From an uncultured Pseudomonadota bacterium (lineage in GTDB: Bacteria > Myxococcota_A > UBA796 > GCA-2862545), in contig CAIOSP010000057.1 in NCBI GenBank assembly GCA_903861005.1, forward strand, positions 1 through 46,534: a stretch of DNA of 46,534 nt, given 5' to 3'. Of the stretch, positions 1-46,534 are shown piece after piece. The stretch's first letter is position 1. Every line of letters begins with the position of its first letter. The position numbers and the translations under genes are program-made. The notes under the pieces were generated by a model. The model ran no database searches. It was given only the letters and a program-made list of their open reading frames with translations, and was not told the origin of the DNA.

Positions 1-147
1 GTGCTTCCGCCCAGACGGTCCGAACGCAGGTACCCGCGCCACGTAAAGATCAAGATGAGCAACTACCAGCGAAACCGAGGCCGCCGACCTCCCAAAAGGG
101 ATCGGCGAAGCCTAGGAACTGGCCTAAGTGACCGGCATTGGTCCTAG
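1..147 (+). CDS. C-terminal tail of a probable IS4-type transposase (partial, cut by left edge)
   Basis: Frame 1 is open from the first base to a TAG at 145-147 and gives a very basic 48-residue tail. It contains the stretch YPRHVKIKMSNYQRNRGRR, which resembles the YPR-VK-KMSNY ending I associate with IS4-like DDE transposases. The catalytic domain would lie outside the window, so intactness cannot be judged. The stop codon shares a CTAG with the stop of the convergent rlmN, so no non-coding inverted-repeat space lies between the two genes. The element's end must be inside this tail or already lost. The assignment rests on one motif recalled from the family; a chance open frame is the alternative. 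Confidence 0.5.
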   Translation: MLPPRRSERRYPRHVKIKMSNYQRNRGRRPPKRDRRSLGTGLSDRHWS

Positions 148-1232
148 GCGGGCGCGCTCACGGCGGCGTTGCGCTGCCGCGCCTTGCCCAGCTGACCACA
201 CGCGGCCGACACGTCGATGCCGCGCGTGATGCGGATCTTCGTGAAGTAGCCGCGCTGCATCAGCAGCGCCTGGAAGGCCGTGACGCGCTCGGGCGCAGGG
301 CGGCGCAGGTCGCGGTCCGGGTTCTCGTTGTACGGGATCAGGTTGATCTTGCTCGGGATGCCTTCGAGCAGATCGGCCAGCCGCACCGCGTCCTCGTCGG
401 CGTCATTGAAGCCGGCGAGCATGACGTACTCGAACAGGATGCTCTTGCCGGACGGCAGCGGGAACGCGCGGCAGGCGTCCAGCAGCTCGGCCAGGCTGTG
501 CTTGCGCGTGATCGGCATGATCTGGCGGCGCTGCTCTTCGGTGGTCGCGTTGATCGACACGGCCAGGTTCACCGGCAGCGCGGCCGCCAGCTCCGCCATC
601 TTCGGGACCAGCCCCACGGTGGACACGGTGATCTTGCGGTGGCCGAAGTTCAGGCCGTGATCGTCCATGCACAGCGTGAGCGCGGGGACCAGGTTGTCCA
701 GGTTGTGCAGCGGCTCGCCCATGCCCATCAGCACGAGGTTCGCGATGCGCTTCTCCGGCGGCAGCGAGAGGCCGACGAGCAGCGGCTGCATGGCGATCTC
801 GGACGCCTTGAGCTGGCGCTTCAGGCCCATGTCGCCGGTGAGGCAGAACGTACACGCCATGGCGCAGCCCACCTGGCTCGACATGCACAAGGTCAGCCGA
901 TCGTTGTCGGGGATCAGCACCGACTCGATCACGGCGCCGTCTTCGCAGCGCCAGAGGAACTTGGTCGTGCCGTCCTCGGACTCGATGACCTGCTCGGTCT
1001 GGAGCGTCGGCACGTAGGCGCGCTGCTCCAGCATCCGCCGCGTCGCGAGAGCCAGGTTGGGGATGGCCTCGAACGACGTGAACGGCTGGGTCCAGAGGTG
1101 CCGGAACACCCGACGCGCGCGCGTCGCCGAGTCGCCCCACTCGTCGACCATCAGCGCCCGGAACGCGTCCCAGTCCAGCGAGCGCAGGTCGATCCGGCCT
1201 TGGTCGTCGTGGGCGAGAGCGTGGGGGGGCAT
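144..1232 (-). CDS. rlmN: 23S rRNA (adenine-C2)-methyltransferase RlmN (dual-specificity, also tRNA)
   Basis: This radical-SAM enzyme methylates C2 of A2503 in 23S rRNA and A37 of some tRNAs, supporting decoding accuracy. The product is 362 aa, the usual family length. The cluster motif CAMACTFC supplies Cys123, Cys127 and Cys130. Cys116 just before it and the methyl-carrying Cys in the C-terminal AACGQL are both present. With the ATG at 1232 these cysteines sit only two residues from the E. coli numbering (118, 125, 129, 132), which favours this start over a GTG at 1295. The N-terminal helical part (GRIDLRSLDWDAF) also matches the family. The gene is convergent with the transposase tail and downstream of the FG-GAP gene, probably as an independent housekeeping gene. 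Confidence 0.95.
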   Translation of the reverse strand: MPPHALAHDDQGRIDLRSLDWDAFRALMVDEWGDSATRARRVFRHLWTQPFTSFEAIPNLALATRRMLEQRAYVPTLQTEQVIESEDGTTKFLWRCEDGAVIESVLIPDNDRLTLCMSSQVGCAMACTFCLTGDMGLKRQLKASEIAMQPLLVGLSLPPEKRIANLVLMGMGEPLHNLDNLVPALTLCMDDHGLNFGHRKITVSTVGLVPKMAELAAALPVNLAVSINATTEEQRRQIMPITRKHSLAELLDACRAFPLPSGKSILFEYVMLAGFNDADEDAVRLADLLEGIPSKINLIPYNENPDRDLRRPAPERVTAFQALLMQRGYFTKIRITRGIDVSAACGQLGKARQRNAAVSAPA

Positions 1233-1314
1233 CGGCTGGGTCCAGGGAAGCGGCCGAGGTAGCGCGGGAATGGGGCGTCGTCGAACGCGGCCCACGGCGT
1301 CGGGCCCGCGTCGA

Positions 1315-3327
1315 TCAGTCCCACCAGATCCGCGGCGCCACCCTGTAGGCGACGCCGTCGACCGACGCGACCACGCGAGTAGAGCCCGGGTAGGAGGGCG
1401 CGCGGATCGTGGCGATCCAAGAGCCGTCGGTCTGGAGCCTGGGCGGGTCCACCACGGCGACCGGGGTGCCGCCCAACGTCACGCTGACGGTCGACGCGAC
1501 TGCCACGCCGCCGACGCCGTCGCGCGGCCAGATGGTGACGCGCACGGTCGCGCTGCCGTCCGCCGTCACGTGGCGGTCGACCTCGGAGAGCGTGACGCTT
1601 GCGGGCTCGGTGACGGTCCACGTCTGCCCGGCGGCCAAGCCGGTGACCTCCTGCACCACGCCCGACGGCCAGCGCACCCGCACCACACGCGCCTGCGTGT
1701 TCGCGCCCAGCCCGAAGAACAGGCGCTCGCGCGGCAGCGAGTCCATGTTCGCGTCGCCGCCCATGAGTTGCGCGCGGCTGGCGATCCCGTCGGCCTCCAG
1801 CTCGACCAGGGCTCCCAGCCCGAGCGGGTTGCTGGTGGTTCCGCGCAGGCGCAGCGCGATCGCGTGGTTGCCCACGTCGATGTCGTCGCGGAGGACGAGC
1901 GGCGCGTTGCCATACCCGACGATCGCCACGTCCGGATCGGCGTCGTCGTCCAGGTCGTCGAGCGACATGCCGTGCCAGCTGCCGCGCGCGGTGATGCCGA
2001 TCGGCGTCGTCACGTCCTCGAACGTGAAGTCGCCGCGGCCCCAGTAGGCGCGCGGCGGGAACAGGTCACCGGCGTACCCAAAGAACGACATCGCGTCATC
2101 GCCAAAGCCGACCAGAAGGTCGGCGACGCCGTCCAGATCCAGGTCGGGCGTGACGACACCCCACGGCGTGTCCGACTGGCCGTAGGTGAGCGGAAACTGC
2201 AGCGAGGTCGCGTCCTGCAGGCTGCCGTCGGGCATGGACCGAAGCACGGCCAAGTACGCGCTGCCGAGCGAGAGCACCAGGTCGGGGCGCAGGTCGCCGT
2301 CCAAATCTGAGCTGAGGCCGCCCATCGGCATCGCCGCGGTGTACGGGGCGCCCGCGGTCGCGGGATCCATCTTCCAGCGCGCGCCGGCCGGCGTCAGGTC
2401 GACGTCCGTCCAGCGCACGGTGTCGTCGTCCGCGCGCGTCGCGGCGCGCTCCAAGAACCCGCCGGGCGGGTGAGCCGCGCCGGGGCAGACCGAGGCCGAC
2501 GTAAGCACGCCAAGCTCTCCATCGCCACGCCACAGCGTCGACGCGCGCACAAGCCGCATCGGCATCGGCGCGTCGAACAGGTCGGCGCGCACGTCGAAGG
2601 TGCGCGGGCCGGTCTGGAGCAGCGCGCGCAGCGACCACTCGCAGCGATCCGACCCGACCAGCATGTCGATCCAGCCGTCTTCGTCGAGGTCGAGCACGCT
2701 GAGCGTGGTGTAGGTCCACCGGCTGGGGAGGTCGGAGTGGGTCAGCGTCACACCGCGCTCGAACCCGCCGTGACCGTCTGGCCACCAGATCAGGTCTGGC
2801 GACTCCTGGAACAGCTCCTCGCGCCCGTCGCCGTCGATGTCGAATCCAGCCATGAAGGCAAGATCCTCGCCCTGCGAGAGCGTCTCCTCCAACGCCAGAT
2901 CGCGGACCAACACACGCTGTACGCGGTCGTAGCGAAACACACGCGGCGCGCGCTCGGTCGCCGAGGTGGCGTAGCTCGACTCGTCGACGAGCACCTCGAC
3001 CTGCCCGTCGCCGTCGAGGTCCGCGAACACCGCGCGCGAAGTCTGCGGCGCGCCTTGGATGCTCGGGTCTCCCACGAAGAACGGGATCGCTGCCGCCGCG
3101 AAGGGCGCCGCGCTGATGTCGACCAGACCGTCACCCCAGCTCGCGGGCGGACCGGGCACGGGGACGTCGGTGTCGGGCGGGGCGTCCGTGTCCGCGGGCA
3201 CGTCCGTGTCGACGGTCGGGGCAAGGTCGGTGTCGGCGGACACGTCGGTGTCGACGACCGCGTCCACGCCGCGCTCGTGGCAGGCGAAGAGGGCAAGCAT
3301 CGTCGCGCTCGAAACGCAGATCCGCAC
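1315..3327 (-). CDS. FG-GAP/VCBS-repeat surface lipoprotein with C-terminal ASPIC/UnbV domain
   Basis: The 670-aa protein begins with a short signal ending in a lipobox-like LFAC (Cys16), so it is probably lipid-anchored. A low-complexity linker of repeated Thr-Asp-x-x-x-Asp-Thr-Asp units follows (about residues 22-55). Several FG-GAP calcium-loop motifs then appear, such as DLDGDGQVEV, DIDGDGREEL, DLDEDGWIDM and DLDLDGVADL, as expected of an integrin-like beta-propeller. The C-terminal region has NPLGLGALVELEADG and RVRWPSGVVQEV, characteristic of ASPIC/UnbV modules of the CRTAC1 type. The GTG start at 3327 has a strong GGGAGGGAGGG a few bases upstream; the internal ATG at 3300 would leave no usable signal peptide. 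The substrate or partner is unknown. A role in adhesion or surface binding is family-level inference. Confidence 0.85.
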   Translation of the reverse strand: MRICVSSATMLALFACHERGVDAVVDTDVSADTDLAPTVDTDVPADTDAPPDTDVPVPGPPASWGDGLVDISAAPFAAAAIPFFVGDPSIQGAPQTSRAVFADLDGDGQVEVLVDESSYATSATERAPRVFRYDRVQRVLVRDLALEETLSQGEDLAFMAGFDIDGDGREELFQESPDLIWWPDGHGGFERGVTLTHSDLPSRWTYTTLSVLDLDEDGWIDMLVGSDRCEWSLRALLQTGPRTFDVRADLFDAPMPMRLVRASTLWRGDGELGVLTSASVCPGAAHPPGGFLERAATRADDDTVRWTDVDLTPAGARWKMDPATAGAPYTAAMPMGGLSSDLDGDLRPDLVLSLGSAYLAVLRSMPDGSLQDATSLQFPLTYGQSDTPWGVVTPDLDLDGVADLLVGFGDDAMSFFGYAGDLFPPRAYWGRGDFTFEDVTTPIGITARGSWHGMSLDDLDDDADPDVAIVGYGNAPLVLRDDIDVGNHAIALRLRGTTSNPLGLGALVELEADGIASRAQLMGGDANMDSLPRERLFFGLGANTQARVVRVRWPSGVVQEVTGLAAGQTWTVTEPASVTLSEVDRHVTADGSATVRVTIWPRDGVGGVAVASTVSVTLGGTPVAVVDPPRLQTDGSWIATIRAPSYPGSTRVVASVDGVAYRVAPRIWWD

Positions 3328-3384
3328 CGGCAGCCCTCCCTCCCCATCATACCGCGCGCGGTCGGCGATTGCGGACGACGCCGG

Positions 3385-3993
3385 TCAGTCCTGCGAGAAG
3401 TACGGATCCAGGTCGGGACAGACCAAGCCCAAGTCGACGAGCAGCTGGGCGGCGGTACCCAGGTCGATGCGCGTCGCGCCGAGCTTGCAGGTCCGGAGGT
3501 CGATCGCGCAGCCGCGCGTGCCAGTCAGGTCGGTCTCCAGCAGCGTCGCCTGACGCACGATCGCGGCGGTCAGGTCACTCTGCGGGAAGCGCGCTCCGGA
3601 CAGGTCGCAGCCGGTGAAGTCCACTCCGACCAGGCCGCACTCGATCGCGGCCAGCTTCTTGAGCTTCATCCCCGCGAACACCGAGTTGTCCAGACGGCAC
3701 TGCTCAAAGCGCATCGACAGGGTCAGCGGGCGCACCGTGGTCCAGTTGATGCCCATCATGCGGCAGCTGAGGAAGGTGACGTCGCGCAGGGTGCAGTTGG
3801 CGAAGCTGGCGGTGGTCAGCTCGCAGTGGGCGAACACCACGCGCTCGAACCGGCAGTCGTCGAAGCGGGTGCCGGTGAAGGCGCCGCGCTCGAAGCGGAC
3901 GCGCTCGTACTCGCCGCCGGTGACGCGCTCCCCCGCCGCTTGCGCGCCGACCCACGTCCGGTCGAGGTGCTCGCCCTGGATCGACTCAGACAT
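3385..3993 (-). CDS. Pentapeptide-repeat protein
   Basis: The 202-aa product is built of A(D/N)LxX-type five-residue steps, for example FERGAFTGTRFDDCRFERVV, CTLRDVTFLSC, VDFTGCDLSGARF and ETDLTG. These predict a right-handed quadrilateral beta-helix. I see no signal peptide or membrane segment, so it is likely cytosolic. The start at 3993 (MSESIQGEHLDR) has a GGAGG about five bases upstream; longer readings to 4131 lack family support. Qnr/MfpA-type relatives mimic DNA and protect gyrase, but that cannot be claimed from repeats alone. It is divergent from the SPFH gene across a 209-bp region in which I find no convincing promoter hexamers. Confidence 0.85.
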   Translation of the reverse strand: MSESIQGEHLDRTWVGAQAAGERVTGGEYERVRFERGAFTGTRFDDCRFERVVFAHCELTTASFANCTLRDVTFLSCRMMGINWTTVRPLTLSMRFEQCRLDNSVFAGMKLKKLAAIECGLVGVDFTGCDLSGARFPQSDLTAAIVRQATLLETDLTGTRGCAIDLRTCKLGATRIDLGTAAQLLVDLGLVCPDLDPYFSQD

Positions 3994-4202
3994 GGGGCCT
4001 CCGTGGCGCCGAAGGCGCGCGGCGTCATGGCCCGGGCGCCGAACCGCCGCCACCCGACCGCCTCGGATGCGGGCCCCCGACCCACGGGGCCGTCCTCCGC
4101 ACGCCGAGGATGCAAGAACCGACCCATGCAAGCAGGAAATTTGAGCGGGTTGCTCCTCCCCCCCAGCAGCGGTCCGATATGCGCAAAAGGCAAGGAGGTC
4201 CG

Positions 4203-6278
4203 ATGTTCGAAGACCTGTTCCCCGTCCTCATCGTGGTCATGCCCATCCTGCTCGTTCTGGTCGTGATCGGCTCGGTGGCGTCACTCTGGGTCGTGAACGT
4301 CGGCCCCACGCGGATCGCGATCACCGAGCGGCGCTACCTGGGCAAGAAGCTGCCCGCCGGGCGCGCGTTCGCCGCCAACGGCGAAATCGGCATCCAGGCC
4401 GAGTACCTGGCGCCGGGCCTGCACTTCATCCCGTGGCCCTTCGTCACGGTGATCCTGAAGGTGGACTTTGTGAGCATCGCGGCCAACGAGCTGGGCGTGG
4501 TCACGGCGTCGGACGGCGAGTCTATGCCGTCGGGGCGCGTGTTCGCTGAGGACAAGGCGGGCGGCACCCACGACAACTTCCAGGACCCGGTCGCGTTCCT
4601 GAACCACGGCGGCATCCGCGGCAAGCAGCTCCGCTTCCTCACGAACGGCACGTTCAAGATCCACCCGCTGCTGTTCAAAGTGGAGAAGATCAAGAAGACC
4701 TTCATCCCCGAGGGCATGATCGGCGTGGTGACGGCGGCCGACGGCGGGTCGCTGCTAGCCAGCCAGCTGCTGGCGCGCAGCGTGGACGGACACGACAACT
4801 TCCAGATGGCCGAAATCTTCCTCAAGAACGGCGGTCAGAAGGGCCCGCAGATCGACTTCCTGCGGCCCGGCACGTACAACGTGTTCACCGACATGTTCCG
4901 CGTGGAGACGCAGCCCGCCGTCACCATCAGCGAAGACTCCGTCGGCATCGTCGACGCGCGCGACGGCCAGCCGATGGCCAAGGAGGACGTGGTCGCCGCC
5001 ACGCCCGACGTGACGAAGCACAACAGCTTCCAGGACGGCCAGGCCTTCCTCACGCTCGGCGGCCGCCGCGGTCCGCAGGAGGCGGTGCTCCGCCCCGGCA
5101 CCTACTACATCAACCCCTACTCGTTCGCGGTCACCATGCGTCCGCTCACGGTGATCCGCCAGGGCGAGGTCGGTGTGCTGATCTCGAACATCGGGCGCGA
5201 CCCGTCCGAGCTGCACCGCGGCGACGAGGACGTGCAGGAGTCGGGCAGCGAGGACACGTCCACCGGCGGCAAGAGCTTCCGCACCCGTCACGTGGTGCCG
5301 GAGGGCTACCGCGGCATCCAGCAGAACGTGCTCGGGCCGGGCAAGTACAACCTCAACCCGCTCGCCTACACGGTGCTCCCCATCCCCACGACCACGCGGT
5401 CGGTGGAGTGGGCAGGCGATCAGGCCAAGAACGGCACCTTCGATCCGTTCCGCGTCGTGTCGCATGACGGCTTCGAGATGCAGGTCGAGGTGCGGTGCCA
5501 GTACCGGGTGCTCCCGGAGAACGCGCCGTACGTCGTGCAGAAGCTCGGCTCGATCGAGGACCTTGAGCGCAACGTGATCCACCCCCAGATCGACGGCATC
5601 TTCCGCGCGCAGGTCTCCAAGTCCCCCGCCATTGCGTACCAGCAGAACCGCGCCGCCGAGCAGGACGCCGCGCAGGCTGCCGTGAAGAACGATCTGGCGA
5701 GCTACCGCGTGGAGGTGGTGTCGGTCATGATCACCAACATCCACCTGCCCGAAGCGCTGATGAAGACCACGCAGGAGAAGAACCTGGCGGAGCAGCGCAA
5801 GTCGATGTTCGACGCGCAGGAGCAGGCCGAGAAGCGGCGCATCGAGTTCCAGAAGACCAAGGCGCAGGCCGATCAGCAGGACGCGCTCATCAAGGCGCAG
5901 GTCGGCATCGAGATCGCGCGGCACGAAGCGAACCAGGTGCAGGAGCGCGCCAAGGGCGAGGCCGAGGCGGTCAAGACCAAGGCCGAGGCCGAGGCCTCGC
6001 GCACCAAGCAGGTCGGTGACGCCGAAGCGGACGTCATCCGCTCGAAGGGTGAGGCGCAGGCCAAGGCCTACAAGGACCAGGTGGACGCGCTCACCGCGCA
6101 GGGCGTCACCGCGGTCGAGGTCATGAAGCAGATCGCCGGCGCCAGGCTCGACATCGTGCCGCGTGTGCAGGTGAGCGGCGGTGGCCACGGTGACGGCGGC
6201 GGGCTGGTGCAGCTGCTGCTCGCCAACATGCTCGAGAAGCGCCTGGACGCCGACGCGACAAAGCCCGACGCGTCCTGA
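4203..6278 (+). CDS. SPFH/band 7 (flotillin-like) membrane protein with N-terminal repeat modules
   Basis: The 691-aa protein starts at an ATG behind an ideal AAGGAGGT. A single membrane helix lies at about residues 8-31. After it come four or five related modules spaced about 75 residues apart, with recurring elements: GVVTASDG, GVVTAADG and GIVDARDG; a DNFQ or NSFQ segment followed by FL..GG.(R/K)G.Q; and an L.(P/N)GT..I.P..F.V step. The SPFH domain follows at about 395-560. A Glu/Ala/Lys-rich coiled coil (about 565-650) and a Gly-rich end complete it. SPFH proteins oligomerise on membranes and scaffold microdomains or proteases. The repeated N-terminal part is a recognisable bacterial SPFH subfamily but of unknown role. 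No NfeD or protease partner is adjacent. Confidence 0.85.
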   Translation: MFEDLFPVLIVVMPILLVLVVIGSVASLWVVNVGPTRIAITERRYLGKKLPAGRAFAANGEIGIQAEYLAPGLHFIPWPFVTVILKVDFVSIAANELGVVTASDGESMPSGRVFAEDKAGGTHDNFQDPVAFLNHGGIRGKQLRFLTNGTFKIHPLLFKVEKIKKTFIPEGMIGVVTAADGGSLLASQLLARSVDGHDNFQMAEIFLKNGGQKGPQIDFLRPGTYNVFTDMFRVETQPAVTISEDSVGIVDARDGQPMAKEDVVAATPDVTKHNSFQDGQAFLTLGGRRGPQEAVLRPGTYYINPYSFAVTMRPLTVIRQGEVGVLISNIGRDPSELHRGDEDVQESGSEDTSTGGKSFRTRHVVPEGYRGIQQNVLGPGKYNLNPLAYTVLPIPTTTRSVEWAGDQAKNGTFDPFRVVSHDGFEMQVEVRCQYRVLPENAPYVVQKLGSIEDLERNVIHPQIDGIFRAQVSKSPAIAYQQNRAAEQDAAQAAVKNDLASYRVEVVSVMITNIHLPEALMKTTQEKNLAEQRKSMFDAQEQAEKRRIEFQKTKAQADQQDALIKAQVGIEIARHEANQVQERAKGEAEAVKTKAEAEASRTKQVGDAEADVIRSKGEAQAKAYKDQVDALTAQGVTAVEVMKQIAGARLDIVPRVQVSGGGHGDGGGLVQLLLANMLEKRLDADATKPDAS

Positions 6279-6410
6279 GGTTGAGCCCAAGGGGGCGGCG
6301 ATTGGACCGTCCCCAGCTCCCTCACGCAGTTCTCATCTGTGAATCATGAGACTCCGATCGGGCCAGCCTATGAAGGGGATGGGTGCAGCACGCACCCCCC
6401 TGGAGTGTCC

Positions 6411-6725
6411 ATGCGTCCCCTGCTGCTCGCCGTCAGTCTCCTCGCCGCCTGCAACGCGACCCCGTCGAACCCCGACGTCGCCCGCATCGCCGCGCTCACC
6501 CCCGACAACGCGAACGGCACCACCGTGTACGCCGACAACTGCGCGGTCTGCCACGGCGCCACCGGCGGCGGCGGCACGGGTCCCAAGCTGGCCGGCTCGG
6601 CCTACGCGCTCGACACCGTGATCGGCACCGTGCTCACCGGCAAGGAGAGCATGCCCGCGTTCAGCGGCACGCTGACCGATCAGGAGATCGCCGACGTCGC
6701 CGCGTACGTCACCGAGGATCTGTAG
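6411..6725 (+). CDS. Small c-type cytochrome, probable lipoprotein
   Basis: The 104-aa product has a lipoprotein signal ending LLAAC (Cys14), a single haem-attachment motif CAVCH (Cys44, Cys47, His48) and a likely axial Met81 in ESMPAF, so it is a class I mono-haem cytochrome tethered to a membrane outside the cytoplasm. The ATG at 6411 is preceded by GGAG; the longer reading from 6339 would bury the signal peptide. It probably shuttles electrons between membrane complexes, but no redox partner gene is adjacent. Its 3' end overlaps the convergent recD2 end by 17 bases. Confidence 0.9.
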   Translation: MRPLLLAVSLLAACNATPSNPDVARIAALTPDNANGTTVYADNCAVCHGATGGGGTGPKLAGSAYALDTVIGTVLTGKESMPAFSGTLTDQEIADVAAYVTEDL

Positions 6726-8883
6726 CCAAGACTTGGTGCTCCCTGCGGAGCACCACCCCGAGCCGTGTGTGACGCGCGTCCCCTCGCTGCGCGCGCACGG
6801 CACGTGACCACGCCTGAGCGTCGCCGATGCCGCAGAAGAACCGGCGCGCGCGCGTGATGGCCGTGTAGGCCAGGTTTCGCCTGAGCATGATGCTGTGCGA
6901 CGAGTGGAGAACCAGCACCACCGCCGGGTACTCGCTGCCCTGGCTCTTGTGCACGGTGATCGCGTAGGCGAGCTCAAGGTCGTCGAGGTCCTCGCGCAGG
7001 TACGGGATCAGCCCCTCGTCGAAGCGCACCGCGAGGCTGCCGGGGTGGGCCTGCTCGACAGTGCCCATGTCGCCGTTGAACACGCCGAGGTCGTAGCGGT
7101 TGCGCGTGCCGATCACGCGGTCGCCCACCGCGAAGGACTTGAAGCCGAAGGTCAGGCGCGGCGCGTCGGGGTTGAGCGCGTCGCGGAGCAGGTCGTTGAG
7201 CGCGCCGGTGCCGAGCGGCCCCTTGCGCGTGGGCGTCAGCACCTGCACCTCGTGCCGAGGATCAAGCCCGCGCTGCGGCAGGCGGCGCGTGACGATCTCC
7301 ACGAGCGCCGCCGCGACCGCCGACGGGTCGTCGCGCGACACCAGGAAGAAGTCGTCGTGGCCGGTGGACTGACCTGAGCCCGGCACGCGACCCGCGTGCA
7401 CCTCTTGGGCGGCGGCGACGATGCCGCTTCGCGCGCCTTGCCGGTGCACGTGCGCGAGCCGCGCGACGGCGACCGCGCCGGAGTCCACCAGATCCCGCAG
7501 CACCTGGCCTGGGCCCACGCTCGGGAGCTGGTCTGCGTCGCCGACGAGCACCACGCGGAATGGGCGGTCGCTCGGGCAGGCCTCGAGCACCGACGCCATC
7601 AGCCGCACGTCGACCATCGACGCCTCGTCGATCAGCAGCGCGTCGGACTCGAGCGGCGACCCAGGACCACGCGCGAACCCACCGGTGCCGGGCTGGAACT
7701 CCAGGAGGCGGTGCAGCGTGGCGGCGTCGTGCCCTGTCGCCTCGGCCAGCCGACGCGACGCGCGGCCAGTGGGCGACGCGAGCGACCACGTCTCGCCGCG
7801 CGCGCCGGCGAGGTGGAGGAGCACCTTCACCAGCGTGGTCTTGCCGGTGCCAGGCCCGCCCGTGATCACCGAGAACGGCGACGTGGCGGCCAGCCGCACG
7901 GCGTCGCGCTGCCCGGGGTCGAGCGTGATGCCCACCGCCGCCTCCGCGCGCGCGAGCAAGGCGTCGTCGAGGTCGTCGGGCGCGTCGCCCATGCCGCGCA
8001 GCGCCAGGCCCGCCAGCACCCGCTCCTCGGCGAAGGCCAGGTCTGGGTCCGCGAGCAGGCGCGTGTCGCCGTCGCTCACGTCCACCAGCACGCCGCGGTC
8101 GAGCAGCGCGTCGATCGCCGCCGACACGTCGCGCGCGGGCACGTCGAGGCGCTCGAGCGCAGGCGGGATCTCGGGCTCCGGCAGGTGGCAGTGGCCCTCG
8201 TCTTGCGCCCGCGAGACCACGTGCGCGATCGCGGCCTGCACGCGCTCTGGCGCGTCCTTGGCCATGCCCTGGCCGAGCGCCAGCTTGTCGGCGATGCCGA
8301 ACCCGATGCCGCTGATCTCCTCCGCGAGTCGGTAGGGCGCGCTGTGCACGACCGCCCATGCCTCGTCGCCGTAGCGAGCGCGCACCCGGCCCACCAGGCG
8401 CGGCGACAGCCCCAGGCCACGCAGCAGGATCGACAGCGCGCGCCCGCCTGCGTCGGCACGCCAGGACTCGGCGAGGGCCGCGGCCTTCTTGGCGCCGATC
8501 CCGGGCACCTCGGCCAGCCGCTCGGGCGTGCTCTCCAGTATTGTGGTCGTCTGCTCGCGGAAGTGATCGACGATGCGATCCGCGAGCGCGCCTCCGATCC
8601 CCTTCACGCCCGACGACGCCAGGTAGAGCCGGATGCCCGCCTCAGTCCGCGGGGACGACAGCAGCATACCGCTCGCCTTGAATTGCCAGCCGTGGAGCGG
8701 GTGGTGCTCGTGCTCGCCCTCGAACGACGCGAACGGCAGCTCGTCCGCCACGTCGGCCACCGCGCCGATCGGACCGACGACCATGGTGGAGCCCTCGGCG
8801 GTGCGCACGCGGATCACGGCCCAGCCCCGGTCATCGGCCACCCACAGCACACGCTCGACGCGGCCTTCGATCCAGGTGCTCAC
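6709..8883 (-). CDS. recD2: RecD2-type 5'-3' DNA helicase (SF1B)
   Basis: The 724-aa protein matches the length and layout of RecD2 enzymes, which act without RecBC in DNA repair and replication-fork processing. An N-terminal OB-like region (WIEGRVERVLW) leads into helix-hairpin-helix motifs (SGVKGIGGALADRI, EVPGIGAKKAAAL, ISGIGFGIADKLA). The helicase core follows with Walker A VITGGPGTGKTT, DEASMVD, GDADQLPSVGPG and the C-terminal TVHKSQGSEY and AYTAITRA. The start is the GTG at 8883, forming a GTGA overlap with the nadD stop, which suggests translational coupling. The tail overlaps the convergent cytochrome gene by 17 bases. Confidence 0.93.
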   Translation of the reverse strand: MSTWIEGRVERVLWVADDRGWAVIRVRTAEGSTMVVGPIGAVADVADELPFASFEGEHEHHPLHGWQFKASGMLLSSPRTEAGIRLYLASSGVKGIGGALADRIVDHFREQTTTILESTPERLAEVPGIGAKKAAALAESWRADAGGRALSILLRGLGLSPRLVGRVRARYGDEAWAVVHSAPYRLAEEISGIGFGIADKLALGQGMAKDAPERVQAAIAHVVSRAQDEGHCHLPEPEIPPALERLDVPARDVSAAIDALLDRGVLVDVSDGDTRLLADPDLAFAEERVLAGLALRGMGDAPDDLDDALLARAEAAVGITLDPGQRDAVRLAATSPFSVITGGPGTGKTTLVKVLLHLAGARGETWSLASPTGRASRRLAEATGHDAATLHRLLEFQPGTGGFARGPGSPLESDALLIDEASMVDVRLMASVLEACPSDRPFRVVLVGDADQLPSVGPGQVLRDLVDSGAVAVARLAHVHRQGARSGIVAAAQEVHAGRVPGSGQSTGHDDFFLVSRDDPSAVAAALVEIVTRRLPQRGLDPRHEVQVLTPTRKGPLGTGALNDLLRDALNPDAPRLTFGFKSFAVGDRVIGTRNRYDLGVFNGDMGTVEQAHPGSLAVRFDEGLIPYLREDLDDLELAYAITVHKSQGSEYPAVVLVLHSSHSIMLRRNLAYTAITRARRFFCGIGDAQAWSRAVRAQRGDARHTRLGVVLRREHQVLATDPR
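6734..6755. terminator. Hairpin just past the cytochrome c gene, inside the 3' end of recD2
   Basis: TGGTGCTCC and GGAGCACCA form a perfect 9-bp inverted repeat around a CTGC loop, nine bases after the cytochrome stop codon. It has no clear T run, so it is at best a weak or Rho-assisted terminator. It also codes for the last residues of RecD2. Confidence 0.4.
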
Positions 8884-9413
8884 GCCTTGTCCGCCATGGC
8901 GTCGAGCACGGCGGCGGGCACCCACGCGCTGACGTCCTCGTCGGCCACGATCCGCGCACGGATCATCGTCGACGACACGTCGGGGAAGGTCGGCGCGCCG
9001 GGCACGTCGGGCCAGCCCGCGCGGCCCACGACGATCGGGCGGTAGGTGGCGGCCAAGCGCTCCCAGTCGTGCCACTGCCAAGTCGACTCGAGCAGGTCCG
9101 CGCCGATCACCAGACGGACTTCATGCTCGGGGTGGGCGGCGGCGAGCGCGTCCAGAGTGAGCACCGTGTAGCTGGTGCCACCGAGCTGCCGCTCGATGTC
9201 GCTCACCTTCACCCAGGGGCCCACGGTGGTGGCGAGCGCTTGTGCCCAGCGCAGGCGGTCCTCGAAGGGCGCCAGCCGCTTGCCGAACGGGTGCGTGAAG
9301 GTGGGGACCAGCCACACCTCATCGACCCTATCTGCCCAGCGCAGCCATGCCGCGACCATCCCATGGCCGACGTGCGGCGGAAAGAAGCTGCCGCCGTAGA
9401 CCGCGACGCGCAT
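8880..9413 (-). CDS. nadD: Nicotinate-nucleotide adenylyltransferase NadD
   Basis: NadD adenylates nicotinate mononucleotide in NAD synthesis. The 177-aa product has the nucleotidyltransferase signature GGSFFPPHVGH at residues 8-18 and the second motif VSSTMIR near residue 147. The ATG at 9413 has GGAGG about seven bases upstream. It is slightly shorter than many NadD proteins (about 190-215 aa). The gene is divergent from murI and its stop overlaps the recD2 start by four bases. NmnAT-type relatives are the only real alternative. Confidence 0.92.
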   Translation of the reverse strand: MRVAVYGGSFFPPHVGHGMVAAWLRWADRVDEVWLVPTFTHPFGKRLAPFEDRLRWAQALATTVGPWVKVSDIERQLGGTSYTVLTLDALAAAHPEHEVRLVIGADLLESTWQWHDWERLAATYRPIVVGRAGWPDVPGAPTFPDVSSTMIRARIVADEDVSAWVPAAVLDAMADKA

Positions 9414-9479
9414 GCCCAGCCTCCGCGGTTCACGTTAACGCAGCCACTCCCCGGGCGTGCGCCCGGCGGCGGAGGTGGC

Positions 9480-10283
9480 GTGCGGATCGGCGTGTTCGAC
9501 TCAGGCATTGGCGGACTCACTGTGCTGCGCGCGCTGCGTGAGGCGGTGCCCGGCCACGACCTGCTCTACTTGGGCGACACGGCGCGCATCCCGTACGGCA
9601 CCCGCTCACCGATCACCGTCGTGCGCTACTCGCTGCGCGTCGCGTCCTACCTGGTCGACGAGGGCGTGGAGGCGCTCGTCGTGGCCTGCAACACCGCGAC
9701 CGCGCACGCGCTGCCCGCGCTGCGCCAGGCGGCGGACACCCTCGGCATCCCCGTGTTCGGCGTCGTGGAGCCGGGCGTCAACGCGGCTCTGGCGGCACGT
9801 CGCGGTGGCGCGATCGCCGTGCTCGGCACGCCTGGCACCATCACCGCTGGCTCATACCAACGCGCGATCGCCGCGCGTGACCCGTCCATCCCGGTGTTCG
9901 CCGTCCCCTGCCCCATGTTCGTCCCGCTGGTCGAGGAGGGCTGGACCGACGGGCAGGTACCCCTGCTGATCGCCGAGACTTACCTGGGCGCGCTGCGTGG
10001 CAAGGCCGACGTCGCGATCTTGGGGTGCACGCACTACCCGCTGCTGGTGTCGACGCTGGCCGAGGTGCTGCCGGGCACGGTGCTGGTGGACTCCGCGCGC
10101 GCCACCGCGGCCGCCGTCCTGGAGGCGCTAGGGCCGGGTGATGGCGCGGGCACCGTCGAGTACCGGGTCACGGACAACGTGGAGCGGTTTCGCGAGGTCG
10201 GCTCACGTTTTCTTGGCTACGCCCCCGATCCGGTGAGCTGGGTCGATATCGGGCCCGCATCCCCTCCTTTTATCGAGCCGTAG
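9480..10283 (+). CDS. murI: Glutamate racemase
   Basis: This enzyme supplies D-glutamate for peptidoglycan in the cytoplasm. The 267-aa protein opens with IGVFDSGIGGLTVLR, followed by YLGDTARIPYG. The two catalytic cysteines are in VVACNTATA (Cys70) and ILGCTHYPLL (about residue 183), so both halves of the two-base mechanism are intact. The start is a GTG at 9480 placed four bases after GGAGG. Its promoter must lie in the 66 bp shared with nadD. Confidence 0.95.
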   Translation: MRIGVFDSGIGGLTVLRALREAVPGHDLLYLGDTARIPYGTRSPITVVRYSLRVASYLVDEGVEALVVACNTATAHALPALRQAADTLGIPVFGVVEPGVNAALAARRGGAIAVLGTPGTITAGSYQRAIAARDPSIPVFAVPCPMFVPLVEEGWTDGQVPLLIAETYLGALRGKADVAILGCTHYPLLVSTLAEVLPGTVLVDSARATAAAVLEALGPGDGAGTVEYRVTDNVERFREVGSRFLGYAPDPVSWVDIGPASPPFIEP

Positions 10284-10285
10284 AC

Positions 10286-10305
10286 CAGTCCGGAATTACG
10301 GACTG
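10286..10305. repeat. Hairpin immediately after murI
   Basis: CAGTCCG and CGGACTG form a perfect 7-bp inverted repeat with a GAATTA loop, starting two bases past the murI stop. No T tract follows, so it may stabilise the mRNA 3' end or act as a weak terminator. Confidence 0.4.
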
Positions 10306-10333
10306 TTGCGATCTCGCGGCCCATCGGTCACCC

Positions 10334-10350
10334 TTCGAACGGATTCGAAC
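10334..10350. repeat. Tandem TTCGAAC repeat upstream of the 70-aa gene
   Basis: TTCGAAC occurs twice with a 10-bp period (10334-10340 and 10344-10350), and each copy contains the palindrome TTCGAA. One-helical-turn spacing in a leader region could be a regulator site. This is a pattern observation only. Confidence 0.3.
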
Positions 10351-10407
10351 AGGATCCGACGTACGGACGCGGCGCAATCCGTGGTCCTACGTACAGGGGG
10401 GGCCATC

Positions 10408-10620
10408 ATGTTCTTGCTGGATCAGCCGGAGACCGAGCCGACGCTCGGCGACGTGCGCATCACCCTGCGCCCGCCGCCCTCGATCGACCCGCCCCCCGCG
10501 GTCAAGGTGTCCAAGGACACCCGCGTGCACTACGCGCGCGTGATCGTCGGGTTCGTGTCGGTGACCGTCGTCTTTCAAATGGCCTTGGGGCGGCTGCTGA
10601 GCTGGTGGTTGGACGTCTAG
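10408..10620 (+). CDS. Small single-pass membrane protein, unknown function
   Basis: The 70-aa product has a Pro-rich hydrophilic N-terminus (LRPPPSIDPPP) and one C-terminal membrane helix (YARVIVGFVSVTVVFQMALG) ending in LLSWWLDV. The ATG at 10408 is preceded by a weak G-rich stretch. I do not recognise a family. It is read in the same direction as murI and ctpA, lies between them, and may be a small envelope protein. It could still be a spurious open frame, although the sharply defined hydrophobic helix argues for coding. Confidence 0.5.
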   Translation: MFLLDQPETEPTLGDVRITLRPPPSIDPPPAVKVSKDTRVHYARVIVGFVSVTVVFQMALGRLLSWWLDV

Positions 10621-10677
10621 CGCGCGGCCGACATGTCCCTCATCGCCGCGCGGCGGTTAGGGGCATGTCGAGGGGCC

Positions 10678-11985
10678 ATGCACGCGAACCATCGAGCGAC
10701 CGCAGGGGTGATCGCGCTCTTCACGGGCGGCCTGCTCGCGGGCGCCTGGACCGCCACGGCCGCGGCGGACAACACGACGGACCCGTACGCGCCGGTCGAC
10801 ACGTTGGTGCGGGTGCTGGGCCTGGTGCAGAGCCGCTACGTCGACGACCTGCCCACCGATCAGCTCGTCAGCTCGGCGATCGACGGCATGGTCGACCACC
10901 TCGACCCCCACTCGCAGTGGATGGACGCCAACACCTGGCGCGCCATGCAGAACGAGACCTGGGGCACCTACACGGGCATCGGCGTCGAGGTGAAGCTCAC
11001 CGAGCACGGCGCGCAAGTCACCCGCGTGATGCCGGGTAGCCCCGCCAGCCGGGACGGCGTCAGCGTCGGTGACACCATCCTGTCGATCGACGGGCGCGCG
11101 CTCGACGGGTCTGACCAAGGCGCGGTGGAGGGTGCGCTGCTCGGCCCGCGCGGCGAGGCGGCGACGCTCCAGGTGCTCCGCGCCGGCGCCACGGCCCCGG
11201 CCACCATCCAGACGGTGCGCGACCAGGTCCGCACGCCCGCCGTGTCCTCGGTCCGGCTCGACGTGGACGTGGTCTACGCGCACATCGCCCAGTTCCAGGA
11301 GGGCGCCGCGGCCGAGCTGACGGCGGCGCTCGACAAGTTCTCCAAAGACGGCGGCTTCAAGGCGATCGTGCTCGACCTGCGCGACGACCCAGGCGGGCTG
11401 CTCAAAGAGGCCATCTCCGTCACCGACCTGTTCCTCGACACGGGCGTGATCGTGTCAACCTGGGGTCGCGTCGAGTCGGAGCGGCAGGAGCACCGCGCCA
11501 CGCCCGGCGGCTACACGCAGCCGGTGATCGTCATCGTGAACGGCCTGTCGGCGTCCGCGTCCGAGGTGGTGGCGGGCGCGCTGCAGGACACCGGCCGCGG
11601 CAAGCTCGTGGGCACGCACACCTACGGAAAGGGCACGGTCCAGCAGATCTTCGAGCACCGGGACGGGTCCGCCCTCAAGCTGACGGTCGGTCGGTATTAC
11701 ACGCCGTCTGGCAAGCCGGTCGCCACCAAAGAGGGCCGCGCGCCCGACGTGCTCGTCCCGTGGCCGAGCGACGGCTCACCGCGCGCCCGCCTGATGGACG
11801 ATTTGGTCGCGCTGGATGCCGCGACACCCAAGCGCGCCGAGATGCTGGCGCTGGTGGCGCAGCTGCCGGACGTGGAGCTCAAGGCGCTGCACACCGACAT
11901 CCCGTGGGAGGCGTCAGTGCCCGAGCGGCTGGCGCACGACCCCCAGCTGGCGGCCGCGCTGGACTTGGCGCACAAGGCGCGCTGA
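10678..11985 (+). CDS. C-terminal processing protease (S41 family, CtpA type)
   Basis: S41 proteases cut envelope proteins and peptidoglycan hydrolases near their C-termini. The 435-aa protein has a signal peptide or anchor (about residues 1-30, ending ATAAA), a helical cap, a PDZ domain with TGIGVEVK and GDTILSIDG (about 90-170), and the protease core with DLRDDPGG. The catalytic serine region NGLSASASEVVAGAL and the lysine in HTYGKGTVQ are present. The ATG at 10678 follows GAGGGG. The protein ends with an extra helical tail of about 70 residues. No obvious substrate or adaptor gene is adjacent. Confidence 0.93.
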   Translation: MHANHRATAGVIALFTGGLLAGAWTATAAADNTTDPYAPVDTLVRVLGLVQSRYVDDLPTDQLVSSAIDGMVDHLDPHSQWMDANTWRAMQNETWGTYTGIGVEVKLTEHGAQVTRVMPGSPASRDGVSVGDTILSIDGRALDGSDQGAVEGALLGPRGEAATLQVLRAGATAPATIQTVRDQVRTPAVSSVRLDVDVVYAHIAQFQEGAAAELTAALDKFSKDGGFKAIVLDLRDDPGGLLKEAISVTDLFLDTGVIVSTWGRVESERQEHRATPGGYTQPVIVIVNGLSASASEVVAGALQDTGRGKLVGTHTYGKGTVQQIFEHRDGSALKLTVGRYYTPSGKPVATKEGRAPDVLVPWPSDGSPRARLMDDLVALDAATPKRAEMLALVAQLPDVELKALHTDIPWEASVPERLAHDPQLAAALDLAHKAR

Positions 11986-12005
11986 ACACGAACGAGAGCG
12001 CCCAA

Positions 12006-12030
12006 GGGCCGCCGCCACGAGGGGCGGCCC
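12006..12030. terminator. GC hairpin between convergent ctpA and lolA
   Basis: GGGCCGCC and GGCGGCCC form a perfect 8-bp inverted repeat with a 9-base loop, in the 56-bp space between the two converging stops. It has no T tract in either direction, so its role as a bidirectional terminator is inferred from position. Confidence 0.4.
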
Positions 12031-12041
12031 GGGCGGCCGGA

Positions 12042-12713
12042 TCAGTTCGTGGTGGCGCGGACCACGTCGACGCCCGCCGGGACACGGAACTCGAAGATGG
12101 CGTCGTCGATGGCGGGGTTGAGCTGCACGGCGGTGAAGTTCATCTCAGTCACGTTGTCGAACGTGTCGGTGATGATGACCTGCTTGATGAGCAACGCGGC
12201 GTCGAGCGTGAGGCGGACGCGCTTGAACTGGCCCTCCTCGTTCGGGATCATGTCGAGCACGTTGCCGGTAGCATCGGACTTCACGACGGTGATCTTGAAC
12301 ATGCTGGTCAGCTTGTCGAGGCTGCCGAGCAGCGACTCCGCCGTGGTCTGGCCCGAGGACAGGTCGTCGTACTGGATGACCTGCTTGTCGGCGACCGTGT
12401 AGATCCAGAGCTTGCTGCCGTTGGTGATGAACAGCTTGTCCTTGCCGAACTCCCAACGCATCTTGGCCGGGCGCTTGACCGTGATGATGCCGGTCACCGT
12501 CTCGTCGCCGAACACGGCGTTGCGCGAGATCTGGGTGAACGAGGCGCGCAGACCGGCGACAGACTTGTACTTGGTCTCCACGGCCTTGATCAGGTCGGCG
12601 GCGGTCACGGCGTAGGCGGTGGTGGCGTGGGTGGGGACAACCACGAGCGCGGACATCATCCCGACGGTGACGAACAGCGAACCGAAGATCTGCTTGAGGG
12701 GGCTAAGGGCCAT
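12042..12713 (-). CDS. lolA: LolA-family periplasmic lipoprotein carrier
   Basis: LolA ferries lipoproteins from the inner membrane LolCDE transporter across the periplasm. The 223-aa product starts at an ATG with AGGAG upstream and has an N-terminal hydrophobic signal (SLFVTVGMMSALVVVP). Family features are ASFTQISRN, a GIITVKRPAKMRWEF strand and ESLLGSLDKL. Sequence conservation in this family is low, so a related outer-membrane carrier is possible. Its position directly downstream of ftsK matches the ftsK-lolA order seen in other Gram-negative bacteria and supports the call. Confidence 0.85.
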   Translation of the reverse strand: MALSPLKQIFGSLFVTVGMMSALVVVPTHATTAYAVTAADLIKAVETKYKSVAGLRASFTQISRNAVFGDETVTGIITVKRPAKMRWEFGKDKLFITNGSKLWIYTVADKQVIQYDDLSSGQTTAESLLGSLDKLTSMFKITVVKSDATGNVLDMIPNEEGQFKRVRLTLDAALLIKQVIITDTFDNVTEMNFTAVQLNPAIDDAIFEFRVPAGVDVVRATTN

Positions 12714-12824
12714 CAGGTGCTCCTGGGGTCCATGGGTCAGGCGGGTCAAGTCCGCTCGAAGGTCAGACGACGCAGAGGCCGGGGCATTCAACCTGGGCCT
12801 CAAAAAGACCCGCACGTCGGTTTC

Positions 12825-15800
12825 TTAACGCTGCCCAAGTAGCACTTCGCGGGGACGGGCGCCATCGGCCGGTCCGACCACGCCCGCGGCCTCCATCGCG
12901 TCGATCAGACGCGCCGCGCGGTTGTACCCGATCTTGAGGTGGCGCTGCACCATCGACGTGCTGGCCTTGCCCTTCTCGACCACGATCTGCAGGGCCTGGT
13001 CGTAGAGATCGTCCTGCATCTCGGGATCGTCGAACAGGGCGTCCTCGCCATCTGCAGACGAAACAGGACGGAGCGTCTCGATGTACTCGGGCTCGCGCTG
13101 CTGGCGGAGGAACGCGATCAGGCGATGGACCTCGTCGTCCGAGACGAACGGGCCGTGCACACGGCGGACCTCGCCAGCGCCCGGGAGCCAGAGCAGGTCG
13201 CCGCGACCGAGCAGCTTCTCGGCGCCGCCCTGATCGAGGATGGTGCGGGAGTCGATGACCGAGCGCAGCTTGAAGGCGATGCGCGTGGGCATGTTCGCCT
13301 TGATCAGGCCGGTGACCACGTCGACGGACGGGCGCTGCGTGGCGCAGATCAAGTGCATGCCGCAGGCACGGGCCATCTGCGTGAGGCGAACGATGCTGTC
13401 CTGCACGTCCTTCTTGGCGACCATCATCAGATCGGCGAGCTCGTCGATGACGATGACGATGAACGGCAGCGACTCGGCCTTGGGCGGCGGGATCTCGTCG
13501 GGCCAATCGGCGGGCGCGTAGCTGCGGGCCTTCTCGGCGCTCCAGCTCTTGAGCTCGCGGGCGACCTTCTTGTTGTAGCCGGAGATGTTGCGGGTGCCCC
13601 AGCGCGCGAGGAGCTCGTAGCGGCGGTCCATCTCGCGGCAGGCCCAGGCCAGCGCGGCGGCGGCGATCTGCGGGTCGGTGATGACCGGGTGGAGCAGGTG
13701 CGGCACGCCCGAGTAGGCCTCGAACTCGAGCTTCTTCGGGTCGACCAGGATCAGGCGCAGCTCTTCCGGCGTGCGGGTGTAGAGCAGCGACATCAGCATG
13801 GCGTTGACGCCAACCGACTTGCCCGAGCCCGTGGTGCCACCGACCAGCAGGTGCGGCATCTTCGCCAGATCGTCGACGACCGGGCGGCCCTCCACGTCCT
13901 TGCCGAGCACGACGGGGAGGTCGGCGTCAGACGTGCGGAACTCGGAGCTGGCGAGCAGCTCGCGCAGGTAGATGGTCAGGCGGTCCTGGCTGGGAATCTC
14001 GATGCCGACCACGCCCTTACCGGGGATGGGGGCCACGACGCGCACGCTGCGGGCCTTGAGCACCATCGCCAGGTCGTCGGCGAGGTTGGAGACGCGGCGC
14101 ACCATGATGCCCGGGTCCGGCTGGAACTCGAAGATGGTGACGACGGGGCCGACGCGGACGTCGGTGACCTTGCCGGTGACCTTAAAGCTGGCGAGCGCCT
14201 CCTCGACCGTGCCGGCCATGCGGCGCAGCGCGTCCTCGTCGATGTAGGCGGTCTGCTCGGGGACGGGGTCGAGCAGCGAGAGCGGCGGCAGCTCGAAGAA
14301 CAGCGAACCACGGTCCGACACGGACTGGCCGTCGTCGGTCTTGGGCGAGGTCTGCAGGCCGCTGGCGGGCTCGACGCGGATGTCCATGGCCAACGAACGG
14401 TGCTCGGCGGTCGTGGGCATGTTGGCCGGGTCGATCGCCTCGAAGGGGTTGTCCTCCGGGCGGTGGTTCGAGGCGGGCGCAGACACGACGGCCGCGAACG
14501 ATCCGGTCTCGACCTCGTCGTCGTCGACGTCAGAGTCGTCCGCGGGGGCGAGCGTGCGCGGTTCGTGCACCGCGGCGACCACGACCTTGGCGCGACGCGT
14601 CGGACGGCGGGGCGTGGCGGCGACGTCGGCCAGCGCGGGCGCAGCCGCGGGGGCCACGGGCGCGCGGCGAGCCACGCGGACCGGCTCGTCCATGTCTTCC
14701 GCGTGGGGCCCGTCGCCCTTGCGGCGGCGGCCAAGCTCCGGGAAGAGCTGAAGCACCTGCCCGGCCTCAGCGCGGGTGGGCTCCCAGGCGACCTCGGCCG
14801 ACGGGGCCGTGTCGTCGTCGACCTCGGTGTCGGGGCCCGCGAACGCCGGCACCTGCGAGAGCACCGGCAGCACAGCACCCTTGGCGCGCTCCGGCTCGAT
14901 CAGTCCCGACGCGCTCCAGGCGCCGTCGTCCTCGTCGGCGTCCGTGCGGGTAACGGCGTCCTTGGCGCGCGCGACGACCGTGTTCGCGCCACGGAACACG
15001 CCCTTCACCGAGCCGATCGACACGTCACCGATGCGGACCAGCAGGCCAAACACGCCACGCCCCACACCCTTGGCGCCACCGACCGCGAGGCCGCCGACCT
15101 GACCGCTCGCGGCGACCGCCTTCTCCTTGACCGCCGGGAGCTCGGCCTCGACCCGACCGAGCACGCGGTGGGCGACGGAGCTCCACGACACGCCCGCGAG
15201 CAAGCCGCCGGTGCTGACGATGGTGGCGACGAGCGTGATCGACGCGCCGACGACACCGACCACGCCGGTCAGCGAGTTGCAGACCCACGCGCCCAGCAGG
15301 CCGCCGGGGCGAAGCTCGACCTCGGCCGCAGGGCCGAAGGTCAGCTCCATGAAGCCGAGCGTCATCAGCCACAGCCAGCCGCTCATCAGGGCCTTGGGCC
15401 ACGGCACCAGCGGTCGACGCGCGAGGACATAGACCGGCACGACCAGGCCGAGCGCCACAGGCGCCCACGCGCCGTAGCCGATGGAGCGGTACAGGAGGTC
15501 CGAGACGTTGGCGCCGAGCGGGCCGCACGGGTTGGTGACCACCACCGACGCGTCCAGCACCGGGTGGGCCCAGGTGGGGTCTTGCGCCGACCAGCCGACC
15601 AGCGCGACCGCGGTGAACGCAGCCGAGCCGAGCGCGCCGATGAGCAGCAGTTCGCGACGGTGCTCCGACACGGCGCCCTGCACGGTGGAGACGACGCTGG
15701 TCACGACCGTACCGACGGACGTGGGCGGCGGGGTCTCGCGCTTGAGGCGAACGGTCTTGGGACGGGGCGCCGCGGGCGCAGCTCCGCCCTGCCCGCTGGG

Positions 15801-15896
15801 GGCGGGCGTGCCCGACGGAACGGGCTTCGGCTTGACCGGCCGCTTCGCCGTCGCAGCCAATTCGGGGTCACGATTCTTGGTGGTCGTTCCGTTCAT
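12825..15896 (-). CDS. ftsK: DNA translocase FtsK
   Basis: FtsK pumps chromosomal DNA through the closing septum and activates dimer resolution. The 1023-aa protein has a Lys/Pro-rich N-terminus, four membrane helices within about residues 75-240 and a charged linker of about 300 residues. The motor domain contains Walker A GTTGSGKSVG near residue 690 and Walker B VIVIDELADLMM near 818, with QRPSVDVVTGLIKANMPTRI further on. The last 65 residues form the winged-helix gamma domain (MVQRHLKIGYNRAARLIDAM), which reads KOPS-like sites. The ATG at 15896 lacks a clear Shine-Dalgarno sequence. The lolA gene follows after 111 bp. Confidence 0.96.
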   Translation of the reverse strand: MNGTTTKNRDPELAATAKRPVKPKPVPSGTPAPSGQGGAAPAAPRPKTVRLKRETPPPTSVGTVVTSVVSTVQGAVSEHRRELLLIGALGSAAFTAVALVGWSAQDPTWAHPVLDASVVVTNPCGPLGANVSDLLYRSIGYGAWAPVALGLVVPVYVLARRPLVPWPKALMSGWLWLMTLGFMELTFGPAAEVELRPGGLLGAWVCNSLTGVVGVVGASITLVATIVSTGGLLAGVSWSSVAHRVLGRVEAELPAVKEKAVAASGQVGGLAVGGAKGVGRGVFGLLVRIGDVSIGSVKGVFRGANTVVARAKDAVTRTDADEDDGAWSASGLIEPERAKGAVLPVLSQVPAFAGPDTEVDDDTAPSAEVAWEPTRAEAGQVLQLFPELGRRRKGDGPHAEDMDEPVRVARRAPVAPAAAPALADVAATPRRPTRRAKVVVAAVHEPRTLAPADDSDVDDDEVETGSFAAVVSAPASNHRPEDNPFEAIDPANMPTTAEHRSLAMDIRVEPASGLQTSPKTDDGQSVSDRGSLFFELPPLSLLDPVPEQTAYIDEDALRRMAGTVEEALASFKVTGKVTDVRVGPVVTIFEFQPDPGIMVRRVSNLADDLAMVLKARSVRVVAPIPGKGVVGIEIPSQDRLTIYLRELLASSEFRTSDADLPVVLGKDVEGRPVVDDLAKMPHLLVGGTTGSGKSVGVNAMLMSLLYTRTPEELRLILVDPKKLEFEAYSGVPHLLHPVITDPQIAAAALAWACREMDRRYELLARWGTRNISGYNKKVARELKSWSAEKARSYAPADWPDEIPPPKAESLPFIVIVIDELADLMMVAKKDVQDSIVRLTQMARACGMHLICATQRPSVDVVTGLIKANMPTRIAFKLRSVIDSRTILDQGGAEKLLGRGDLLWLPGAGEVRRVHGPFVSDDEVHRLIAFLRQQREPEYIETLRPVSSADGEDALFDDPEMQDDLYDQALQIVVEKGKASTSMVQRHLKIGYNRAARLIDAMEAAGVVGPADGARPREVLLGQR

Positions 15897-16024
15897 GATC
15901 GCGCTCGCGCCGAGATCATAGCACCTCTTGACGTGTCATGGGAACACTTCAAGTGACTTTCGAGCTCCTGGTCCAGGCGCTCCGCGATGAGTTAGATCTG
16001 CGGCTCATTTGAGGGGCGTCGATC
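15897..16024. promoter_or_regulatory. Divergent ftsK-galE control region
   Basis: The 128-bp spacer contains, on the minus strand, a good -10 hexamer TATGAT (15915-15920), which would start ftsK mRNA about a dozen bases before its ATG. Its -35 is poor. A small palindrome CACTTCAAGTG lies at 15945-15955. I find no convincing galE promoter. Confidence 0.35.
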
Positions 16025-16999
16025 ATGGCCAAATTGTTGATCACGGGTGGTGCTGGGTACGTCGGCGCGGTGTGCGCGCGGGCGGCGCGGCAGGCCGGAC
16101 ACGACGTGGTGGTGTTCGACTCCCTGGCCGGCGGGCACCGGGAGGCGGTCTCGGGCGAGCTGGTCGTCGGCGACCTGCGCGATCGACCGGCGCTCGACGC
16201 GGTCCTCGCCCGGGGATTCGACGCCGTCCTGCACTTCGCGGCGCGCATGAGCGTCGGCGAGTCCAACGAGGACCCGGTCGGCTACTTCGACGTGAACGTC
16301 GGCGGCACCCTCACCCTGTTGGAGGTGATGCGCGCCCATGGGTGCAAGGTGCTGGTCTTCTCGTCTACGTGCGCCATCTACGGCCGCCCCGCGCGCGTCC
16401 CGCTCGACGAGGACCTGCCCCACGCGCCCATCTCCCCCTACGGCGAGACCAAGGCCGTCGTGGAGCGCATCCTGGCGCTCGCGCGCCCGGCCAACGACAT
16501 GCGCGTCACGTGCCTGCGCTACTTCAACGCCGCGGGTGCGGCGTCCGACGGCTCGCTCGGCGAGAGCCACTTCCCCGAGACGCACCTCATCCCGCTGGCG
16601 CTCGAGGCCGCCGCCACCGGCCGTCCGATGACCGTGTTCGGCACCGAGCACCCCACCCCGGACGGAACCTGCGTGCGGGACTACGTGCACGTCGAGGACC
16701 TGGCCGACGCGCACCTGCGCGCGCTCGACCGCATGCTGGCCGGTCACCCGGGCGGCGCGTGGAACCTGGGCACCGCACACGGCGCGAGCGTGTTCGAGGT
16801 GATGGACACCATCGAGCGCGTCACCGGGCACCGCGTCGCCCGCACGCTCGGCCCCGCCCGCGACGGCGACCCGCCCATGCTGGTCGCGAACGCGTCGCGC
16901 GCCTACGCGGATCTGGGCTGGCGCGCCACGCGCAACCTGGAGACGGTCATCCGTGACGCGTGGGGCTGGTACCAGAGCCCCCGCTACGGCAAGCGCTAG
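16025..16999 (+). CDS. galE: UDP-glucose 4-epimerase
   Basis: GalE interconverts UDP-glucose and UDP-galactose, feeding polysaccharide and lipopolysaccharide assembly in the cytosol. The 324-aa protein has the NAD-binding TGGAGYVG at residues 8-15, the catalytic serine in FSSTCAIYG, the YxxxK pair in YGETKAVVE and the NAAGA segment. Length and motif order are typical of the short-chain dehydrogenase family. GAGGGG precedes the ATG. The stop codon overlaps that of the convergent OPX gene in a shared CTAG, so they are neighbours but not one operon. Other UDP-sugar epimerases cannot be excluded. Confidence 0.9.
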   Translation: MAKLLITGGAGYVGAVCARAARQAGHDVVVFDSLAGGHREAVSGELVVGDLRDRPALDAVLARGFDAVLHFAARMSVGESNEDPVGYFDVNVGGTLTLLEVMRAHGCKVLVFSSTCAIYGRPARVPLDEDLPHAPISPYGETKAVVERILALARPANDMRVTCLRYFNAAGAASDGSLGESHFPETHLIPLALEAAATGRPMTVFGTEHPTPDGTCVRDYVHVEDLADAHLRALDRMLAGHPGGAWNLGTAHGASVFEVMDTIERVTGHRVARTLGPARDGDPPMLVANASRAYADLGWRATRNLETVIRDAWGWYQSPRYGKR

Positions 17000-17766
17000 A
17001 AGGCGCCTCGGGGCACGATGACGTGGTCATCGGCCTTGAGGACCGGATCGGCGCTAGCGCCGCGGGCGGCCTTGAACGCGTTCACGATCTCCTTGGTGCC
17101 GTCGGCATGGCGCAGCACGACCCGGCGTAGGTTGGCGTACTCGTCCGAGCCGCCCGCCAGCGTGAGCGCCTGCGTGACCGTCAGGCCCTCCTTGAGGGTG
17201 ACGACGCCGGGGCGCTTGATCTGGCCCTCGACGTAAACCAGCTCGCCCGGGCGCAGCATGACCTTGTCGCCGGGGAGCACCCACACGGCCTGCCCGCTCG
17301 TGGTGAGCTCACGCAGGTCATAGGTGTGCGAGGAGCCGTCCTCCGAGACGACCTCGACAGTGACGACGTTGTCGGCCGTGGGGCCGCCGGCGAGGCTGAC
17401 CACCTCGACCAAGCTGGTCTGCCCCTCCAGATAGAGCGGGCCACGCTTCTGGACCTCGCCCAGCACGTCCACGCGCTGGCTGTGGTAGCGCGCGACCTTC
17501 ACCGCGACGTTCGGGTTGACCAGGTAGCCGCTGGCGTACTGGCCCGCGATGTTCGCCTCGAGCTCGGCCGTCGAGTGACCGCACGCCTCCACCCGGCCGA
17601 TCAGCGCGAGAGTGACCGTGCACGTCTCGCTGACGACCACGTCGGCGGACAGGGTGGGCTCGTCGTAGACCAGCACCGAGAGCGAGTCGCCGGGACCCAC
17701 CTGGTAGTCCGCGGCAAACGCCGAAAGCGGCATCAAGCCAAGCACCAAGCTCCACACCCGAAGCAT
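16996..17766 (-). CDS. Short polysaccharide export (OPX/Wza-like) protein with SLBB domains
   Basis: The 256-aa product has a signal peptide (MLRVWSLVLGLMPLSAFA) with no lipobox cysteine. The polysaccharide export domain follows (YQVGPGDSLSVLVYDEP; SGYLVNPNVAVKV), then two SLBB-like beta-grasp units (VDVLGEVQKRGPLYL; VYVEGQIKRPGVVTL), ending at IVPRGAF. It is shorter than E. coli Wza (about 380 aa) and shows no C-terminal amphipathic helix to line an outer-membrane pore. Such short OPX proteins are thought to work with a separate barrel, and the gene just upstream encodes one. The ATG at 17766 has GGAGGG at good spacing. Confidence 0.88.
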   Translation of the reverse strand: MLRVWSLVLGLMPLSAFAADYQVGPGDSLSVLVYDEPTLSADVVVSETCTVTLALIGRVEACGHSTAELEANIAGQYASGYLVNPNVAVKVARYHSQRVDVLGEVQKRGPLYLEGQTSLVEVVSLAGGPTADNVVTVEVVSEDGSSHTYDLRELTTSGQAVWVLPGDKVMLRPGELVYVEGQIKRPGVVTLKEGLTVTQALTLAGGSDEYANLRRVVLRHADGTKEIVNAFKAARGASADPVLKADDHVIVPRGAF

Positions 17767-17841
17767 CCGACCCTCCGCTGGACCCGGCGTCCTGCTGCGC
17801 ATCCGACGTAGAACACGCGCGGGCGCCCACATCATCGCCTT

Positions 17842-19239
17842 CTAGTACGCGAACGTCGCCAGAAAACGTCCCTGTACGTTGTCATACTCGACGCCGGGGT
17901 CGCTGGACTGACGACGCGCCCAGTAGCCGCCCACCTGGAACGTCAGGTAGCGCGTGGGCGTCAGGTTCAGCGCGCCGTCCACCTTCGCGAAGATGTCGCG
18001 ACGGGTGACCTCACCGGCGTAGCTCTCAAACCGGACGCTGCCCTCGAAGCGCGTGTTCACGTACTGGCCGAAGCGGCTCTCCAGGAACAGCTTGAGGTGG
18101 TTCTCCGCCACGTAGTTGGTGAAGAACGAGTCCTCGAAGTCCTTGCGGTACTCGAACGTCAGCTTCTGGCCGAACTTCTGCTTGTCGTCGAAGCCGAAGT
18201 TCGACGACACGCGGGCGCTCGCCAGGATGCCCTCGACCGGCGTGACGTTCGCGTCGAAGCCGACCGCCGCGCCGTCTGCTTCCGTCGCGGCGCCGCCGTT
18301 CGCGTTGGCCTCGTCGACGACGGAGGCGACGTCGTACTTGCCGAAGCCCCAGCCGGCCGTGAGGACGACCAGCACGTTGCGGCCCAAGCGACCGCGGATG
18401 CCGGTGCTGGCCTTGAAGAAATCGGAGTCCGGCAGCGCGAGGTACTCGCCCACGGCGCCAGCGTCACCGGTGTCCGGGTCGGCGGCGGTGCCCGTGTCAC
18501 CCGTGGGGAGCCAGTGCTGGTCCCAGCGGTTGAACAAGTACGAGGCGTCGACCACGAACGCCGTGTTCGGGAAGAAGCGCCACGCGAGGCCCAGGCGCGC
18601 CTCGTAGGTGTTCCGGTTGTCGAACGGGACCTGGCCCGTGACGCCGGGGATCCGGTAGTCATGGTAGGACCAGCCGCCACCCGGGACGATGTCGAGCTCA
18701 GGCCCGGGGCGGAACTTCAGGTCCAGGCCGAGGTCGTTGCGGAACTGGGTGTTGAGCGAGTTCGCCGAAACCTCTTCGTCCGTGGGCCGGTTGCGGAGCT
18801 TGGCCTCTTCATGCAGGCCAAACCCAAACACGCCCTCGGGGAGGACCTCAAGGCGCGTGTCGACGTGGAAGTCCGAGAACTGGTCGAGCCGCGGCGCGAT
18901 GTCCTTCTCGAAGAACTTGCGCATCTCGTAGCGACCATCCAGCGTCCAGCGGATCTTCTTGCCCTTCACGTCGATGCCGAGGGCAGGCGAAAGGTAGAAG
19001 TCCCAGGCCGGGATGATCGGCGAGTCGTGCCCGCGCGCGGGATTGTCCGTGGGGTCCGCGAGGTAGGCGTTCGAACGGCCTTCCACGCCCGCGGTCACCT
19101 CAGGTGTGACCGTGGCCGCGCCCGTGACGATGTGGTCTCCCGGGGCGCCAAACGCGGCCGGAGCCCAGCCCAGGGCGCAACAAAGCGACACCTGAACGGC
19201 CTTCCATCGGCGGAGGGTCTGGGTAGACACGAAAGTCAT
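17842..19239 (-). CDS. Predicted outer-membrane beta-barrel, likely partner of the OPX protein
   Basis: The 465-aa protein has a signal peptide (ending APAAFG) and many alternating hydrophobic/polar strands with aromatic girdle residues, for example IRWTLDGRYEMRKFF, YEARLGLAWRFF and YLTFQVGGYWARR. It ends in an aromatic C-terminal strand RFLATFAY, the signal recognised by the BAM machinery. A loop rich in Asp, Thr and Gly (DTGTAADPDTGDAGA) breaks one hairpin. I recognise no named family with certainty. The 75-bp spacing to the downstream OPX gene suggests a translocon of barrel plus periplasmic OPX ring, as described for myxobacterial exopolysaccharide systems. That pairing is inference. Confidence 0.75.
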   Translation of the reverse strand: MTFVSTQTLRRWKAVQVSLCCALGWAPAAFGAPGDHIVTGAATVTPEVTAGVEGRSNAYLADPTDNPARGHDSPIIPAWDFYLSPALGIDVKGKKIRWTLDGRYEMRKFFEKDIAPRLDQFSDFHVDTRLEVLPEGVFGFGLHEEAKLRNRPTDEEVSANSLNTQFRNDLGLDLKFRPGPELDIVPGGGWSYHDYRIPGVTGQVPFDNRNTYEARLGLAWRFFPNTAFVVDASYLFNRWDQHWLPTGDTGTAADPDTGDAGAVGEYLALPDSDFFKASTGIRGRLGRNVLVVLTAGWGFGKYDVASVVDEANANGGAATEADGAAVGFDANVTPVEGILASARVSSNFGFDDKQKFGQKLTFEYRKDFEDSFFTNYVAENHLKLFLESRFGQYVNTRFEGSVRFESYAGEVTRRDIFAKVDGALNLTPTRYLTFQVGGYWARRQSSDPGVEYDNVQGRFLATFAY

Positions 19240-19311
19240 TCGGCGCGCACTTACCCCAAAACACGCAAACGCGCTTGCTCGCGCTGCGTGCAGACGGTGT
19301 TCAGGGACGGA

Positions 19312-19866
19312 TCAGAACGGCGAAACATCGGCCGGATCGAATCCGTAGTCGAAGACGTCGCTCGAGAGCGCGCGAGTGTCGACGATCGCGTCGCCCACGC
19401 CACCCGTGACGTTGAGACGGGTGTTGCCGTCCTGAGCGCCGACACCGAGCGCACAGGTGGTGCCCTCCTGGCCCATGCGACGGCTCTCGCGGAGCGCGAT
19501 GGCGATCTTGCGGAACTGGAAGTCCGCCTGCTCCTTGTTGCCCGCGGCCAGCGCCGCGTTCATGGCAGCCTCTGCCGCCTCGGAGACCTGCAGCAGCGCC
19601 TTGGACGCGGCCAAGCTCTTCTCCACGCAAGGCTCACCCGTGCCGCCCGCCGACTTGCGCTTGGCGTCGTCGGAGAGGTGCGTGAGCGCCTTGACGATGC
19701 GCCGCTGCTCCTCATTCGCCTGGAGCGTGGCGGACTTCATCGCCGCCGGGTCGGCAGAGAGCATGCGCTCGAGATCGAGGGTGACCCCAGGGTCATCCGC
19801 GCGCGCCTCTTGCACAGGGCCAGCGACGGTCGCGAAGACAATCAAAGCCGCGATGATCCGGAACAT
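19312..19866 (-). CDS. Secreted helical protein of unknown function
   Basis: The 184-aa product starts at an ATG behind GGAGGAAT and has a clear signal peptide (MFRIIAALIVFATVAGPVQEARA). The mature part is mostly Ala/Glu/Lys-rich helix (about residues 35-140) with two cysteines (GEPCVEK and GTTCALG) that could form a disulphide in the periplasm. It ends with a Gly/Asp-rich tail. I recognise no domain. As first gene of the unit leading to the barrel and OPX genes, it may be an accessory of polysaccharide export. Confidence 0.7.
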   Translation of the reverse strand: MFRIIAALIVFATVAGPVQEARADDPGVTLDLERMLSADPAAMKSATLQANEEQRRIVKALTHLSDDAKRKSAGGTGEPCVEKSLAASKALLQVSEAAEAAMNAALAAGNKEQADFQFRKIAIALRESRRMGQEGTTCALGVGAQDGNTRLNVTGGVGDAIVDTRALSSDVFDYGFDPADVSPF

Positions 19867-19899
19867 GGTGATTCCTCCGACTAGGTCTGCCACTAGCTT

Positions 19900-19928
19900 T
19901 GGATAGACGACGATCGCGGTTCCGTCAA
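19900..19928 (-). promoter_or_regulatory. Sigma-70-like promoter of the export unit
   Basis: On the minus strand TTGACG (19923-19928) and TATCCA (19900-19905) are separated by exactly 17 bp, placing a start of transcription near 19893, about 27 bases before the gene. It is one of the best promoter matches I see in the window. Confidence 0.6.
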
Positions 19929-19930
19929 GC

Positions 19931-19949
19931 TGTGAACGCCGCGTTCACA
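19931..19949. promoter_or_regulatory. 19-bp perfect palindrome abutting the -35 box
   Basis: TGTGAACGCCGCGTTCACA has nine-base arms around a single central C and ends two bases upstream of the -35 hexamer. This is a typical place for an activator or repressor dimer. It also lies 62 bp past the end of the AgmX gene, so a role as a transcript-end hairpin is possible, but no T tract follows. Confidence 0.5.
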
Positions 19950-20011
19950 CACAAGATGTTTCGGTCGGACGAGCACGCCGTTTCAGCCCAAATTTCCGAC
20001 GCGAGATGCCT

Positions 20012-21346
20012 TCACTCCTCGTGGGAGGTCAGCACGAAGGGCACCTTCGCGTCGCCGTCTTCGACGCCCGTAAAGTCCCAACGCATCACCTTCTTGCGGA
20101 TGCAGTCGGACAGGGTGTCGTCGCCGGTGGTGTTGTCGGCGATGAACACGTCCTTGGGCACGCCGCCGGTCACCGTCAGCGCCACGACCACGCGGCCGGA
20201 GAGCTTGGGGTTGGCCTTGAGCGAGGTCTCGTAGCAGAACTGAATGTTGCCACGGTACTTACGGACGATCTTGCCGACGCTGGCGACGTCCGCCGGGCCA
20301 TCGATGTCGCCGATGTCCGGGGTGTTCGCCTTCACGACGCGAACGCTGGCGCTGCCGCTGACGCGACTGACGCCGTCTGCGCCCGCGGTGACGCCGCCGA
20401 TGCCGCGGTCGCCGCCGGGGGGGCCGTCGCCAGTGCGGATCAGACCGCCGGAGGTGGAGCCCGCGATGTTGGAGGCCTCGGCGAGGCGCGCGGCCATGCC
20501 GTTGTCGTACGCGTCCGCGTTGGACACGACGAGGCCGGAGCTGTTCTCACCCAACGAGCCTTCCAGCTTGGCCTTGAGCAGCTTGAACAGCTCGGAGTTC
20601 TGCTGCATGTCGTTTCGCGCCTGAGCGACCGCTTCCTCGCGGTTCTTGGGCGGCTTGGGAGTGGAGTCCTCGGCGGGAGCGGCCTCAGCGGGCTTCTCCT
20701 CGTCCTTGGGCTTGTCCTCAGCAGGCTTCTCCTTAGGCTTCTCGGTGACCACGGGCGGCTTGGCCTGGTACTCGGCGATCATGCCGACGTACTTGTCGAA
20801 CGAGGGCGGCGGGATGGTGGCCGTAGCCGCCCACACGCCGACCGCGGCGCCGATGGAGTAGAAGAGCAGGATAAAGCCGAGGAACGTGGAGTCCTCGAAC
20901 GACACCAGCGGGCGCCGGAACGACTGCGGCGCGATGGGCTGCGGCGCGGGCGCGACGACGGCCTGGCTGACGAACTGGAACAGGACCTTAGCTTCACCGA
21001 TGGTGAGCTTGCCCTTGTCGCCGAACGTGAGCGCGACCTGACTCAGGCCGGTGGCGTCCTTGGCGAGCGAGCCGTCGCGGCGCGACTTCTCCAGCACCAA
21101 GGGGGCGCCGGAGGCCGTGACCTTGCCGCGGATGGTGTCGGTGGCCTGGAGGATGTAGGCGCCGTCCTTCCAAAGGAAGAGCGCGAAGTCACCGGTCTGC
21201 CCGGGCACCTGGACCGGGAAGGTGGCTGTTGGCCCGACGCCGAAGACCACGGACTCGCCCGGCGTGATCACCCGCTCCTCGACGAGCTTGTCGTCGCGGA
21301 CGAGACCGACGCGGAGGACCTTGGTTTCGAGCGGAGCCGCGCTCAT
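20012..21346 (-). CDS. FHA-like/TM/AgmX-PglI C-terminal (TonB-like) energy transducer, GltG/GltJ-like
   Basis: The 444-aa protein has a cytosolic beta-rich N-terminal domain resembling FHA (about residues 10-127), one membrane helix at 154-176 and a Lys/Glu/Pro-rich periplasmic linker (about 190-245). It ends in the AgmX/PglI C-terminal domain at about 360-444: VRKYRGNIQFCYET, SGRVVVALTVTGGVPKDV and CIRKKVMRWDF, with a conserved cysteine pair. This tail resembles TonB and is a hallmark of myxobacterial gliding and secretion machines. The start at 21346 has AGGAAGGA upstream. As the last gene after tolQ-tolR-tolR it probably transmits proton-motive-force energy to the periplasm or outer membrane. 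Confidence 0.85.
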   Translation of the reverse strand: MSAAPLETKVLRVGLVRDDKLVEERVITPGESVVFGVGPTATFPVQVPGQTGDFALFLWKDGAYILQATDTIRGKVTASGAPLVLEKSRRDGSLAKDATGLSQVALTFGDKGKLTIGEAKVLFQFVSQAVVAPAPQPIAPQSFRRPLVSFEDSTFLGFILLFYSIGAAVGVWAATATIPPPSFDKYVGMIAEYQAKPPVVTEKPKEKPAEDKPKDEEKPAEAAPAEDSTPKPPKNREEAVAQARNDMQQNSELFKLLKAKLEGSLGENSSGLVVSNADAYDNGMAARLAEASNIAGSTSGGLIRTGDGPPGGDRGIGGVTAGADGVSRVSGSASVRVVKANTPDIGDIDGPADVASVGKIVRKYRGNIQFCYETSLKANPKLSGRVVVALTVTGGVPKDVFIADNTTGDDTLSDCIRKKVMRWDFTGVEDGDAKVPFVLTSHEE

Positions 21347-21434
21347 GCGTTTCCTTCCTGCCCGCGACGCGGGACTTCCTGATCCGTCGGTAACCCGAGG
21401 AACAGACACGCTGGTTCCAGAACGGTTCCCGCTT

Positions 21435-22034
21435 TCACTCGGTCTTTTCCGTGGCCTTCATGACGACCAGTTCGTACTTGGCAAAGTGCGCCTGCCCTGC
21501 GCTGTGCAGGACGGCGTTGAGCAGCTCGTAGGGCGTAGTCTCATGGGCGACCAGGACCAGCTTGCCGTCGAAAGGAGGACCGCCGGCGGCCGCGACCTGG
21601 TCGATGCGGTTCTTCTCGAGGTCGAGCGCGTCGCGCACGGGCGCGATCAAGCCGTCCACATCCACCGTGGTCGGGAAGGAGGCGACCGTCATGACGGGCT
21701 TGTCGTTGACCAAGATCTGCTCGGCGGTGACGGTCACCTTGGTGGCCGCCTCCATCAGCATCTTGGTGGTCGACGCGGGCGGGTGCAGAGACAGGTTGAC
21801 GTTGATGTTGCCCGGGTCGGTCGCGAAGCTCTGAACCAGGAACACCAGCAGGATGGTCATGATGTCCATCATAGGCGTCAGGTTCAGGTGCGTGATGTCC
21901 TCACCGGGGATCTTGTCCTGGTGACCACCGCGACGACGATGACGCCGATGCGCCTGCGCGTCCTCTTCCGAGTGGGAGGTGCGGACCAGCGCGGACAGAG
22001 CCGACGGGGTCTCGGGCTGTTCGGGCTCCATCAT
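21435..22034 (-). CDS. ExbD/TolR-family proton-channel subunit (second of two)
   Basis: The 199-aa protein has a 45-residue charged cytosolic segment rich in His and Arg, then a membrane helix LTPMMDIMTILLVFLVQSF. This carries the conserved Asp that relays protons in ExbD/TolR/MotB-like subunits. The periplasmic domain ends in a TolR-like fold (LVLVAHETTPYELLNAVL). GGGAGG precedes the ATGATG start, which overlaps the stop of the preceding tolR-like gene by four bases. It pairs with the neighbouring TolR-like and TolQ-like proteins. Confidence 0.9.
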   Translation of the reverse strand: MMEPEQPETPSALSALVRTSHSEEDAQAHRRHRRRGGHQDKIPGEDITHLNLTPMMDIMTILLVFLVQSFATDPGNINVNLSLHPPASTTKMLMEAATKVTVTAEQILVNDKPVMTVASFPTTVDVDGLIAPVRDALDLEKNRIDQVAAAGGPPFDGKLVLVAHETTPYELLNAVLHSAGQAHFAKYELVVMKATEKTE

Positions 22035-22564
22035 CCGCCTCCCGTCGCGGCGACAGGCGCGCCGAAGAGGATCGCCGGGAACATGATCTTGTCCTCGTCC
22101 ATGCGGACCGAGTCCATCGCCGAGACGACGTCACGGTAGGCCGTGCCAGTCTCGCCCACGACGATGAGGGACTCGCCGAGACGGTAGTCCTTCTTCCACT
22201 GCTTGAGCGTGTCGTGAAGCTTGACGACGTCGAACGTCTTCTTTCCGGCCGCTTCGGGGTCCGCGATCTTGGGAATCTGGATGGTGGCCTGGAACTGCGT
22301 GGTCTCTTCCGCGGCCAGCAGCAGGTAGCCGTCTGCCCGCATGAACAGAGTGACCGTCGCCTCAGGGTCCTTGGCGGCGGCCGCGCCCGCCCCACCCAGC
22401 TCGGGCGGGAGGAGTTCGATCATGCGGAACTCGATCACGATCTGGAACGTAAAGACCAAGTAGATCACCAGGGTGGTGATCATGTCCAGGTAAGGCGTGA
22501 GGTTGAGCTCGCCGTCCTCACCCTCGTCCTCAAGCTCGTCGTGACTGTGCCTCGACCGTCTCAT
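22031..22564 (-). CDS. ExbD/TolR-family proton-channel subunit (first of two)
   Basis: The 177-aa protein has an acidic cytosolic N-terminus (DELEDEGEDGEL), a membrane helix NLTPYLDMITTLVIYLVFTF with the conserved Asp, and a periplasmic domain (ESLIVVGETGTAYRDVVSAM). The ATG at 22564 is best placed after GGGAGAGGG; a TTG/ATG pair at 22579/22576 lacks this. It differs clearly from the second TolR copy, so the two are not a recent duplication. Two distinct TolR-type proteins with one TolQ is the composition of the M. xanthus AglRQS motor. Confidence 0.9.
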   Translation of the reverse strand: MRRSRHSHDELEDEGEDGELNLTPYLDMITTLVIYLVFTFQIVIEFRMIELLPPELGGAGAAAAKDPEATVTLFMRADGYLLLAAEETTQFQATIQIPKIADPEAAGKKTFDVVKLHDTLKQWKKDYRLGESLIVVGETGTAYRDVVSAMDSVRMDEDKIMFPAILFGAPVAATGGG

Positions 22565-22594
22565 TCCCTCTCCCATCAAGCTGCGGGAATCAGA

Positions 22595-23266
22595 CTACGA
22601 CGCCTGGGGAGCAGACTTGGCCGCTTCACGGCCCTCTTCCTCAAGACGGCGGCGCGTGAGAATGTTCTCGATGCGGATCGCCGTGTGGTCCACCGACGCC
22701 AGCAGATTGCGGACGAGCGTGGAGAGGATCATGTGGAAGAAGATGCACGTGACGGCGATCGACAGGCCGAACGCCGTGTTGTTCATGGCGTGCGCGATGC
22801 CGCGGGTCAGCAGAATCGACTTCTGGTCAGGTGCCGCTTCACCGATGGCGGCGAAGGACTCGATCAGACCGAAGACGGTGCCAACCAGACCGATGAGGGT
22901 GGCCAAGTTGGCGATGCCGAAGAGGATGCCCGCGCGCTTCTGGATGCGGGGCTTGACCTCCATCAGCGTCTCGTCAATGGCCGAGCCGACCGCGTTGGCG
23001 CCCAGGCGAGCCTGGTTCAGCGCGGCGTGGACGACCGTGGCCGCCGCAGCGCCGTCATTGATCGTGCACAGCTTGACCGCGCGGTCGATGTTTCCGCCCA
23101 TGACGGAGTTCTCGACCGCGTCGAGGAACTTCTTCTCGTCCAGGCGCAGACGGCTCGTCAGCACCACGAGCCGCTCCGCAACCACCGCCAGTGCGAACAC
23201 CAGAATGGCCAGATTGACGTACATGATGTTGCCGCCGTCCTGGAAGAACTTCGCGATGCTCGTCAT
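22595..23266 (-). CDS. TolQ/ExbB/MotA-family proton channel (AglR-like)
   Basis: The 223-aa protein has three membrane helices: IMYVNLAILVFALAVVAERLV near the N-terminus, GILFGIANLATLIGLVGTVFGLI and NTAFGLSIAVTCIFFHMIL. The GLVGTVFGLI and NTAFGL stretches are the conserved ExbB/TolQ/MotA channel signature. A cytosolic loop separates helices 1 and 2. The start at MTSIAKFF (23266) follows GGAG by about ten bases. As the first gene of tolQ-tolR-tolR-agmX it probably forms the stator that uses the proton gradient. Confidence 0.92.
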   Translation of the reverse strand: MTSIAKFFQDGGNIMYVNLAILVFALAVVAERLVVLTSRLRLDEKKFLDAVENSVMGGNIDRAVKLCTINDGAAAATVVHAALNQARLGANAVGSAIDETLMEVKPRIQKRAGILFGIANLATLIGLVGTVFGLIESFAAIGEAAPDQKSILLTRGIAHAMNNTAFGLSIAVTCIFFHMILSTLVRNLLASVDHTAIRIENILTRRRLEEEGREAAKSAPQAS

Positions 23267-23357
23267 GGGGCATTTGCTCCGAGTGTAAAGGGCGATTCGC
23301 GGACCGTGCCGGGCGCTTGGCATCCGGGCGCCGACGATGGGCCCCCAAAGCGCCTCG

Positions 23358-23387
23358 GTCGTATCACACGGTTTCTCAATCTGCCAA
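23358..23387 (-). promoter_or_regulatory. Candidate promoter for the tolQ-tolR-tolR-agmX unit
   Basis: On the minus strand TTGGCA (23382-23387) and TACGAC (23358-23363) are 18 bp apart, in the only sizeable gap (23267-23537) of this minus-strand block. The match is moderate. The rest of the gap shows nothing I can name. Confidence 0.3.
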
Positions 23388-23537
23388 AGCGATTGGAGTC
23401 CTCGACGGGCTCCTGACGCATTCCCCATCGTTCGGAACGAGGTCCACCCGCATCCCTCTCACGACAACGTGACACAACGACACCACCGGGCCGCCCCGCC
23501 TTCCAAGGCCAACGGGAAAACGCGCAGGGGATTTGCG

Positions 23538-23798
23538 CTAGAACGGAGGATCCTGGACGGCTTCGACCACGCGGTTGAGGAAGTCCTCGCTCAGCTGGAG
23601 CTGGAAGCCCTTGTCGAGGTTCTCGCGGCGGATGACGATCACCACCTCGGGCTTCTGGACCTTACCGACGATCTTGAAGCCGCCGTCCTCGAAGACGAGC
23701 TTGTCGTCCTCGGGCTTGGCCGCGTCCTGAGCGTGAGCGGCCGGCGCCCAGGCGAGACCGACGAAGAGCGCCGCCGCGAACGTGAAGAGCTTGGTCAT
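23538..23798 (-). CDS. Small secreted protein of unknown function
   Basis: The 86-aa product has a clear signal peptide (MTKLFTFAAALFVGLAWAPAAHA) and a compact mature part with strands KIVGKVQKPEVVIVI and a closing helix LSEDFLNRVVEAV. I recognise no domain. The ATG overlaps the stop of the TPR lipoprotein gene by one base (TGATG) and has GGAGGAAAG just upstream, so it is probably translated after it. Its place between the TPR proteins and the TolQR-AgmX genes suggests a periplasmic component of the same machine. Confidence 0.7.
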   Translation of the reverse strand: MTKLFTFAAALFVGLAWAPAAHAQDAAKPEDDKLVFEDGGFKIVGKVQKPEVVIVIRRENLDKGFQLQLSEDFLNRVVEAVQDPPF

Positions 23799-25636
23799 CA
23801 CTTTCCTCCACCGACGTCCCAGGGGGACGGCTCGGGTGCGGGAGCGGGAGCCGGGGCAGGTACAGGTGCCGGGGCAGGTGCCGGCGTCGCGGCGCCGGTC
23901 GACCACGGACTGTCGGCCGGAGCAGGCGCGGGTGCAGGAACCGGAGCCGGTGCGGGCTTCGGGGCGGGCGCGGGCGCCGGAGCAGGAGCGGGCTTCGGAG
24001 CGGGCGCGGGGACAGGCGCCGGAGCAGGAGCGGGCTTGGGCGCAGGCGCGGCGGCCGGAGCCGGGGCGGCCACGCCGCTCGACCACGGGCTGTCGGCGGG
24101 CACGACCGGAGTCGGCGAGGGCGCGGGCGCGGGCTTCGGCGCGGGGGCTGGAACGGGCGCGGGGGCCGGAGCGGGCTTCGGTGCGGGAGCCGGAACAGGC
24201 GCCGGCGCAGGCGTCGCGGCAGGAGCCGGAGCCGGCTTCGGCGCAGGAGCCGGGACAGGCGCCGCAGCCGGAGCAGGCGTCGCGGCAGGCAAGGGCGCGG
24301 GAGCCGGAGCCGGCTTCGGCGCAGGAGGCGGAACAGGCGCCGGCGTCGCGGCAGGCGCGGGCGCCGGTGCAGGCGCCGCGGCAGGCGCGGGCGTCGGTGC
24401 AGGCGCAGGAGTCGCGGCCTGCTGGGCGGCCTGAGCCGCACGTGCCGCCGCGGCTTCCGCCGCCTTGCGAGCGCGCTCGGCGTCTCGGACGGCGCGCTCC
24501 TTGTCCTTCTGCACGGCGGTCACGTACTCAGCCGCGCGCTTGGACTCGACGCCGCCCATGCTCACGTACTGACCGAACCGCGCGATGGCGCCGTCGTAGT
24601 CGTGTACGTCGTCGGCGAGCAGGATGCCCAGGTTGAAGTTGGGCGTGGGGTCCGTGGGCTGCAGGGCGAGCGCCTGCTCCCAGATCCGCTTGGCGTCCTG
24701 CGTGCGGCCCACGCCGCGGTACGCGGCGCCGAGGTCGAGCATGACGGCGTGGTTGCCGGGAGACCGCTCGAGCGCGCGCTCCAGCAGCGGCACGGCGTCG
24801 GTGAACGCGTGATCGGTCAGGTAAAACCGCGCCATGTAGACGAGGCCCGCCATGCCGTTCGGGTCGAGTTCGACCGCGCGCTTGAGGCGGACCTCGGCCT
24901 GGTAGCGCTCGCCCTGGCGGTACTGCGTCCAGCCAAAATGCGCCTGGAGCGCGGCGTCCGACTCTGCGCCGGGGACGGTCTCGGCCTTCTCGAAGATGAA
25001 CCGGGCCAGGCCGAGTTCATTGAGCTGAAGCCAAGCCTGCCCCATCAGGTCGTACACGCGCAGGTCGCGCGAGTTCACGCGCAGCGCGGACTTGGCCGCG
25101 TCGATCGCATCCTTCGCGCGGCCAAGCGCCACGAGGGCACCGAGCTTCGCGACGTGCGCGTCGATCGACTTGGCGTCGAGCGCGATCGCGCGCTCGTAGC
25201 GGGACAGCGCGCTGGACGCGTTGCCCGCGGCCTCTTCGGACTGACCGAGGCCGATCCACGCGGGCGCCATGTTGGCGTCGAGCGAGGTGGCCTTGGTGAA
25301 GGCATCACCGGCCTCACGGAACATCGCCGAGCGGTATCGGGCCACGCCCAGATCGTACCAGCCGATCGCGCTGTTCGGCGCGGCGGCGACGACGTCTTCG
25401 AGCAGCTTGCGCGCGCGGAGCAAGTCAGGCTCCTGGCCCGTGCCGAGCAGCTCAAGCGCGGTGCCGACGCGCTCCCCCACCGACACCGGCGCGGGCGGCG
25501 CCACGGGGGCGTCGGTCGTCGCGGCGGGCGCAGCGGTGGGCGCAGGCGCCGGAGCAGGCTCACCGACAGCGGCCGGCGGCTTCTTTGGGCAACCGGCGAG
25601 GAGCGCGAGCAGCAGCAGCCAACGGGTGTTCGTCAT
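23798..25636 (-). CDS. TPR-repeat lipoprotein with a long Pro-Ala tail (GltE-like in layout)
   Basis: The 612-aa protein has a lipoprotein signal ending LLAGC (Cys16) and about seven TPR-like helical hairpins at residues 55-370 (for example IGWYDLGVARYRSAMFREAG and AWIGLGQSEEAAGNASSAL). An Ala/Arg/Glu-rich helix follows at about 370-400, then some 200 residues of Pro, Ala and Lys. The tail is interrupted by DSPWSSG, DSPWSTG and, near the end, PSPWDVGGGK. The TPR part should bind partner proteins; the tail may span periplasm or peptidoglycan. The gene overlaps both neighbours (ATGA upstream, TGATG downstream). The likeness to gliding TPR lipoproteins such as GltE rests on layout, not alignment. 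Confidence 0.85.
   Translation of the reverse strand: MTNTRWLLLLALLAGCPKKPPAAVGEPAPAPAPTAAPAATTDAPVAPPAPVSVGERVGTALELLGTGQEPDLLRARKLLEDVVAAAPNSAIGWYDLGVARYRSAMFREAGDAFTKATSLDANMAPAWIGLGQSEEAAGNASSALSRYERAIALDAKSIDAHVAKLGALVALGRAKDAIDAAKSALRVNSRDLRVYDLMGQAWLQLNELGLARFIFEKAETVPGAESDAALQAHFGWTQYRQGERYQAEVRLKRAVELDPNGMAGLVYMARFYLTDHAFTDAVPLLERALERSPGNHAVMLDLGAAYRGVGRTQDAKRIWEQALALQPTDPTPNFNLGILLADDVHDYDGAIARFGQYVSMGGVESKRAAEYVTAVQKDKERAVRDAERARKAAEAAAARAAQAAQQAATPAPAPTPAPAAAPAPAPAPAATPAPVPPPAPKPAPAPAPLPAATPAPAAAPVPAPAPKPAPAPAATPAPAPVPAPAPKPAPAPAPVPAPAPKPAPAPSPTPVVPADSPWSSGVAAPAPAAAPAPKPAPAPAPVPAPAPKPAPAPAPAPAPKPAPAPVPAPAPAPADSPWSTGAATPAPAPAPVPAPAPAPAPEPSPWDVGGGK
23820..24415 (-). repeat. Low-complexity Pro-Ala coding repeat
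   Basis: About 600 bp of imperfect GC-rich short repeats encode alternating Pro/Ala with Lys-Pro-Ala steps. The longer units encode PAPAPKPAPAPAPVPAPA-like blocks. Each of three sub-blocks ends with a Ser-Pro-Trp motif. Such tracts are prone to length change. Confidence 0.8.
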
Positions 25637-28600
25637 GGCGCACCTCCCGCAGGCGTCACAGGCTTGGGCGCGTCTTCCTTCGGCGGCTCAGGCCACGGGA
25701 CGGTGGCGAGGTCGGCCGGCGCGTGCGCGTCGACGGTCCCCAGCAGCGGGTCCTTCTGGCCAGGGTGCGCGATCGGGTCGATGTCGTGGAGCGCGTCGAT
25801 GCACTTGTCGATCCAGGGCGAGTGACGCTTCTGCGACTTGCCGAGGTCGATGCCCTTCTGGAGGTAGAGCGCAGCGGCCTGCTCGACCTTCTCGAACTGC
25901 GGGAACAGGTTCTCTTCCAAGAGTTCCCAGTAGGCTTCCGTCTGCTCTTCGGACAGGCCCGCCGGCGGCACGACGCTGAAGCCGAGCTTGGCGTACATGC
26001 GCCGCGTCATGCCCTGCAGGTAGATCGCCGCGATGGTGTGGTCGAACGAGAGGTAGCGGTCGACGTAGGCCTGGGCGGCCGCGTCGAACGCAGCGATCTC
26101 CGCCGGAATCTGCGTGAGCAGGAGGTCCGTGTCCTTCTTCTCGTTGCGGATCAGCTTGTGGTCGACGATCTTCTGGTACTGCGCCTGAAGCGCCGGGAAG
26201 GCGGCCTCCGCGGCGACGTCGCGACCGGCAGGACCAACCTTGCCACCCGCGGCGACTACGCGGTCGAACAGCGTGACGATCGCGGCCTGATCGGCGGCGG
26301 CCTCACGCGTGCGGCCCGCGGCGCGCTCGAGCTCGGCGATGCGAGACTGCGCTTCGATGGCGTGGTCCGGGTTCTTGGTGCCGAAGCTCTTGAGGTAGCC
26401 ACGGTAGAACGTGATCGCCCGGTCGGAGTCGACCTCCTCGTACTGACGGCCCGCACGGTACGCGACGTCTTCGCGGTCCGCGGCGGTCGTGTAGCGCGTG
26501 GCGTACGTGTCGTAGCCCACGGCGGCGCCGAGGTGGTCGCCGATGCCTTCCTTGAGGAAGGCCAAGTCATACTGGGCGTTTGCCGCGTTCTTGTCCGTCG
26601 GGAACCGCTTCACGAACTCTTCGTAGTACCCAATGGCCCGGGGCAGATCGAAGACCGACTCGTAGTTCGAGGCGAGCGTGAAGTAGAACGGCTTGGCCTC
26701 GGGGTGGTCCGGGTACTCGCGCAGGAAGCGCTCGTAGAGGGCCGCCGCGTCGAGCGCGTGGCCGATGCGCTCGTTGTTGGCCGCGGCCGACAGCAAGGCG
26801 TCGGGCACGTTCGGGCTCTTGGGGAACTCGGCGATGAAGCCCATGTAGGCGTCGACCGCCGCGGCGTAGTCGGCGCGCTTCGCGGCATCCAGGCCGACCT
26901 GGTAGCTGGCGCGCTCGTAGGTCGACTGGAACTGCGCCCCGCGCGCCGCCGCCGTCTGGAGCGAGCCGAGGCGCATGGCCGCGAACTCGCGCGACCAACG
27001 ACGGACCTCGGTGTTGTCCCCTTCCGTGATGTACGTGTTGAGGAACAAGTTCGCCGAGTAGGCGGCCTCGTCCGACTCGGGGAATTCCTTGATGATCTTC
27101 TGAAGGCGCGGCCGCGCCTCGTCGAAGCGGTTCGCGTAAAAAAGCATCTGCGCGGGCAAGTAGAGGATCTTGCTCCGGTTGTCTTCGACGATCTGGTACA
27201 GGTTCGGCTCGCCGCGGGCTTCCATCTCGGCGACCACCGCCTCGGTGGGCTCGGGGATGTCGCGAAGCAGCAGATCGTCGGCGGACTCGACCAGCGCCTT
27301 CTGCTCGTCGAGCAGCTGGTAGACGACGATCTCGTTGCCGGCCTGAGTGGCGTAGCGGCGATCCGTCTCGGACTTGGCCGAGCGCTGGTCGATCGGGCCG
27401 ACCTTCTCCGCGAGGAGCTCGTTGCGCGCGCGGAACAGCATGAACGCCGCGGCGTCGCCGTACTTGTGGAACTTCTCGTCGCGCACGAGCAGCTTGTACT
27501 CGGTAGCCGCCTCGTCGTAGCGACCGGCCTGGTAGAGCGCGTCGGCCAGCTGGAACTGATTCTCGAAGTAGCCGTCGGAGATCGGGAAGCGCTTCAGGTA
27601 CTCCTGGTAGCGATCCGCGGCGATGCCGTACGCGACCTTGGCGTCCTTGCCGGCGTCGGCCAGATCCTGGGCGCGCGCCTTGAGCTCGATCGCCACTTCC
27701 AGCAGGTACGCTTCGGTGTACTTGCGGGCCTGCGACAGCGCCTCGGGGTTGGCGCGGTTGGCGTTCCACCAGGCCGAGCCTTCGCCGTAGTTCTCGGTCA
27801 TCTCCAGGCGAGCCGCGCCGCCCGCGACCAGATCCGCGCTGGCACCGGAGGTGAGCAACTTCACGACCGTGTCCTGGAAGTCAGGATTCTCCGGACGGAA
27901 CTTGAAGGCAGGGTCGGTCTGCAGAGACTCGTAGACCGCGACCGCGTCGGACTGACGCGAGTAGCGCACGAGCGCCTCGGCCAGCGACTTCAGCACGTCC
28001 CAGCGGTACGGCTTGTCGTTGCCCACGCGCGCGAAGAAGACCTTGGCCTCCTCCAGCGGAGTGACGTTGTGCGCGTCGGACTGATCGGCGAGCGACAGCG
28101 CCAGGTACGACACCGCGTCCGGCGCGAACTCGCTCGGGCGACCCGTGTCGTGGTGCAGCTTCTCCGACCGATCGAGCAGGTCGACGAAGCGAGCCATCGA
28201 CTCGTCGTAGTCGTTGAGCTTGTAGCGAGCCCAGGCCAGCTGGTAGAGCGCGGCCAGGTAGTTGCGCCGCTCGGGGCCCTGCGCGAGCACGGCCTCAAAC
28301 TCGGGGATCGAGGACGCGTACTGGTTGTCCTCGAAGAAGTAGTTGCCGAGGAGCAGGTGCGCGGCGTCCGCGTAGTCGGAGTCCGGACGCGCGATGACGA
28401 GGTCGCGGAAGACCTGACGGGCGCGATCGCGGTCACGCTGCGCGGAGTTGGGCTCGGCGTAGCAGAAGGCCAGCATGTAGTACGTGACGTCGAGCAGCGC
28501 GTAGCGCTCGGACGGCGAGACGGTGGCGTTGTCGTTGACGATGCGATCCAGCAGCACGATCACGCGCGTCAGATCGATCTTGGGTTCGCCCTGGGACTCA

Positions 28601-29067
28601 ATCGCCTCAAGGCGATCCAGGTCGCCGTTCGCGGCGTCCACTTCCTTGAAGTAGGCCGTGGTCGAGATCAACCAGGAGTCTTCCGCCACGCGGAAGTACA
28701 GCTCGGCCAGACGGAGGCGGACCTCGCTCGCCGGCGCGACCGCGTCGTAGTGCGAGAGGAAGTCTTCGAAGGCCCGGATCGCAACGGCGCGATCCGAGGT
28801 CTCGCGCACGTTGACTTGCGCCAGCTGCGCGTCAAAGCGCTTGGTGATCTGCGACAGCGCGAGCGACTTCTGCGAGTTCAGCAGCGTGCTGGTCGACAGC
28901 TCGAGTTCGCCGACGCGCGAGCGGAAGCGCTCGATGGCGTCGTCGAAGGCGCGGACCTCTTCGGGCACCGGGCCGCGCAGGTGCTCCACAGCCGGAGTGG
29001 AGTCGTCAGCCAGGGCGCTGCCGCCGAGCATCGACAGGAACAGCGCGATTGGGGCGCGGAGGTTCAC
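25633..29067 (-). CDS. Large secreted TPR-repeat protein
   Basis: The 1144-aa product has a signal peptide (MNLRAPIALFLSMLGGSALA) and then helical repeats almost throughout. Several are recognisable as TPRs of the YbgF/BamD style (AIRAFEDFLSHYD; RARQVFRDLVIARPDSDYADAAHLLLG; AIGYYEEFVKRFPTDKNAANAQYDLAF). It should therefore be a long periplasmic solenoid. The start is a GTG at 29067 in a GTGA overlap with the upstream gene, and its stop overlaps the TPR lipoprotein start by four bases. No catalytic motif is visible. By context it is a scaffold of the TolQR-AgmX envelope machine. Confidence 0.85.
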   Translation of the reverse strand: MNLRAPIALFLSMLGGSALADDSTPAVEHLRGPVPEEVRAFDDAIERFRSRVGELELSTSTLLNSQKSLALSQITKRFDAQLAQVNVRETSDRAVAIRAFEDFLSHYDAVAPASEVRLRLAELYFRVAEDSWLISTTAYFKEVDAANGDLDRLEAIESQGEPKIDLTRVIVLLDRIVNDNATVSPSERYALLDVTYYMLAFCYAEPNSAQRDRDRARQVFRDLVIARPDSDYADAAHLLLGNYFFEDNQYASSIPEFEAVLAQGPERRNYLAALYQLAWARYKLNDYDESMARFVDLLDRSEKLHHDTGRPSEFAPDAVSYLALSLADQSDAHNVTPLEEAKVFFARVGNDKPYRWDVLKSLAEALVRYSRQSDAVAVYESLQTDPAFKFRPENPDFQDTVVKLLTSGASADLVAGGAARLEMTENYGEGSAWWNANRANPEALSQARKYTEAYLLEVAIELKARAQDLADAGKDAKVAYGIAADRYQEYLKRFPISDGYFENQFQLADALYQAGRYDEAATEYKLLVRDEKFHKYGDAAAFMLFRARNELLAEKVGPIDQRSAKSETDRRYATQAGNEIVVYQLLDEQKALVESADDLLLRDIPEPTEAVVAEMEARGEPNLYQIVEDNRSKILYLPAQMLFYANRFDEARPRLQKIIKEFPESDEAAYSANLFLNTYITEGDNTEVRRWSREFAAMRLGSLQTAAARGAQFQSTYERASYQVGLDAAKRADYAAAVDAYMGFIAEFPKSPNVPDALLSAAANNERIGHALDAAALYERFLREYPDHPEAKPFYFTLASNYESVFDLPRAIGYYEEFVKRFPTDKNAANAQYDLAFLKEGIGDHLGAAVGYDTYATRYTTAADREDVAYRAGRQYEEVDSDRAITFYRGYLKSFGTKNPDHAIEAQSRIAELERAAGRTREAAADQAAIVTLFDRVVAAGGKVGPAGRDVAAEAAFPALQAQYQKIVDHKLIRNEKKDTDLLLTQIPAEIAAFDAAAQAYVDRYLSFDHTIAAIYLQGMTRRMYAKLGFSVVPPAGLSEEQTEAYWELLEENLFPQFEKVEQAAALYLQKGIDLGKSQKRHSPWIDKCIDALHDIDPIAHPGQKDPLLGTVDAHAPADLATVPWPEPPKEDAPKPVTPAGGAP

Positions 29068-31220
29068 TTCGTCACCCCGCGCTGAAGGTACTGGTACTGC
29101 GCTTCCACTTCGGACACGGCGTCGTTGCGCTCCTCAGTGACGGCCTTCTGCTCATCCCCATCCGCCACCCAGCGCGACCAATGGACGTTCACGATGCCCA
29201 TGTCCGCGCCGAGGATGCTGTCGAGGAACTCACCCGAGAGGCGGGCGAAGTCGTTTCGCGCGACGGCGACGGCGAGATCACGGATGGTTGCGTAGCGGGC
29301 GTCGAGCTCGGCGCGCTCGGACTGCACCGCGTCGACCTGCTCGCGGAAGGTGGCGCGCAGGCGCTCCAGGTCCGTGGCCTTGAGCGAAGCGATGGAGGAG
29401 CCAACCTCACGCACGCGCGTGATGGCGGCGGACAGCGTGGCGTGCTGGGCGTCCAAGCGGGTGCTGGTCGGGTCCATGTCGGCGTCGATGCCGGAGGGAG
29501 CGCGCAGCGCGCGGATCTCCTTGCGCACGCGCTCCAGATCCGCCTCGATCCCACCGAGTTCCAGCGTGGACGGCTTCTCGATGTTGTCGAGCACCGCCGC
29601 CTGCGTGGCGTCGGTGGTGACGGAGTTGCGAGGGCCCGCCATGTCGACCGTGGCCGCGGCCTGGGCGATGCGGCCGCGCAGCGCGTCCAGGTTGGCGCGG
29701 GCTTCGGCCAGGCGGCCCGACGGCGCGTTCGCCAGCGCGAGCCAGCGCGTCTCGACGTCGAGCAGCGCGATGCCCTGGTTGATGCCGGTGACCTGCGCAG
29801 ACAGCACCGAGTAGCGCGCGGAGGTCACCGCGCTGGTGTCCGCCGAACCTCCGAGGGCGGGCGTCAGCGAGGCGATGATGGCCTCGGACGCCACGATGGC
29901 CGCCTCCTGCTTCTGCAGGTCGCGGTACATGTTCAACGCGCGCGAGAACTGCGGGTCCTCGACCAGCAGCGCCACCGCGAACGGCGGGAGCGCCTCAGGG
30001 TCCTTGGGGGCCCAGACGCCGTCGGCGTCGTCGCCGAGCAGGTCGTTGAACAGCGCGTTGGCATCCGCTTCGGGGCGGGAGAGCGTCGTGAACTTCTCGC
30101 GCACCGGCGTGTAGTCGGCGACCACCGACTGGTAGCTGGTCAGCGCGCGATCCCACTGGGCCTGCTGGAACTGCAGGTGGCCCTGAACCAAGCGAAGCTC
30201 GGCGGCGTACGCGTGGTTCGGGAAGCGCTCCAGGAACACGTCGACCGCGGCAGAGGCGGCCGGGTAGTCCTTGGCCTGGATGTAGACCCAAGCGATCTCG
30301 CGGAGCTTGTCCGGCGCGTAGGCGGAGTCGTCGCCGACCTTGGAGTAGGCCTCGGCGGCGTCACGCCACTCGCTCTGGTGCTCGAAGATACGGCCGACGG
30401 CGAGCCAGGCCAGATCGACGACGCGCATGTCCTCGAAGGTGACGGCCTCAAACGCGCCCAGACGGGAGAACACGACGACGGCGTCGCGCATGGAGGGCTC
30501 GGTGCCCTCCTCCACCAGCATGGCACCAAGTTGGTACTGCGCGCGGGCCCAGTACGGGCTCTCGGCCGCGATCTCGTTGAAGTAGCCCTTGGACTTGACG
30601 CGATCGCCCTTGGTGTGGAACGCGCGGCCCACGCTGTAGAGGATGACGTCGGTGGGCTGGACCTTCCCGCGGAGGATCTCACGCGTGTAGAGGTCGTCGA
30701 AGCGGGCGGCATCCGCGTCGCGCGAATAGATCTCGAGCAGGCGACGCACGCCGTCCTCGCGGAACGGGTGCTTGGGGTCCGCGGCGATCTCTTGGTAGGC
30801 GGCGACGGCGAGGTCGTCGTTGCCCAGGAAGAACAGCGACTCGGCCAGGTACCACTCGGCGTCCCAGCCCAGGCCGATTCCGTCGAGCGCGCGCGTGGTC
30901 ACCAGGGCGAAGAACGCCTCGGCAGCGGGCTGGTAGTCTTCCAGCATGAACCGGACGACGGCGTCCTGGTAACGGTCCAGGGCGCGCTTGGTGCCGTAGA
31001 CATCCTCACCGGCGGCGGTCTGCTGCCGAATGGCCGTGGCCAGGTCCTGGACGTGCGTCACGCCGGCCTCGACCTTGACCAGATCGTCTTCCAGCGCGCC
31101 CGAAGGCGGCGTGGCGGCGAACGCGGCATGCCCGGGCATCACGATCGCGAACGCCAGCGCCAGGCCCAGGACGGAACCGGGCGCCAGCCAAACCCGTGCC
31201 GGGGAGCGAGTGCGCATCAT
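29064..31220 (-). CDS. Secreted TPR plus coiled-coil protein
   Basis: The 718-aa product has a basic N-region and signal peptide (VLGLALAFAIVMPGHAAFA). TPR-like repeats fill about residues 60-350 (DAEWYLAESLFFLGNDDLAVAAYQEI; PDKLREIAWVYIQAKDYPAA). The second half (about 430-700) is largely helical and heptad-like, rich in Arg, Glu, Ala and Leu, suggesting a long coiled coil. No enzyme motif is seen. Its start forms an ATGA overlap with the gene upstream and its stop a GTGA overlap with the 1144-aa gene, indicating coupled synthesis of the two solenoids. Confidence 0.82.
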   Translation of the reverse strand: MMRTRSPARVWLAPGSVLGLALAFAIVMPGHAAFAATPPSGALEDDLVKVEAGVTHVQDLATAIRQQTAAGEDVYGTKRALDRYQDAVVRFMLEDYQPAAEAFFALVTTRALDGIGLGWDAEWYLAESLFFLGNDDLAVAAYQEIAADPKHPFREDGVRRLLEIYSRDADAARFDDLYTREILRGKVQPTDVILYSVGRAFHTKGDRVKSKGYFNEIAAESPYWARAQYQLGAMLVEEGTEPSMRDAVVVFSRLGAFEAVTFEDMRVVDLAWLAVGRIFEHQSEWRDAAEAYSKVGDDSAYAPDKLREIAWVYIQAKDYPAASAAVDVFLERFPNHAYAAELRLVQGHLQFQQAQWDRALTSYQSVVADYTPVREKFTTLSRPEADANALFNDLLGDDADGVWAPKDPEALPPFAVALLVEDPQFSRALNMYRDLQKQEAAIVASEAIIASLTPALGGSADTSAVTSARYSVLSAQVTGINQGIALLDVETRWLALANAPSGRLAEARANLDALRGRIAQAAATVDMAGPRNSVTTDATQAAVLDNIEKPSTLELGGIEADLERVRKEIRALRAPSGIDADMDPTSTRLDAQHATLSAAITRVREVGSSIASLKATDLERLRATFREQVDAVQSERAELDARYATIRDLAVAVARNDFARLSGEFLDSILGADMGIVNVHWSRWVADGDEQKAVTEERNDAVSEVEAQYQYLQRGVTK

Positions 31221-31912
31221 TCAGAGCGGACCGTCTCGCTGCGAACTTCGTACTGGACGGTGGGGCGCTCGGTGAACGCCTTCTTCACGCCGCCCTTGGC
31301 CACCGCGTGCACGGTGAGCTTGGTCGACATGCCAGCCTGAACCTCGAACGAGTAGGACGACTCCACCTTGAAGCGGTAGTCCTGCACGTAGTCGAACATC
31401 TTGCCGCCGTTGCCGCGCAGCGAGAGGGTGACCTGCACCGCGTGGGTGCCGGGAGCGACCGCGCCGTCTTCGACGGTGACGCCCTCATCCGGGATGGGGG
31501 TGCCATCCGCGAGCGCCCAGGTGAACACGGGCTTGCCGTCCAGGTAGTACTGGACGCCTTCGACCGTGTAGTCACGCGACAGATCATCGACGTGCGTGAT
31601 CTTGAGCGTGGAGCCCGTGCCGGAGCCTTCGACCACGAGCTCGCGGAGGAGCTCAAGCGTGGCCTTGGAGCGGAACACGCGCTCCTGAAGGTCATGCACC
31701 TGGGCTTCCGCCGTGTGCAGGTCCCGAAGGAACTCACGGGGGATTGCGGCTTCCTCCGCAGGAGCCGCCGGGGCGGGCGTGGCAGCCCCCTCCGGAGCAG
31801 CGGCCGGGGCGGACGAGCCTTCAGAGCCGCCATCCTGGGCGTACGAAACGCCACAAGTCAGCACACCCCAGACCGAGAGACTAGCAAGCGCGGATGCAAT
31901 CCAAGGGCGCAC
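31217..31912 (-). CDS. Secreted protein with PA-rich linker and C-terminal beta-rich domain, unknown
   Basis: I chose the GTG at 31912 (231 aa) because it has GGGAG at good spacing and begins a proper signal peptide (RPWIASALASLSVWGVLTCGVSYA). The ATG at 32017, overlapping the dacB stop, would put 37 residues before the hydrophobic core. A short Ala/Pro/Glu linker precedes a helix (LHTAEAQVHDLQERVFRSKATLELL), followed by a beta-rich region (YYLDGKPVFTWALADGTPI, GTHAVQVTLSLRG) that looks like a carboxypeptidase-regulatory or PEGA-type fold. I do not recognise the family. The Ala/Pro linker could draw false matches to acyltransferase linkers. Confidence 0.72.
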   Translation of the reverse strand: MRPWIASALASLSVWGVLTCGVSYAQDGGSEGSSAPAAAPEGAATPAPAAPAEEAAIPREFLRDLHTAEAQVHDLQERVFRSKATLELLRELVVEGSGTGSTLKITHVDDLSRDYTVEGVQYYLDGKPVFTWALADGTPIPDEGVTVEDGAVAPGTHAVQVTLSLRGNGGKMFDYVQDYRFKVESSYSFEVQAGMSTKLTVHAVAKGGVKKAFTERPTVQYEVRSETVRSE

Positions 31913-32013
31913 GTGGGCTCTCCCGGCGTACCAGATGGAACGCCAGCGGTCCTGTATCGGAGCACCGCTCTTTCGGCCAACAGGGCGTTGAAGGTCCGAC
32001 GAACCATTCACCA

Positions 32014-33528
32014 TCATGGCACCGCCACGGGGGTCGTCTCGGCGCCGAACGGGAGCAGGGCACGGAGCATCTGGTCCTCCAGAGACTTGACCCGGTCCGA
32101 GTCCCCTTCCACCGCGTTCGCGAAGAAGGTGAACGCGTACATGGTGCCGTCGTCGGCCCGCAGGTACCCGGCCAGCGCGGAGACATCGGACAAAGTGCCT
32201 GTCTTGGCCCGAACACGGCCGGGAAACTCGGAGAGTCGGCGCTCCATCGTCCCGTCCACCCCGGCGATGGCCAGCGAGGTGACGAATTCCGGCCCGACGC
32301 GCGGGTCGGCCAGCATCGCGCGGAGCACCCGGTTCATCACGGTCGGCGTGACGCGGGCGTCGCGGGTCAGGCCGCTGCCGTTGACCAGCACGTAGGCCGT
32401 CGGCGGCACGCCCAAGCGCTCCAGGTAGGTTCGGACGACGTCCATGCCGGCCTCGGTCGACCCCTCGCCGCGCAGCTCAGCGCCCATCACGCGGGCGATC
32501 GACTCGGCCATGAAGTTCGAGCTGTACTTGTTCGTGTCCATCAGGACGCTGGCGAGCGGCGCCGACGTGATCCGCCGCAGCCGGTCCGCCTCCGACGGAG
32601 TCTTGCCCCGGTGGATCTTGCCGCTGAACTTCGGGCCCACGGTCTTGAGCAGGTCGGAGAGCACGCCCGCCATGTGGAGCGTGAGGTCGGGGATGGTGCG
32701 GCGGTAGCGGCGCACCGGAGCGTCGCTCGGCAAGAGCCCGTCCACCACGAAGGTGACGTGATCCGGCGAGACCTGCCGGTCGATGTCGAGGCGGGTGCGG
32801 GCGCGCGTGCTGCCCGTGGCCAGCTCGCCTTCGATGCGGACGTAGTCGCCCGCCGGGGGTTCCACCTCGACCACGCCGGGCTGCCCGTCGGCCAAGCCGG
32901 GACGGACGACCAGCGTCACCTGCCCGAACTCCAGCTCGCAGGCGCCCACCGTCGGGTAGTACGCGGGCCCCTGCAGGCGATCCGCCGGGACCTCCCAGCC
33001 GACCAGCTCGGCGTCGGGCGTGAAGTAGGTGTCGTCGAGCACGATGTCCCCGTCGATCTCAGCGATGCCGTCGGACTTGAGGCCTGCGAGCATGCGCCAG
33101 AGCTTCTCCGCCCCCAGGGTCGGATCGCCGCGGCCGCGGATGTAGAGGTTTCCCTTCAGGACCCCCTTCTCGACCTTCCCGTCGGTCAGGACGTCGGTGT
33201 TGAAGGTCCACGCGGGGCCGAGCGCGTCGAGCGCCGCGGCCGAGGTGAGGACCTTCATCGTGCTGGCCGGGACGAAGCGCTTGTCCGACTGCCACGCCAG
33301 GACCGGCACGCCGTCCGACACGCGCACGACCTCAAGCCCCGCGTCGAAGCCATGGAACTCGGGTCCCGCCAGGATGGGCGTCAGCAGCTCGGCCGCAGCA
33401 CCCGTGGCGGTGATGGGCGCAACCGCCTCCACCACCGGGGGCGGCGGCGGAGGCTTGGCCCGGCCCGCGCCCGCCACGAGGGGGAACGCCAGGAATCCGA
33501 CCGCCAACCACACCCGACGCAAACGCAT
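32014..33528 (-). CDS. dacB: D-alanyl-D-alanine carboxypeptidase/endopeptidase (PBP4, S13 family)
   Basis: This periplasmic low-mass penicillin-binding protein trims or opens peptidoglycan cross-links. The 504-aa product has a signal peptide (LAVGFLAFPLVAGA) and a Pro-rich segment. The three active-site motifs are STMK (Ser89-Lys92), SSN in YSSNFMAE and KTG in RAKTGTLSDVSALAGY. The long insertion between the first two motifs is typical of the PBP4 class. The ATG at 33528 gives the best signal peptide; an ATG at 33558 lacks a binding site. It heads the minus-strand series leading to the TPR and TolQR-AgmX genes and is divergent from the SppA fusion, suggesting that local wall remodelling belongs to that module. 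Confidence 0.92.
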   Translation of the reverse strand: MRLRRVWLAVGFLAFPLVAGAGRAKPPPPPPVVEAVAPITATGAAAELLTPILAGPEFHGFDAGLEVVRVSDGVPVLAWQSDKRFVPASTMKVLTSAAALDALGPAWTFNTDVLTDGKVEKGVLKGNLYIRGRGDPTLGAEKLWRMLAGLKSDGIAEIDGDIVLDDTYFTPDAELVGWEVPADRLQGPAYYPTVGACELEFGQVTLVVRPGLADGQPGVVEVEPPAGDYVRIEGELATGSTRARTRLDIDRQVSPDHVTFVVDGLLPSDAPVRRYRRTIPDLTLHMAGVLSDLLKTVGPKFSGKIHRGKTPSEADRLRRITSAPLASVLMDTNKYSSNFMAESIARVMGAELRGEGSTEAGMDVVRTYLERLGVPPTAYVLVNGSGLTRDARVTPTVMNRVLRAMLADPRVGPEFVTSLAIAGVDGTMERRLSEFPGRVRAKTGTLSDVSALAGYLRADDGTMYAFTFFANAVEGDSDRVKSLEDQMLRALLPFGAETTPVAVP

Positions 33529-33605
33529 CCAGCTCGTCCCCTCTTCGGCACGGACCATGCCGTACGCCAGAATGCGTTACCACGACACCACGCCGTCGTC
33601 CGTCG

Positions 33606-36086
33606 ATGGCCCGCGGAGCGTGCTTGATCCTCACCACAACGCTGTGGATGGCGATGGCCCTCGGGCAGACCACGCCCGATCCCTTGCTGATCGATCCTGG
33701 CCTGGTCCCTGGCGCCGGGCTCGCGGCCGAGGGCGGCCCAGGCACGCTCTGGGTAAACCCGGCGAACCTCGCCTACGATCCCGATCCAGGTTGGGGCGTG
33801 TTTTTCCGGTACGGACCGGACGATCGCAACCCGTTCTCCGGCGGCGCCGCGGCCCGCGTGGGCGGCCTGTCCGGCGGACTGCGCTGGTTTGAGCGTGAGG
33901 GCGCCAACCCGGACTTCTCGATCGACCTCGCGGCCGGCGTGCAGCTCCCCAAGCGCATCGCGATCGGCATGTCGGCGCACTGGTGGCTGCTCGCGGCCAA
34001 GCGCAACATCCTGGCCTTCGACGCGTCGGCGGCGTGGCGTCCTCTGCCCTGGCTCGGCATGACGGTGCTCACCCGCAACATCGGCGACCCGGGCAGCCGC
34101 ACCGACGGCATCCCGCAGACCGGCGTGGGGCTGGCCATCCGGCCGCTCGGTCGCGGTGTCGTGTTCGGCGTCGACTACCTGCACAGCTTCCTGGACGCCG
34201 ACTCGACCGACGTCTTCTCGTTCAACGCGCGCATCCGCCCCACCCGGGGCCTGTTCCTGCGCGCCGCCGTCGACTCACGGCTGGAATTCGGCGCCGGCCT
34301 GGAGCTGTACTTCGGCGGCCGCGGCTTCGGCCTGTGGACCGGCACCCGCGACGACGCCGGCATTCCTGACGTGATGGGCTGGGTCGCGAGCGACGAGCGC
34401 GACGAGCACGTGGCGCCGCCGCACAACCGGGTCGACGCGATCGATCTGACCACCGAGCCCGAGTACCTACCCGTTCGCCGCCTGCTCTCGCCGTCCGACC
34501 TGTCCTGGTGGGAGGCGCTGGATCAGTTCGCGCGAGCCGCGGAGGCCCCTGGCGTGCGCGGCGTGTACCTCACGCTCGGCGGCGCCGACATGTCGTGGGC
34601 GCGCTGGCAAGAGCTTCGTAGCGCGATCGGTCGCACGCGCGCCGCAGGCAAGGAAGTGATCGTCGAGCTCGTCGGCGCGGTCGGGAACGGCGCGCTGTAC
34701 GCGGCGTCGGGCGCGACTGAGGTGCTCGCGCACCCCGCGGCGACGCTCGACCTCACGGGCGTCTCCACCGAGAACTTCTACCTGGGCGGCGCGCTGGAGT
34801 CGTTCGGGGTGGACGTGGACGTGGTGCGCCGCAGCGCGTTCAAGTCCGCCGGCGAGATGTACACGGAGCGAGAGCCCTCCCCCGCCGATCGGCTGCAGGA
34901 GGACGCGCTGCTCGACGACCGCTATGACGCGCTCGTCCAGGGCATCGCCGACGGCCGCGCGAGGACCCCAGACGACGTGAAGGCGTGGATCGACGGCGGC
35001 CCGTACACCGCCGAGGAGGCCGTGGCGCTGGGTCTGGTCGACGCGCGCGCGTACCCGGATCAGGCCCGCGCCAAGCTCGACGAGCGCTACAAGATGGACA
35101 TCCGCACGGTCGACCTGTCCCGTCGGCCGCGCGCGCGCACCGGCTGGGAGCCGCCCGAGCAGATCACGGTGGTCTACGTCGAGGGCGCGATCACCAGCGG
35201 CCCCTCACGGCACGGCGGCCTGCTGCCAGTCAACACCGCGGGCAGCGAGACAATCGTCGCGCAGCTCGACCGCGTGGCCAAGGACGCCGAGACGCGCGCC
35301 GTGGTCCTGCGCGTCGACTCTCCCGGCGGCTCCAGCTTCGGCAGCGACGAGATCTGGCGCGCGATCGAGCGCGTGAAGGCGGCCGGCAAGCCCGTCGTCG
35401 TCAGCATGGGCGGCGTGGCGGCGAGCGGCGGCTACTACATCGCCGCGGGCGCCGACGCGATCTGGGCCGAGCCGACCACCATCACCGGCAGCATCGGCGT
35501 GATCGCCATGAAGCCGACGATCGCGGGCCTCCTCGAACGCGTGGGCGTCACCACCTGGCGCGATCAGCGCGGCCGCAACGCGGGCATGAGCTCGCCGCTC
35601 TTCCCGTGGGACCCAGTGCAGCGCGCGCGCATGGAGGCCATCGTCGGCGCCGACTACGAGACCTTCAAGGATCGGGTGGCAACGGGCCGCGGCATGACGG
35701 TCGATCAGGTCGAGGCGATCGCGCAGGGCCGCATCTGGTCAGGCACCGACGCCAAGGAGCACCACCTGATCGACGAACTCGGCGGCCTGCCCGAGGCCAT
35801 CCAGGACGCGCGACGTCTGGCGGGCATCCCCGACAAGCGCGAGGTCGAGGTCATCGGCCTGCGCGACCGGCGGCGCATCTCCGACGTGCTGCTGCCGGAC
35901 CTGTCGCTGATCCCGATGCAGATGGCGCACATCCGCATTGAGCGCGCGATGGCGAACCTGGCCACCGGCGGCTTCACCGCGGGCATGCCGATCGAGCCGC
36001 TCCAGGGCCTGCTCTGGCTCTCCAGCCAGGACGAGGTCCTATGGCGCCTGGATCCGAACCTCCTCAAAGCGATGCACACGCGGTGA
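33606..36086 (+). CDS. SppA-type (S49) peptidase fused to an N-terminal outer-membrane-barrel-like domain
   Basis: The 826-aa protein begins with a signal peptide (MARGACLILTTTLWMAMALG). About 250 residues follow that look like a PorV/FadL-type beta-barrel (GTLWVNPANLAYDPDPGWGV; LGMTVLTRNIGDPG; FFRYGPDDRNPFSGGAAARV). Then come two S49 domains in the long E. coli SppA arrangement. The catalytic lysine is Lys413 in FKSAGEMYTEREPSP and the serine is Ser607 in VAASGGYYIAAGADAIWAEP, so the Ser-Lys dyad is complete. SppA normally digests cleaved signal peptides at the inner membrane, so a barrel-like front would place this enzyme in or near the outer membrane. The gene overlaps the regulator gene downstream by GTGA. 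Confidence 0.88.
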   Translation: MARGACLILTTTLWMAMALGQTTPDPLLIDPGLVPGAGLAAEGGPGTLWVNPANLAYDPDPGWGVFFRYGPDDRNPFSGGAAARVGGLSGGLRWFEREGANPDFSIDLAAGVQLPKRIAIGMSAHWWLLAAKRNILAFDASAAWRPLPWLGMTVLTRNIGDPGSRTDGIPQTGVGLAIRPLGRGVVFGVDYLHSFLDADSTDVFSFNARIRPTRGLFLRAAVDSRLEFGAGLELYFGGRGFGLWTGTRDDAGIPDVMGWVASDERDEHVAPPHNRVDAIDLTTEPEYLPVRRLLSPSDLSWWEALDQFARAAEAPGVRGVYLTLGGADMSWARWQELRSAIGRTRAAGKEVIVELVGAVGNGALYAASGATEVLAHPAATLDLTGVSTENFYLGGALESFGVDVDVVRRSAFKSAGEMYTEREPSPADRLQEDALLDDRYDALVQGIADGRARTPDDVKAWIDGGPYTAEEAVALGLVDARAYPDQARAKLDERYKMDIRTVDLSRRPRARTGWEPPEQITVVYVEGAITSGPSRHGGLLPVNTAGSETIVAQLDRVAKDAETRAVVLRVDSPGGSSFGSDEIWRAIERVKAAGKPVVVSMGGVAASGGYYIAAGADAIWAEPTTITGSIGVIAMKPTIAGLLERVGVTTWRDQRGRNAGMSSPLFPWDPVQRARMEAIVGADYETFKDRVATGRGMTVDQVEAIAQGRIWSGTDAKEHHLIDELGGLPEAIQDARRLAGIPDKREVEVIGLRDRRRISDVLLPDLSLIPMQMAHIRIERAMANLATGGFTAGMPIEPLQGLLWLSSQDEVLWRLDPNLLKAMHTR

Positions 36087-37474
36087 CCGCGCAGATCCTG
36101 GTGGTGGACGACGACCGGGGCGTGCGCACCGCGCTCGACGTGAACCTGGGCAAGCGCGGCTGGCAGGTGGTGCTCGTCGACGGCGTGCGCGCCGCCCTCC
36201 GCATGCTGCGCGAGCGCCCGTTCGACGTGGTGCTCACCGACGTGAAGATGCCTGACGGCAGCGGCATCGACCTGGTCGAGCAGGTGAAGGCGTCGTGGCC
36301 TGAGACGCAGGTCGTCGTCATGACCGGCTTTGGCAGCGTGTCAGACGCGGTCCGCGCTATGAAGGCGGGCGCTGAGGACTACTTGATCAAGCCGATCGAG
36401 CGGGACGCGCTCTACGTCGTGCTCGACCGCGCGATCGCGCACCGCACGCTGCGCGCGGAGCTGGTGCAGCTGCGCCGCGACGTCACCGCCAAGTACGGGT
36501 TCCAAAACCTGGTGGGCGCGTCCGCGTCCATGCTGTCGGTCTACGAGGACGTAGCGGCCGTCGCGGACAGCAGCGCGACCGTGCTGCTCCAAGGCGCCAC
36601 CGGCACCGGCAAGGAGCTGCTCGCCCACGCGCTGCACTATCGGAGCCGCCGCGCGCAGCGCGCATTCGTGCGCGTGAACTGCACCGCCATCCCCGAGAAC
36701 CTGCTGGAGTCCGAGCTGTTCGGACACGAGAAGGGCTCGTTCACCGGCGCCATCCGACAGCACCGCGGCAAGTTCGAGCAGGCGGACGGCGGCACGCTCT
36801 TCCTCGACGAGATCGGCGAGATGGACCTGGGCATGCAGTCCAAGCTGCTACGCGTCCTGGAGTCCGGTGAGCTGTCTCGCATCGGCGGAAGCGAGACGAT
36901 CACCGTCGACGTGCGCGTGCTCGCCGCCACCAACCGCGACCTGCAGCGCGAGGTCGACGAGGGCCGGTTCCGCGCCGACCTCTTCTACCGCCTGAACGTG
37001 GTGACCCTGCGCGTGCCGTCCCTGCGCGAGCGCCGCGACGACGTGCCGCTGTTGGTGGAGCACTTCGTGAAGAAGGCCGCCGCCGCCGAGCAACGCGACG
37101 TGCCGCCGGTGAGCGCTGAGTGCATGGCCACGCTCGTCGCGTACGACTGGCCGGGCAACGTGCGCCAGCTGGAGCACCTGGTCACCCGCGCGGTGCTGCT
37201 GCATCGCGACGGCCCCTGGCTCGACATCGCCCTGCCCGAGGACACGCCCAGCAGCGTCGTCACCGCGCCCGCCAGCATGCCGGTGGCGCCCGTGCTCGAC
37301 ATGCCGCTGCACGACGCGCTCGACGACGTGGAGCGCCGCATCCTGCTGGCCGCGCTGGAGGCGTGCGGCGGCGTGCAGGCGCAGGTCGCCAAGCGGCTCG
37401 GCCTCTCCAAGTCGAACCTGTCCTACCGGCTCAAGCGCCTGGGCATCGAGCGAAAGGACGTGCGCTACGCGTGA
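36083..37474 (+). CDS. NtrC-family sigma-54-dependent response regulator
   Basis: The 463-aa protein has an N-terminal receiver with phosphoacceptor Asp53 in [11 protein letters not shown], and a central AAA+ domain with Walker [13 protein letters not shown] and [11 protein letters not shown]. The C-terminal Fis-type helix-turn-helix is [20 protein letters not shown]. The sigma-54 contact loop reads GSFTGA instead of the usual GAFTGA, a substitution found in working members. It starts with a GTG overlapping the stop of the SppA fusion gene (GTGA), so the two are co-translated. No histidine kinase is in the window, so its signal is unknown. A link to envelope or development genes, common for myxobacterial NtrC proteins, is inference. 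Confidence 0.94.
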
Positions 37475-37486
37475 CCGGTCGAACGC

Positions 37487-37504
37487 CGCACCTCGCGAGG
37501 TGCG
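37487..37504. repeat. 18-bp perfect palindrome downstream of the sigma-54 regulator
   Basis: CGCACCTCGCGAGGTGCG is self-complementary over its full length, 12 bases past the regulator stop and before the tRNA-Phe promoter. It may be a transcript-end hairpin or a protein-binding site; no T run follows. Confidence 0.4.
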
Positions 37505-37537
37505 CGGGCGATCGTGCGACGACACCGCGCGCGGGCC

Positions 37538-37566
37538 TTGCGGACGTCGCTTGGCTGGATTAAAAG
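37538..37566 (+). promoter_or_regulatory. Promoter of tRNA-Phe
   Basis: TTGCGG (37538-37543) and TAAAAG (37561-37566) are 17 bp apart and end 10 bases before the tRNA, as expected for a stable-RNA promoter. Confidence 0.5.
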
Positions 37567-37576
37567 CGCGGCGCTC

Positions 37577-37649
37577 GGCCGGATAGCTCAGTTGGTAGAG
37601 CAGCGGATTGAAAATCCGCGTGTCGGGGGTTCAACTCCCTCTCTGGCCA
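37577..37649 (+). tRNA. tRNA-Phe (anticodon GAA)
   Basis: A 73-nt cloverleaf folds fully. The acceptor is GGCCGGA/TCTGGCC with one G-T pair, the D stem is GCTC/GAGC, the anticodon stem GCGGA/TCCGC carries loop TTGAAAA, and the T arm has loop TTCAACT. The discriminator is A; CCA is not encoded. The anticodon GAA reads both Phe codons. Confidence 0.95.
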
Positions 37650-37655
37650 CACCTT

Positions 37656-37688
37656 AAAGCCCACCTTCATCGGTGGGCTTTCTTGTTT
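37656..37688 (+). terminator. Intrinsic terminator after tRNA-Phe
   Basis: AAAGCCCACC and GGTGGGCTTT form a perfect 10-bp stem with a six-base loop, followed by CTTGTTT. It starts seven bases after the tRNA. It could also stop transcription from the ferredoxin side, since the stem begins with A residues. Confidence 0.85.
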
Positions 37689-37774
37689 CTCGGGTCCGGC
37701 ACGCGGCCGGCCGCGCGTACGGCCGCGCGGCGAGTGCAGAGCCCCGCCTACTCGTGCCCGCCTCGCGACGCGCG

Positions 37775-38050
37775 CTAGATGCCCGGGTCGAGCCGGACGA
37801 CGACGTCACCGAGCAGCTTGGCCTGACAGCCAAGCCGCTGGTCGGGGCGGTCAAGGAAGGGCTCCTCGTCAAAGCCCACCGGCGACAGCGCGTCCATGCC
37901 CGAGATCACGGAGACACGGCACGAGTTGCACGCCGCGAAGCCGCCGCACTCGGTCTCGATGTGGATGCCGCCCTGGTCGCAGGCCTCCAGAAGCGTGGCG
38001 CCCACAGGCGCCTGGACCGCTCCGAGACCGTCTACGACCAACCGCGGCAC
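37775..38050 (-). CDS. Plant-type [2Fe-2S] ferredoxin
   Basis: The 91-aa protein carries the cluster pattern Cys35-x5-Cys41-x2-Cys44 (CGGFAACNSC) and Cys75 in LGCQAKLL, as in adrenodoxin or plant-type ferredoxins. It is a small cytosolic one-electron carrier. The GTG at 38050 is preceded by GAGGG at suitable spacing. It lies two bases after the nusB stop, at the end of the riboflavin operon. A flavoenzyme partner is plausible but not shown. Confidence 0.88.
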   Translation of the reverse strand: MPRLVVDGLGAVQAPVGATLLEACDQGGIHIETECGGFAACNSCRVSVISGMDALSPVGFDEEPFLDRPDQRLGCQAKLLGDVVVRLDPGI

Positions 38051-38052
38051 GA

Positions 38053-38535
38053 CTAGCCCTCGCCGCCGGAGCGGTGCCGCTCGGGAAGGCGCTTGAGCTG
38101 GTGACCGACGCGGTCGACGATGCCGTTCACGAACGCACGTGACTCGGCGGTGCCGTAGCGCTTGGCCAGCTCGATCGCCTCGTTGCACGACACGCTGCCG
38201 GGGATGTCCGGACAGAACATCAGCTCGAACGCGGCGATGCGGATGAGGTTGCGGTCGACCAGGGGCATGCGACGGACGCGCCAGTTGGTCGAGCAGGACT
38301 CGATCATCGCGTCGATGGCTTCCTGGTGCTCGTTCACGCCGAGCACCAAGCGCTGGGCGAACTCGACCTCCTCGCTCTCCGGCGCGCGCAGGTCCGGGAT
38401 GCCGTCGCCGTCGACCAGCGCAGCCCACAGATCATTGAGCCCGCTGGGCTCCTCCGCCATGTCCGAGCGGTAGAGCGCGAGCAGCGCGTACTCACGGGCC
38501 TGACGGCGCGACGGGGACGACTTGGTGGAGGTCAC
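38053..38535 (-). CDS. nusB: Transcription antitermination factor NusB
   Basis: NusB binds boxA RNA with NusE (S10) and keeps RNA polymerase elongating through rRNA operons. The 160-aa all-helical protein has family landmarks [33 protein letters not shown] and [22 protein letters not shown]. The GTG start at 38535 overlaps the ribH stop by four bases (GTGA). The ribH-nusB order is widely conserved and supports both calls. Confidence 0.94.
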
Positions 38536-39005
38536 GTGCCCAGCCGGGAAAACAGGGACGCCATCTCGATGCCGGTGCACGCGGCGCTCCAGCCGGCGTT
38601 GCCCGCCTTGGTGCCGGCGCGCTCGATGGCCTGCTCGATCGAGTCGACCGTCAGCACGCCGAAGATCACCGGCACGCCGGTGGACAGGCCCACCTGGCCC
38701 ACGCCCTTGGCGGCCTCACCGGCCACCATGTCGAAGTGCGGGGTGGCGCCGCGGATGACGGCGCCCAGCGCCAGCACCGCCGCGTAATTGCCCGACTCCG
38801 CCAGCTTCTTGCAGGCGAGCGGGATCTCGAACGCGCCCGGGACCCAGATCAGGTCCAGGCGCGTGTCGGGGTCGATCCCGTGACGACGCAGCGCGTCCTC
38901 AGCGCCCGCGATCAGGCGCGAGGTGATGAAGTCGTTGAAGCGGGCAGCGACGATCGCGAAGCGACCACCCGGGTCGGTCAGTTGACCTTCAATCACGCGC
39001 GGCAT
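38532..39005 (-). CDS. ribH: 6,7-dimethyl-8-ribityllumazine synthase
   Basis: Lumazine synthase joins 3,4-dihydroxy-2-butanone 4-phosphate with the pyrimidine intermediate, the penultimate riboflavin step. The 157-aa protein has the substrate-binding [30 protein letters not shown] with the catalytic His, and [22 protein letters not shown] near the end. The ATG at 39005 has GAGGG upstream; an ATG 15 bases earlier lacks one. It follows the ribBX gene by 69 bp. Confidence 0.96.
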
Positions 39006-39074
39006 GGGAAAGACCCTCATCTGGGGGATGGCGACGCCCGGTAACACGGTGAGGCGGCAAGCCGCCCCTGTAGC

Positions 39075-40229
39075 CTACAGCGACACGCGCTCGACGATGG
39101 ACAGCCCGTAGGCCTCGACGCCGAGGATCTGGCGGCCGCCGCTGATCATGATGCGCAGCTTGGACAGGCCCAGGTCACGAAGGATCTGGCAGCCGGCGCC
39201 CAAATCGCGGAGCACGTCGGCGGACGGGATGGCCATGGGGGCCACCGCGCCGTGCACGTCGCGCTCAAACGCGCGCTCCACGAACTCGACCGACATGCCG
39301 CGCAGGTGCATCAGCACGAGCGCACCGGAGCCGGCCTCGGAGATGCGGGCCAGCGCGGCGGCGGCGGAGCCCGACAGGGCCGACGCGTTCGGCGCCAGGA
39401 AGGCCCACGCGGGCGGCGCGGCCTGGACACGCACGAGCGCCGGTTCGCTGTCCAGATCGCCCTTCCACACGGCGAGGTGGTGCCCTTCGGCCCCCACACT
39501 CTGGTAGAGGCGCGCGCGGAAGGTCCCGTAGCCGGGGATCTCGATGGTGCCGTCGCGCACGGGCTTCACGATGCGCTCGTTGCGCATGCGGTACTTGATC
39601 AGGTCGGCCACGGCGACCAGGTGCAGCTTGTGATGCACGCCGAACTCAAGCAGGTCCGGCAGACGGGCCATGGTGCCGTCCTCGCGCATGATCTCGCAGA
39701 TCACGGCGGACGGGTTGAGGCCGGCCAGGCGGGACAGGTCGACCGAGCCCTCGGTCTGGCCGACGCGCTCGAGCACGCCGCCGTCGCGCGCGCGCAGCGG
39801 GAAGATGTGGCCCGGGGTGACCAGGTCGCGCGGCAAGGCGTCCGGGCGGATGGCGACCTGGACGGTGTGCGCGCGGTCGGCGGCGCTGATGCCCGTGGTC
39901 ACGCCGTGGCGCGCCTCGATGCTCACCGTGAACGCCGTGTTGTACATGCTCTGGTTGTGGCTCGCCATCATGGGCAGGCCGAGGCGATCGACTTGCTCCG
40001 CGGTGAGCGTCAGGCAGATCAGGCCGCGCGCGTGCACGGCCATGAAGTTGATCTGCTCAGGCGTGGTCATCTCGCCCGCGCCGACCAGGTCGCCCTCGTT
40101 CTCGCGGTCCTCGTCGTCGACCATGATGACGAGCTTGCCGGCGCGTAGATCGGCCATGGCGATCTCGACACGACGGATCGGGTCCGGATCCATCACCACG
40201 AAGGCGTCATCTTGCTTGAGAAGTGTCAC
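39075..40229 (-). CDS. ribB: 3,4-dihydroxy-2-butanone 4-phosphate synthase with degenerate GTP cyclohydrolase II-like domain (RibBX type)
   Basis: The 384-aa protein has an N-terminal RibB domain (about residues 15-220) with VDDEDRENEGDL, HARGLICL, HGVTTGISAADRA, GHIFPLRARDGG and EIMREDGTMARLPDL. It should make the four-carbon unit of riboflavin from ribulose 5-phosphate. RVGQTEGSVDL has Gln where many RibB proteins have His. The C-terminal half keeps the GTP cyclohydrolase II outline (ILRDLGLSKLRIMISG, GVEAYGLSIVERVSL). It has lost the three zinc cysteines and the surrounding motif, reading AAPPAWAFLAPN instead. It is therefore unlikely to act on GTP. A GTG start overlaps the ribE stop by four bases. 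Confidence 0.9.
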   Translation of the reverse strand: MTLLKQDDAFVVMDPDPIRRVEIAMADLRAGKLVIMVDDEDRENEGDLVGAGEMTTPEQINFMAVHARGLICLTLTAEQVDRLGLPMMASHNQSMYNTAFTVSIEARHGVTTGISAADRAHTVQVAIRPDALPRDLVTPGHIFPLRARDGGVLERVGQTEGSVDLSRLAGLNPSAVICEIMREDGTMARLPDLLEFGVHHKLHLVAVADLIKYRMRNERIVKPVRDGTIEIPGYGTFRARLYQSVGAEGHHLAVWKGDLDSEPALVRVQAAPPAWAFLAPNASALSGSAAAALARISEAGSGALVLMHLRGMSVEFVERAFERDVHGAVAPMAIPSADVLRDLGAGCQILRDLGLSKLRIMISGGRQILGVEAYGLSIVERVSL

Positions 40230-40867
40230 GTGAATCCGTGCTCCTTGAGCTTGTCGAAGGTGAGGCCGGTCTTGCCGCCGACGAACGAGAGCATGCGCTC
40301 CACGTACCGGGCCAGGACGTCGACCTCGAGGTTGACCACGTCGCCCGCCGCGAGGCGACCGAGGTGTGTGACGCGTGTGGTGTGGGGCACCAGGTTCACG
40401 CGGAAGGTGCTGCCAGCGACCTCGTTGACGGTGAGGCTCACGCCGTCGATGCAGATGCTGCCCTTGCTGGCGATGTAGCGAGCGAGCGCGTCGGTCGCGT
40501 CGACCCAGAGGATCCAAGACTCGCCGGCGGCCTCGCTGCGGACCACGCGGCCCGCGCCGTCGACGTGGCCCTGCACCAGGTGTCCGCCGAAGCGCTGCCC
40601 GGCGGCGAGCGCGCGCTCCATGTGGATCGCGTCGCCGGTCTTCCAGCCGCCTACGGTGGTGACGGCCAGCGTCTCGCGGCCCGCGACCACCTCGAAGATG
40701 TCGCCCGCGGTGCGCTCGACCGTGAGGCAGACGCCGTTGCAGGCAATCGAGTCGCCGATCGCCACGTCCGCCAGGGGGATGGCGGTGCGCAGGCGCAGGC
40801 GACGCCCGCCGCCCTCGGGCGAGATGCCCGCGATCGAGCCAGTGTCCTCAACCAGTCCGGTGAACAT
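40226..40867 (-). CDS. ribE: Riboflavin synthase alpha chain
   Basis: This enzyme dismutates two lumazines to riboflavin. The 213-aa protein shows the expected internal duplication, with MFTGLVEDTG at the start, SIACNGVCLTVE in the first barrel and SICIDGVSLTVNEV in the second, plus GHLVQGHVDG between. The start overlaps the ribD stop by one base (TGATG) and the stop overlaps ribBX by four. Length is typical. Confidence 0.96.
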   Translation of the reverse strand: MFTGLVEDTGSIAGISPEGGGRRLRLRTAIPLADVAIGDSIACNGVCLTVERTAGDIFEVVAGRETLAVTTVGGWKTGDAIHMERALAAGQRFGGHLVQGHVDGAGRVVRSEAAGESWILWVDATDALARYIASKGSICIDGVSLTVNEVAGSTFRVNLVPHTTRVTHLGRLAAGDVVNLEVDVLARYVERMLSFVGGKTGLTFDKLKEHGFT

Positions 40868-41946
40868 CAGCCCTCCTGTCGGCGGATCGGGTAGCGCAGC
40901 CGCACGTCGTCACCGAGCGCCGTGACCTCAGGCGCGCCGAAGCGCGGCGCGTCGGCCAAGCGCGCGATCGGCGAGCCGGCGAGCCAGCTCTGGCCGCCCG
41001 GGATCACCATGCCCGCCACGTAGACCAGCACCGTGTCGACCACGTCGGCGTCGAGCAGCGCGCGGTGCACGCGACCGCCGCCCTCAACCATTACGCGGTG
41101 CAGGCCGCGCTCGCCCAGCGCACGCAGCGCCGCGCGCAGGTCGACACCCTCTCCCGTGCGCGGCACCCGCACGACGTCGGCGTCGAGGACGCGGTCCGGC
41201 GCGTCGTCGGCGCACACGATCACCGCGCGTCGTGAGCTCTTCAACAGGCGCGCCTCCGCCGGGATCTTCAGCTCGGTGTCGAGCACCACCGGCACCGGGT
41301 CACGCCCGCCGTCCACGCGGCAGGTCAGCGCCGGGTCGTCCGATCGGACCGTGCCCGAGCCCACCAGCACGGCGTCGTGCATGGCGCGCTCGCGGTGCAC
41401 GTCGGCGCGGGCCTGGTCGCCGGTGATCCACTGGCTCTCGCCCGCGGCGGTGGCCAGCTTGCCGTCCAAGCTGGTCGCCACCTTCAGGGTGACTTCGGGG
41501 AGGCCGCCCTCGACCACGCGGCGAAAGCCGAGCGCGACCCGGGAGCAGTCCTGCTCCCCCACGCCGAGCGTGACTTGCACGCCCGCGCCGCGCAGCAGCT
41601 CCAGGGCCTTGCCGCGCATCGGCGGGTACGGGTCGACCACGCCGACGACGACGCGCTCGATGCCTGCGGCCAGGATGGCGTCGGTGCAGGGCGGGGTGCG
41701 GCCGTGGTGGCAGCAGGGCTCGAGCGTGACGACCATCGTCGCGCCGCGGGGGTCCTCGCCGCGGGCGCGGGCGTCGGCCAGCGCCACGACCTCGGCGTGC
41801 GGACCGCCGGGCGGACGCGTCCAGCCCTCACCGATCACCCGGCCATCGCGCACCAGCACGGCGCCGACGGGCGGGTTGGGGGCGGTGGTGCCCAGCGCGC
41901 GACGGGCGAGGCCCAGCGCCACGCCCATCGCCGCGGCGTCGTTCAA
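40867..41946 (-). CDS. ribD: Bifunctional riboflavin deaminase/reductase RibD
   Basis: RibD deaminates and then reduces the early pyrimidine intermediate. The 359-aa protein has a zinc-dependent deaminase domain with His50-Ala-Glu52, and Cys78 and Cys87 in the PCCHHGRTPPC motif. A dihydrofolate-reductase-like domain follows from about residue 148 (TLKVATSLDGKLATAAGESQWITG). The start appears to be a TTG at 41946 with GGGAG seven bases upstream, overlapping the nrdR stop (TTGA). The next ATG at 41928 would trim the first helix. Confidence 0.95.
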   Translation of the reverse strand: MNDAAAMGVALGLARRALGTTAPNPPVGAVLVRDGRVIGEGWTRPPGGPHAEVVALADARARGEDPRGATMVVTLEPCCHHGRTPPCTDAILAAGIERVVVGVVDPYPPMRGKALELLRGAGVQVTLGVGEQDCSRVALGFRRVVEGGLPEVTLKVATSLDGKLATAAGESQWITGDQARADVHRERAMHDAVLVGSGTVRSDDPALTCRVDGGRDPVPVVLDTELKIPAEARLLKSSRRAVIVCADDAPDRVLDADVVRVPRTGEGVDLRAALRALGERGLHRVMVEGGGRVHRALLDADVVDTVLVYVAGMVIPGGQSWLAGSPIARLADAPRFGAPEVTALGDDVRLRYPIRRQEG

Positions 41947-42392
41947 GACTTCTCCCGCAGCGGGGTGATCGCGGCGAGGAACTGATCCACATTGCCGAAC
42001 GCGCGGTACACCGAGGCGAAGCGCACGTAGGCGACCTCGTCGGTCTCCTTGAGCACGTCCATCACGGTCTCACCGACCACGCTCGACGGGATGAGCGGCT
42101 CGCGGCGGTCTTCGAGCGCGCGCGCGACCTTGTCGACCAGGCGCTCGATCTCTTCCGGGCCGTAGGGCCGCTTGCGCAGCGCGAGCTGGATGCCGGACAG
42201 CACCTTGTCGCGCTGGAACGGCTCCTTGGCGCCGTTCTTCTTCACGATCCACAGCACGCGCCCTTCGATGCGCTCGAAGGACGTGAAGCGCTCCCCGCAC
42301 GCAAGACACTCACGGCGCCGACGGATGGCGTCGGCGCTGTCTCGTGAGTCGACGACCTTGCTGTCGTCGTGTCCGCAGGCGGGGCATCGCAT
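41943..42392 (-). CDS. nrdR: Transcriptional repressor NrdR
   Basis: NrdR senses ATP/dATP and represses ribonucleotide reductase genes. The 149-aa protein has a four-cysteine zinc ribbon (Cys3, Cys6, Cys29, Cys32) followed by an ATP-cone domain (VLWIVKKNGAKEPFQRDKVLSGI and VAYVRFASVYRAF). It lies between glyA (one-base overlap) and ribD, a common arrangement. I did not find a convincing NrdR box pair in the window. Confidence 0.96.
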   Translation of the reverse strand: MRCPACGHDDSKVVDSRDSADAIRRRRECLACGERFTSFERIEGRVLWIVKKNGAKEPFQRDKVLSGIQLALRKRPYGPEEIERLVDKVARALEDRREPLIPSSVVGETVMDVLKETDEVAYVRFASVYRAFGNVDQFLAAITPLREKS

Positions 42393-43639
42393 CAGGCGTA
42401 CAGGCCTTGCGGGTAGACCGGGTGGCGCGCGCAGAGCGTCTCGATCTCACCGCGAACGCGGCCGATGACGGCCTCGTCGGTGCGGTTGTTCAGCACGTCG
42501 GCGATCCAGTCGGCCACCTGCGTGCAGTCGTCCTCGAGCAGGCCGCGCGTCGTGATGGCCGGGGTGCCCAGGCGGACGCCGGACGTGACGAACGGGCTGC
42601 GCTTCTCCCCGGGGACGGTGTTCTTGTTCACCGTGATGCCCGCGAGCTCAAGGATGGCCTCGGCCTCCTTGCCGCTGCAAAGCTCGCCCAGGTCCACCAG
42701 CATGAGGTGGTTGTCGGTGCCGCCGGAGACCAACGTGAAGCCACGCTCGACCAGACGGTTGGCCATGGCCGTCGCGTTGAGCTTGATCTGGCGGGCGTAG
42801 GTCTTGAACTCGGGGCGGAGCGCCTCGCCGTAGGCCACGGCCTTGCCGGCGATCACGTGCATGAGCGGGCCGCCCTGCATGCCGGGGAACACGGCCTTGT
42901 TGATGGCCGCGCCGAACTCTTCCTTCGCCATGATCATGCCGCCGCGCGGGCCGCGGAGCGTCTTGTGCGTGGTGGTGGTGACGAAGTGGCAATGCGGGAC
43001 AGGGTCCGGGTGCTCGCCCGCGACCACCAGGCCCGCGATGTGGGCGATGTCCGCGAGCAGGAGCGCGCCGACCTCGTCCGCGATGGCGCGGAAGGCCGGG
43101 AAGTCGAGCGTGCGCGGGTATGCGCTGGCGCCACAGACGATCATCTTGGGGCGCTCGCGCAGCGCCGTCTCACGGACCGCGTCCATGTCGATGCGGCCGG
43201 TCTGCTCGTTCACCCGGTAGTGCGTGGCCCGGTAGATCAGGCCCGAGCTGTTCACGGGCGAGCCGTGGGTCAGGTGGCCGCCGTGGGACAGGTCCTGGCC
43301 GAGCAGGGTGTCGCCGGGCTTGAGGGTGGCCAGGTAGACCGCCGCGTTCGCCTGAGCGCCCGAGTGCGGCTGCACGTTCACCATGTCACAGCCGAAGAGC
43401 TGCTTGGCGCGGTCACGGGCGAGGTCCTCGACCACGTCCACGTTCACGCAGCCGCCGTAGTAGCGCTTGGAGGGCAGGCCCTCGGCGTACTTGTTGGTCA
43501 GCACGGAGCCGACGGCCTGCATGACGGCGAGCGAGGTGTAGTTCTCGGACGCGATCAGCTCGAGGCCCTCCTCCTGGCGGTGGAGCTCCTTGACGAGCAC
43601 GTCATGGACGGCGGGATCCTGCGAGGCGAGCGGCTCCAT
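42392..43639 (-). CDS. glyA: Serine hydroxymethyltransferase
   Basis: GlyA converts serine and tetrahydrofolate to glycine and methylene-tetrahydrofolate, the main one-carbon source. The 415-aa protein has [31 protein letters not shown] and the PLP-lysine region [15 protein letters not shown]. Length is typical. GGAG precedes the ATG at 43639. A hairpin sits just upstream in the leader. It is followed by nrdR with a one-base overlap. Confidence 0.97.
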
Positions 43640-43653
43640 CTTGGTCTCCGGGA

Positions 43654-43668
43654 AAGGGGCCGCCCCTT
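43654..43668 (-). repeat. Hairpin in the leader of glyA
   Basis: AAGGGG and CCCCTT form a 6-bp stem with a three-base loop, just upstream of the glyA ribosome-binding site. It may be a weak terminator after rpiB or affect glyA translation. No further riboswitch-like structure is evident in the 98-bp gap. Confidence 0.4.
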
Positions 43669-43737
43669 AACCAACCCGAGGCCACCCGCCGAACCGGTGA
43701 TTGTCACGTCCCGGCACAGCGCGACCAGAGCGACCGA

Positions 43738-44166
43738 TCAGCCTTCCATCATCTCGACGCGGGTCTGGTGACGTCCGCCTTCGAACTGGGTCTCCAGCCA
43801 GGCGTCGAGGCAGGCGATCGCAACACCTTGACCCACCACCCGCTCGCCCAGGCAGAGCACGCGGGCGTCGTTGTGGGCCATGGTCATGCGGGCGGAGAAC
43901 GGGTCGGAGACCACCGCGGCGCGGACGCCGAGGACCTTGTTGGCCGTCATGGCCATGCCCTGGCCGGTACCGCAGACCAGCACGCCGCGATCGGTCTCGC
44001 CGTCACGCACCAGGTAGGCCACCTGCTTGGCGAAATCTGGGTAGTTGCACGACATCGCCTCGTGGGTGCCGACGTCCACGACGTCATGGCCGCGCGACAG
44101 CAGATGCGCCGCGATGAGGTTCTTGAGGCTGAGACCGGCGTGATCGGAACCGACAGCGACCTTCAT
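43738..44166 (-). CDS. rpiB: Ribose 5-phosphate isomerase B
   Basis: RpiB interconverts ribose 5-phosphate and ribulose 5-phosphate, the precursor for RibB. The 142-aa protein has the family start VAVGSDHAGLSLKN and the catalytic CGTGQGMAMTANK, followed by HNDARVLCLGERVVG. The ATG at 44166 has GAGGG upstream. The rpiB-glyA order is common in bacteria. A RpiB/LacA/LacB sugar isomerase of other specificity is possible but less likely here. Confidence 0.94.
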   Translation of the reverse strand: MKVAVGSDHAGLSLKNLIAAHLLSRGHDVVDVGTHEAMSCNYPDFAKQVAYLVRDGETDRGVLVCGTGQGMAMTANKVLGVRAAVVSDPFSARMTMAHNDARVLCLGERVVGQGVAIACLDAWLETQFEGGRHQTRVEMMEG

Positions 44167-44173
44167 GAGACCC

Positions 44174-44416
44174 TCAGAGCAGGCAGGACGAGATGTAGCG
44201 AGTGGCGTCCTCGACGGTGCGGATCTTGTCCGCCTCTTCGTCGGGGATCTTGATGTCGAATTCCTTCTCGATCGCGAAGATCGCCTCCACGATGCCGAGC
44301 GAGTCCGCCTGCAGGTCATGGACGAAGGACGCCGCGGGGACGACCTCGTGCAGGGGCTTCTTGAGCGCGTCCGCGATGATGCGCTGGACGCGCGTGGCGA
44401 TGTCTTCCTGGGTCAT
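44174..44416 (-). CDS. acpP: Acyl carrier protein
   Basis: The 80-aa acidic protein has the phosphopantetheine attachment serine Ser39 in LQADSLGIVEA and the usual four-helix pattern (FAIEKEFDIKIPDEEADKI). It carries growing acyl chains for fatty-acid synthesis. Typical ACPs read DSLDxVE; here the residue after Leu is Gly, a mild deviation. It follows plsX by eight bases. Confidence 0.93.
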   Translation of the reverse strand: MTQEDIATRVQRIIADALKKPLHEVVPAASFVHDLQADSLGIVEAIFAIEKEFDIKIPDEEADKIRTVEDATRYISSCLL

Positions 44417-44424
44417 CGACGTCC

Positions 44425-45462
44425 TCAGACCGTGCGTTGCGCGTCCGTTCCGCTGGGGGTCGACTCGGTAGCTGCCGAGACGGCCCTCGCGACGGCCTCG
44501 ACCAGCCCGTGTTCGGACGCATAATGTGCGAGCCCGATGGCCGCACGGACCGCCTCGGGATCACTGCGTCCGTGCCCCACCACGACGGGCGCCGGGACGC
44601 CGAGCAGCAAGGCGCCGCCGCGTGCACGCCAGTCGAGCTCGTCGCGCAGGGCGTGGAGCGCGGGGCGCAGCATGAGCGCGCCGGCCTTGGCCCGCAGGCT
44701 GCCCTCGACCTTGGCCATGGCGAAAGCCTTCATCATGGCGACGGTGCCCTCGACCGTCTTGATCAGCACGTTGCCGGTGAAGCCGTCCGACACGAGCACG
44801 TCGCAGGCGCCGCGGAACGCGTCATCCGGCTCGACGTTGCCCACGAAGTGGATGGGCAGCTTCTCCAGCAGAGCCCAGGCCTCCTGGACCACCCGGTTGC
44901 CCTTCCCCCGCTCCTCGCCGTTGGAGAGCAGGCCCACGCGCGGACGCGCGACGCCCATGGTGCGCGCGTAGGCGTCGCCCAGCAGCGCGAAGGACGCGAG
45001 GTGGTGGGGCTCGGGGTCGGTCGTGGTGCCGACGTCACACAGGTAGAGCGTGCCGCCGTCTGCCCGCGGCAGCGAGGTCGCGATGGCCGGGCGGTCGACG
45101 CCGGGCGCCTTGCCCATCTCCAGCACCGCCGCGAACAGCGTGGCGCCCGAGTTGCCGCACGACACGGCCGCGGTGGCCCGCCCGGCGCGGATCAGCCCCA
45201 GCGTGCGCCGAATGGAGCTGTCCTCCAGCCGCTTGGCGGCCAGGGGCTTGTCGTCCATGGCGACGACGGTGGGCGCGTGGACGATGGGCAGATCAATCCC
45301 CGCAGGGAGACACGCACGCACGCGCGGCTCGTCCCCGACGAGGATGACCTCGAACCCAGCCGCCTTGGCGGCGACCGCTCCGGCGACGATCGCCTCAGGC
45401 GCGTCGTCACCGCCCATCGCGTCGAGCGCGATGACGGGCCGTGCGCCCAGCGACCTGCTCAC
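44425..45462 (-). CDS. plsX: Phosphate acyltransferase PlsX
   Basis: PlsX makes acyl-phosphate from acyl-ACP for the first step of phospholipid synthesis. The 345-aa protein has IALDAMGGDDAPEAIVAGA, SCGNSGATLFAAV, FVGNVEPDDAFRGACDVLVSDGFTGNV and a C-terminal GGALLLGVPAPVVVGHGRS. The GTG start overlaps the rpmF stop by four bases (GTGA). In many bacteria fabH, fabD and fabG separate plsX and acpP; here they are absent. Confidence 0.96.
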   Translation of the reverse strand: MSRSLGARPVIALDAMGGDDAPEAIVAGAVAAKAAGFEVILVGDEPRVRACLPAGIDLPIVHAPTVVAMDDKPLAAKRLEDSSIRRTLGLIRAGRATAAVSCGNSGATLFAAVLEMGKAPGVDRPAIATSLPRADGGTLYLCDVGTTTDPEPHHLASFALLGDAYARTMGVARPRVGLLSNGEERGKGNRVVQEAWALLEKLPIHFVGNVEPDDAFRGACDVLVSDGFTGNVLIKTVEGTVAMMKAFAMAKVEGSLRAKAGALMLRPALHALRDELDWRARGGALLLGVPAPVVVGHGRSDPEAVRAAIGLAHYASEHGLVEAVARAVSAATESTPSGTDAQRTV

Positions 45463-45668
45463 TCGGTCGGAGCCTGAGCCTCGAATTCGACCTTGGCGAG
45501 CGCCACCTGACGGCCGCGGTACTGGCCGCAGGCCTGGCAGAGGTGGTGACGCAGCTTGGCCGTGCCGCAGTTCGGGCAGTACTCGATCGCTGCCGTGAAC
45601 TTGATGGCGTGGTGCGAGCGGCGATGCCCCTTCACGCTGTGGGAGGTCTTCTTCTTGGGGACGGCCAT
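45459..45668 (-). CDS. rpmF: 50S ribosomal protein L32
   Basis: The 69-aa product starts with MAVPKKKTSHSVKGHRRSHH and has a complete zinc ribbon with CPNCG and CQACG. It lies between yceD and plsX, the classic rpmF neighbourhood. It has a short acidic C-terminal extension beyond the usual 57-60 residues. Confidence 0.97.
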   Translation of the reverse strand: MAVPKKKTSHSVKGHRRSHHAIKFTAAIEYCPNCGTAKLRHHLCQACGQYRGRQVALAKVEFEAQAPTE

Positions 45669-45704
45669 GGTTGCTCCAGGATCAGGACGACGGGCTAGCG
45701 CCCA

Positions 45705-46196
45705 TCAAAGCAGCTTCTTGAGAACGGAAAAGGGACCGGGCGTCTCGGAGTCACCCGCAGACAGCTTCACGAGGTCGGCGCAGGCGTCACCCGGGCAGGT
45801 GACGCGCAGCGGCGCCACCAGCGCGAAGGCCTCCGACAAGACATCATCAGACTCGAGCGCGACGCCGTCGAAGAACCCCTCGTCGAGGTCCTTGGCGTCC
45901 AGCTCGATCTCACCTTTGGGCGCGTCTTCCGGCGCCATGGTGTAGCCGAGGGTCTCGTGGGTCGTGACCGTCAGCTCGACCTGCTGACCGCAGCGGTCAC
46001 ACGGGCGAGAGACGGTGGCGTGCCCGGCGGCGACCACGTTGAGGCCGCGCGACTTGCGGTCCACGGTGAGCGCGGCATCCAGCGCCGACACTTCCCCATC
46101 CAGCGCGTTGCCAACGGCCGCGCGCGATTCCGCGTCTTCCGCCGTGAAGCGGAACGTGCGGCCATGGGGGGGTAGATCTTCGTAGACGATGCGCAC
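45705..46196 (-). CDS. YceD/DUF177-family protein
   Basis: The 163-aa protein has the family's CDRCG and CPGDAC cysteine pairs. DUF177 proteins are found upstream of rpmF in most bacteria and are linked to 23S rRNA accumulation. I chose the GTG at 46196 because GGAG lies six bases upstream and a promoter would start the mRNA near 46223, too close for the GTG at 46220. It heads the long housekeeping series on the minus strand. Confidence 0.9.
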   Translation of the reverse strand: MRIVYEDLPPHGRTFRFTAEDAESRAAVGNALDGEVSALDAALTVDRKSRGLNVVAAGHATVSRPCDRCGQQVELTVTTHETLGYTMAPEDAPKGEIELDAKDLDEGFFDGVALESDDVLSEAFALVAPLRVTCPGDACADLVKLSAGDSETPGPFSVLKKLL

Positions 46197-46229
46197 GCGG
46201 ACTCCGGGGGGTGGACGCACGGCCCGGCC

Positions 46230-46258
46230 CTGTTACCCGTTCGGTGACACCCACGCAA
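46230..46258 (-). promoter_or_regulatory. Promoter of the yceD-rpmF-plsX series
   Basis: On the minus strand TTGCGT (46253-46258) and TAACAG (46230-46235) are 17 bp apart. The predicted start leaves a leader of about 27 bases. Confidence 0.5.
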
Positions 46259-46329
46259 GCGCCCCACCGCGCCGACATCGGACCGATCGGGCCTTTCACG
46301 CGACGCGAAAGATCCTTGCGTGTCTGGGC

Positions 46330-46358
46330 TTGCGAGCCTCTGCGCAGCCCGTTAGAAG
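46330..46358 (+). promoter_or_regulatory. Promoter of the tRNA-Gln/tRNA-Glu unit
   Basis: TTGCGA (46330-46335) and TAGAAG (46353-46358) are 17 bp apart, and the predicted transcript starts about 10 bases before tRNA-Gln. Confidence 0.55.
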
Positions 46359-46376
46359 CCGCGGCACTCAAATCGC

Positions 46377-46448
46377 TGACCTGTAGTGTAATTGGCAACA
46401 CAGCAGATTCTGACTCTGCTTTTCTTGGTTCGAGTCCAGGCAGGTCAA
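46377..46448 (+). tRNA. tRNA-Gln (anticodon CTG)
   Basis: A 72-nt cloverleaf folds fully. The acceptor is TGACCTG/CAGGTCA, the D stem GTGT/ACAC, the anticodon stem GCAGA/TCTGC with loop TTCTGAC, and the T stem CTTGG/CCAGG with loop TTCGAGT. The discriminator is A. CCA is not encoded. It reads CAG codons. Confidence 0.94.
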
Positions 46449-46459
46449 TCCATCAGTTT

Positions 46460-46534
46460 GGTCCCATCGTCTAGCGGTTAGGACAACGCCCTCTCACGGC
46501 GTAGGCAGGGGTTCGATTCCCCTTGGGACTACCA
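46460..46534 (+). tRNA. tRNA-Glu (anticodon CTC)
   Basis: A 75-nt cloverleaf ends exactly at the window edge with an encoded CCA. The acceptor is GGTCCCA/TGGGACT, with a first-position G-T wobble; the anticodon stem ACGCC/GGCGT carries loop CTCTCAC. It starts 12 bases after tRNA-Gln, so the two are co-transcribed. It reads GAG codons. Confidence 0.94.

What the first reader, a model, noticed from the sequence alone, without database searches (positions are those of the whole stretch)
4203..6278. SPFH protein with about 75-residue repeats, reminiscent of major vault protein layout
Four or five related modules precede the SPFH domain and a coiled coil. The order repeats-SPFH-coiled coil resembles major vault protein, but here a membrane helix leads. 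The repeats may form a tall wall or cage on the membrane.
Basis: partly seen in the sequence, partly recalled or inferred. Interest (0 to 1): 0.5.

Follow-up and report, generated by a model that had tools for sequence, protein, structure and literature searches.

The report
Membrane-anchored, vault-like bacterial cage protein
A bacterial membrane protein carries stacked modules predicted to share the fold of the wall repeats of the eukaryotic vault particle, so it may build a tall cage standing on the cell membrane; relatives with fewer or more modules occur in other bacteria and in huge phages.

Summary
The gene at 4203-6278 (+) encodes 691 aa: an N-terminal membrane helix, three complete modules with a ~75-residue period (aa 96-168, 173-242, 247-318), a half-module (368-398) running into the SPFH domain (364-543), and a long helical region. 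The first module (about 30-92) is supported mainly by structure. A repeats-only AlphaFold2 model (best pLDDT 89) has major vault protein (MVP) as its top 16 Foldseek hits (best E 9.7e-6; next family 0.29); VIA-align gives Z 10.6, 210 residues at 3.8 A, to murine MVP R1-R7. No sequence link to MVP was detected. It is thus an SPFH protein that looks built like a half-vault, not an MVP member. Relatives occur patchily in Myxococcota-labelled and Planctomycetota MAGs, Rhizobium plasmids, Vibrio phages and huge phages, with one to four complete modules, the number changing several times on an SPFH tree. Flanking charges suggest, but do not settle, a cytoplasmic bulk. Most likely it forms a ring of about 30 subunits with modules as a tall wall and helices as a lid; cage and function are inferred. 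A 2026 paper calls MVP domains unique to the vault.

The parts
4192..4198 (+). Shine-Dalgarno-like AAGGAGG, 4 bases before the ATG at 4203
   Evidence: sequence read
4203..6278 (+). gene: repeat-SPFH protein, 691 aa
   Evidence: codon-position GC 0.67/0.41/0.93 for the enclosing ORF 4110-6278
4215..4277 (+). membrane helix aa 5-25
   Evidence: hydropathy; helix 2-29 in the model
4290..4478 (+). R1, degenerate N-terminal module, about aa 30-92; resembles the first hairpin of SPFH proteins
   Evidence: mainly structure; sequence borderline
4488..4706 (+). R2, complete module aa 96-168
4719..4928 (+). R3, complete module aa 173-242
4941..5156 (+). R4, complete module aa 247-318
5304..5396 (+). 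R5, second half of a module aa 368-398, overlapping the start of the SPFH domain
5292..5831 (+). SPFH / Band_7 domain aa 364-543
   Evidence: E 3.3e-24; fold Z 12.7-17.7 to prohibitin, erlin and stomatin entries
5751..6140 (+). long helical (coiled-coil) region aa 517-646 with a break at about 559-563 and another at 630-631
   Evidence: model
6165..6251 (+). Gly-rich linker and conserved short hydrophobic C-terminal segment aa 655-683, possible lid element (inference)
   Evidence: alignment, C-termini, model (mostly pLDDT under 50)

Best explanation
It is a membrane-anchored SPFH protein whose SPFH ring is lifted off the membrane by stacked vault-type repeat modules. Shown: module repetition, predicted vault-repeat fold, SPFH domain, predicted helical region, hydrophobic N-terminal helix, and module number varying among relatives. 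Inferred: about 30 copies assemble side by side into a ring on the inner membrane, most likely on its cytoplasmic face. R1 to R5 form the cylinder wall, the SPFH domains the shoulder, the helices and the hydrophobic C-termini the lid. This gives a half-vault-like chamber over a closed-off membrane patch, taller than cages without such modules, with height set by the number of modules. Its likely job is to enclose membrane proteins with large soluble parts, or a membrane patch, and keep other factors (for example proteases) away, as proposed for other SPFH cages. Huge phages may have taken it up for a similar purpose during infection.
For: Repeats-only model (aa 28-332, best pLDDT 89.4): Foldseek top 16 are all MVP, best E 9.7e-6, 15 of them at E 3.1e-4 or lower; the next family (prohibitin) at 0.29. 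VIA-align 2: 13 MVP entries at Z 8.0-10.6; 3gng Z 10.6, 210 residues, 3.8 A; 3gnf Z 10.2, 194 residues, 3.3 A. Full-length model: top 11 Foldseek hits are MVP. SPFH domain: Pfam E 3.3e-24. Module number 1 to 4 among relatives, with 7 changes as the fewest on a tree of the SPFH domain, one of them due to the probably frameshifted row L026. Orientation: with 20-residue windows on both sides 26 of 28 proteins have more K/R after the helix, 2 equal. SPFH complexes of known structure are domed rings; n = 0.1782 x helix length + 10.22 (PMC12624060, section 12 read) gives 30.4 for 113 aa (517-629) and 33.4 for 130 aa (517-646).
Against: No oligomer was modelled; the fold is predicted, from 18 sequences, and three of the five repeats-only models had pLDDT 60-68. 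In the full-length VIA comparison SPFH proteins rank first (Z up to 17.7) and MVP only from rank 27 (Z 11.2); Foldseek's full-length superpositions on MVP have rmsd about 70 A. A solved two-repeat MVP fragment (1y7x, NMR) scored only Z 3.0. Full-length pLDDT 75.9, pTM 0.55; helix and C-terminus are weak; if the break at 559-563 ended the first helix (42 aa), the relation would give about 18 subunits, not 30. No sequence link to MVP repeats. Orientation is not settled: with 15-residue windows only 17 of 28 have more K/R after the helix, 9 equal, 2 fewer; a first count of 28 of 28 used unequal windows. No conserved partner gene was found.
Confidence: 0.57

Rival explanations
1. Same cage, different origin: the modules are amplified copies of the SPFH domain's own first hairpin, and MVP amplified the same element independently. 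The vault likeness is then parallel evolution from a shared starting piece, not descent of one from the other. (This rival concerns origin and can hold together with the best explanation.)
For: The half-module at aa 368-398 is the start of the SPFH domain. R1 matches the first hairpin of prohibitin and erlin (Z 6.6 and 6.4, 46 and 45 residues, 1.3 and 1.8 A). No sequence link to MVP repeats was detected. Module number changes repeatedly.
Against: The repeat region superposes on MVP repeats as one stretch (model 4-305 on MVP 113-340, first and last aligned residues), and domain order is shared.
Confidence: 0.45
2. The modules are binding domains on an otherwise ordinary flotillin-like scaffold and do not form a wall; the protein clusters in the membrane without a closed cage.
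For: No oligomer evidence; C-terminal region poorly predicted. Conserved GGQKGPQ and NFQD-type loops could be binding surfaces (inference).
Against: Vault-type repeats in tandem are known as a wall element (fold match); SPFH complexes of known structure are domed rings (PMC12624060).
Confidence: 0.25
3. The cage stands on the periplasmic side of the inner membrane, as HflK/C does, instead of the cytoplasmic side.
For: Charge evidence is weak with 15-residue windows (17 of 28 more K/R after the helix, 9 equal, 2 fewer). HflK/C faces the periplasm (PMC2636767, section 11 read).
Against: With 20-residue windows 26 of 28 have more K/R after the helix, none fewer.
Confidence: 0.2
4. Two half cages join through their N-termini into a full particle as in the eukaryotic vault, the hydrophobic N-terminus being a packing element and not a membrane anchor.
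For: MVP half-vaults join through their N-terminal MVP domain (PMC13100048, section 12 read).
Against: A strongly hydrophobic 21-residue stretch near the N-terminus in all 28 proteins of A1 and A2 (mean hydropathy 1.7-3.0).
Confidence: 0.05
5. Artefact: an ordinary SPFH protein with a mispredicted N-terminal region.
For: Predicted structures only.
Against: Repeats are strong in sequence, found again in relatives from bacterial MAGs to phages, and modelled at pLDDT 89 without the SPFH domain.
Confidence: 0.04

Closest known systems
Major vault protein (MVP), wall protein of the eukaryotic vault
   Same: Tandem repeats of the same predicted fold, followed by an SPFH-type shoulder and a long helix.
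   Different: Membrane helix at the N-terminus; three complete modules plus ends instead of nine repeats; ~75-residue period instead of about 53 (the latter recalled); Band_7 and not MVP_shoulder by Pfam; no detected sequence similarity of the repeats.
SPFH cages HflK/C, QmcA, prohibitin, erlin, stomatin, flotillin
   Same: SPFH domain with a preceding membrane element and a following helical region.
   Different: [quoted passage not shown] here vault-type modules lie between the membrane helix and the SPFH domain.
MVP-like proteins in genomes of the window's phylum (L048-L057)
   Same: Same phylum; MVP similarity over repeats, shoulder and helix in most of the ten.
   Different: Three of the ten loci were scanned: Pfam finds MVP_shoulder and Vault_3; none of the ten is found by the module profile at E 0.001. 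No such match in the window's own genome at E 0.01.
phrog_200 (phage family labelled 'lipoprotein')
   Same: SPFH part and helix match, E 1.7e-25.
   Different: The matched stretch is aa 363-619; the modules lie outside it.

Membership tests
SPFH / Band_7 superfamily | SPFH domain above the curated Pfam cut-off | tested here: met
   86.3 bits against cut-off 23.6; 18 of 18 in A1 and 10 of 10 in A2 match Band_7
SPFH / Band_7 superfamily | Membrane element before and helical region after the SPFH domain | tested here: met
   (prediction)
SPFH / Band_7 superfamily | Domed homo- or hetero-oligomeric ring | not testable with these tools
   single-chain prediction only
Major vault protein | Vault-repeat fold (antiparallel three-stranded sheet domains) in tandem | tested here: met
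   on a predicted model; description of the fold from PMC13347060 (passage)
Major vault protein | Pfam Vault, Vault_2, Vault_3, Vault_4 sequence models | tested here: not met
   none listed for 28 proteins or for the repeat region alone (max E 10, but HMMER's filters drop most matches above 0.1). Control: human MVP hits all four; three bacterial MVP-like proteins hit Vault_3 and two Vault_4, partly below cut-off, and none of the three hits PF01505
Major vault protein | Repeat sequence similar at profile-profile level | tested here: inconclusive
   hhalign against human MVP alone and with eight bacterial MVP-like proteins: probability under 4% over the repeats; the MVP profile was shallow (Neff 2.8) and no positive control was run
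Major vault protein | Shoulder recognised as MVP_shoulder | tested here: not met
   Band_7 and no MVP_shoulder listed in 28 of 28; MVP_shoulder found in human and three of three bacterial MVP-like controls
Major vault protein | Nine repeats | tested here: not met
   three complete modules plus a half-module and a degenerate first one
Major vault protein | Two half cages joined through their N-termini; cytosolic particle | not testable with these tools
   the hydrophobic N-terminal helix argues against it
HflC (TIGR01932) | NCBIfam equivalog score | tested here: not met
   10.1 bits against cut-off 134.4
FloT flotillin (NF058507) | NCBIfam equivalog score | tested here: not met
   9.6 bits against cut-off 700

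The most novel reading that the evidence does not exclude
Bacteria and huge phages have a family of membrane-standing, vault-like cages whose wall height is set by adding or removing vault-repeat modules between the membrane anchor and the SPFH ring (one to four complete modules seen here). The eukaryotic vault arose from such a protein by loss of the anchor, further repeat gain and end-to-end pairing.
Probability: 0.25. Interest if true: 0.88.

Novelty: new variant of a known kind. Interest (0 to 1): 0.68.

Why it matters
[quoted passage not shown] A protein with both a membrane helix and vault-type modules would be the intermediate architecture between the two. It could be tested in bacteria and phages, where module number varies naturally, and it would show how cells and phages might build membrane chambers of adjustable depth.

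Tried and rejected
Sequence bridge to MVP: MVP is not among the 15 PDB sequences matched by the protein or the 17 matched by profile A1 (flotillin-2, QmcA, prohibitin, HflC, then V-ATPase G subunits and others), and the module profile A3 matched none up to E 10. hhalign of A1-A4 against human MVP and of A1, A3, A4 against nine MVP sequences gave under 4% over the repeats; better values are 10.5% over part of the SPFH domain (aa 374-484) and 69% over the end of the SPFH domain and the helical region (aa 498-605). PF01505 in 140 genomes of the phylum: 0 matches, and 0 in the 14 control genomes; since the three bacterial MVP-like proteins scanned do not hit PF01505 either, this says little.

Partner genes: 31 stretches compared, two of them the same place (L002, L138). 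Groups found in three or more were reading-frame shadows of the gene itself, unidentified short frames, or generic genes in 3 to 5 stretches (ABC ATPase, kinase, substrate-binding protein; named by eye). Window neighbours (radical SAM/RlmN-like, FG-GAP/ASPIC, pentapeptide repeats, cytochrome c, RecD2-like helicase, cytidylyltransferase-like, S41 protease, LolA, FtsK, one without a family) suggest no pathway to me. In one Rhizobium plasmid the gene is followed by a metallophosphatase-type exonuclease and an AAA_27 ATPase; tblastn found neither in the 10 other loci tested. PADLOC gave no hit to the two SPFH proteins, and weak ones to these two neighbours (endonuclease effector E 2.6e-6; mad3 E 6e-4).

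Viral structure library: no hit at E 0.001; the best, a Harvfovirus 802-aa prohibitin-domain protein at 6.4e-3, was not followed.

Prior description: none of the titles and abstract starts listed by ten paper searches described a membrane-anchored SPFH protein with vault repeats; only open-licence PMC text was searched and only the top rows were seen. The 2009 survey of prokaryotic SPFH proteins (PMC2636767; sections 9 and 11 and passages read) has no occurrence of 'vault' in its main text and describes no repeats in the parts read. Two further papers were looked at (PMC13174449, outline and passages; PMC9605863, passages) and not used.

Dropped rows: of 45 matching open frames, L013 and L014 (duplicates of window and L002), L012 and L018 (fragments), L026 (probably frameshifted, two frames) and the short, partial or broken hits L039-L042 were left out of A1 and A2; L033-L038 entered only the module count. 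The tree used 101 of 103 distinct SPFH segments; two fragments without a complete module (L012, L135) were left out, as were segments under 190 residues.

Mended on re-check: the count '28 of 28 more K/R after the helix' came from unequal windows; equal windows are, and the confidence was lowered from 0.60 to 0.57 for it.

Full report
What is there. The gene at 4203-6278 (+) starts with ATG four bases after AAGGAGG and encodes 691 aa. Pfam sees the SPFH/Band_7 domain at aa 364-543, E 3.3e-24, and nothing else above cut-off; NCBIfam assigns no family above cut-off. Before it lie a hydrophobic helix (aa 5-25) and a repeat region.

The repeats are real. Pairwise alignments of the three complete modules score 119-129 against maxima of 40-51 in 500 shuffles. 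Leave-one-out profiles recover each left-out module at 49-54 bits; a profile made only from relatives of other subtypes recovers all three at 71-82 bits; in 1000 shuffled decoys the two profiles tested reach at most 6.2 and 8.7 bits. A half-module (aa 368-398; 14.5 and 16.6 bits with those two profiles, but 5.8 bits if R4 is left out of the profile) coincides with the beginning of the SPFH domain. The module signature across 29 modules aligned is roughly 'vGvVtA.DG.p......a....H..FQd..aFL..GGqrGpQ...L.pGtY.iNp.lF.V'.

The fold is that of vault repeats. The full-length AlphaFold2 model (18 sequences, pLDDT 75.9, pTM 0.55) has MVP as its top 11 Foldseek hits (E 6.9e-15 to 1.0e-11), but this mixes SPFH and repeats, the global superposition is poor (rmsd about 70 A), and VIA-align ranks prohibitin, erlin, stomatin and other SPFH entries first (Z up to 17.7), with MVP from rank 27 at Z 11.2. 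The cleaner test is the repeats alone (aa 28-332): pLDDT 89.4 for the best model, 87.8 for the second, 60-68 for the other three. Its top 16 Foldseek hits are all MVP; 15 are at E 3.1e-4 or lower, the best is an R1-R7 crystal structure at 9.7e-6, and the next family (prohibitin) is at 0.29. VIA-align 2 gives 13 MVP entries at Z 8.0-10.6 (3gng: 210 residues, 3.8 A; 3gnf: 194 residues, 3.3 A). Model residues 4-305 fall on MVP 113-340 for 3gng, which by recalled repeat boundaries is about four repeats. The next 17 rows are SPFH proteins over 41-67 residues (Z 3.8-6.6), and a solved two-repeat MVP fragment (1y7x) comes last at Z 3.0.

The sequences do not connect. Module profile against PDB sequences: no hit up to E 10. 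Pfam vault models: none listed for 28 proteins, whereas human MVP hits all four and three bacterial MVP-like proteins hit some of them in a control. hhalign against human MVP alone or with eight bacterial MVP-like proteins: under 4% for the repeats; the MVP profile was shallow and had no positive control, so this test is weak. The protein therefore fails the Pfam tests of MVP membership. It is an SPFH protein that appears to be built like a half-vault. Whether the repeats share ancestry with MVP repeats, or both were amplified from the SPFH hairpin, is open.

Relatives. In GTDB genome contigs 12 loci were found, from MAGs labelled Myxococcales or Myxococcaceae (5), Planctomycetota or Planctomycetia (5), 'Proteobacteria' (1) and 'Limnohabitans' (1). 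The window's phylum is inferred to be Myxococcota: the contig of its relative G078 has the same number and length as the record of L002, labelled uncultured Myxococcales. In that phylum 32 of 282 genomes, the window's own included, match at E 1e-10, some of them through ordinary SPFH proteins. In the window's own family 3 of 21 genomes searched match, its own included, and the one other genome of its genus (85% complete) does not, while a 77% identical relative sits in another family of the phylum (G078) and 62-72% identical ones in Planctomycetota MAGs; I infer horizontal transfer. Among plasmids 67 records match, 29 of them over at least 80% of the query; 48 are Rhizobium, 16 Streptomyces; 16 of the 20 rows shown are annotated 'flotillin family protein'. 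The two fetched (Rhizobium, Novosphingobium) have two complete modules. Among phages 8 records match: seven Vibrio phage records, of which two were fetched and have one module each, and a 642-kb uncultured phage with two. In IMG/VR 89 places match, of which 80 were kept; 16 of the 80 records are 200 kb or longer, some with near-identical genes. Of 12 long records tested (11 from IMG/VR and the 642-kb phage), 12 carry a terminase domain over cut-off (6 of 14 control bacterial and archaeal genomes do too) and 8 a tail-sheath match, 3 of these over cut-off.

Module number varies. Complete modules: 3 in the window type, 2 in L030, L031 and L033-L038, 4 in the ten proteins of A2. Across 103 distinct SPFH segments: 69 with two, 17 with three (one of them the probably frameshifted L026), 13 with four, 2 with one, 2 with none (both fragments). 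On a tree of the SPFH domain alone (101 rows) the fewest changes are 7 where 3 is the least possible, one of the 7 owing to L026; the tree has several long branches and 42 of 98 inner branches are weak. An example: L016/L017 (three modules) group with L058, L059 and L130 (four modules), SH-aLRT 90.

How it most likely works. The side of the membrane is not settled: with equal 20-residue windows 26 of 28 relatives have more K/R after the helix and 2 equal, but with 15-residue windows 17 have more, 9 equal and 2 fewer; I favour a cytoplasmic bulk. SPFH complexes of known structure form domed rings, and copy number follows first-helix length as n = 0.1782 x + 10.22 (PMC12624060, section 12 read). 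With 113-130 residues here (aa 517-629 or 517-646) this predicts 30-33 subunits; if the weak break at 559-563 ended the helix it would be about 18. The inferred picture is a half-vault-like chamber on the inner membrane: modules as wall, SPFH as shoulder, helices and the conserved hydrophobic C-terminal segment as lid. Its height would depend on module number. A function in enclosing membrane proteins or a membrane patch follows from what is proposed for other SPFH cages and is not shown. No conserved neighbour genes support a more specific role.

Against what is known. [quoted passage not shown] passages and section 12 read). This family would have both. None of the rows listed by ten paper searches described such a protein; only open-licence PMC text was searched, and no library of predicted cellular structures was available, so an unpublished or database-level precedent is possible.

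Verdict. The finding is a new variant of the SPFH cage, not a new MVP, with a bold but untested evolutionary reading.

Noticed in passing
Three tested carry Pfam MVP_shoulder over cut-off and Vault_3 (one below cut-off), two also Vault_4 (one below). One 2022 abstract says vaults are absent from prokaryotes (PMC9778704, search listing).
   Followed up: partly
L043 and L058-L137: Repeat-SPFH genes occur in huge phage records: 16 of 80 kept IMG/VR records are 200 kb or longer, plus a 642-kb phage; 12 of 12 long records tested carry a terminase domain.
   Followed up: partly
L045:4097-10010: On a Rhizobium binae plasmid the two-module relative is followed in the same direction by a calcineurin-type exonuclease and an AAA_27 ATPase.
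   Followed up: partly
L033-L038, L045, L046: A subtype with two complete modules has an extra stretch of about 40 residues between the two modules.
   Followed up: no
window:1318-3327 (-): Neighbouring 670-aa protein with FG-GAP repeats, UnbV_ASPIC and a below-cut-off invasin-D3-like stretch.
   Followed up: no
G000 contigs C55:12901-14465 (-), C14:98437-99030, C65:10560-11135: The same genome has four further Band_7 matches, two of them close together on C55, as expected for HflK/HflC (the HflK/C reading is inference).
   Followed up: no
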